From Onthophagus taurus (taxonomy: Eukaryota; Arthropoda; Insecta; Coleoptera; Scarabaeidae), in assembly GCF_036711975.1 (NCBI RefSeq), contig NC_091968.1, forward strand, positions 806,001-870,000: a stretch of DNA of 64,000 nucleotides, given 5' to 3'. The notes beneath the pieces were generated by a model. It was given only the letters and a program-made list of their open reading frames with translations, made no database searches and was not told the origin of the DNA. A program made the translations under genes and the position numbers. This document shows positions 1-64,000 of the stretch, piece by piece. Each line of letters starts with the position of its first letter. Positions within the stretch are counted from its first letter, which is position 1.

Positions 1-106
1 TAAAGGATTTCCATTAGTGATAAACAAATTTGGAAGGATATCCACGTATTTTTAGCTATCTCAAGAATTTTCAACAATTCCAAAGGAATAGAAGAAAGAC
101 AAAAAA

Positions 107-583
107 TTGAAACAACTTCGAGAAAAACAAAGAATGGAGAAGAATAGGAATACGACATCAACAAGAGAGAATTTAACAACACATAAATTTCATAAAAGAG
201 TTACAAATATGTCAAAGACACCGTTTAATCAAAACGAAATGAATTTACTAGAAAAAGGACTGAAATATTCCATATATAAAACAACCAACCTCAGAAAAAC
301 AGCATTAGAACTAGAAGCAGCTACGAGAGGACTGCCAAAAGAAGAAGAAATACACAAAACCTTACAACAAATACTAATGAAAGAAGAAACTAAAATAACA
401 AAAAGGAAGAAAAAGAACAACGAAAAAACAGAAAAGAAAAGGAAAAATGCAGAAAAGACATTGAAAACCATCAAAGAGAAAATAGAAAAAAATGATTTAA
501 TCTTTACTAAGGGCGATAAAAGTGCAGGTTTAGTCATTTTGGATAAGATAAATTATATAGAAAAAACCGAAAAATCCTACTAA
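107..583 (+). pseudogene. Penelope-like element, N-terminal region
   Basis: This is a lysine-rich stretch of about 158 codons lying before the reverse transcriptase. Its end, around GDKSAGLVILDK, matches the segment that precedes the polymerase core in PLE proteins. The frame is lost near 575-585: the sequence from about 576 continues in another frame into the reverse transcriptase. No start codon can be chosen with confidence. The highly charged, repetitive composition is normal for this part of PLEs. Confidence 0.7.
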
Positions 584-1622
584 CTCCTTCCATGAAAAAG
601 TCAAGAAAATAATAAACAATAGTAAAACTACTTTAACGAAATATGGCAGAAATGTAAGATCAATCATCCCAATGAACCCGAAAATACCTAGATTGTATGC
701 ATTGCCTAAGCTGCATAAGCAGAACATGCCCATAAGACCAATAATAACCAGCATCGACTCAAGTACTTACAAAATATCAAAATTTCTAATAGACATTTTC
801 AAAACAAATATTAACTTCCAACCAACACACACTATTCGGAATAGATCAGAAATAATCACAGAACTGAGCACAATGTCACTGCCAAAAGATTTTACCATTC
901 TATCCTTCGACATCGTCAACCTGTATACCAACATCCCCACCAGACAAACATTGAACATTATTAAAGACATTCTATCACATAACATAACAGACCTAAATGA
1001 TCGTAATAACATTTTCAACCTATTCGAGATCAGTTTACAACAAAATTTCTGCAAATTCAATAATAATATATATTCATACGAAGAGGGTTGGGTGAATGGG
1101 GTCTCCTTTGAGCAGATCTCTGACATATTTCTAAATGAGATAGAAACTAAACTTATAATTAATAAAGATAATAATCCATATTTTGAAAACATAAAATTTT
1201 GGAAAAGGTATGTAGATGACATACTAGTCATTGTTAATACTAAAGACAACAACACTATAAACAGGATTCATAAATATATTAACTCAATACACAGCAAGAT
1301 ACAATTTACGATAGAACAAGAGAAAAATAACGAAATAAACTACCTAGACATAAACATAAAAAGAACACAGGATAACGGTTTTATATTTAACACATACAGA
1401 AAACCAACACAGACAGATGCATATCACTGTAACGCACATAAACTAGCTGCTTTTAGATCACACATACATAGACCATACAATTCAAAAATGAACACAGAAA
1501 ACCTTACCACCGAAATAAATACAATCTACCAAGTTGCGAAAAATAATAACTTCCCAACTTACATAATAAATAATATTATAAACAAACAACAGAAAAAACA
1601 AAAAATAATTGTACCACTCTAA
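576..1622 (+). pseudogene. Penelope-like reverse transcriptase
   Basis: The reverse transcriptase core of a PLE. The segment PRLYALPKLHK lies early, FDIVNLYTNIP (first catalytic aspartate, motif A) is near 905-945, and RYVDDILVIV (the catalytic DD pair, motif C) is near 1205-1236. PLE reverse transcriptases are related to telomerase and normally prime on nicked target DNA. The frame runs to a stop at 1620-1622, before the endonuclease is reached. In intact PLEs the two domains are one protein, so this stop marks a second frameshift. Catalytic residues are intact but the protein is interrupted. Confidence 0.85.
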
Positions 1623-1788
1623 AAAATCAACACAATGAAGATCAAAGTATTTATTATAGAGCTATAACATTCCAAGGCAACATATCCAATAAAATAAAAC
1701 AGAGTTTAAAACAATATAATATAAATCTTAATTTCAAACCAAATAAAACATTAGAAAGAATGAAACATTAGAACTGGACGACAATGGT

Positions 1789-2136
1789 GTGTACATACTA
1801 GAGTGCGACATTTGTAAAGCAGCGTACATTGGAGAAACAGGCAGAAGCCTTAGAAAAAGAATAAGAGAACATAAACACAAAAATAACTCCAACTTCGGAA
1901 ATCACTTAACATTTAACTCAAAACATGAATTTAACGAAGATAAAAATTCCAGAATCCTTCATCATATCAATAAAAGTTACTATTTAGAAATAATGGAAAA
2001 CTATGAAATTAATAAATTCCTCAACAACTGCCCTGATGTAACATGCCTAAACGAACAAATTATATCTACAAGAAGACCACTATATACCTATCTCAAGCAA
2101 CCATACACAACTCCACGAAAACCTCCCGAACTCTAA
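1789..2136 (+). pseudogene. Penelope-like GIY-YIG endonuclease
   Basis: The endonuclease domain that defines canonical PLEs. The line VYILECDICKAAYIGETGRS carries the two GIY-YIG half-motifs in the degenerate form seen in Penelope (Y-I-L and Y-I-G), followed by the usual basic helix RKRIREHKHK. In the family this domain nicks target DNA before reverse transcription. It lies in a third frame relative to the upstream parts. About 165 bases separate it from the end of the polymerase frame, and that linker can still be read in pieces (KQSLKQYNINLNFKPN). Confidence 0.85.
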
Positions 2137-2516
2137 AAATAGCTGCTCTCTCTGTACCATTATATTTTTCAGTGTGTTTGATGTAGGGAGTTAATATGTT
2201 CATGTTGTAATACCTCATTTTAACCTGTTGAAAATCAACCTATTCAAAACAAGAAAATTTAAATTCAATACACGACAATCACATTTGACAGATTACCACA
2301 ACATTAAAATAGAAAATATACCATTGACAGTTTCAACATAACCTAAAATATAATAAAAAGTGATGTATGATAGCACATGTTTAGAGATTAACATTTTAAT
2401 AGTGAATTAATTCAATAAAGTATCACATACATGTTTAGTTGTTCAAAAAATTGACGTAAGTTAAAATGTAAAATTATATAATAATAGAAAGTGTTGTAAA
2501 ATTAATAACTTTAGGA

Positions 2517-2556
2517 ATTCCTGAAGATGCTCCAAAAGGAGCGAAACCGGTAGAGT
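2517..2556 (+). ncRNA. Hammerhead-ribozyme-like motif of the Penelope element
   Basis: A short structured motif sits about 380 bases after the endonuclease stop. The parts run in hammerhead order: stem I strand ATTC (2517-2520), core CTGAAGA (2521-2527), an extra T, stem II GCTCC/GGAGC around AAAA (2529-2542), core GAAA (2543-2546), the self-complementary stem III ACCGGT (2546-2551), a putative cleavage-site A (2552), and stem I partner GAGT (2553-2556, one G-T pair). PLEs are known to carry hammerheads with very short stem III. The extra T between core and stem II is not canonical, so activity is uncertain. Confidence 0.6.
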
Positions 2557-2600
2557 GATAATAAATACATTTCACATTTAAATGCAAAATTTGTTTAATT

Positions 2601-4689
2601 GAATTACCCAGGTGAAAAGAAAACAAAAATGAATATTAATTCCAAAGGAATTCCAAAGAATTTCTATGAGATACCTTTAGTCCCTAGGGCGTTATGCCCC
2701 CTTTTTTCTTCCTCAGTATAAAAAAAAGTTGGGTTGGATTAGATTGAGTTGGGTTAGGTTTGATTAAACTGGATTGAGTTACCCAAAATATTTAGAGCAG
2801 TTCCACAGGGCAGTAGTTTCTGGTTCTTGACAAAATAAATTCAAAAAATTGATCTCTCCCCCTATGGCAAATCTAGGAGTGTTGATAGGCTTGGCATACT
2901 AAAGGGCCTATTCGAATTATCTAGAGTAACCTATATGGAGTACTATCTAGCATACAAATATGAATATAACTTCATCTACATCAAATTGTAGCAAAGAAAA
3001 TAAACCTAATCATTGTAATCATTCAAAAAATTACTAAAATTTAAAACGCTTAATAGTGGCTTAACTATGGACTATTAAATTTTAAGAGAGTTATAGCGTA
3101 AAAAATGGTCGAAATATTTTTATTCTTCGTATAAGCAAGAAAGTAAAAAGAGTGGTAAAGATTAAAACGAAGAACAAAAAGTATTCGATATGTTTAAAAA
3201 AAGGTTAAAATTTAAAACAAAGCTTTTTAAAAATCATTCAAGAATTTTCTTTAAAAATTCTCTGCATACATTTTTTTTTAATCGGGACAAAAAAAATGTT
3301 TGCGAAGAATATAAGAAGAAGATGTTTTCAAAAGGGAATTATAAAGGCATGAAAGTAGTATTGCAAGTCTGTTGCTATGCGCAAAATGGTCCGGACTCTC
3401 CGCTGGTTCTTTTTAAAGCCATACCAATGGTGGTCCTAAAGGCGAAAGACCAAGAAAAGTTGTTCGTCAACTAAAATAACCACCAACCAAAAAAAATAAA
3501 TAAATACATAAAAAACCAAAAATTGGAATATGTTAATAGTCTTCATTTAGCCTCGTTAAATTAAAATTTAAAAAAAAATCTCATTTTTGATCTCAAAGAG
3601 TCTAAGTACTTTGACCTTAAACCTTCCTCCTCTATACAAATAGAAAAGAACTCTCTATATAACCATCGTACCAGAAAATAATAATTACCAGACGTGTATG
3701 GACTTTAAAAGACAGGGTTTGGCGTCGTCGTCCACTATATGTATACGTTCCCGCAAAAACTGGACGAGACTATGTCCTTAACAGTGTTGAAGATGAAAAA
3801 CAGAACCGTATTAAGGTTAAAAATTTTTTTTTAATTTCACTTATCACTATGTATTTCGAAAGATTGTTAATCAAGAAAGATTATCTATTTCATTTAAAAA
3901 TCGTTAATTATCTTTATAAAAATTGATTAAATCCCATCCTGAAAAAAGCTTCGATTGTCATCTCTCTCTCTCCTTGAAATGTCGACGGGATTCCTTTGGC
4001 GGTTGATATAGAAAAAAAGAAGCTTTAAAAGCGCGTTTAATTGTGTCTTGGGTATCGCACGCAACTTCCGAGAAGGCGTTGTTGTAACGGGGGCCACTAA
4101 GACTAACGTCTTTCGATCGCGCATTTTTTTAAAATGGCGATGCCTTCTTTTAGAGTTGCTAAACCGTTCACTATCTCGTCCGGAATTGTATAAAAAACGA
4201 TTCGACGAACCGATAATGAGTTTTAGTACTACTTCTATTAGATGATGTTTGAAAAAGGAAACGTGATCCGATGATAGGACTTCTCAAGCTATAAGAAGAA
4301 ACTATAAAACGAAAAAAATAAATAATAAAATATTTGAGATTTTTTAATTAAAATTTGCCAGGCTTATTATTAATATTTATTGATTGTTTCCCTTTTCCCA
4401 ATGAAAGGATGTAATTATGAGAGTCACAAGAAACGAGATATTTAAATAAATCGGCGATTACTATCTTGAAATTGCTACTCCCTTAAACAGGAAACGCTAA
4501 TTAGAAAATGTATATTAAGTTTGTGGTTCGAGCAACAGATCCACTTTAATTCTTCTTTTTTTACTCTAACCATATCGTTACATTGTAAAATGAAGAATGA
4601 GATGAGATTTTCAAAAATGTAGTAATATATAAAATTTAAATATTATTAATATATTTTTAGATTATGCAGTTTGAGTTAATAACTAAACA
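2601..4689. other. Intergenic stretch, no recognised gene
   Basis: AT-rich sequence with a T/G-rich imperfect run (GGGTTGG/GATTAG-like) near 2730-2775. A small open frame at 3190-3474 is lysine-rich and unlike any family I know. A less AT-rich patch at about 3945-4250 looks more exon-like or regulatory than its surroundings, but no frame in it is recognisable. Confidence 0.5.
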
Positions 4690-4935
4690 GTACTGAACAT
4701 TTGGCAAGAGGCTTGAATCACACCAATTTGTTGTACGTAGCGTCGTCCTGCCAGAACCACATGTCGTCCATGTCCATATCGTTTATTTTGGGTCAAAAGA
4801 AATTGGTTATCATTGATCAATAGCGCTCGCCGTTGACGGTGATAGCTTCACCAACGTCGTTTTTGAAGAAGTATGGACCAATGATGCACAAAATTCGCAA
4901 TATGGTAATTTTGCTTGTCAAAGTTGTGCTTCATC
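4690..4935 (-). pseudogene. Mariner-like transposase remnant
   Basis: On the minus strand the frame reads through GPYFFKNDVGEAITVNGERY, then a stop, then SMITNFF, another stop, then DDMWFWQDDATYN. This is the segment around the second catalytic aspartate of insect mariner-like transposases with a DUF4817-type N-terminus, where the usual form is close to W-F-Q-Q-D-G-A. At least two stop codons interrupt it. No matching termini were found, so it is an isolated fragment beside the better-preserved element that starts at 4997. Confidence 0.65.
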
Positions 4936-4996
4936 AAAGTATTATAAGCCCCCTTGTGGGCACTAGAGTCCTACAGGGGGACGATAAAGGCATATA

Positions 4997-6620
4997 CAGG
5001 GTGTCCCGCAACGATTGTACAATACTGCATCAGCGTATTCTCTGATCGAAAACAGACAAGAAAAGTCTAATAAACATAGGTCCGAAAATGGACCAATTTC
5101 GAGATATTCAAAGTTTTAGTTTCATAAGCTGACCTATTGTAAACGTAATGGTTAATGTTGTAAATGGTTAAGATAAACTTTAATAAATAATAAGATAATA
5201 TTAAGTTAATTAATACAGTTCATTAATAATTTAACAAAACAAGTAACAAAGATTGTCGAAGAAAATCGTTCAACCAGCATAAAAACAACGAATATTTAAC
5301 AAATTGGAAAAGATTCATGTCATAATAAATGTTCAATATGCGCACCATTTACTTCTAAACACAAACGGATACGTTTTCTAAATGAACTTCTAATGCGTTC
5401 AAAGATACCAGGAATTTGTTTTACTGTGTCAAATGCGTTACTAATTTTATTCTTCAAATCCTGCACATTTTGAACGTCTTCAGAATAAACAATTTGTTTT
5501 AAATGTCCCCAAAACCAAAAATCTAACGGATTTAAATCTGGTGAATCCTCCTCGGCCAATCTACTTATTGCCAAATCTGTTATTTAAGTATGCTCGAGTA
5601 GCGCGTGCATAATCGTGCATAAAGTAGCAATCTTCTAGAATTTGTTGAGGTAATTCATCAATTGCCTCTGTAAGGTCATTTTGTAAAAAATGTATGTAGG
5701 CATCGGCTGTCAATCTCTTTGGAAGAAAAAATGGACCTAATAACTGATCACCTATAACTCCAGCCCATACATTAACACTGAATCGCCACTGATGATGAGT
5801 TTCTAGTATTGCATGGGGATTTTCATCGCTCCAAACGTGCGCATTATGAATATTAAAAATTCCGCTTTGAGTAAATGTTGCTTCATCCGTAAATACAATG
5901 TTTATGGGAAAGTCGACGTTTACTACCTCTTCCTGTATGGCCCACCTACAAAAAATCTCTCTTTTTTCGCCATCATTTTCTGTTAGAGCTTGAACGGTGT
6001 TGTAATGATAAGGATAAAGCAACTGCTCCCTTAAAATGCGGTGAACGGTTGTTTTGTTAATGTTTTCTTGTGCAGAAATTCTTCTAATGCTGGTTGAGGC
6101 ATTTTCATCGACTCTTCTCAAAACTGCTTCTTCTAATTCCACCGGCCTTGTGTAATGTCTCTCCGTGGAATGGCTGTGGGTTACGCTTCCCGTTTCTTTT
6201 AATCTGAGAAATAGTCTGCTAAAGGTCTGTTCGGGAACCTTTGCGCGTAATGACGAGCTGCTAACGACGCATTTGCATCAGCTAGTCCGTAACAATACAC
6301 CATATCCGCCATCTCTTCCTTGGAGTAATTAATAGGAGCCATACTTAATAGTTTTATTAAATTAAATAGTAAAATAATAATTTCGTGAAGTATTATTATT
6401 ATTTTTTGATTAGACAACTTATCGTAATCATAGTAACGACTTAATTATTATAAAAACAAATTTAAATTCATGATGTTAACAATATCAACTTATGAAACTA
6501 AATCTTTGAATATCTCGAAACGGTCCATTTTCGGACCTATGTTTATTAGGCTTTTTTTGTTTATTTTTGATCATAGAATACGCTGATGTAGTTTTGTACA
6601 ATCGTTGCGGGACACCCTGT
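4997..6620 (-). mobile_element. Mariner-like transposon with terminal inverted repeats
   Basis: The element is bounded by inverted repeats beginning CAGGGTGTCCCGCAACG, with TA on both outer sides (4995-4996 and 6621-6622), the TA target duplication of the Tc1/mariner superfamily. Similarity between the two ends extends over about 120 bases (left arm to about 5120, right arm from about 6500). It is 1624 bp long and contains a broken transposase on the minus strand. Confidence 0.9.
5320..6342 (-). pseudogene. Mariner-like transposase (DUF4817-type N-terminus)
   Basis: The reading starts at MAPINYSKEEMADMVYCYG (6342), a DUF4817-type DNA-binding start, and continues with a second helix-turn-helix (ISAQENINKTTVHRILRE). 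The first catalytic aspartate is in VFTDEATFTQSG. The second is in YFMHDYARATRAY, where the usual G-A-P after D is lost. The third is in DSPDLNPLDFWFWGHLK. A frameshift near 6215 separates the N-terminus from the body. A small deletion or shift near 5565-5575 separates the second and third aspartates. About 340 codons fits the family. This copy is inactive. Confidence 0.85.
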
Positions 6621-6756
6621 ATATACTATCTCCGGAGATAGTATATACAGAATGTCCCAAAACTTAACGTTAAGCGGGCACCGGGTGAGAGGCCAACCCA
6701 TACCTGTTCTGGTAAATATAAGAAAAAAATTTCATGCCTCTTAGTTAAGTGGTAAT

Positions 6757-7021
6757 CTTTGATTATATATAATATGGATTGAGCTAACTGAATATATCTA
6801 CTAACAAAAATGTTGCTCAAGGTGAATAGACGCAGATGGAAAGCGATAATGTGAAAGTGTAACAAAGATAGATATATTATATGTCAGTACGCTTCTATAT
6901 CTATCTCACTTCTATCAGTACACCCATTATATGGCAGTACGCTTCTATGTCTATCTCGGTTCGATCACCTTGCGCAAGCTATCTCTCTTGTTGGCTCAAT
7001 CCATATTATATATAATCAAAG
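6757..7021. mobile_element. 265-bp MITE with 8-bp target duplication
   Basis: The inverted ends are CTTTGATTATATATAATATG at the left and its complement at the right. They are flanked by a perfect 8-bp direct repeat GTGGTAAT (6749-6756 and 7022-7029). An 8-bp duplication suggests the hAT superfamily, although the terminal bases are not the usual CAG. It interrupts the arm of the surrounding mariner-like element; the uninterrupted version of that arm is seen at about 7815-7835. The interior has a repeated CAGTACGCTTCTAT motif. Confidence 0.8.
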
Positions 7022-7139
7022 GTGGTAATAGACATATTTTTAAAAATGTTAAAAATCGTTCCCGTACATCATATCTTTAGGTACTACGGTCAGAAATGCT
7101 CGTAATTTAATAATGATTTTTTTAATAATGTATTCCTTA

Positions 7140-7380
7140 TGAACCATCCTCTTTGCATTTACTTCTTTTGCTGCTTTATAAATATTGTGGCACAGTTCGG
7201 CAAGATTTTCGGTTTTTAATACACTTTCTTTTATGCAATCCTAATAAAAAAATCAAGGAGATTTATGCCCAGAGAATGAGGAGGCCAAGTAATCGAACCA
7301 AGACGCCCAATCCATCTTTCTGGCTATTCTGTATGCAATCCCGTACAGACCAAGCATAATTAGCTGGGCAACCATCTTAT
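7140..7380 (-). pseudogene. Mariner-like transposase remnant
   Basis: On the minus strand IGRLGSITWPPHSLGINLLD is the segment around the third catalytic aspartate (usual form W-P-P-R-S-P-D-L). It is followed by a degraded K-V-Y block and a C-terminal part ending in LPNCATIFIKQQ. The catalytic aspartate itself has been lost (S-L-G-I in place of S-P-D-L), and stops occur. It lies between the inner arms of the element at 6648-7927 and shows that this element was once an autonomous transposon of the same broad family. Confidence 0.65.
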
Positions 7381-8124
7381 TGAAACCACATTTCTCTGTA
7401 GATATTGAGTGGCACATCTTCTAACAAACTTGTTAGATTATTTTGGAGGAAATACAAATAACATACGAAAGTATGAATTTTTTTAATATTAGAGTAATAA
7501 TATTTTTTAGGAAAAGAAAAATGGCAAGTGTTATACCATTTTGGAATGTTGGCTAAACAGGCCATCTTTTAAAATAACTTGCCAAGGGTGTTGTACTACA
7601 CCTTTGTTTAGAAATCGTGTGTCAAACTAAATAGACATAAATCCTTTAACCTACCTTTAAACTAACGATTTTTGTTGTTTGATTTGTGACTGCTATAGTA
7701 GCATGGTTCATAAGAAATACATTATTAAAAAAATCACTATTAAATTGCAAACATTTCTGACCGAAATACCTAAAAATATGATGTATGGAAACGATTTTTT
7801 ACATTTTCAAAAATGTCTATTACCACTTAACTAAGAGACATAGAATTTTTTCCTTATTTTTACAAGAACAGGTATGAGTTAGCCTCTCACCCGGTGCCAG
7901 CTTGACGTTGAGTTTCGGGACAGCCTGTATATGGATAAAGGGCGCAGAGAAAATTGAGGGTACTGAAGCCGTTCAAGAATACGACGGCTGATTTGTCTTT
8001 TTCTAATAGCCCATTTTATTGATGTACGATTGTAAAATTGTACTTTACCACGGTGAAATACAACCAAAAGAATGCGCTATAACATTTTAATTAAAGTATA
8101 AAGCTAAAATCAAAATCGATCTAC

Positions 8125-8345
8125 TATACAACTTTTATTGAAAGTCATGTGTACGGATGCACCACTGTCTAAAATCCAGGTGTCCTCGTCTGGGAATTTT
8201 AGATCCACAGCTGAATTGAAAGCTTCAAAGCTTTTGAAATTGCTTACAGTTTCCTGCTTTACTACTTTGTTTTTGCAATGTTTGGCAATATGACGTTTCT
8301 ATGACTGAAACTTGATTACAACAAAAAACATCGTTGCTGCTTTCG
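8125..8345 (-). pseudogene. Ty1/copia-like gag-protease remnant
   Basis: On the minus strand HCKNKVVKQETV is followed by a linker and DTWILDSGASVHMT, the protease active-site segment of Ty1/copia polyproteins (D-S-G-A). Just upstream, across a frameshift, the remains of a CX2CX4HX4C zinc knuckle can be read (CCNQ then KRHIAKHCKNK). No LTRs, integrase or reverse transcriptase are seen nearby, so this is a short fragment. Confidence 0.75.
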
Positions 8346-9119
8346 TAACCAAACTGCTTTTACATCATAGATAAGATATAATATATTTGTTATATAGATG
8401 GGCAACTATAAACGTTTGATTGAAATGCGCAATTAGTTTTGGATACTGTCACCTACAGCGCTGAAATCATTGGCAGGCGGGAAATATAAATTAAATTTGT
8501 TATTTGAAAGGTTTATCGATGATTTTTTACGAAAGCATTGCTTGGCGACAAAACTTTACAAACTGTGCAAAACTTTAAACACATTAAATTTTGTCGTTTA
8601 CAATGTTTTACAAAAAAACATCAAAAAACATGACTAGGTATTAAATTATTATTTGGTACAGGGTTTATTAAAAAGTCTTTAAATGAATAACAAAGACTTT
8701 ATCCTTTAATTTTTTTATTATAATTTTTACCACATCGTTTCCTTTTAATTTTATTGCATTTATCCAATGCTGCTTCCGCATCAATCGATGTGTACTTATT
8801 ATAAAGCAACAACAACAAATCGCTTTTTCTTCAAATCGCTAGCAACTCTTCCACTGTACACAATACAACGCAATCAAAAATAGTATGTCAAACCTGGTCA
8901 AACCAGTCAAACTGACAACTCAAAAAATTGCCAAAATGGGTTCTGTAATCGAAAGCAACGCCATAAGTGACAGTATCCAGAATTAAACGTATGTTCCCAA
9001 CTTCATTAATACGAGTGACTGGTGCATGTTTTACATCAGAAAAATATTGGCAGACGTGTGTTTTACAATTTCCCTAATTTATCAGTGGCATCTTTTAACA
9101 ACAACCATTTGCTTGTTTA
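8346..9119. other. Intergenic stretch with a diverged inverted repeat
   Basis: No gene is recognised. A short match in opposite orientation, TGGATACTGTCAC, occurs near 8438-8450 and, inverted, near 8970-8982, with weaker similarity on either side. This hints at an old, diverged inverted-repeat element. Confidence 0.35.
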
Positions 9120-9430
9120 CTGCCAACATTTAGAGAACCTTCGCAGTGATTTCCAAGAACGATTCTAGGACATTTTAAAATTGGAAATACCAGACTGGGT
9201 GTGGAATCCATTTTCAACTGTTAACACAGCAGGAAGAACTAATAGAACTAACAACAAATGAGGAAACAAAAATCAAATTTAAAAACCAAGAATTTTGGTT
9301 ACAAAAGCCAATACCGCGATTGTACCCTGGTTTGTGGTCGATTATTGATATTGTTGATTTTTGATAGCATTTCCATCGTCGTATTTGTGTAAACGTGGAT
9401 TTAATGCTATGACAACTCGAAATTAGTTTG
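9120..9430 (+). pseudogene. hAT transposase C-terminal remnant (ZBED5-like)
   Basis: The frame reads LRSDFQERF, a stop, then DILKLEIPDWVWNPFSTV. After a shift it reads QQEELIELTTNEETKIKF and FWLQKPIPRLYPGLW, and after another shift FPSSYLCKRGFNAMT. This is the order found at the end of ZBED5/SCAND3-type hAT proteins (W-N-P-F, L-I-x-L-x-x-D, F-W-x-x-x-x-x-x-Y-P, T-Y-L-C-E-x-G-F-S). Several frameshifts and a stop make it a dead fragment. Confidence 0.7.
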
Positions 9431-9498
9431 AGAACCTTTATTAGTCGAAATCAAAATAATAATATAAAAATTAAATTAATATTTTTAAATGATCATTA

Positions 9499-11262
9499 TT
9501 ATAATTTTGATTTAGAAATATTTCCGATCATTTTCCTCAATTCCCTTCTTAAAATTTTCCCGCTTGCATTTTTTGGTATTGCTTCCACGAATTTAACACC
9601 ACCTCTTAATCGTTTTTGATGCGACACATTATCAGAAACGTATTTAATAACTTCTTCTTCGCTTAAATCGTGAGCATGCGGTTGTTTAACGACGAATGCC
9701 AATGGAAGCTCCCCAGCTTCTTCGTCCGGTAACCCAATGACTCCCGCGTCTAAAATTTTTGGATTCTTTAATAATAACCCTTCTAATTCGGCGGGGGCCA
9801 CTTGAAATGATTTATATTTAATTAGTTCTTTTAATCGATCGACGATGAAGTAATTTCCTTCGTCATCGAAATAGCCTAAATCTCCGGTTCTTAAAAATCC
9901 ATTTTCCAAGAAAACTTCGTTATTCGCGTCTGGGTTTTTAAAGTATCCTTTCATAACCATATCGCCTTTAACGATAACTTCGCCGATTTTATAAGAACTC
10001 AAAAATTCTCCACTTTCCGGATCTCTTATTGCCGCCATCATTCCGGGCACTAATTTACCGACCGATCCTTGTTTCCATAACCCAACCGGAACACACGTTA
10101 TATTCAAAGTCGTTTCAGTCATCCCATAAATTTGTCTGATATGCTTAATTTTTAATCGATCCATAATTCGTTTTTCAACATTTTCACTTAAAGGTGATCC
10201 CCCGGTTAAAATGTCTTCTAAATTCGATAAATCGTATTGATCCACGATTGGATTTTTGGCTAAGAAAACGGTTACTGTTGGAACGATTTGAATTTGGGTT
10301 AATTTATATTTTTGGATCGCTTCTAAATACAAATTTGGGTCGAATTTTGAAAAAACTCGTAACGTGTGACCGAGTAGAATTGAAGAAACTGTGTAAGTCA
10401 TTAATCCGGAAGCGTGGAAGAACGGGAGAATTCCTAAAATTACATCTTTTGGTTCGAAGTATTTTAATCTTGGGTCACTGAAAAAAAATCATTTAATATA
10501 AATCTTGAAATAGAAATAATGTTTACCGGCAATGAACTGTTCGACAAATAAAATTTTTTTGAGTAATCATAACTCCTTTTGGTAAACCAGTAGTTCCAGA
10601 AGAAAATAAAATTAAAGCTACATTTTCTTCACTATTCACTTCTTTTAGTGATAAAACTCCATTTTTTTCACCGTTTTTCTCAAGGAAAGAATTAAAACCA
10701 GTAAAATCCATTACAACTACATGCTTAATAAACCCGAATTTTTCACGAATCTTTGAAAAGTTTTTGCTACTTTCTTTTGAACAGAATAAAATTGATGGCT
10801 TTGTTAAGTTTAAAGCATGTGTTAATTCAGCTAAAACATTTTGTTTTTTTAATTAAAGACAATTTTTTATTTATTTATTACCTTCTAAGTAATAATTACT
10901 TATTGGAACCGTTGTTATCCCTAAAAAAGAAGCTGCAATCATCGGTATAAAATAATAAATGCTATTCTCGCTGTAAATTCCAATTAAATCGCCTTCTTTT
11001 AAACTCAAATTTTCAAAAACGCCGCACAATTGGGTTGTGATTTCTAAGATTTTTTTATTTGTAATAGTTTCCCCGGTAAATTCATCCACCTTATTACGTT
11101 ATTATAAAGAAATCAAAAAAGTTTATCTTAATACAAAAAATATTTACTTACAAAAACAGTTTTATTATTATATTTTATTAAACCGTCGTAAAAAAGCTTT
11201 CCTAAAGATTCTTTAGGTAAATCCATGTGATAATCGGGACCTTTTAAAATATTTTTATCCAT
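9499..11262 (-). CDS. Luciferase-like acyl-CoA ligase (4CL family), peroxisomal
   Basis: Four exons join in frame: 11262-11152, 11089-10882, 10830-10527 and 10477-9499, all with GT-AG junctions, giving 533 residues starting MDKNILKGPDYH. The protein is an adenylate-forming enzyme of the 4-coumarate:CoA ligase/firefly-luciferase family, which activates a carboxylic acid with ATP and transfers it to CoA. Visible motifs are SSGTTGLPKG (AMP-binding loop, residues 183-192), YGMTET, RTGDLGYFDDEGNYFIVDR, and the catalytic lysine of NASGKILRR (about residue 515). The last three residues are SKL, a type 1 peroxisomal targeting signal, as in luciferase and its fatty acyl-CoA synthetase relatives. The length is right for the family. 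The substrate cannot be read from sequence; a fatty or aromatic acid is likely, and light emission is not implied. Confidence 0.93.
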
Positions 11263-11625
11263 ATTTCACAGCTTTTTTAATTGGAGATTTTAAACTGTAT
11301 CACATAAATATTTTTAAAATTATGAATTTAAATTTATTTTGTGTTATCGTTTAGGATTAAAGGTTATAACACATCTTACTTGCGTCAATTTGATATTTAC
11401 AGCAAATACTTTTTAAGATATGAAAATTAAAAGATCCTTTTGTTCCGGAGCGAAGTTTATTATGTATTAGATTAACTGTGATAATGTTCCGTTAGTTTAA
11501 ATGAATCAATCTGAATTATCCCAATTGTATAGATTTGAGTCTTCTTTATTTAATAATCATGTAGGAATCTTCTGTATCTGGATATTTACATTTTCGAAAG
11601 ATATTATTGCTGTGATACATTCCTG
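11263..11625. promoter_or_regulatory. Upstream region of the acyl-CoA ligase
   Basis: About 360 bases precede the acyl-CoA ligase start codon on the minus strand. I see no clear TATA or initiator that fixes the transcription start. The sequence is AT-rich and free of recognisable repeats, so it probably holds the promoter before the repeat block begins at 11626. Confidence 0.35.
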
Positions 11626-11889
11626 AGATACATATGTTTTGGAGTATTGAATTATGGTGGATGCAAATATCCCTTTACACCCTGCCATTTATTATTATTT
11701 ACAATTACAGTATTCTATAAAGTCTGTTATGTTACTTTAGAAGATAATAAAACATTTCTTCCACAACTTACAAGTTATCAGCGCAACCTCAAATCATCGT
11801 CTGTATATTAAGTTGCCTAATAATAAATGACAAGGTCTAAGGGATGTTTGCACCGACCATAAATTCAATACTCCAAAAAATATGCATCT
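11626..11889. mobile_element. Small inverted-repeat (MITE-like) element
   Basis: The left arm, from about 11634 (TGTTTTGGAGTATTGAATTA), is mirrored at about 11840-11885. The match continues inward through CCCTTTACACC and CCATTTATTATTATT. The two arms are about 70 bp each with an interior of about 120 bp. It abuts the satellite array directly. Confidence 0.65.
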
Positions 11890-14280
11890 CTCAATTGTGA
11901 TTTATTGATGCATTAGGAATATTTTTTATTCATAACGTCTTTCTCCATCAGTTTTAGTACTTATGTTGTAGTTGATTTTATTAAGAAAAATCGTCCAATT
12001 TTGACATTTTGTGATTTATGCCATATCACTAGAGTCTGGTGATAGATAAATATGAAATAAGAGTGGATTATGATTTATGGATGCATTAGGAATATTTTTT
12101 ATTCATAACGTCTTTCTCCATCAGTTTTAGTACTTAGGTTGTATTTGATTTTATTAAGAAAAATCGTCCAATCTTGACATTTTGTGATTTATGCTATATC
12201 ACTAGAATCTAGTGATAGATAAATACGAAATAACTATCAACTGTGATTTATTGATGCATTAGGAATATTTTTTAATCATAACGTCTTTCTCCATCACTTT
12301 TAGTACTTATGTTGTAGTTGATTTTATCAAGAAAAATCGTCCAATTTTGACATTTTGTGATTTATGCCATATCACTAGAGTCTAGTGATAGATAAATATG
12401 AAATAAGAGTGGATTATGATTTATGGATGCATTAGGAATATTTTTTATTCATAACGTCTTTCTCCATCAGTTTTAGTACTTAGGTTGTATTTGATTTTAT
12501 TAAGAAAAATCGTCCAATCTTGACATTTTGTGATTTATGCTATATCACTAGAATCTAGTGATAGATAAATACGAAATAGCTGTCAACTGTGATTTATTGA
12601 TGCATTAGGAATATTTTTTAATCATAACGTCTTTCTCCATCACTTTTAGTACTTATGTTGTAGTTGATTTTATCAAGAAAAATCGTCCAATTTTGACATT
12701 TTGTGATTTATGCCATATCACTAGAGTCTGGTTTAGATAAATATGAAATAAGAGTGGATTATGATTTATGGATGCATTAGGAATATTTTTTATTCATAAC
12801 GTCTTTCTCCATCAGTTTTAGTACTTAGGTTGTATTTGATTTTATTAAGAAAAATCGTCCAATCTTGACATTTTGTGATTTATGCTATATCACTAGAATC
12901 TAGTGATAGATAAATACGAAATAGCTGTCAACTGTGATTTATTGATGCATTAGGAATATTTTTTAATCATAACGTCTTTCTCCATCACTTTTAGTACTTA
13001 TGTTGTAATTGATTTTATCAAGAAAAATCGTCCAATTTTGACATTTTGTGATTTATGCCATATCACTAGAGTCTGGTTTAGATAAATATGAAATAAGAGT
13101 GGATTATGATTTATGGATGCATTAGGAATATTTTTTATTCATAACGTCTTTCTCCATCAGTTTTAGTACTTAGGTTGTATTTGATTTTATTAAGAAAAAT
13201 CGTCCAATCTTGACATTTTGTGATTTATGCTATATCACTAGAATCTAGTGATATATAAATACGAAATAACTGTCAATTGTGTCAATTTATTGATGCATTA
13301 GAAATATTTTTTATTCATAACGTCTTTCTCCATCACTTTTAGTACTTATGTTGTAGTTGATTTTATTAATAAAAATCGTCCAATTTTGACATTTTGTGAT
13401 TTATGCCATATCACTAGAGTCTGGTGATAGATAAATATGAAATAAGAGTGGATTATGATTTATGGATGCATTAGGAATATTTTTTATTCATAACGTCTTT
13501 CTCCATCAGTTTTAGTACTTAGGTTGTATTTGATTTTATTAAGAAAAATCGTCCAATCTTGACATTTTGTGATTTATGCTATATCACTAGAATCTAGTGA
13601 TATATAAATACGAAATAACTGTCAATTGTGATTTATTGATGCATTAGGAATATTTTTTATTCATAACGTCTTTCTCCATCAGTTTTAGTACTTAGGTTAT
13701 AGTTGATTTTATCAAGAAAAATCGTCCAATTTTGACATTTAGTAATTTATGCTACATCATTAGAAACTGGTGATAGGTAAATATGAAATAAGAGTGGATT
13801 ATGATTTCTTGATGCATTAGGAATATTTTTTGTTTACAACGTCTTTCTCCATCAGTTTTGGTACTTAAGTTATAGTTAATTTTATTAAGAAAAATGGTCC
13901 AATTTTGACATTTTGTGATTTATGCTATATCACTGGAAATTAGTGATAGATAAATATGAAATAAGTGTGGATTGTGATTTCTTGATGCATTAGGAATATT
14001 TTTTATTCATAAGGTCTTTCTCCATCAGTTTTAGTACTTAGGTTGTATTTGATTTTATTAAGTAAAATCGTCCAATTCTGACATTTTATGATTTATGCTA
14101 CATCACTAGAAACTGGTGATAGATAAATATGACATAAGTGTGGATTATGATTTCTTGATGCATTAGGAATATTTTTTATTCATAACTTCGTTCTCCATCA
14201 GTTTTTATACTTAGGTTGTATTTGATTTTATTAAGCATATCGTTCAATTCTGACATTTTGGGATTTATGCTATATCTGAC
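11890..14280. repeat. 173-bp satellite array, dimeric higher-order structure
   Basis: About 14 tandem monomers. The anchor TGCATTAGGAATATT recurs at 11909, 12082, 12255, 12428, 12601, 12773 and onward, a 173-bp step with occasional 172. Two monomer types alternate. One has TATGTTGTAGTTG, CAATTTTGAC and ATAAGAGTGGATT; the other has TAGGTTGTATTTG, CAATCTTGAC and the palindrome CACTAGAATCTAGTG. The working unit is therefore a dimer of about 346 bp. From about 13620 rightward the alternation breaks down and monomers become more diverged, as expected at the edge of an array. Confidence 0.95.
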
Positions 14281-14422
14281 AGCTTGAGGAGTCTTCAAAA
14301 TTATAATAATTTCAATTTATTTATATTTGAAATCTTCATGCTTACCATTGTGTTGGATGTTAATTAAAAAATTAATTAAAGACAATTTTGCACTTTAACA
14401 ATGGAAAATCCTTTATTTTTCA

Positions 14423-14461
14423 GCTTTTACCGGTTTCGCCCTTAGGGCATCCTCAGAAAGC
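14423..14461 (-). ncRNA. Hammerhead-ribozyme-like motif, left arm
   Basis: Read on the minus strand: stem I GCTTT, core CTGAGGA, one T, stem II GCCC/GGGC around TAA, core GAAA, palindromic stem III ACCGGT, A, and stem I partner AAAGC. Stem I pairs perfectly over 5 bp although its sequence differs from the motif at 2517-2556. Confidence 0.6.
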
Positions 14462-14616
14462 AACGTCAGTTTTCGAATACATTAAAATACTTAAGTAGAT
14501 TCATATAACAAATTAAAAACCTTTTAAAGGTATATAAATTGGTGTGATAAGAAAAATTAAAATTTAAATTATTGCGACTGAATTCAGCGTGGGTTCACAA
14601 ATTGAAAACTGACGTT

Positions 14617-14655
14617 GCTTTCTGAGGATGCCCTAAGGGCGAAACCGGTAAAAGC
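14617..14655 (+). ncRNA. Hammerhead-ribozyme-like motif, right arm
   Basis: This is the mirror copy of the motif at 14423-14461, on the plus strand: GCTTT (14617-14621), CTGAGGA (14622-14628), T, GCCC/GGGC (14630-14640), GAAA (14641-14644), ACCGGT (14644-14649), A (14650), AAAGC (14651-14655). The motif itself is intact and identical to its partner. Confidence 0.6.
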
Positions 14656-14702
14656 TGAAAAATAAAGGATTTGCCATTGTTAAAGTGCAAAATTGTCTTT
14701 AA

Positions 14703-16205
14703 TTTCATCAATTTACCGGGATCGGTTTCGTAATAAAATATAAGCCACAAAGTTGCAATAAATTACGGTGCTTAACACAACTAAAATTTTCCACACCATG
14801 TTGAAAGGAAGGGAAATAATGCTTCTCCAGTTTCCGGTTTCTTTGAATGGAATTGGTAATATGTCATTAATATTTAACAATTGTGTACCAAATTATTGAA
14901 TAAATAAGTTTGGTTGTTAGGAATCAAATATATTATCACGAAATACCGGGAATTTCATTTCACTGTCCCACATAAAATGCAACATAGCTTAATAGAATAG
15001 GTCTTGGGTAGTTTTGCAAAGGAAAAATTTTACTTGGAAAAGGTGGCGTCCTTATGATAACTCTGAGTTTTCGTCTTAACTTTAATGAGCTTAATTAACA
15101 TACAGTTCGTTTTTTTTCTATAATACCTGTGAAATTGTTTTAAAGTTGGAAAAATTAACAGGGAATTTTGTTTTATCATGTTTTGAAATAAATATGTCAC
15201 ACTGACGTTTGAGCTTTCGTTATTCAAAAAGAAAAGATGCATAAAATATGTTTTTTTTAAGGTGTTTTGTTCTATTTCATTAATTTATAGCACGTTTTTA
15301 TAATAAATATGTACTGCGTTAAAATCGTATTTATGTAAGAATTTATTAGTACTTTAATCTCAACTATTTAGTTACTGAAAATGTTACTAAAAATCAGAAA
15401 AACAACATAAATTTTATAAGGATCCTAGATAATACCAACAGAAATCCTAAAAAATTTACATTGACAAGTATTACAGAAAAAAGCGAATTATGATTATATT
15501 GTTATTTTGCTGTCCTTCCAAACCGGGCTGTATAATTATTAATATTATCATTTACAGCGGAAGTGGTACTTTACTTGAAAATTCAGTCTAATTTTATGAT
15601 TACTGGGTTATTTCAAAGTTTAATCGAAGCTACAATTACATTTTTAGAAATTTTCAAAACCAAAAACGTTTAAAACTAAATTATTAAAACTTGTTATATA
15701 AATTAAGTCCCATTAATTATAATAACTTTTATAATTCCCTTCTTTCAGCTTTAAGTTATTAAGCATGAAGTTGGCTTCATCAATTACATATTTTAATTAA
15801 AAGTTTTAAAATAAAACAGCTTAATTTTAATAATGATAATATCTAATTAATACGTATTAAGTACAAAATAATCAATAAATTATTAAAATAAATTCGAAAA
15901 AATTAAATATAAATAAGACAATTTATAGTAACTTTAATTCTTTTATGTTGGCAATATCCACATTGCGCGTTTTTCCAGCTTTAATATGGTGGATAAACGG
16001 CGTACTTAAAAATTTGATCAAATTTAACCTAAAGCTTAACGAATTCGACGTAAAAGCTCATTTAAAAATGTTTGCTTCAGTATTACCGTTAACGAAGAAC
16101 TAATAGATCGTTAATTTATCGCGTACATACAGCGTTAAGTTTCGGTGAACTTGTCTCGTTTACGTAAAATCGCTTAAAACGAGTTGTTGTTGTCGGTGTA
16201 TTATT
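14703..16205. other. Intergenic, upstream of wds
   Basis: Mostly AT-rich sequence with no recognised gene or repeat. The last 250 bases are richer in CG dinucleotides and presumably hold the wds promoter and 5' leader, but no core promoter element stands out. Confidence 0.4.
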
Positions 16206-21515
<5,310 letters not shown>

Positions 21516-22602
21516 CTAAAACTAATTCACTGAATTCCTATTTCTCACCGAAAAAAGGAACATCTCAACTGTAAATAACTCGTCTTTTATTTTTAATTTC
21601 TTGAAATGTGACTATTTAGAGTACAAAATAAGTCTTTAAAAAAGAATAAACGTTTCGCTCCTCAAAAAAAATAAGAAAAAAAAACGTGTATCTCGTAATC
21701 TATTAAAAATCGTGCTTAAGGGAGCAAATTTATTGAACTAGATTTACAAAAAAATTCTATTTTGGTACCGTTTCCTTTTTATTTCACATGGACTTCACCC
21801 ATTTTCATTTCTCTATCACATTTTCTTGTAGTTTTCATTGAATAACGCATTAATATTTTTTTGAAATCGCAAGTTGTATTAATAAATCCATCTTCCAATC
21901 AAATAAACGTCTTGTTGTATTTTATATCATCCCAAATGAATAAGTTTTAAGATATTCTGTTAAATTTGTAAAGATTAACCGTTTTACAATCGATTTAAGT
22001 TATACAGGGCGAATCACCCCTCTATATCATTTGTTAATTTTTTTTCTCAAAACTTTTTGATACAAGTTTCGAAAGCAGACATCTTCAATTTAAGACATAA
22101 ATCGATTTTTTATAAATAAAGAAGTTATAATTTTTTTTTAATTTACTCCCTCAAATGGGAAATGTTTCAACTTTTACATACAAGATGTCGCTCACAAATT
22201 AAATTAATTTAATTAATACACTTCCAGAAAAATATTACCTTTTTACAAAAATTATTTCAAAACAACTTAATAAATAACAATTGTAATTAATTTATTATAA
22301 ACAAATCCAACGTTGGAATTTAAAGTCGTTAAAATAGAAACCTGTAAGAACTCTAATGCTTTAAAAGCTGTCACAACTGTCAAAATGCGTTCAGAATATA
22401 AATAAGCTTTTCAAAAAAAAAAGGAGAATAAAGACTCCCAGAAAAAGGTGTAATATGTTTGCACAAGTCGCGTGATACCAAGGTAAGATTTCATTTGAAT
22501 CCGTACGGTAAATTTCCATTTTACCAACCCGTTATGACTCGATCATTTCATTTCCGCCCCCCAATAATAAATACCCCATTTGGTTACAGACCCGCCCCGA
22601 AA
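21516..22602. other. wds 3' region and Pez 5' region
   Basis: An AATAAA lies near 21644 and could serve as the wds polyadenylation signal. One more TACAGGG-type terminus (CAGGGCGAATCACCCCTC) starts near 22004 with no partner found. The 150 bases before the Pez start are less AT-rich and read without a stop, so a longer N-terminus is possible but not expected from relatives. Confidence 0.45.
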
Positions 22603-25600
22603 ATGCCGTTTAAATTAAAACTAAAGAAATCCCGACACTACAGTGTCGTTTCCAAGTCGGTTTTCGTCATTTCCGTGGAAATGTTGGACAACACCAATGT
22701 TGAGTGTACTCTATCATCAGAAAGTACAGGTCAAGATTGTTTGGACGTTGTGTGTCAAAAGCTTGGTCTTAATCAACCAAAATTTTTTGGATTACAATAC
22801 ATGAATAGGGTTAGAGAGAACACATTTAGTTGGTTGGAATTGGATAAGCCGATTAAGAGGCAACTGGATAAGTTTGCGAAGGGATTGTGTGTTTATTTGA
22901 GGGTTATGTATTATGTTATATCAGGAGTACGCTTATTAAACGATGAAGTAACGAGATATCATTATTTTTTACAATTAAAATCGGATGTTATTGAAGAGCG
23001 AATATCTTGTACTCCCATGCAAGCCATCGAACTTGCTGGTTATTGTATGCAAGCTGAGTTTGGGAACTTTAACGCAGAGAGGCATACAGCCCATTATCTA
23101 AAAGATTTCCAATTATTTCCAAAGGTAAAAAATGATTTGAAATTAAGGAATTAAAATGATATAATTTTTTTTTTGGTAGAGTTTTACTGATCCTAATTTT
23201 TTGGAATCATTAACTGATTCTGCAAGTAAGCAACATGCGGCTTTGTTAAATATTCCTCAAGGTACCGCTGAAGAGTATTATATTTGTGCTTGTCAGCGAT
23301 TGAATGGTTATGGACAAGAAGTTTTTTTTGTTAAAGACAAAAATGGGGAAAGTGCCATTATTGGGGTTTCATTAACTGGAATTCATGTAAGCTATAGGAA
23401 TGGAAGAGAAGGTAGAAGTTATAGGTGAGTTATTTATATACGATTTTTTTTTGGAAAAATTCAAGAATCATCTTGTGGCTTAAAAATCGATGGTTTTTGT
23501 TTTTATCAATGCGAAATGACTCAAAAAACACGCCAAAAATAAAAAGAATGTGTGGAAAAGTGTAGAACATACCAAACAATCACATTAAAGTTTTGATGTG
23601 ACGTCATAAGCAATGTTAAGAATGCTTTTTCCTATTAAACCAGTCAACACCTAACAAAATCAATCTGATAAACTTAAAAGTAAAGTTATTTTCACTAAAC
23701 TAGGGAGATTACAACGTATATTTTCGGATGAAACGCCCTTGTTTTTCTTAGGCTTTCGATGCATAACGACTGACTACCTGTCGTTAGATAGACTGTGTAT
23801 CAATAGATTCTGTGTTAATACTAGAACTAATACTAGACTGAAAACTAAAAACATTCGGGTAGTCGCACGTCTCTCAAGACTGCTAAACCCGAATGATTCT
23901 ACTTGTAGATAGATAGATTCTATACTCTGTTTTTAAACCAGGAGGAGTATTTTAAATTTGTCACCAGATTGACCTTGCACGGGATTGGTTGAATGCGAGG
24001 AAGGTTCACACACAGGCAATTTTGAATTTTGAATTTGAAGGTTAGGTAATTGATAATTCGACAGTTTCGTGTCATTATTGTATATTTTGTGTTCTTAAAC
24101 CCTTTTTTATTATACAGGGTGCCCATTATGTATGGAATATAGCATATATCTTGGTAAGTATCAACTTTATAAAAAAAACATTTTATACAAAAGTTGTTTA
24201 ATATTTTATTTGCCATAATAAGAGTGCATTCAATTGTTTTTAATTCAGAAAACAAATGAGTAACGAATAATACTTACATTTTTTTAAATGGCAATGTATT
24301 CTTTCGTTAGGCTCATTTGATAAAGATTACTTTTCTCTTTACGATGGCATAAAATTTTTGTACCCTTACGTTAGAAAATTTTTGAAAAAAATGTTAAAAT
24401 TGTTTATTAATAAAAATAAATCAATAACATTAATCTAGATACCCGAGATCTCAAATTATTACTGTAAATTAAATTTACGTGCAAAATAAAACAAATAAAC
24501 GAAAAATTAGTGTACATCTCCAATAATTCGAGGTACTTCGAGGTATTTGACGATCTCGGATATCTAGATTACTGTTATTAGTTAAATTTTCTTAATAAGC
24601 AATTTTTACATGTTTTCAAAAATTTTCTGATACAAGGGTACTAAAATTTTACGTCATCGTAAAGAGAAAAGAAATCTCTATCAAATGAGCCTAACGAAAG
24701 GGTACATTGCCATTTAAAAACTTCAAGTGTTATTCGTTGCTCATTTGTTTTCTGAAATAAAAACAATTGAATGCACTCTTATTATGGCAAATAAAATATT
24801 AAACAACTTTTGTATAAAATGTTTTTTTATAAAGTTGATACCTATCAAGATATATGCTATATTCCATACATAATGGGCACCCTGTATTTTGAAATAAATA
24901 CACTCATAACTTCAATGTTAATTTGTATGTATAGTGTTGACGATAACAAACGAAAATAAATACAATAATAAGTAAATAAATAATAATTATTAATTTAAAT
25001 TTACCGCCAAAATATCTAGTGATATTTTCTGGTGATTTTTTCCAGTGTAAATCTGACTTTCGCGTTTACTCCTCCTGGTTTAAAAACAGAGTATAGTTCT
25101 AGTGCAAGTGTTAGTTCTAGTTTTAATTGTTATTCAGCGCTAAGTTGTATATCTTTAAGTTTCGGGTTTAGCCCTGTGTCTTCAGACGCTGAATGTTAGG
25201 TAAGGTTAGTTTTGTTTACAAACATTAATTATACCATGAAGTATTCTTTGGCAATTAGTAATGGCAATTATAGCGTGAAGTTTTCTTTTGTAATGTCAAT
25301 TATAGCGTGAAGGAATGTTCGGTAAGGTTAGTTTTGTTTACAAACATTAATTATACCATGAAGTTTTCTTTGGCAATTAGTAATGGCAATTATAGCGTGA
25401 AGTTTTCTTTTGTAATGTCAATTATAGCGTGAAGGAATGTTAGGTAAGGTTAGTTTTGTTTACAAACATTAATTATACCATGAAGTTTTCTTTGGCAATT
25501 AGTAATGGCAATTATAGCATGAAGTTATCTTTTGTAATGTCAATTATAGCGTGAAGGAATGTGAGGTAAGGTTAGTTTTGTTTACAAACATTAATTATAC

Positions 25601-28600
25601 CATGAAGTATTCTTTGGCAATAAGTAATGGCAATTATAGCGTGAAGTTTCTGGTGATTTTTCCTAGTGTACTCCTCCGGTTTACTCCTCCTGGTTTAAAA
25701 ACAGAGTATAGTGCTAGAAGTAATACTACACCTAGAATTAGAAAGTATCGGATTTAGCCATGCGTCTTCAGACTCTTGTGTTCAGTCTTCTGAAGAGAGT
25801 CAACTCGAGAATACTCTCTGAGAGTTATAAGTAACATTAATGTCTTGAAACGTAAAATTTGAGATTAAGACATTTCTGGGTTTGTAGCTAAAAATTTATA
25901 CCAATTGGATTGAAATTGTTTATGGATTATGTTTTTTGGGTTTATTATGAATGTTTTTTCTTAATAACACTTCCCCCCATCGTTTCTACTTTTTCAGTTA
26001 TAAATGACATTGATGTCTTGAAACGTCAAATTTGAGATTAAGACATTTCTGGGTTTGTAGCTAAAAATTTATACTAATTGGATTGAAATTGTTTATGGAT
26101 TATGTTTTTTTGGGTTTATTATGAATGTTTTTTCTTAATAACACTTCCCCCTATCGTTTCTACTTTTTCAGTTATAAATGACATTAATGTCTTGAAACGT
26201 CAAATTTGAGATTAAGACATTTCTGGGTTTGTAGCTAAAAATTTATACCAATTGGAATGAAATTGTTTATGGATTATGTTTTCTGAGGTTATTACGAATG
26301 TTTTTTCTTAATAACACATCCCCCCATCGTTTCTACTTTTTCAGTTATAAATGACATTGATGTCTTGAAACGTCAAATTTGAGATTAAGACATTTCTCGG
26401 TTTGTAGCTAAAAATGTATACCAATTGGATTGAAATTGTTTATAGATTATGTTTTTTGGGTTTATTATGAATGTTTTTTCTTAATAACACTTCCCCCCAT
26501 CGTTTCTACTTTTTCAGTTATAAATGACATTAATGTCTTGAAACGTCAAATTTGAGATTAAGACATTTCTCGGTTTGTAGCTAAACATTTATACCAATTG
26601 GATTGAAATTGTTTATGGATTATGTTTTTTGGGTTTATTATGAATGTTTTTTCTTAATAACACTTCCCCCCATCGTTTCTACTTTTTCAGTTATAAATGA
26701 CATTGATGTCTTGAAACGTAAAATTTTAGATTAAGACATTTCTGGGTTTGTAGCTAAAAATGTATACCAATTGGATTGAAATTGTTTATGGATTATGTTT
26801 TCTGAGTTTATTATGAATGTTTTTTCTTAATAACACTTCCCCCCATCGTTTCTACTTTTTCGGTTATAAATGACATTGATGTCTTGAAACGTCAAATTTG
26901 AGATTAAGACATTTCTCGGTTTATAGCTAAAAATTTATACCAATTGGATTGAAATTGTTTATGGATTATGTTTTTTGGGTTTATTATGAATGTTTTTTCT
27001 TAATAACACTTCCCCCCATTGTTTCTACTTTTTCAGGTATAAATGACATTGATGTCTCTTGAAACGTCAAATTTGAGATTAAGACATTTCTGGGTTTGTA
27101 GCTAAAAATTTATACCAATTGGAATGAAATTGTTTATGGATTATGTTTTCTGAGTTTATTACGAATGTTTTTTCTTAATAACACTTCCCCCCATCGTTTC
27201 TACTTTTTCAGTTATAAATGACATTGATGTCTTGAAACGTTAAATTTGAGATTAAGACATTTCTCGGTTTGTAGCTAAAAATGTATACCAATTGGATTGA
27301 AATTGTTTATGGATTATGTTTTTTGGGTTTATTATGAATGTTTTTTCTTAATAACACTTCCCCCCATCGTTTCTACTTTTTCAGTTATAAATGACATTGA
27401 TGTCTTGAAACGTAAAATTTTAGATTAAGACATTTCTGGGTTTGTAGCTAAAAATGTATACCAATTGGATTGAAATTGTTTATGGATTATGTTTTCTGAG
27501 TTTATTATGAATGTTTTTTCTTAATAACACTTCCCCCCATCGTTTCTACTTTTTCGGTTATAAATGACATTGATGTCTTGAAACGTCAAATTTGAGATTA
27601 AGACATTTCTCGGTTTATAGCTAAAAATTTATACCAATTGGATTGAAATTGTTTATGGATTATGTTTTTTGGGTTTATTATGAATGTTTTTTCTTAATAA
27701 CACTTCCCCCCATTGTTTCTACTTTTTCAGGTATAAATGACATTGATGTCTCTTGAAACGTCAAATTTGAGATTAAGACATTTCTGGGTTTGTAGCTAAA
27801 AATTTATACCAATTGGAATGAAATTGTTTATGGATTATGTTTTCTGAGTTTATTACGAATGTTTTTTCTTAATAACACTTCCCCCCATCGTTTCTACTTT
27901 TTCAGTTATAAATGACATTGATGTCTTGAAACGTTAAATTTGAGATTAAGACATTTCTCGGTTTGTAGCTAAAAATGTATACCAATTGGATTGAAATTGT
28001 TTATGGATTATGTTTTTTGGGTTTATTATGAATGTTTTTTTTAATAACACTTCCCCCCATCGTTTCTACTTTTTCAGTTATAAATGACATTGATGTCTTG
28101 AAACGTCAAATTTGAGATTAAGACATTTTTGGGTTTGTAGCTAAAAATGTATACCAATTGCATGGCAATTGTAGCACGGTCGATGACGTCACAAAAAGTG
28201 ACATCGCGTCGAAACTTTAAAGTTGATCTTTCGGTAAGTTTATCACTTTCCCGCAGTTTTTTTTATTTGTAGCGACTTACTTGAGTGATTTTCCGTCGAT
28301 TAAAAAAGATTGTCTATTTTTAAGTGACATGATGATTCTTGAATTATACCTTTTTTTTAATCAAATTATTTTTAGTTGGATAGATATTAACAATGTGATA
28401 AACCATAAAATCGATTTTACAATTGAATCTGTAATAAGTAGTGATCGAGCTGAATTTCAATTCTCCGACGTGGAAAGTTCAAAAAATGCTTGGAAATTTT
28501 GCGTTTTACAACATCAATTTTACCGGCAACACGAAATGAATTACACGTGCGATCAAATGGATCAAAAAAGTTCTCCAAATTTCCAACAGAAAGAGGTTGA

Positions 28601-31600
28601 AAAGCCTTGGCAAGTTGAAAGTTACGAAGACGTAACGAGTTCTCAACATTGGGGCGATTCAAGATCGAGTGCCTCTCAATTATTATTGAGCCAACGAGCT
28701 CAATCTACTTCAGCGCTTGATTTAAATACACCCACCGATATCGATAAATTAAGAAGTCTTTTACCTTCTTACCGACCAGCTCCTGATTATGAAACGGCTA
28801 TGCAACAAAAGTATCGTAACTCTGCCGGGAATGTGCAAGGTAGAGAACCGATTAGGAGTGCTCATACGATGTTGTATAGTTCTCAACCGGAAATACATCA
28901 AACGGAAGCGTTTGCGGCGCATATGTACCCTGATGTTACTCATAATAACATCGAACAAAAAGGTTTTAACGCTGGTTATCAACAATCGCAGATTGAGAAT
29001 CATTCTAATATAGCGGATATGGTGGAAAAGATGAGGTTATTACATCTTTATAAACCCCCACCTCCTTACCCAACAAATAGGATTAGTTCGAGTTCTACAC
29101 CGGATTTAGCTGGGATTTCTCAACAGACTAAACCACATTTAAACTTTTTTAATAATATTGTATCCGGATCTAGTCCAGATTTAGTTTCAACAGGTAAACA
29201 AAAATTAAATATTAATTGTTATTGTTAAAATAATGCGTGATCGTTTTATAAACTTGTATTTTTTTTTTTGTTACAAAAGCGTAACTAACAACTACGTTAT
29301 ATATTATCTATTTGATTGCTCCTAAACCATTATCTTAACTAAACCACCCGCTAGATGGCGTTACCAAATTATTAATAAATATATATAATCTATTAACAAT
29401 TACTAGCTCCCTTTTACTGCATATTAAGCTAGGCAGGTTTCTTCGACGTAGCAGTTTACAATATTTATTTGTAAATATTTGTTAATGTATATTCAATTTT
29501 TTTTTAAGGTAATTTTATAAATCAACAATACATAAAGCATTACGGCCAAGCTTTGTATGCAAATCAACCTTCACATCCAGTACATCGTTCTCATAGTTAC
29601 TTACCACCACAACATGGAACATACGAAAATTTATCGTCGATTTTTAATAATAACATGCTTGGTAGACAACCTCAAGCTGTTATAATGGAAAATCCGAACA
29701 TAACGAAGCACATAAAAAAAGTATATGATGAACACGGAAATATAATTTATTGCATGCCTGCTAATATGAAACAAATCCTTCAAGAAAATCAACTCCCATC
29801 AACCGGATTTGTTGTAACAAGAAATCAAAATGCAATTGTGGCTCATTCGCCAGAATTAAACGGCTCAACCGAACCGATTTATGAAAATATTCCATTACCA
29901 TGGCAAAATAATGGCCAAATGAGAGCTCGAACGCAAAGTATTCATTCGGCGCCGGAAGTGAGCCAAGTTGTTAATCAAACGGTGGTTAATGCGATTCAAT
30001 CAAAAGTTAATTTACCGCAAATTAATCACCCAAGTAAAGAGAATTTATACGCAAATATAAGTAGTCACTCGTCAAAAACTGAGTTAAATAAACAATCTTC
30101 CTTAACAAACTTAAACGAAATTAAAATTTTTAATAAATCTAATCAAAATTTAAATCTTTTACAACAACAACAAAACGAACAAAATCAAATTAGAAGTCGA
30201 ACTAATACGTTTTTAATGCACACGAAACCGAGTCAAAACACGCAATCAAATATGATGACTGTTTCACCAACGACTAGTAATTTTAATGATTCCTCTGTTA
30301 CTGATGGTTCGGGGGACGTTACTGTTTCTTCTTCGGGTAGTAGTAATGTTAGTAAGAAAAAGAAACGTTGGGGGATATTAATTGGGAGAAGTAAATCGAG
30401 TGAAAAGGTTAAAAGTGCTACTTTGGGTAGAGAAAAAGATAAAAATAAGGAAAAGCAACAAAATAATAATAGACATAGATGGTCGACGGGTTTGCCGAGA
30501 TTACAACATCCACTTCCGCCATCTATTAGCAAAGAAACAATGTGCCAATTATTAGAAAATAAATTAACTGATAATCATTTATTTTTTGAATTCGATAAGA
30601 TACCCAAAAAGAAACAAAATGCCGATTTTACAACTGCTTTACTTCCGGAAAATGGACTTTTTAATCATTTTAAAGATGTTCTTCCATACGAGGATAATCG
30701 ATTACGATTGACACCTTCCAAAGATAATAAATACGGATATATTAATGCTTCACATATAACTGTATGTAATTTTATGTTTAAAAATTCACTATAATTAATG
30801 ATTTTTTAATTTTTAGGCTACTGTTGGTAGTAAACAGCGCTTTTACATCGCAGCTCAAGGTCCATCGATAAAAACCCTTCCATTTTTTTGGCAATGCATT
30901 TGGGAATCGGAAGTTTACCTTTTGGTTCAATTGACGGATCCAACAGAAGATTTAAATTATTTACCAGACGCAAATGAAAGATGCATAGATGTCGGACAAG
31001 TAATTACCTTTAATTTTAAGCAGTTTTATGTATACATTTTTAATTCGAATCTATTTTATTTAGGATTATCAAGTATGGTGGGAATTTTCTCAAAAAACCG
31101 GCCATTGTATAACAAGCAAAGTGAGGTTATGTCATGTAACCTCGCGGAGATATCGAACATTGTGGCATTTGCACTATACAGATTGGGGTGATCAAGGTTG
31201 TCCACATGCAGTGGCGCATTTTCTGGGTTTTCTTGAAGAATTACAGTCCGTTCAACAACATTCAATGTCAGAGATACCACCTGGACATAACAAAAATCCT
31301 CCGGTTTTAGTTCATTGTACCGCTGGAGTTGGCAGGACTGGGTTAACAATTTTATGCGATTTATTACTTTATACAGTTGATCATAATCAGGTAAAAAAAT
31401 TATTTACAGTGATTCATAAATGTTTCATACACCCCACATTATTATTATTATTGCTGAGGGGAGCGATAATCGTCACCGCGACCTATAAGGTCTATTGTAA
31501 CTTCAGCCCTCCAAAAGGTTAAGGCAAATGTAGGTCCTTAATGAACCTTAGTATTGCTCCAAGGTCTTGTTCCTTTATGTTGGTAGGTGTCAAAAGGGCT

Positions 31601-34600
31601 TTTCCGAAAAATTTTTGTCTTAGGCGACGCAATTACACAGTATAGGGTAAACGCACCAGTGTTTGACCTATTAAGGATATTTTAATGTCAGTGTTTGACC
31701 GAGTCATATTATTTTTCTTGTAGATCCCTCTGCCTTTACATAAAATGATCAAAATATGATCAAATACACATCTGATTCATTTAAAGTTGCTTACCCTACA
31801 TATAAAATATAACATCATAAAGTAATATTTTTTAAAATTAAAAAGAATAACTGTATTTCGCATTCAGTGTTTGACCACTTTGATTAAATGTTTATACTTT
31901 TTGACTCTTTAAATGGAGCAAAATGTTCTTGACTTAACTTTTCACCCAAATTTTGTGTTTTCCAACTGGTTTTTGTAACAGGACTGCTGAATGAAACAAC
32001 CATTCAACCAGTAGCATTTCTTCATCAGAATTTAAAAATGCTGGTGGGCTCATTTTCAAATTGCATTGGTATTTTTCCTTCTTCTTTATAAATAAGAGTT
32101 GACTTTGGTACATTAAACATCTTGGCTGCTTTTTCATAAGATAAACCCCTACTTCTTGCATCGAAAGCCTTTTGAAGATGAGAGGCTTCGTTGTCATATT
32201 GGTACTGAAAAAAGTGAACCTGATTTATATTTGCTAAATTTTCCATATAGATTTTCCATTTTTGATAATAATTGACCACTATAAGAGTCAGTGTTTGACC
32301 TACCTTTTATCCTTTTAATTTTACAGATTGATTACTGTTTAAGTGTGTTCAATTACTTTTATTGTTATAAAAAAGGCTTAAAAAAAATAGAAAAAAACCA
32401 AACATTTACACTTATATTTATATTAGGCTTAAATATTTATAAAATTCAAAATCGGTTAAAAAACTCAGTGTTTGACGTGTTTATGTCCTATAAATGACCA
32501 AAAGAAGAATCAGTAATTGACCGCATATTTAAACTGATTGTATCTTACTTTTAAAGTATAAAAGTTTTGGTCAAATACTAAACAGTTTAAGCAGCAAGTT
32601 TTAAAAACAGGTATTACACATTTTTCCATTTTATTAATCAAATATAAATACTTGTGAGATTATACCACAACCAATTCGTCTAGTATTTGACCATTTGGTC
32701 AAACACTAATTTTTAATTAAATTTAGAACTACTAGTCTTTGACCGCCTTTATTTTAACAAATAATTAATTAAAGCGGTAATTTTTTAATACAACCAATAA
32801 AAAACATTATTAAATCACTGGCAAACAAAAAAAAACCACCATACATGCAAAAATGGCTGAATAATACGACCTTGTTTAGGCGAATTTCTAAACATAAAAA
32901 TTACCATTTTTAGCACGATGTGAGTAGGCCGGCAGTTAGCGCAAATTAAACAACAAGAACTCAAGAACGGTATGATCGTAGACTTTTTGCGTAGTAGGAG
33001 GTGGAGAAGAGACTGGTGGCTATTTGTGGACAGATTTATTTTTTTTTATATATTCCTTGGAACCTTATTTTTAAATTTTTTTTACAAAAACGGTCAAACA
33101 CTGACCAACGGTCAATTACTGGCTTTTTACCCTATGTTCATCTGTTTCTGACTCGTTGTTGCAAAGTCGACAAGTTCGACCGTTAACTTGTCCAATGTGG
33201 AAGAGGTGGTATTTTAGGGCCAGGAAACATGAGAGCGTCCTTAGATACCCTGTGCTGAGGCATAAAACCTCAAATTCAGGAATAGTGCCATACTGGTTAC
33301 CCAATTTATACAACCCATCATCATTACATTCAAGTACAACCATTAAAACATTGGGGAAGTCGCCTCTACCTCTGTCAACGTCAGGAATTTTCTGACGTTT
33401 TTTCTGATACCTATTTTGCACACAGGAAACTTTTTGTTCGATAATTCTGTCATTTTATTTGCTTGTACTATGTCTTGTATTTGTAATGAATTTTTTGTGC
33501 CTATCTATTAGTATCTATTGTCTGTCGTTTCATACATAGGTCACATTTTCCATTTTTGTTTTGATTACAAAGCTCACAACCTGTTCTTTTTTCTGCTGCT
33601 TCTCCTACAGACTCTTTCTCGTTTACATCTGTAATTGTTTCAACATCATTTCTGTCTCCCTCCAACATCTTACGAATTTGTTCCAAGTGTTCCTCGTTTT
33701 CTATATTTTCAACTATATCAGTTATTATTATTATTGCTGCCGGGCTGAGGAGGGCGGCCCCTCTCGTTACCGCGACCTATAAGATCTATTGTAACTTTAG
33801 CCCTCCAAAGGTTTAGGGCAAATGTAGGTCCTTAATGAACCTTAGTATTGTCCTGAGGTCTTGAACCTTTATGTCGGTAGGTAACAGGGGAGTTTTACCG
33901 AAGACGTTGTGCCTTAGACGTCCTCTGGCGACGCAATTGCACAGTATATGTTCAGCAGTTTCTCAGCTTGTCCAATGTGGAAGAGGTGGTATTTTAGGGG
34001 CACATGGCCGGTTAGGTAGCCTGAGAGCGTTCTTAGATCCCCTTTGCTGAGGCATAAAACCTCTTTGGTTTTGTTTTGCGACTTGATCATACTCTTCGCT
34101 TGTCTGTGACCTGGAAGTTCTTTCCAGCGTAAGGCTATCTTTGAAGCCTCCCAGTTGTTGATTATTTGTTTTAGGTAGCTTTTTTGTAGTCCACATCCAG
34201 GTTGGGGTCCAATGAAGGGCGTGTTTGCTGCCTCTTTGGCCAGCTTGTCGGCCTTCTCATTGCCCTCAATGTTGCTGTGACCTGGAACCCACCATAGGGT
34301 AACATCATTGCCCCTAGCGAGTTCTCTCAGGTTGTTGGTGCACTCTCTGATCAGTGCGGAGCCACACGTGTAGGCCTGAATTGCCTTTAAGGCCCGCCTT
34401 AAAGTCGAGCCTTAGGCTCGACTGTCTGTGAAAATGTTTATGGATGCACCTTTTTGTCCCTTCTGTAGGTTCAAAGCGGTGCAGAAGTTTATAGCAAGAA
34501 CTTCTGCTTGGAAAATTGTTAAGTCCGAGCTGAGGGGCAATTTGATGTGGCTATTTGGTCCACTGATGCCCATGCCTACTCCAGATCTTACTGTCTTTGA

Positions 34601-37600
34601 GGCATCGGTGTACCAGGCTAGGGCTTCTCTTTTTAGTTGAGGCCCTCCTTTCGCCCAATCATCCCTGCTACTAAATATGACCTTATACGGTTGGTTGAAA
34701 TTGTATTCCGTCGGTATAAGGTCCGTTTTAATTTCAATCAGGTGATTTAGACATGGGTCTTTGAGGATCTCGAGGTGTCCTCTGAGATTACCCTGCATCA
34801 ACTTGAGTGAAGAAACTGTTTTCAGTGATAAGGCACTTAAGGCTGCCTCCTTTTGTATATATATGTGGAGCGGTGTGAGACCGAGTAGGGCTTCCAAAGC
34901 AGCCGTCGGACAGGATCTCATTGCACCCGTTATGTTAAGACATGCTAACCGCTGGATTTGTGCCAGCTGTTGTTGAGCTGTCTTATGTTTTGTTTTTGGC
35001 CACCAAACCAATGAGGCGTAGGCGACCATGGGTCTGATTATTGCTACGTAGGCCCAATGAGCCATTCGTGGTTTGAGACCCCAGTTCCTTCCTAGGAGCC
35101 TGCGGCAGATCTGGTTTGCCATGATGGCCTTTTTCCTCACCTTATCTAAGTGTGAGTTCCAGTTTAGTTTACTGTCAAGTCTTACCCCTAGGTATTTAGT
35201 TTCTGTTTTGAGGTTAATAGTTCTGCTTTCAATTGAGGGTGCTTTTATTTGTAGCTTCCTTCTCCGAGTGAAAGGGACTATTTCGATTTTATTGGGATTG
35301 ATGCTGAGCCCATTGCTTCTGCACCAAGTACTGGTGAGTAGTAGGGCTTTCTGCATTAGCTGAGTTATGATTGAATCATATTTACCTCGGATTGTGATTA
35401 CCAGGTCATCAGCATACCCTTGTATCTTAAATCCGTTTTTAGTTAGGGTGTTCATCAAGTCATCAACTACCAGGCACCATAATAGAGGTGATAGCACTCC
35501 CCCTTGGGGACATCCTCTTAGCGCCTTTATAGTCAGCGACTCGCCTCCCAGACTGGCTGTGATCTGCCGACTTTTCAACATGGCTATACACCACTTGATT
35601 GTCGACGGATGTATGTCTTTTACGTTTAAAGCCTTCTCTATGGATTCATATGAGGTGTTATCAAACGCACCCTCTATATCTATGAAAGCACAAAGGGCTA
35701 TCTCTTTGGTTGCAATTGCCTCCTCTAAGGTGCTAGTCAAAGCATGGAGAGCGGTAATTGTTGATTTTGCTTTCTGGTAAGCATGTTGGCTAGGGTGGAG
35801 TGGATTTGTGACAAGCACTCCATTCCTTAGGTATTGATCGATTACCTTTTCCATCCCTTTGAGGAGAAATGAAGTTAGGCTAATTGGTCTGTACGCCTTG
35901 GGGTCCGCGTTTGAACGCCTACCACCTTTAGGTATGAAGACCACCTTTACTTTCCTCCATAGAGTGGGTATATAGCTAAAGCTGTAGCTAGCTATATATA
36001 GGGATATTATTATTGGGAGAAGTTCTTCTAAGCCTTTTTGCAGAAAGATAGGCAGAATTCCATCTCCTCCAGGTGATTTTAGGGGCTTGAAATTCGAGAT
36101 AGCCCACCTTACTCTGTTGGGTGTGAAAATATTCCCAGCTGTGCTGCGAACCCTACCTGATGGACGGGTTATGTCCATTACTTCAGGGTCGGCATCTGCA
36201 TGGGGGCAGACTTTTGAGGAAGGAAAGTGTGTACTCAGTAGGAGCTCCAACGATTCCTTAGCATCCTCTGTATATTTACCATCTTGTTTGCATAGGTGGC
36301 CTAGATCAGTGTTGTGATCTTTTGCCAAGATCTTATGCAGACGAGCAACTGTAGGCGTATTGTCTATGCCTTCACAGAAGCTGCGCCAGGTTTTTCTTTT
36401 GGCTTTGCGGATAGCCAAGTTATATTCCGTTAGGGCTTTTCTATAGACATCCCATGTTTGCTCGAGTTTGGAATTCCTGACTTTATTATATAGTCTTCTA
36501 ACCATGACTCGCTGGTTTTCAAGGTCCTTGTTCCACCAAGGCACATTGGATTGTGCTCTTTTGTGTTTTATTGGACAGCTTGATTCATACGCACTATGTA
36601 TGAGATTGTTTAGGTGAACAGAGGCTATTTCGAGATCCTCTCTGCTTTCAATCTTTGTTTTGATTTCATCAACCTCTTCGTCGATGTGTCTACAAAAAGA
36701 GCACCAATCAGTGAGTGAGGGGATTCTGAATTCTGTTTGTTTTGTCATGTCAGTTTGCGATTTGCGAACTAAGGCGAGGCGTGGCTAGGCTTATGTCTAG
36801 CACCTCTTGTCGACTCTTGGTAACAAACTATCTCAGTTGAGGACTGTCTCAAGATCTTAGGCTTGCTTTTACATCACAACCGAACATAGCCTGGTAAGGT
36901 GACCTTTTAATTCCATGATGATAGGCTCTATTTTTCATAAGTTGTACAAATCTAAGTCCTTCTGACCACATTTGCAGTTCTCGTCTTCCATCCAAGTCAT
37001 CAGCATACTTTGAACATCTTGATTGGCACGTTCGACACTGCCCTGCGACTAGCTATGACGAGGTTTTTCCGTGCATAATTTTCAGACCTGGCCACATTTG
37101 CGTTAAACTTTCCACAACTCGATTAGCGAATTCCCTGCCAGTGACAGACTGGAGTATCTAAGTATCTAAGAGTATCTTCGATACTTCTTCAGCAGTTTTA
37201 CTTTGTACAGGACTTAGCTGTATGAATTTAGTGAGGTGGACCTGATAAACTAAAATAAGCTTGAAATTTCCGTCAGGATTTGTTTGCATGTCTATTAAGT
37301 CTACCTGACACCGACTATTGACAAGCACTCCATTCTTAGGGTATTGAAGGTTAATTGGTCTGTGTGCCTTGGGCTCGGCGTTTGAACGCCTACCACCTTT
37401 AGGCCTTTAGGTATGAAGACCACCTTTACTTTTCTCCATAGTGTAGGTATATAGCTGAAGCTATAGCTTGTCCGTAAAGTAACGGATATAGGCGATAAAA
37501 TCATTTTAAACGGTTTATGGAAAAATCCCTGAAACGGGTCTAAAGATTTAAATTTTTTGCAACTGTTTGGTGTAGATTTTAAATTTCTTCCGCCATTTTT

Positions 37601-38906
37601 AAGCGAGTTATGACGTCAGCGGTATTTTTTTCAAATGGCAATCCCCCATTTTTATTACGGAATATAAAAGAATATTTTTTTCTGAATCTAGTACAATCAA
37701 TATTAATATTGCTTACATAAGAAAATTTTCGAGAAAAATTACTTTAAAGTTTAACTACTTCAGATTTGTTGACATGATGACAATACATGAAACAATTTCC
37801 TAAGTGTCAAAAACTAATTTAGTAAGTAGTTAACCTCTTTAATACAACATATCCTGATCGCCAACTCATTAGCCTAAGTATGGTGAGCCTAGCTGTGACT
37901 AAATTTAAACAGCATGGCCATCTCTCGAAGTCTGGCCTACTAAATGTTTCAAGGGAAGTTCAACAAATCGAGGTTTTGGCTGGGTAAGAAAACCCTCATG
38001 TTACTGTAAGGAGTATTGCGTCTAATTTGGACATTAGTAAATCAACGGTTCATAAAATTTTAAAACCCGCAAAATATCATTCCCATAAAGTAAACCTGAT
38101 TCACGAGCAATGAATTGTAGTTTTTGCAACGATGACGCAGACTTTGTCAAAAACATAATTTTTTCGACGAAGGGACATTTACATTGAGTGGACAAGTAAA
38201 TAGACAAACTTGTCTGTATTGCGCTACCGAAAAACCAAATTAGCCAAGGAAGTCGCACACCCAATATCCGCAAGAGAGTCTTAGTGATGAAACCTTAAGT
38301 GGAAAGAGATGTTTAAATTTTTTCAAAGCGATGTCATTCCTTCCATGTCGATAATGTTGACACAACTCAATTCCAACCGCATTTATTCCAACAAGATGGC
38401 GCGCCACCACACTTCAAGAAGCTTTACTAAATCAGTTTTTGACACTCAGGGAATTGTTTACAATAATTGGTTGCCATAGTTACTCATGGCTATTGCTATT
38501 TTTATCATTATACAAATTTGAAGTAATTTTTTCTAACTACTTTAAGTAGTTTTCATAACTCGTTTAAAAATGGCGGAAAAAATTTGAAAACTACACCAAC
38601 AAATTGCAAAAAACTTTAATCTTTAGACCCGTTTCAGGGATTTTTCCATAAACCGTTTATTATGATTTTATCGCCTATATCCGTTACTTTACGGACATAC
38701 TGTATAGGGATATTATTACTGGGAGCACATACTGTAGAATAAAAAAAATTAATATATATTTTTTTTTTTTTTTTTAGGAAGTGGATATTCCTCGTGTTGT
38801 TGGTTTATTAAGACATCAAAGGGCTTACATGGTACAAACGATAGCCCAATATCGATTTGTTTATTCATTATTAATTCATTATTTAAAGCAAACAAGGCTT
38901 ATTTAA
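22603..38906 (+). CDS. Pez: Pez, FERM-domain tyrosine phosphatase (PTPN14/PTPN21 type)
   Basis: Seven exons join in frame: 22603-23124, 23180-23424, 28376-29193, 29509-30761, 30817-30999, 31064-31390 and 38778-38906, giving 1158 residues. The start MPFKLKLKKSRHY is the usual start of the family. Order: FERM domain (about 20-310, ending WKFCVLQHQFYR), a long low-complexity linker with a PPPY WW-binding motif (Tyr about 487) and a basic KKKKRWGILIGR patch, then a C-terminal phosphatase domain with HCTAGVGRTG (catalytic Cys about 1092) and the Q-loop region QTIAQYRFVY. Two departures from classical PTPs: no Tyr in the substrate loop (NRLRL), also seen in relatives, and WGD instead of WPD at 1048-1050. 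The family acts in Hippo growth control and at cell junctions. Introns 2 and 6 (4.95 and 7.39 kb) are full of repeats. Confidence 0.96.
24115..24884. mobile_element. Palindromic MITE, 770 bp
   Basis: The inverted ends CAGGGTGCCCATTATGTATG and their complement are flanked by TA. The arms match almost throughout, including GGCTCATTTGATAAAGATTA-like and AACAAATGAG blocks, so each strand could fold into a hairpin of roughly 385 bp per arm. No coding capacity. Confidence 0.88.
25190..25670. repeat. 121-bp tandem repeat, four copies
   Basis: The block beginning GAATGTTAGGTAAGGTTAGT recurs at 25192, 25313, 25435 and 25556. Each copy contains TTGTTTACAAACATTAATTA and two ATTATAGCGTGAAG sub-blocks. 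Copies differ at only a few positions. The last copy is cut by the end of the foldback element. Confidence 0.9.
25800..28165. repeat. 173-bp satellite array in Pez intron 2, tetrameric duplication
   Basis: About 13 to 14 monomers. GTTATAA recurs at 25824, 25997, 26171, 26344, 26517 and 26690, a 173-bp step. A four-monomer block of 692 bp is repeated: the variants AAAATTTTAGATT, TCGGTTATAAATG, CAGGTATAAATG and GATGTCTCTTGAAACG occur in the same order at 26690-27382 and 27382-28074. The last monomer is truncated at about 28160, close to exon 3. Confidence 0.95.
31645..33132 (-). mobile_element. Pogo-like transposon with repeated TTTGACC motifs
   Basis: The ends are GGGTAAACGCACCAGTGTTT and, inverted, GGGTAAAAAGCCAGTAATTG, with TA on both sides. 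The second LINE copy (33945-33970) shows the empty site CACAGTATATGTTC, so the boundaries and the TA duplication are exact. About ten copies of a CAGTGTTTGACC-like motif occur along the 1488-bp element in both orientations. Confidence 0.9.
31930..32279 (-). pseudogene. Pogo/Tigger-type transposase DNA-binding remnant
   Basis: On the minus strand, LQKAFDARSRGLSYEKAAKM and FNVPKSTLI form a psq-type helix-turn-helix. After a frameshift come FLNSDEEMLLVEWLF and GKHKIW, the start of the CENP-B-type second DNA-binding domain. The catalytic (DDE) part is absent. This agrees with the TA target site of the surrounding element. Confidence 0.75.
33276..33721 (-). pseudogene. KRBA2/SCAND3-like integrase transposon, C-terminal half
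   Basis: On the minus strand HLEQIRKMLEGDRND leads to a zinc-knuckle-like CELCNQNKNGKCDLC, then KIPDVDRGRGDFPNVLMVV and LYKLGNQYGTIPEF. This order is found in the C-terminal part of KRBA2/SCAND3-type proteins, which derive from an integrase transposon. The frame then runs straight into the LINE fragment at 33275, so that LINE inserted into this gene. Its other half is at 36856-37318. Confidence 0.65.
33960..34411 (-). pseudogene. LINE RNase H C-terminus and tail
   Basis: After the TAA the same protein continues: LRRALKAIQAYTCGSALIRE, then WVPGHSNIEGNEKADKLAKE, which supplies the last catalytic His and Asp of RNase H. It ends with LSGYLTGHVPLKYHLFHIGQ, the start of the C-terminal zinc-binding part. 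The remaining ~230 bases are 3' untranslated region. Confidence 0.8.
34412..36748 (-). pseudogene. LINE reverse transcriptase and RNase H
   Basis: An open frame of 778 codons. Reverse transcriptase motifs: LKSPGGDGILP, VVFIPKGGRR, AYRPISLTSFLLKGMEK, FIDIEGAFDNTSY (motif A), GCPQGGVLSPLLW, and YADDLVI (motif C). RNase H follows: WYTDASKTVRSGVGMGISG (first Asp), FQAEVLAI (Glu) and INIFTDSRA (second Asp). The frame then hits a TAA that lies inside a short palindrome (see findings). The upstream start is arbitrary, because the endonuclease half is missing. Except for that stop the frame is undamaged, so the insertion is fairly recent. Confidence 0.88.
36856..37318 (-). pseudogene. KRBA2/SCAND3-like integrase transposon, integrase half
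   Basis: On the minus strand RCQVDLIDMQTNPDGNFKLI starts an integrase core (first Asp in V-D-L-I). It continues as YQVHLTKFIQLSPVQSKTAE and EVSKIL. After frameshifts come REFANRVVESLTQMWPGLKI and SPYQAMFGCDVKASLR, where the LINE begins. Stops and shifts make it inactive. At the other side it joins LINE fragment 3. Confidence 0.7.
37319..38735 (-). mobile_element. I-type LINE, third fragment, split by a mariner-like element
   Basis: 37319-37468 and about 38702-38735 match the LINE at about 35800-36030 (the region encoding the segment around VVFIPKG). The two parts are contiguous in that LINE, for example the TATAGGGATATTATTA block after the gap, so the element at 37469-38697 inserted here. 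Confidence 0.75.
37469..38697 (+). mobile_element. Mariner-like element with long inverted repeats
   Basis: The inverted ends TGTCCGTAAAGTAACGGATA match for more than 150 bp on both sides. Inside on the plus strand are a helix-turn-helix remnant (NLDISKSTVHKILKP) and, near 38385-38420, FQQDGAPPHF, the segment around the second catalytic aspartate. Stops and frameshifts are frequent. The terminus differs from the CAGGG type of the other elements. Confidence 0.75.
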
Positions 38907-39913
38907 GAAAAAAAATTAAACATAAAATTTATTAATTAATTTAAAGTATATATGAACAAATTTTTGATTTCAATCGAATTAAAACATTTAAGGCAGCTAC
39001 TTTAAATGAGAAAGAACAAATTTTAACAAAATAATCAACTAATAACGAACACTTTATTACTGAAGGCTGTGTATTATAAAATAACTGCAACTGAAACCGT
39101 CGATTAAAATTCCATTGTGATTAAAATTAAGTGCCTTTTTCACATTACAACAAAGATTAGTTATTGAATTTTTAAATGGTATTAATGAGGCAACTTTGAA
39201 ACTTTATTTAATAATTGCTGCTGTTGTGCAGTTTTAAATATATTTAAGTACTAAAATAATTAAAGTTTTAATTATGTATAAAATTAAAATAACTGTGTGT
39301 AAATCAAAAAAGTATTAAAATTATTGATGTGGTATTATTTAATTTCCATTAAAAAAATAACAAATTTATTTGGGTACATTTTATTCATTATGTTCTACAA
39401 AATATAGGATGAAAATTTAAAAAAAAAAACGTATCTGTGTTACACCTCTATGAATAACTTATGTATTCAGCCGAGAGAAATAACAGTTGAAAAAATTTAT
39501 AATAAAAAAACAAATTGAAATACACATTTACAAGAATCTTTCATATATATTAAGAGAATCTCGAACATTCGAACAACAAATTTTTCTTATTTACTTTTAA
39601 TAGAAAAATATTTTTTTCCAAAACAAATATAAGCAAACTTATCAGAACTTCAGAATACTTAATCCGTTGCTACATATCATAATAATAATAATATATTTCA
39701 TAATTTTTCTTCCATAATTTCAACATGTGTATTTACAATAATCCTTAAAAATTAGACGAAAAATAAAATAAAAAAAAAAGGTTGCGATAATCTTAACCGT
39801 TTACAAAAAGGATTTGGGATGAGAGGAAATAGAACGTTTTTAACTCAGCACCAAGAATTAAATATAGTTATACAATTAACGTTCTGAAGAAACCGTAAAA
39901 TCAAAACATTTTT
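38907..39913. other. Pez and Scm 3' untranslated regions
   Basis: About 1 kb of AT-rich sequence lies between two convergent stop codons. No gene or repeat is recognised. Several AATAAA-like signals occur on both strands, so I cannot say where either transcript ends. Confidence 0.5.
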
Positions 39914-49674
<9,761 letters not shown>

Positions 49675-50915
49675 TATACTCTATTGTTTAATTTGTTAGT
49701 TCTAGTTTTACACTAGCACTGTCACTAGAACTAACACAAGACCTAGAACTAAAATAATTCGGGTTTAGCAGTCTTGAGAGACGTGCAACTAAACCCGATA
49801 TTTTCTAGTTCTAGTTTTACACTATCACTAGAACTAACACAAGACCTAGAACTAAACAAATTTAGCCGTCTTAACAGACGTGCGTTCTCGGTCTAGTGTT
49901 AGCTTTAGTGCATATTTTTATTAAACTAAAACTAGAACTAACACTAGACCTAGAACTATTCGGGTTTAGCCATCTTGAGAAACGTACGGCTAAACCCGAA
50001 TGTTTCTAATTCTAAGTTTTGTGTTAGTTCTAGCTGTAGTACTAGTGTAAAATTAGAACTAACACTAGACCGAGAACTAGAAACATTCGGGTTTAGCCGT
50101 CTTGAGAGACGTGCGGCTAAACCCGAATGATTCTAGTTCTAGGTCTAGTGTTAGTTCTAGTTTTTCTTCAATAAAAATATAGTAGTGCAACATAATAATA
50201 GCTTATGCTAACTCACTAGTACTACCACTAGAACTAGCACAAGACTTAGAACTAGAAACATTCGGACTTAGCCGTACGTCTCTCAAGACGGCTAAACCCG
50301 AATGATTCTAGTTCTAAGTCTTGTGTTAGTTCTAGTGGTAGTACTAGTGTAAAATTAGAACTAACACTAGACCGAAAACTAGAAACATTTGAGTTTAGCC
50401 GTCTGGAGAGACGTGCGGCTAAACCCGAATGATTCTAGTTCTAGGTCTTGTGTTAGTTCTAGTGATAGTGCCAGTATAAAACTAGAACTAAGAACCCGAA
50501 TGATTCTAGTTCTAGGTATTGTGTTAGTTCTAGTGATAGTGCCAGTGTAAAACTAGAACTAAGACTAGACCTAGAACTAGACTCATTCGGGTTTAGCCGT
50601 CTTGAGAGACGCACGGCTAAACCCAAATGTTTCTAGTTCTCGGTTTAGTGTTAGTTCTAGTACCAGTAGTAGGTAGCGCTAGTTAGCATAAGATATTACT
50701 ACGTCGTATATTTTTATTGAAGAAAAACTAGAACTAACACTAGACCTAGAAACATTCTGGTTGTAGGTCTAGTGTTAGTTCTAGTTTTACTCTGACACTA
50801 TCACTAAAATTAACACAAGATCTAGAACTAGAATCATTCGGGTTTAGCCGCACGTCTCTCAAGACGGCTAAACCCGAATGTTTCTAGTTCTCGGTCTAGT
50901 GTTAGTTCTAATATT

Positions 50916-52226
50916 CAGTGGCGTAACTACGGGGTCGCAAAAGGACGCATTGCGTCGGGGCCCGTCGATCCTGAGGGCCCTTGGGCTCTCAACGATTTTG
51001 AAAAAATTTAAAGACTTTAATTAGAATTACAAAAACTGTTGTTAAAAGTATACATTAATAAAATTTGTCTTTAAAACTTTTTAAAATTCCCAAGAACGGG
51101 TAAAAAACTGCTGAGGGAATGAAAAATAAAATTCTGTCTATATTAGACGAAATGAAGATACCAGTTGAAAAATGTATTGGTCAAGGATACGACGGAGCAA
51201 ATGTAATGAGTGGTATATACAATGGTCTGCAACAAAAAATAAAGAACATTCAACAAAATGCAGAGTACGTTCATTGTGCAAGCCATAATTTAAATCTTGT
51301 CATAATGATTAAGGTTAAAGATGCAATAGAGAAAAATAAAGATGTGTCCGCATTTTTCGTTATACTCCAAGAAATATATTCATTTTTTGGAAATTCTGTT
51401 AATAGATGGGATTTGCTTTCAAAGTTCACAGGCGAATCAAATGTAACTTTAAAAAACTTAAATCCTACTCGATGGTCTGGAAGATTGACTTCTCTAGATT
51501 TAGATGAAGCCAAAACTGTTTTGAACCAAGCTTATAATAAAGTTTCAGAAAGTAGATCAAAATTTACTGAAATAAAAGGTGAGGCTGCAGAAATTGCAAG
51601 AACTTGGAATGTTCCCCTTGAGTTTCAAAAGAAACGACACCCTAAATAAGTGAAACACCATTTTGATGAATTGGCGAAAAATTATCACTTTTCTTCAAGA
51701 GAAGATATGTTTAGAGTTGGAATATTTAATGTTGTCATAGATACTATTTCACATCAACTACATGAAAGATTTAAAAGCATGGAAAAATTAAGAAATTATT
51801 TTGGATTTCTGGATCCACAAAGATTATCAACGTTAAAAGACAAAGATATTTTAAAAGAATGTGAAAAATTACAAAAGAAGTATTCAACTTTTTTAAGTGA
51901 ACAATTTTCATTGCAATTTATACAAGTTAAAAGAATTGCAAAGTGTAAAAGATTTTGCTAACTTAGTAATGACCAAATATAATTGCTTAGAAACTGATAT
52001 ATCGGATGTATTTTCTGTTTTTATATTGTTCTTCACACTCCCTGTAACAGTTGCTTCTGTAGAAAGATCATTTAGCAAGTTAAAAATAATAAAGGACTAT
52101 AGAAGAAATAGTATGGGACAATCGCGGCTGAATGATCTTTCTATATTAGCAATTGAAAGCAGTGAGGCTAAGAAAATGGATTTAAAAAATTTAATAAGTA
52201 TATTTGTAATAAAACAACTTTTGTAA
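50916..52226 (+). mobile_element. hAT transposon fragment inside the foldback element
   Basis: The left end CAGTGGCGTAACTACGGGGT is a typical hAT terminus of the ZMYM1-like group. The right terminus is absent. TAATATT occurs on both sides, which could be the remains of an 8-bp duplication. The flanking repeat sequence (ATATTACTATGTCGTATATT) resumes directly after 52226. Confidence 0.75.
51119..52226 (+). pseudogene. hAT transposase, ZMYM1-like
   Basis: The frame contains GQGYDGANVMSGIYNGLQ and VHCASHNLNLVI, the middle of the DUF4371/RNase-H-like fold. It then has NPTRWSGR, and at the end PVTVASVERSFSKLKIIKDY, RRNSMGQSRLNDLSILAIES, the hAT C-terminal dimerisation region. There is one in-frame stop at 51647-51649 and a frameshift near 51930. 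The N-terminal zinc finger and first catalytic aspartate are missing. Otherwise the sequence is well preserved. Confidence 0.85.
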
Positions 52227-53080
52227 TAATATTACTATGTCGTATATTCTTATTGAACAAAAACTAGAACTAACACTAGACCTAGAACATTCGGGTTTAG
52301 CGCTACATCTAGTTCTAGTGTTAGTTCTAGTTTTACTCTATCACTAGAACTAACACAAGACCTAGAATCATTCGGCTTTAGCCGTCTTGAGAGACGTGTG
52401 GCTAAATCCGAATTTTTCTAGTTCTTGGTCTAGTGCTAGATATTACTATATTGTATATCTTTATTGAACAAAAACTAGAACTAACAGAAGACCTAGAATC
52501 ATCCAAGTTTAGCCATACTGAAGATGCATGGCTAAACCCGAATGTTTCTAGTTCTAGTTTTACACTGACACTATCACTAAAACTAATACAAGACCTAGAA
52601 CTAGAATCATTCGGGTTTAGCCATACTGAGAGACGTGCGGCTAAACCCGGATGTTTCTCAACATCTCGAATTTTCCTAGTGTAATTTTTGCTTAAAACTG
52701 ACCAATAGCAACCTTTCTTTTTGGCGCTTCAATTTGAAAGCACTCCTCCGAATTAAAAAATACAGTATACTTAGTACATTTTTTATTTTACTAGTTTCCC
52801 CACTTAAAAAAGAAATAACTTGATTGTTTATAATTTTTAGAAAATTTAGTTTAAATTATTTCTTATAATAACTAATTAAATTTGTTTCTAGAAATAATCT
52901 TTTTAAAGAAAAAAAGTTTAAATTACCATAACCTTGCCAAACAAGTATGCAAATATTTAATCTAATATTTGACTTAAGTCTCTTCAGGTCAACAATCTAT
53001 GAAATGGGTAAGTTTTCATACTCGTATCGATACTATTTTTTTAAATAAATAAAATCAAAATCAATAAAAAAGTTTTTATT

Positions 53081-53575
53081 TTACATATTCACATTAACTT
53101 TATTTTTATCAACTTTACCATAAACATCTAATAAACCTTTCGTTTCTTTTCCTTTCCTTCTCTTCCTATCAAAGCTTTTTCCTTTAGCAATAGATTTCCC
53201 CATTTTATTTTTACCACTTTGCTGTAATTTAATCGTCTTTTCTTCCTCCAATTTTTCCCTCTTTTTCTCTTCAATCAACTCTTTATAATTCCTATATTTA
53301 TTCTTCGGAGGTTTCGCCCCCAATTTTATGGCTAATTGAATCTTAGCCTCCTCCTTTTTCTGCTGATCAAACCCAGACATTCCAAATTTCATTATTTCAA
53401 ACTTGGCACGTTTTATATTCAATTCATTGGCTTTAATATCCAATTTTTCTTCCACTGCTTCTTTATAAGTATCATTTTTTCTTTTTGGTTTGTGTGATTC
53501 ATATTTTATTACTTTAAAGTTATCCGTGGGGTGTTCCTTGATTTGTGAGCCTTTCGTTGGAATAAAATCATCCAT
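53081..53575 (-). CDS. C1orf131-like nucleolar protein (DUF4602)
   Basis: A single exon of 164 residues from MDDFIPTKGSQIKE, with a good start context (AAAATGG). An upstream in-frame ATG would add about ten hydrophobic residues and is less likely. The protein is lysine- and glutamate-rich and matches the DUF4602/C1orf131 family, with the diagnostic block KFGMSGFDQQKKEEAKIQLA, IKLGAKPPKNKYRNYKE. In humans C1orf131 is part of the small-subunit processome that makes 18S rRNA. The C-terminal basic run (KGKSFDRKRRKGKE) could serve as a nucleolar signal. It is divergent from the Dark gene, 432 bp apart. Confidence 0.85.
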   Translation of the reverse strand: MDDFIPTKGSQIKEHPTDNFKVIKYESHKPKRKNDTYKEAVEEKLDIKANELNIKRAKFEIMKFGMSGFDQQKKEEAKIQLAIKLGAKPPKNKYRNYKELIEEKKREKLEEEKTIKLQQSGKNKMGKSIAKGKSFDRKRRKGKETKGLLDVYGKVDKNKVNVNM

Positions 53576-54007
53576 TTTAACCTTAACCTTAACAAATAAC
53601 ATAACCTCACAAATAATGATTAATTTTGAAATGACAAGAAATGGTACCAACTTATTCTTTTTTATTTATTTATTAACCAATTAAAAATTTCTAATATCCA
53701 TAAATTCTTATAATTTGAATTAAATAATGATTATTTAATAAGATTTTTATAAATAATCATAATATACGATTAAAATAAAACATAAATCTTTGATTTATAA
53801 ACAAAGAACTTGTTTTGAGAGATTTAAGTTGGCGGCTATGAAGTAAGCATCTTGACAAGTTATGACAAGTTTAACAAATATTTGTGAAACATCCCTCACT
53901 GTAGGTCGTTGTGTATTAAGTTTTTTTTCAAATTAAAATGAATAGGTAGCGTACTCTTACTAAATCGTATTATAAACCAAAGAATCGAATTCGTTTTAGA
54001 TTCGAAG
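53576..54007. promoter_or_regulatory. Divergent promoter between C1orf131-like and Dark
   Basis: The two start codons face away from each other across 432 bp with no repeat between them, so this interval must hold both 5' leaders and both promoters. No TATA box is evident at a suitable spacing for either gene. Confidence 0.6.
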
Positions 54008-57000
54008 ATGAACTGCAAGTACAAATTCGCAGTTGAGGAGGAGTTAGAGAACATTAAACAAAGCGTGAATGTGCTCGCACTGCTCGATCATCTTTATGAA
54101 GCTGGAATAGCGTCTAAAGAATTATGCAGCAAAATTCGGGAGGTAACATTTCATTGCTTTTAATGCTTTTAATGTTTCTAACCTCAAAAATTGTTTGAGC
54201 AGGTACCCGAAGGTCAGGCAAATGAGATGTTTTATGAAGATTTGTTGAATTATGAGACCAAGTATGAGAAGTTTGTAAATGTTATTTTAAAAACACATGT
54301 TGATTGGATTTATGATAGGATTAGGCGTAGATTGGAAGATAAAGTTAAGAACGAGGAATTATTTAAAAGCGTTTTAAACTTTGGTGATTTTCCTAGAAAA
54401 CCCTTGCATTATGTAAATAGGAAAGATAAGGTATCTATAAGTGTTTCTTTTATTCCTTTTTTTATTATCATAAATGTTTGTTTTGATGATGCAAAAGACT
54501 TGGATAAATCGGGTGAGAATCTAACAAAAATAAAATTTATTTATTACTTTAATTTAATACTTAATGAACTTATTTATAGATTACCCAAGTTCAAAATGTT
54601 CTCCAAAAGCTACCTGTTGATGGAAAGGTTGTTTTATACGGAATGGCCGGTTCTGGAAAATCAAATTTGGTCGTTGGAATAATGAATGTTGACTTAGTTT
54701 TGGAAGTATTTGGGGGAAAAGTTTATTGGATAACAGCGGGGGATATTAATTCAGATCAATTATTAAAATTATTATCTAAGTAAATAATTTTGTTTTTAAA
54801 AGAACTTTTTTATTCATAAAAAATTTTTTTAGGTTGTATTTAAAATTGTGTGGAAATGAATGGAACGAAAATTATTCATCAATTGAAAGCCTTAAAATTA
54901 AATTACAAAGAAAAATACGCGAAAAACTACTTTATAATCATATGTTAATCATTTTGGATAACGTTTATGATAGATCTGTTATTGACGCTTTTGATTTGGG
55001 TTGTCGAATCATGATTACAACTCAAAATAAAAGTATTTTGGCTAATGAATCGAATACTCATCTTATTGAGGTAATTAACTTATACAGTCTGTGTAATTTA
55101 TTAATTTTTTATAATAAATAACATTTTAATTAATTTTTAGGTTGATGGTACTTTTAAAATTGATGAAACTTTCGAATTATTCGCTAGTTGTTTAGGTGTA
55201 AACATAGATGAGATTAAAAAGAAACCGGAAGCAATGGAAATTCATCATTTATGCAAAGGCCACCCGCTTAGTGTGGCTCTTTTTGGCTCACTCATGGTGA
55301 CTCAAAAAGAGAGTTTGTTAAAAAATAAATCGTCGTGGAAGTCATTTTCTGAAATGTTAAAAGGAAGAAATTATCAGTAATTAATTAATTACATAGGCCT
55401 GTGAACAAAAAACTTTTTAGAAACTTAAAGGCGATCTTTATTGATTTTTGGGTGCTGAATCTGGGAAAAATAATGAAAAATTTTATCACAAATCTTCTAT
55501 AGTTCAGTAAATCAAGTACTATCATTGCACACATTAAAGAAAAGTATTTTTCAGCTAGTTCACCATAAAACTCACTTTGTTTGGAATTGAGAAAATGTTT
55601 TAATTCAAATAGTGCAACATCATCAATGGTGATTCCTTTGTTTCTCAAATATACAACACAATCTGTGATATTGTCAAAATGTAACTCCTGATTTTGTTTT
55701 GATACTAACCATTTAAATGAGTGCAAAGCTTTTATCCAAATATCTATGTAATGTATACATTCTTGATACATGGATTTAATTTAGGATTAATTTTATTGCG
55801 TGCATTTTCGCTAATGTTATATTTTCAAAGAGATCTCTTACTTTTAAAGGAAATTATGTTTGATCCTTTGACTTAGCGACGCTGTCATTCCTTTCAATAT
55901 ACAAAGCACTTCGACTATTAAGTTTTTCTCCTGTCAATGATTGAAGATGAAACAAATATATTTCTGCCTCCAGCAACGCTAGGTGAGATCAGCTCTAGTG
56001 AATGAAGATGACTGTGATTTCCAAGATCCTTCAGATTATGCCACCTCACAACTTTTCGCGCAGTCTGAGCTTGACTTACCAAGGAGAATACTGAACTATT
56101 GGGTTTTAGACTAAAAGAAAAAAAGCTACTGGCTGCTGGAACATCTTTTTATCAGTACATATTTAGAGATCATGAATTTACTGACTATTTCAAACAAGAA
56201 GGCGGGTTGGTCTACTGTTGTGATATTTCAGGTTTGGTTCAAAAGTTTGGAATTAAATACAAAGCTCATAAATGGAGGTTTTTTATTGATTCTTCAAAAA
56301 GAAGCCTGAAGGCGGTACTCCTGCTCAGTGGTAACACATATGCTTCTCTTCCTCTAGGGCATTATGTACACCTCAAAGAAAATTATGAGAATTATAACTG
56401 GATAACCGGATAGTTTGTGGCGATCTGAAAGTTTTGAGCATGATGGTTGGTCTGCAGGGAGAAAACACTAAGTACCTATGTTTCATTTATGACTGGGATA
56501 GCAGAGCAAGGTTTGAACACTGGACTAAAAAAGTATTGCCAACCCAACAAACATTGGGTTGGGTTGGGTTGGGTTGGCAATGAGTGCAAAGGTTTTATCC
56601 AAATATCTATGTAATGTATACATTCTTCATACATGGATTTAATGTGGGTATTAATCTTATTGCGTGCATTTTCGCTAATTTTATATTTTTAAAGAGATCT
56701 CTTCCTTTTAAAGGAAGTTATGTTCGATTCTTTGACTTAGCAACTCTGTCATTCCTTTTAATATACAAAGCACTTCGACTATTGAGTCTTTCTTCTGTCA
56801 ATGATCAATGATTGAAGATGAAACAAATATATTTCGCTTGTATCGCTCTCAAACAACTTTTTGATGAGAACTTTTTTGTTAAAAAGTATTCTTTCAAAGC
56901 CACATATAATTTAAGGATTCTTTCAATCGCCGAAAAAAGGCTGAGCCATCTTATCTTACTATGATACAGCACTTTTCATAGTTAAAAAAAATTTAAAAAT

Positions 57001-60000
57001 AAATGATTTGCAATAGTCGTCGATGCTTCGTTGTTCAATGCTGTCAACTCCAGTAATTTACTGTATATCCTGGACTTCCTATCAAAATATTGAATAATGA
57101 TAGGAAATATTTTACCCCACTTGTCTCAGTCATCTCACGCGCTCATTTGTGTGTTGTTTCCTCTCGTGTCAACATGTCTTCTAGCCATGGTTGTCGTAAT
57201 TCTCCCGACAATTTTTGTTACATTTGTGGTGATCTTGTCATTAAAAAACACCAGAGAAACATTACAAACTTTGTTAGGAAAGTGTATTACTCCTATTTCG
57301 GTATGAGACTTGGGGAGCAGAACAAATCATAGGCACCTCACAAAGTGTGTTATATTTGTGTAGAAGATCTCAGGAAGTGGCCATCAGATAAAAAAAATAT
57401 TCAAAATTGGCATTCCGATGATTTTAATGGCTATAACTCTAAGAATAAAAGAGATATAGTATACCACAACCTTCCTTCTGCAATGCGACTTGTAGCTCAT
57501 GGACCAGATGTGCCTGTACCTCTGCCTCCAGCAACGCTAGGTGAGATGAGCTTTAGTGAATGAAGATGACTGTGATTTCCAAGATGCTTCAGATTATGCC
57601 ACCTCACAACTTTTCGCGCAGTCTGAGCTTGACTTACCAAGGAGAATACTCAACTATTGGGTTCTAGACTAAAAGATAAAAAGCTGCTGGCTGCTGGAAC
57701 ATCTTTTTATCAGTACATATTTAGAGATCGTGAATTTACTGACTATTTCAAACAAGAAGGCGAGTTGGTCTACTGTTGTGATGTTTCGGGTTTGGTTCAA
57801 AAGTTTGGAATTGAATGCAAAGCTCATAAATGGACGTTTTTCATTGATTCTTCAAAAAGAAGCCTGAAGGCGGTACTCCTGCACAATGGTAACACATATG
57901 CTTCTCTTCCTCTAGGGCATTATGTACACCTCAAAGAAAATTATGAGAATTATAACTGGATAACCGGATAGTTTGTGGTGATCTGAAAGTTTTGGGCATG
58001 ATGTTTGGTGTGCAGGGAGGAAACACTAAGTACCTATGTTTCGTTTGTGACTGGGATAGCAGAGCAAGGTTTGAACACTGGACTAAAAAAGTATTAATAT
58101 TCATTTGGTTATTTCTTTCCATTTCAATTTTAATATAATTGAAATAAAACTATGTGTATTTATAGATGGATTTTTTAATTTTCAGCTCTACCGGTTTCGA
58201 TCGTACATTCAATCATCCTCAGGAGCAACGTCATTATACATATTTTTAAAAAACATATTTGTTATTCAAGCTGTTATCTTCTGCCATGTATGTTCATGGC
58301 GCATAATGGGCAAGGAAAGCATATTGAATATTATTGAATTAATAACAAGGTAACAAAGAGGAGAAGAATTAAGTAATCAAAAAGATAACAGCTTGAATAA
58401 CAAACAAATATGTTTTTTAAAAATATGTATAATGACGTTGCTCCTGAGGATGATTGAATGTACGGTAGAGTTGAAAATTAAAAAATCCATCTATAAATAC
58501 ACATAGTTTTATTTCAATTATATAAAAAAGTATTATAACCCAACAAACATTGGGTTGGGTTGGGTTGGCAATGAGTGCAAAGGTTTTATCCAAATATCTA
58601 TGTAATGTATACATTCTTGATATATGGATTTAATTTCGGTATTAATCTTATTGTGTGCATTTTCGCTAATTTTATATTTTCAAAGAGTTTCTCACTTTTA
58701 AAGGAAGTTATGTTCGATTCTTTGACTTAACAACTCTGTCATTCCTTTAAATATACAAAGCACTTCGACTATTGAGTTTTTCTCCTGTCAATGATCAATG
58801 ATTGAAGATGAAACAATTATAATTTTTAATATTTTATTATAATTTAATTTTTTAAATTATATTTTTCATTCGTTGTTAGTAAATGATTTGCAATAGTCGT
58901 CGATGTTTCGCTTTTCAACGCTGTCAACTCCAGTAATTTACTGTGTATCCCGGATTTCCAATTAAAGTATTGAATAATGATAGGAAATATTTTACCCCAC
59001 TTGCCTGAGTCATCTCACGCGCTCATTTGTGTGTTGTTTTCGCTCGTGTCGGTGGTTAGAAGACATGTTAGCCGTCAGACTAGCCGTGGTTGTCGTAATT
59101 GTCCCGACAATTTTTATTACATTTGTGGTGAACTTGTCATTAAAAAACACCAGAGAAACATTACTTAATTAACTTTGTTTGGAAAGCGTATTACTCCTAT
59201 TTTGGTGTAAGACTTGGAAACCAGGACAAATCATGGGCACCTCACAAAGTGTGTTATATTTGTGTAGAGAAGATCTCAGGACGTAGCCATCAGGTAAAAA
59301 AAAAATCATTCAAACTTGGCATTCCGATGGTGTAGAGGAAACCAAAAAATCACAGTGATGACTGTTATTTTTGCTACTATGATTTTAAGGGCTATAACTC
59401 TGAGAATAAAAGAGATATAGTATACCACAACTTTCTTTCTGCAATGCGACCTGTAGCTTATGGACCAGACGTGCCTGTACCTCTAGTGAGTCTGATGTGA
59501 ATGAAGATAACTATGATTTCCAAGATCCTTCAGATTATGCTACCCCACAACTTTTCGCTCAGTTTGAGCTTGACTTACCAAGGAGAATGCTGAACTCTTG
59601 GGTTCTAGACTAAAAGAAAAAAAGCTACACGCTGCTGGAACATTTTTTTATCAGTACACATGCTTCTCTTCATCTAGGGCATTATGTACACCTCAAAGAA
59701 AATTACGAGAATTATGACAGTTTGTGGCGATCTGAAAGTTTTGGGCATGATTTTTGGTCTGCAGGGAGGAAATACTAAGTATCCATGTTTCATTTCTGGC
59801 TGGGACAGCAGAGCAAGGAATGAACACTGGACTAAAATAGTATGGCCAACCCAACAAACAGTGGAGCCAGGTGAAAAGAACGTTTTCCACGAAGCTTTAG
59901 TCGATTCCAGAAAAATTTGTCTTTACCCACATCAAGTTAGGACTCATGACACAATTCGTCCAAGATTTCAGTGACTGCTTTCAATACCTCTGCATTTCCA

Positions 60001-61503
60001 CATTTGTCAGAGGCAAAACTAAAAAAAAGGAATTTTTGTGGGTCCTGACATACATAAACTAATATTTGATGAGAAATTTCAGCACACAATGTCAGGTCTT
60101 GAAAGAGAAGCTTGGAATGCTTTCAAAAAGGTGATCACTAGAATTTTAGGGAATGAAAAAGACCCTAACTATATCAGCACTGTCGATGATCTTCTCAAAA
60201 AAATGGAAAAACTTGGCTGCCTGATATGTATAGAAGTTCACTTTCTACATTTTTATTTGAATTTTTTCCGTGAAAACTTGGGTAGTTCCAATGAAGATCA
60301 GAAGATATTAAGGTCATGGAGAGGAGATATCAGGGTAGTTGGAACGTCAGTATGATGGGTATCGAGGGGATCCAGGTGTTACTCACAAGAGAAAAAGTAA
60401 CAGTCATATTTATACCAGTTAGTTTCAGATTAATGTGTTGAGATGTGGAAAAACGGAGGGTGATGGGGAAAAACTGTTGTTATTTTCAGATTCAGCACCT
60501 TTCAAAACTGTTAGATCTAAATAATCTAAAGTTTTTATGAAATTAATTTTTGCAGGCCTGTGTTAATATTGAATTAATTTATAATTATTCCGTTTTTGAT
60601 TTTAGTGAACAAAATAGTGCCATAAAATCATCAATAGCAAATTTAGATAAAAACCTGCGTCAAAAATTCGAAGATTTTTCAATTTTTCCCGAAGACGTAA
60701 ATATAACATCAAAAGTTTTACAAACTTTGTGGCGATTGGATGAATTTTCCGTTAACGATATCATGACCCAATTAGAAAATAAATCATTAGTTGTTTCGTA
60801 CTATAATAATCACGATCACAGTTATAATTACGGAATTCATATTGTTTTGCTCAAATATTTAAAAAGTACCGTTCGTAATAATGACGGCCATCAGAGACTG
60901 ATTGATAACTACATGATCTCATGTAACAATGACTACGCTAAACTTCCAGATGACAATTACATTTATCAGTATATAGGTTATCATTTAAAAGAGGCTGGTT
61001 ATGTGGATAAGTTTAAAATTTATTTCGATTTAAATTTTATCGACGCTAAAATTAAAGCTGCCGGCGTGGGAGATTTATTAAGAGATTTCGATTTATACGA
61101 AAAACAAATTTTAAACGATCCAAGTTTGGTGCATAAAAATCTCTTGTGTGAATTAAAAAATTTCGTTGGAAATTACGGGAGGCACTTACATGATCAAAAA
61201 GAATTAAACTTAGTTCAGAGCGCTTTGATGTACTCCAAAGAAAGTACTTTGAAAAATTTAGCTTTAGATACTGCAGCTGATAACAAAAACGATTTATATT
61301 TCGATATTGGGTGAGAAACATTTTTATTTTATTCATTTATTTATAGTGAATCAAGAAAATTTGAATGAGATTTTTTTAGTTGTTTTCCGGGAGGGTGTAA
61401 ATGCGCACCAAAGAAATATTACGTCCCAGAACCAACAACTTTTGTGTGTTTTGCACTTCACGAGACCCAAGTTTTTGCTGGAACGAAAGAAGGCGAAATC
61501 GAA
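54008..61503 (+). CDS. Dark: Apaf-1/Dark apoptosome adaptor, 3'-partial
   Basis: Seven exons join in frame: 54008-54142, 54203-54430, 54580-54779, 54833-55070, 55141-55376, 60606-61310 and 61380-61503 (622 residues so far). The start is MNCKYKFAVEEELENIKQSV. Order: an N-terminal CARD (about 1-90), an NB-ARC ATPase with GMAGSGKS (142-149), LIILDN (Walker B, 226-231) and RIMITTQN, a winged-helix part (FEDFSIFPEDVNITSKVLQT), and the start of the WD40 region (TTFVCFALHETQVFAGTKEG). It is the Apaf-1 homologue that assembles the apoptosome and activates initiator caspase. The rest of the WD40 repeats must lie beyond 64000, because none follows after 61503. Intron 5 is 5.2 kb and repeat-filled. Confidence 0.93.
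55385..55771 (-). pseudogene. hAT-like transposase fragment in Dark intron 5
   Basis: On the minus strand YIDIWIKALHSFKWLVSKQN is followed by ITDCVVYLRNKGITIDDVAL. This is like a segment of insect hAT proteins that precedes the dimerisation region. The remainder does not match. Confidence is limited, because only part of the frame is recognisable. Part of it recurs at about 56580 and 58570. Confidence 0.45.
55960..56480 (+). pseudogene. Insect repeat-protein family, copy 1
   Basis: A frame at 56099-56413 reads LKEKKLLAAGTSFYQYIFRD and HKWRFFIDSSKRSLKAVLL. It belongs to a high-copy, poorly characterised protein family that I associate with insect genomes and take to be transposon-derived. The function is unknown. 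The N-terminal part present in copy 2 is absent here. Confidence 0.55.
57090..58084 (+). pseudogene. Insect repeat-protein family, copy 2
   Basis: This is the longest N-terminal part. GCRNSPDNFCYICGDLVIKK and APHKVCYICVEDLRKW give two CX2C pairs, suggesting a zinc-binding start. The part shared with copy 1 follows at 57657-57971 (104 codons, few differences). Frames are broken around 57330 and 57560. A Penelope-derived foldback has inserted at its end (58097). Confidence 0.55.
58185..58226 (-). ncRNA. Hammerhead-ribozyme-like motif, left arm
   Basis: Read on the minus strand: stem I GCTC, core CTGAGGA, one T, stem II GATTG/CGATC around AATGTA, core GAAA, palindromic ACCGGT, A, and stem I partner GAGC. 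Stem II has no sequence in common with the two other families and yet pairs over 5 bp. The core is unchanged. Confidence 0.6.
58439..58475 (+). ncRNA. Hammerhead-like motif, broken copy
   Basis: The mirror copy in the right arm keeps CTGAGGA and the first strand of stem II but lacks ten bases (GATCGAAACC), which removes the second stem II strand and the GAAA core. It cannot fold as a hammerhead. Confidence 0.6.
58571..60360 (+). pseudogene. Insect repeat-protein family, copy 3
   Basis: It starts with the shared non-coding block (58571-58810) and the N-terminal segment (GCRNCPDNFYYICGELVIKK, near 59085). It then carries parts absent from the other copies: GMIFGLQGGNTKYPCFISGW (59740-59800), and MGPDIHKLIFDEKFQHTMSG with LGCLICIEVHFLHFYLNFF (60038-60270). 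Many frameshifts. This copy shows the original order of the protein most fully. Confidence 0.55.
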
Positions 61504-62039
61504 GTAAGTATTGTTTAAGATGTATTTTGTTTGTGAAGGAAAAACGGCAAGAAGAGACGTTTATTTAGTTCGTTGTTAATTGTGTAATGTGTTTTTTAGA
61601 TTGTCTTGACTTGAATTGTATTTTGATTGTGATTTTGAACACCTGTAAGTCTAAAATAATGCAAATTGAAATGAGTAGGTAACTTTTTGTTAGTTTATGA
61701 GCTAATAACAGCACAATTTTTTTTCTAAAAAACTCACTTATCTGTATGTATATAATAACTTCATGATTTTTACAACATCCAATATTTAATTCTATTTCAT
61801 TACTTTTAATTATTTTTTTAACACGTTCGCTATCGGCGTCCAGTCTATTGGGCAGAGAGATTTTTCGTGGTGAATCAGTTTACTGGATGCGTTTGTTAAT
61901 GTATTTAAAATGCGCTTATAATGTTGTAGCCTGTACTTGAAAGTCTAGATTGTTTCTCTGGTGATAGGCTGATTTGATGATATTAGTACACTTCTTGTCA
62001 AAGTAGCTCACAATCAGTAACACTTTTTTCAAATATAAA
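61504..62039. other. Dark intron, no recognised feature
   Basis: AT-rich sequence following the last visible Dark exon (donor GTAAGT at 61504). No further WD40 exon or repeat is recognised. Confidence 0.45.
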
Positions 62040-62590
62040 CAATAAAATATTAAAGCCATCATCCAAAGATATCTAATTTTGAAAACTTTGGTTACTCAAT
62101 GAAGTAGATATATTTCTATTACCCCCAAAAAAAGAACTTTAAAAAAGTGTATCGTTCTATAATTATAGACGACGTCGCTTGCGGCCGAGGCAGTGGCTCA
62201 GTAACAATGTTTTCATATAACGCAATAAAATATTAAAGCCATTGTCCAAAAATAGCTGATTTTGGAAACTTTGATACTCACCGAATTTGATATATTTCTA
62301 TTAATCTCAAAAATAGAACTTTAAAACAGTTTAAAGTATGTATTTATAGTCGAGGTCGCTTGCGACCGAGGCATTGGCTCAGTAACACCTTTTTTATACA
62401 TAAGCAATAAAAAATTAAAGCCATCATACAAAAAAAGCTGATTTTGGAAACTTTGTTTACTCAACGATGTAGATATTTTTCTATTAACCTCAAAAAGAGA
62501 ACTTTAAACAGGTGTAACGTTCTATATTTATAGCCGATGTCGTTGGCGGCCGAGGCAGTGTCTCAGTGACATATTTTTTCAGTCATGAGT
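62040..62590. repeat. Tandem repeat of about 180 bp, three copies
   Basis: ATTAAAGCCAT recurs near 62047, 62232 and 62411. Each copy ends in a GC-rich block like GCGGCCGAGGCAGTGGCTCA followed by AGTAAC. Copies differ by about one base in six, so the duplication is old. Confidence 0.8.
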
Positions 62591-62621
62591 CATGAATGAC
62601 AATATTTAATATTTATCCATA

Positions 62622-62900
62622 TACAGGATGAGTCAGAAAGAATGGGAAATCCGAATACCGGAGATACTAGACACCAAAATATGATGATTTAACGTAACAT
62701 CTCTTATACAAATGTCAGTTCTTTTTCGAGGCATAGAGTGTTGAAAGTTAATTTTTTTTTTACGAAATTTTTTGATAATTTTGAAAGTTTTTGTACTATT
62801 AACATAAAATGTGGTAGTTTTATGTTTTCGAGCATAAGAAATACGAATTTGAAACTTGTTTTGTTATTGCTCGTAGAGGGCGCTAGATACACGCTGCTCG
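62622..62900. mobile_element. One-ended inverted-repeat element
   Basis: ATACAGGATGAGTCAGAAAG starts near 62622 after a TA. This resembles the TA-flanked termini elsewhere in the window and a type I have seen as a common insect repeat. No right end was found before 64000. Confidence 0.4.
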
Positions 62901-63559
62901 TTTTATAAATCAAATCATAAGTTTTTTGGCTAGACAGCTACGACCAATAAGAGCTGCAAATCACAAAGAGCATTCAATTTTACATAAAAAAGGTACTCTT
63001 ATTGAAATTGTCTAAGTCTATCGGTTTTCGAATTATTTACTTTTAAATGTTTAAATGTATTTTTTCTTCTAAAATATTTATTTTTTAACATAAGCAAAGT
63101 TGAGTTATTTTTCCGCTTATGTTTCAACAATTGCTTGTTAATTGTCAACATTGATCTAATTTCCGTGTGCAATAATCATTTTTACCAACAACAAAGTTAT
63201 TACCAATTTGAAAATGCCACGACATAATGAGTTGTTTAATAGTGAGAAATCCAGATTTAAGTCCACTGGATTTTTGAAAATGGTCACAATATTCTATTGT
63301 TATTAATTAATTGTTATTGTTATCGATTATTATCGTTACTAATTGCTATAGTTACTGTGTGTTATTGATTTTAAATGTTAACCTTAAAATTACTTTGAAA
63401 CAGTTAAAAGCAGATAACTTGGAAACCAGTAGACTTAGACAATGTAAGCAAGAGTACTTTTTTTGTGCAGAATTGAAAACTCCTTCAGATTTCTGGTTCT
63501 AATTCACCATACCTCAACTGACAAACTAGTCATGACTTGATATCTCAAGCGTACAGTGT

Positions 63560-63780
63560 GTATCTAGTAGAGCACTGCACGAGTACGTACAGCATCGTAT
63601 GAATACAAGTACGAATACTCGTTAGACGAGTGATACGATTATCTCGTGTGTACTTGTACGCATCACGCATTTCTGTACTCGCATCGTTTCGCATCGGCAT
63701 CGGCGAGTATAAGAGTAATCGGCATCGTTTAGAATCGGTATCGGCCAGTATACATCGGCGATATTTTGTTTATGCTGAAG
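63560..63780. repeat. Low-complexity CGAGTA / TCGGCATCG region
   Basis: Imperfect short repeats: CGAGTA and its complement TACTCG at 63570-63690, then GCATCGGCATCGG and similar at 63685-63770. It is richer in CG than its surroundings. No gene recognised. Confidence 0.6.
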
Positions 63781-64000
63781 AAATGTATATTGTATGAGAC
63801 ATTTATAGGAGGGTGAGAAATGGGACATTACACAAATTCAAAACAGAAAGTACACATTACATAAAAACAGTAAGAAACAATAAAAGTAAAAACAATAAGT
63901 ATGAATAAGTAAAGAAATAAATAACTTATCTTCCACTGCGTTTTGGTTTGTACGTTAATCCTTTCCTGCGGAATGTAGAAACAGTATGGCATCGATATTA

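Follow-up and report, generated by a model that had tools for sequence, protein, structure and literature searches.

Hammerhead-like motifs with covarying stems at Penelope-related loci of the beetle Onthophagus taurus

Introduction

Minimal type I hammerhead ribozymes of Penelope-like elements (PLEs) were described by Cervera and de la Pena (2014) and by Lunse, Weinberg and Breaker (2017), and dimer cleavage of PLE hammerhead variants is stated in the title of the 2017 paper. A palindromic stem III, together with dimers, is described in a supplementary figure legend from 2011 (Figure S8; PMC3088659), and tandem PLE hammerheads may self-cleave as dimers according to a passage of PMC7761336, which also describes what they do in vivo, and their activity there, as a mystery. 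PLE hammerheads are widespread. For the PLE of Anolis, passages of PMC11167929 place C3 and G8 of the hammerhead before the start codon and the cut 26 bp downstream of that codon. There, the RNA was cut only when the protein of the element was present, ribozyme mutants did not alter insertion in vitro, and RNA-seq ends at the cut site were not found. De la Pena and Flores (2001) refer in their title to an extra nucleotide in the hammerhead of the viroid CChMVd.

Here, we analysed a stretch of 64,000 nucleotides (the window) from the 290.8-Mb genome of Onthophagus taurus (G000), for which an initial annotation had reported hammerhead-like motifs at Penelope-related loci. These motifs are very probably minimal type I hammerhead ribozymes that PLEs carry in their 3' UTRs and terminal repeats (pLTRs) and that cleave as dimers; we infer catalysis, dimer formation and a role in the life cycle. 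Dimer-cleaving hammerheads of this minimal type I are already known from PLEs, and the motifs most likely belong to that kind.

Results

Four copies of a hammerhead core in the window

Direct reading and a motif search gave four copies of CTGARGAT-N-CGAAACCGGTA in the window, at the positions given in the initial annotation. The gapped motif CTGARGAT-N8-30-CGAAACCGGT matched at 2521 (+), 14429 (-), 14622 (+) and 58190 (-), with no match in 100 dinucleotide shuffles of the window. The first copy (2517..2556, + strand), situated in the 3' UTR of a PLE at 92-2640, consists of stem I at 2517-2520/2553-2556 (ATTC/GAGT, one G-U), stem II at 2529-2533/2538-2542 (GCTCC/GGAGC) and the palindrome ACCGGT at 2546-2551, with a cleavage site predicted after A2552. 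The second and third copies (14423..14461, - strand, and 14617..14655, + strand) share stem I GCTTT/AAAGC and stem II GCCC/GGGC, and are not independent as they form part of the left and right arms of one inverted repeat. The fourth (58185..58226, - strand), on the left arm of another inverted pair, has stem I GCTC/GAGC and stem II GATTG/CGATC (one G-U). A dead copy, recognized by direct reading at 58440..58470 (+), keeps stem I and CTGAGGATG and has lost ten bases including GAAACC; it gave no match in the window motif search. The window copies contain the hammerhead core CUGANGA ... GAAA ... U16.1 H17.

The Rfam hammerhead models, whose use with Infernal had been proposed as a check, missed all four copies in the window, at the gathering threshold as well as at E ≤ 10. 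Against the whole genome, RF00008 found nothing, and control genomes were equally silent, which makes this comparison uninformative. The best Rfam match in the window, MIR7533 (14409-14669), spans the inverted repeat and was rejected as a microRNA. Separately, many copies of a short, mutually inverted repeat at 20745-21231, 47158-47265, 49724-50910 and 52228-52606 resemble several Rfam microRNA families below their cut-offs; this is probably a satellite-like or fold-back repeat.

The motifs are associated with Penelope-like elements

The PLE at 92..2640 (+), identified by DNA identity to the L082 element and by tblastn, is 5'-truncated and frame-broken. It is 95.7% and 98.6% identical, in two stretches, to L082, which carries an open frame of 839 aa, and its protein remnants at 92-571, 570-1610, 1607-1762 and 1771-2133 correspond to tblastn pieces of 93-100%, the segment at 1771..2133 (+) being a GIY-YIG endonuclease remnant (Pfam PF01541, E 6.1e-07). 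A Pfam search of the 19 ORFs in the window that reach 150 aa did not reveal the element, whose pieces are short or weak, with nothing in 92-583 and 561-1622; it was found instead by a protein search within the same genome and by tblastn. With the 839-aa ORF as query, PDB gave nothing at E ≤ 1.

The reverse transcriptase domain RVT_1 was detected in the L082 ORF (E 1.7e-09). It occurs together with GIY-YIG in L085; in L082 and L083, RVT_1 was the one domain of the two found at E ≤ 0.1. GIY-YIG is also present in L031 and L035, and the GIY-YIG region used as query has at least 152 matches in the genome. In L081, two PLE units lie inverted to each other, with 99.9% identity across 3175 bp; each has a frame of 834 aa, one hammerhead upstream of the ORF and one in the 3' UTR. 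The distance from the upstream H17 to the first ATG of the ORF is 78 nt in L081 and 61 nt in L083. For the family of the 14 kb copies, there is one case on contig C7, where a PLE ORF match is followed 673 bp downstream by a relative of the 14374 arm. The matches listed for the 58 kb family showed no link to an ORF, and this family is tied to PLEs by motif, tail and layout only. The association with PLEs proposed initially is supported by the RVT_1 and GIY-YIG domains of associated ORFs, by the position of the 2517 copy in a PLE 3' UTR and, in one case, for the 14 kb family. Elsewhere in the window, at 33914-36784 (-), reverse transcriptase and RNase H domains are encoded by open frames that look like a second retroelement, of another kind than PLE.

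These data bear on whether the window copies do anything at present. A narrower reading, compatible with minimal hammerheads cleaving as dimers, is that the fold, once active, was inherited with the element and that the window copies are dead insertions without function. The 2517 element has lost its 5' part and its frames are broken, the arm at 58382-58528 lacks ten bases including GAAACC, and at 14 and 58 kb there are short 3' ends with no ORF; against this, the core and stems are intact in the four motifs, and the nearly full-length copies identical at 99.9% over 3175 bp indicate that a family has been active recently. We consider the chances of this reading to be evenly balanced.

Copy number in the genome

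The window motif extended by an A is present in 318 + 328 = 646 copies in the genome versus 0 for the reversed-pattern controls, and the pattern ACDHGT with a pyrimidine insert, which does not overlap with the former, in 760 + 803 = 1563 copies versus 1 + 1. With a purine insert, ACNNGT gave 102 + 76 matches (178) versus 5 + 5 in the controls. For ATNNAT, the 133 + 110 matches compare with 82 + 21 in the controls, so many of them are due to chance, and a wide pattern leaving stem III unconstrained (1382 versus 919 controls) was too noisy and was left out of the counts. Note that the core letters are set by the search patterns, and their constancy is therefore not itself evidence; the counts, far above the reversed-pattern controls, together with the core in the window copies, uphold the hammerhead-type assignment. 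The tallies of neighbours, palindromes and inserts given below rest on the matches listed, about the first 100 places per pattern. At position 7, which is free as in hammerheads, 100 listed cores have A 50, T 38, G 10 and C 2. A separate feature of the matches listed is a series of at least 12 identical cores in the same orientation (ACATGT, extra A), in steps of 16-73 kb, at G000:C7:27341410-27793858, suggestive of a large repeated segment.

Stems I and II covary

Covariation was scored on stems I and II of an alignment of 50 distinct trimmed rows (A1), picked for five palindromes and for stem II regions of 10 nt or more, so that stem III is 100% paired by construction. In these 50 rows, 89.8% of the cells are paired versus 62.4% after shuffling, 145 cells are changed on both sides versus 49.2, and the covariation score is 0.739 versus 0.222, none of these values being reached in 500 shuffles; as rows are related within families, the shuffles overstate their independence. 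When the partners were slid, 25-46% of the cells were paired, with scores of 0.05-0.17. Both sides change in all four pairs of stem I and in four of the five pairs of stem II, G10.1-C11.1 having been kept mostly constant by the pattern searched. Of the five measures, one displays no excess: 8 of 9 pairs are changed on both sides versus 6.8 after shuffling, a value reached in 103 of 500 shuffles. An earlier count on 37 distinct stems, which included two spurious overlapping ATATAT rows excluded from A1, gives the same picture for pairs 2-5 of stem II and pairs 1-4 of stem I, and not beyond. Overall, stems I and II covary, and the compensatory changes first noticed at the window loci extend to the genomic copies.

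Could the conserved block instead be a protein-binding or reverse transcription-priming RNA hairpin of the PLE, its likeness to a hammerhead being incidental? Passages on the Anolis element locate the start of reverse transcription within the RNA, close to the pLTR-ORF junction, and describe ribozyme mutants as without effect on insertion (PMC11167929); in our elements, no more than about 100 nt separate the tail from the motif. Against this stand a whole hammerhead core with covarying stems, far above controls, the freedom at position 7, and the single changes of C3 or G8 that abolish cleavage in the Anolis work (PMC11167929); we find this explanation quite improbable.

Stem III is mostly palindromic and differs between families

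Stem III of these motifs is a loopless six-base palindrome that differs by family (ACCGGT, ACATGT, ACTAGT, ATCGAT or ATATAT). In the one-insert register, 82 distinct cores among those listed have four or more pairs in stem II; stem III is palindromic in 72 of them, and in 34 of 41 when these are collapsed by stem II start and hexamer. Among listed ATNNAT cores, 12 of 13 with stem II are palindromic versus 9 of 38 without, for a chance level of 25%, and 58 of the 70 distinct ACDHGT cores listed are palindromic versus 46% expected from column frequencies. Listed cores without stem II in the AC searches are also palindromic above chance (9/12 and 16/28) and may be decayed true copies. Exceptions exist: some families have non-palindromic hexamers such as ACTTGT, ACGTGT is another exception, and one of the four L081 hammerheads reads ACCGAT.

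With no loop, the inner pair of stem III can form only between molecules. A stem III that is mostly palindromic across families would therefore favour pairing between two RNAs; were such pairing needless, the inner bases of stem III would be free. Cofolding of the four window copies predicts that two strands are favoured by 4.6-9.0 kcal/mol, with none of the four predicted dimers in the complete active form: the six-base stem III duplex appears only in the fold of the 2516+ copy, which is without stem I, and the other three, two of which are nearly identical in sequence, pair otherwise. The suitability of the palindrome for dimers, as first suggested, agrees with the 72 of 82 listed cores; its presentation as new does not stand, given the 2017 title on PLE hammerhead variants and the legend of Figure S8 in PMC3088659. 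We can also imagine, as a speculative and rather unlikely extension, that each family's own palindrome is a self-recognition tag through which ribozymes pair and cut mainly with their own kind, and that with the near-obligatory nucleotide after A9 these motifs form a distinct, dimer-only hammerhead subclass with family-specific partner choice. If so, PLE families would process only their own tandem or paired transcripts.

An extra nucleotide follows A9

The extra T between the core and stem II, initially called invariant, is constant in the four window copies; genome-wide, the nucleotide after A9 is mostly T, is A in some families and is rarely C or G. For the 84 listed cores with at least four pairs, the best register has one insert in 82, two inserts in 2 and zero in none. 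The inserts of these 82 listed cores (T 50, A 29, G 2, C 1) come from three separate searches and do not reflect genome frequencies; in whole-genome counts, pyrimidine inserts (646 and 1563) outnumber purine ones (178). The extra nucleotide had also been proposed as new, a claim that is not supported in view of the unpaired A after A9 in CChMVd (PMC3705267) and of the arrangement implied for the Anolis PLE (PMC11167929), as given in passages of these papers. From the latter, C3 and G8 before the start codon and a cut 26 bp downstream would imply CUGANG-AUG, with the same extra U; the A9-to-A17 count in the 2517 copy is 26.

A start codon as the reason for the extra T was discarded in the case of L081, L083 and L087: the AUG within their core begins a frame of 8-12 codons. 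This frame (L081:4049-4075, L083:6457-6495, and L087) lies upstream of the main PLE ORF and is possibly a uORF that cleavage would split.

Inverted pairs with 3' ends outward

An inverted-repeat search delineated a pair of PLE-type, pLTR-like 3' ends with a left arm at 14374..14474 (-) and a right arm at 14604..14704 (+), 101 nt long, 99% complementary and 129 nt apart; the 14374 arm has 35 matches in the genome, window copies included. The second pair, recognized from its inverted arms and a tail motif, comprises a left arm with a 3' tail (58091..58282, -) and a right arm in which no tail was found (58382..58528, +), with 59 genome matches, window copies included. Two further observations concern the surroundings of the first pair. 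Next to it, at 13800-14276, a tandem repeat of 173 nt is present in three direct copies that are 88-89% alike along 90 nt. In addition, sequence resembling the gtcagttttcgaatacattaaaata interior of the 14374 element (window 14463-14490) adjoins the 3' end of the L083 element, around 538-620, and a relative of the 14374 arm lies at C6:14184596, which suggests that one PLE inserted into another.

The 100 ACCGGT copies listed include 18 neighbour pairs within 10 kb, every one of them inverted and with its 3' ends outward, an arrangement also found in 19 of 21 pairs of the 58 kb family and in 6 of 8 of the 14 kb family. For the ACDHGT matches listed, it holds for 13 of 27 neighbour pairs, and for 10 of 11 when stem II is identical. 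Direct copies are also present, in L081 and in 12 of the 27 listed ACDHGT neighbour pairs (++ or --), and pLTRs in direct order around an ORF are accompanied by an inverted pLTR in L081 and at C10:9156340(-), 9158475(-) and 9159163(+). A tail is found in one arm of 12 of 21 pairs, in neither of 9 and in both of none, using a loose pattern drawn up once the sequences had been read (L047, among the 12, is a loose match, and at least the tail of L040 was missed). A search for target-site duplications (TSDs) at 24 loci, 3 of which had no arms found, gave a repeat of at least 8 at 2 of 21 scored loci versus 12 of 200 controls, the boundaries being uncertain owing to the tail and to some wrong arm choices.

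The close inverted neighbours (18 of 18 within 10 kb among the 100 listed ACCGGT copies) and arms of 69-1124 nt would also be expected if the motif acted as DNA, namely as a fold-back or cruciform site in the terminal inverted repeats of a DNA transposon. The reverse transcriptase and GIY-YIG domains of the associated ORFs, the direct copies (L081 and 12/27 listed pairs), the arms often differing by their tail and a TSD signal no higher than in controls make this explanation highly implausible. The window pairs, with 3' ends outward as described for Penelope, are insertion products that probably arose when both cut strands primed reverse transcription. According to the passages of PMC11167929, both strands are cut by the Anolis protein and then extended, which could make inverted pairs; self-priming is the explanation preferred in PMC3846280. 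In an inverted pair only one arm would be a ribozyme on each strand, and cutting would thus occur only with another transcript.

Discussion

We propose that a single molecule would be unable to close the loopless six-base stem III on itself, and that two copies, within one tandem transcript or on two transcripts, would pair through it, each then cutting after its H17 base (A in the window). PLE transcripts would in this way be processed at two places, 60-80 nt before the start of the ORF and within the 3' UTR. More than 2,200 pattern-matched copies with several palindrome types, including some almost identical, nearly full-length elements, coexist in one genome, and the palindrome differences between families offer a natural test of whether selection maintains dimer pairing. 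From a practical standpoint, the Rfam hammerhead models miss this form in the window. Note that the family-specific set of palindromes and the near-obligatory insert were not met in the open-access passages covered by our literature search, which lay outside the key 2014 and 2017 papers, and we do not claim that they are unpublished.

The closest described systems, the minimal type I PLE hammerheads, share the core, the minimal or absent helix III, the pLTR location and, on their side, dimer cleavage, as reported in passages of PMC6155905 and PMC7761336. Compared through the citing literature, the present set differs in that palindromes are counted and found to differ between families, and in that, where stem II is clear, nearly all cores fit a single nucleotide inserted after A9. 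With the Anolis Poseidon element PAc it has in common the placement at the pLTR-ORF junction and, as we infer from the same passages, the CUGANG-AUG arrangement and length of the 2517 copy; the AUG of PAc starts the main ORF (PMC11167929), whereas in L081, L083 and L087 it opens a frame of 8-12 codons. The plus-strand hammerhead of CChMVd likewise has one unpaired nucleotide after A9, which is an A in a plant viroid and here mostly a U in a retroelement (PMC3705267). Penelope elements of Adineta vaga display, in the passages of PMC3846280, pLTRs in direct and inverted order, mostly head-to-head, with an optional tail on one inverted pLTR; there, some copies have TSDs of 8-10 bp; here, the TSD search gave no signal above controls. 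The word 'hammerhead' is absent from that article by text count. Finally, retrozymes carry canonical hammerheads in short, tandem, non-coding repeats, whereas the motifs described here have a loopless stem III and occur mostly as inverted pairs, with coding elements present.
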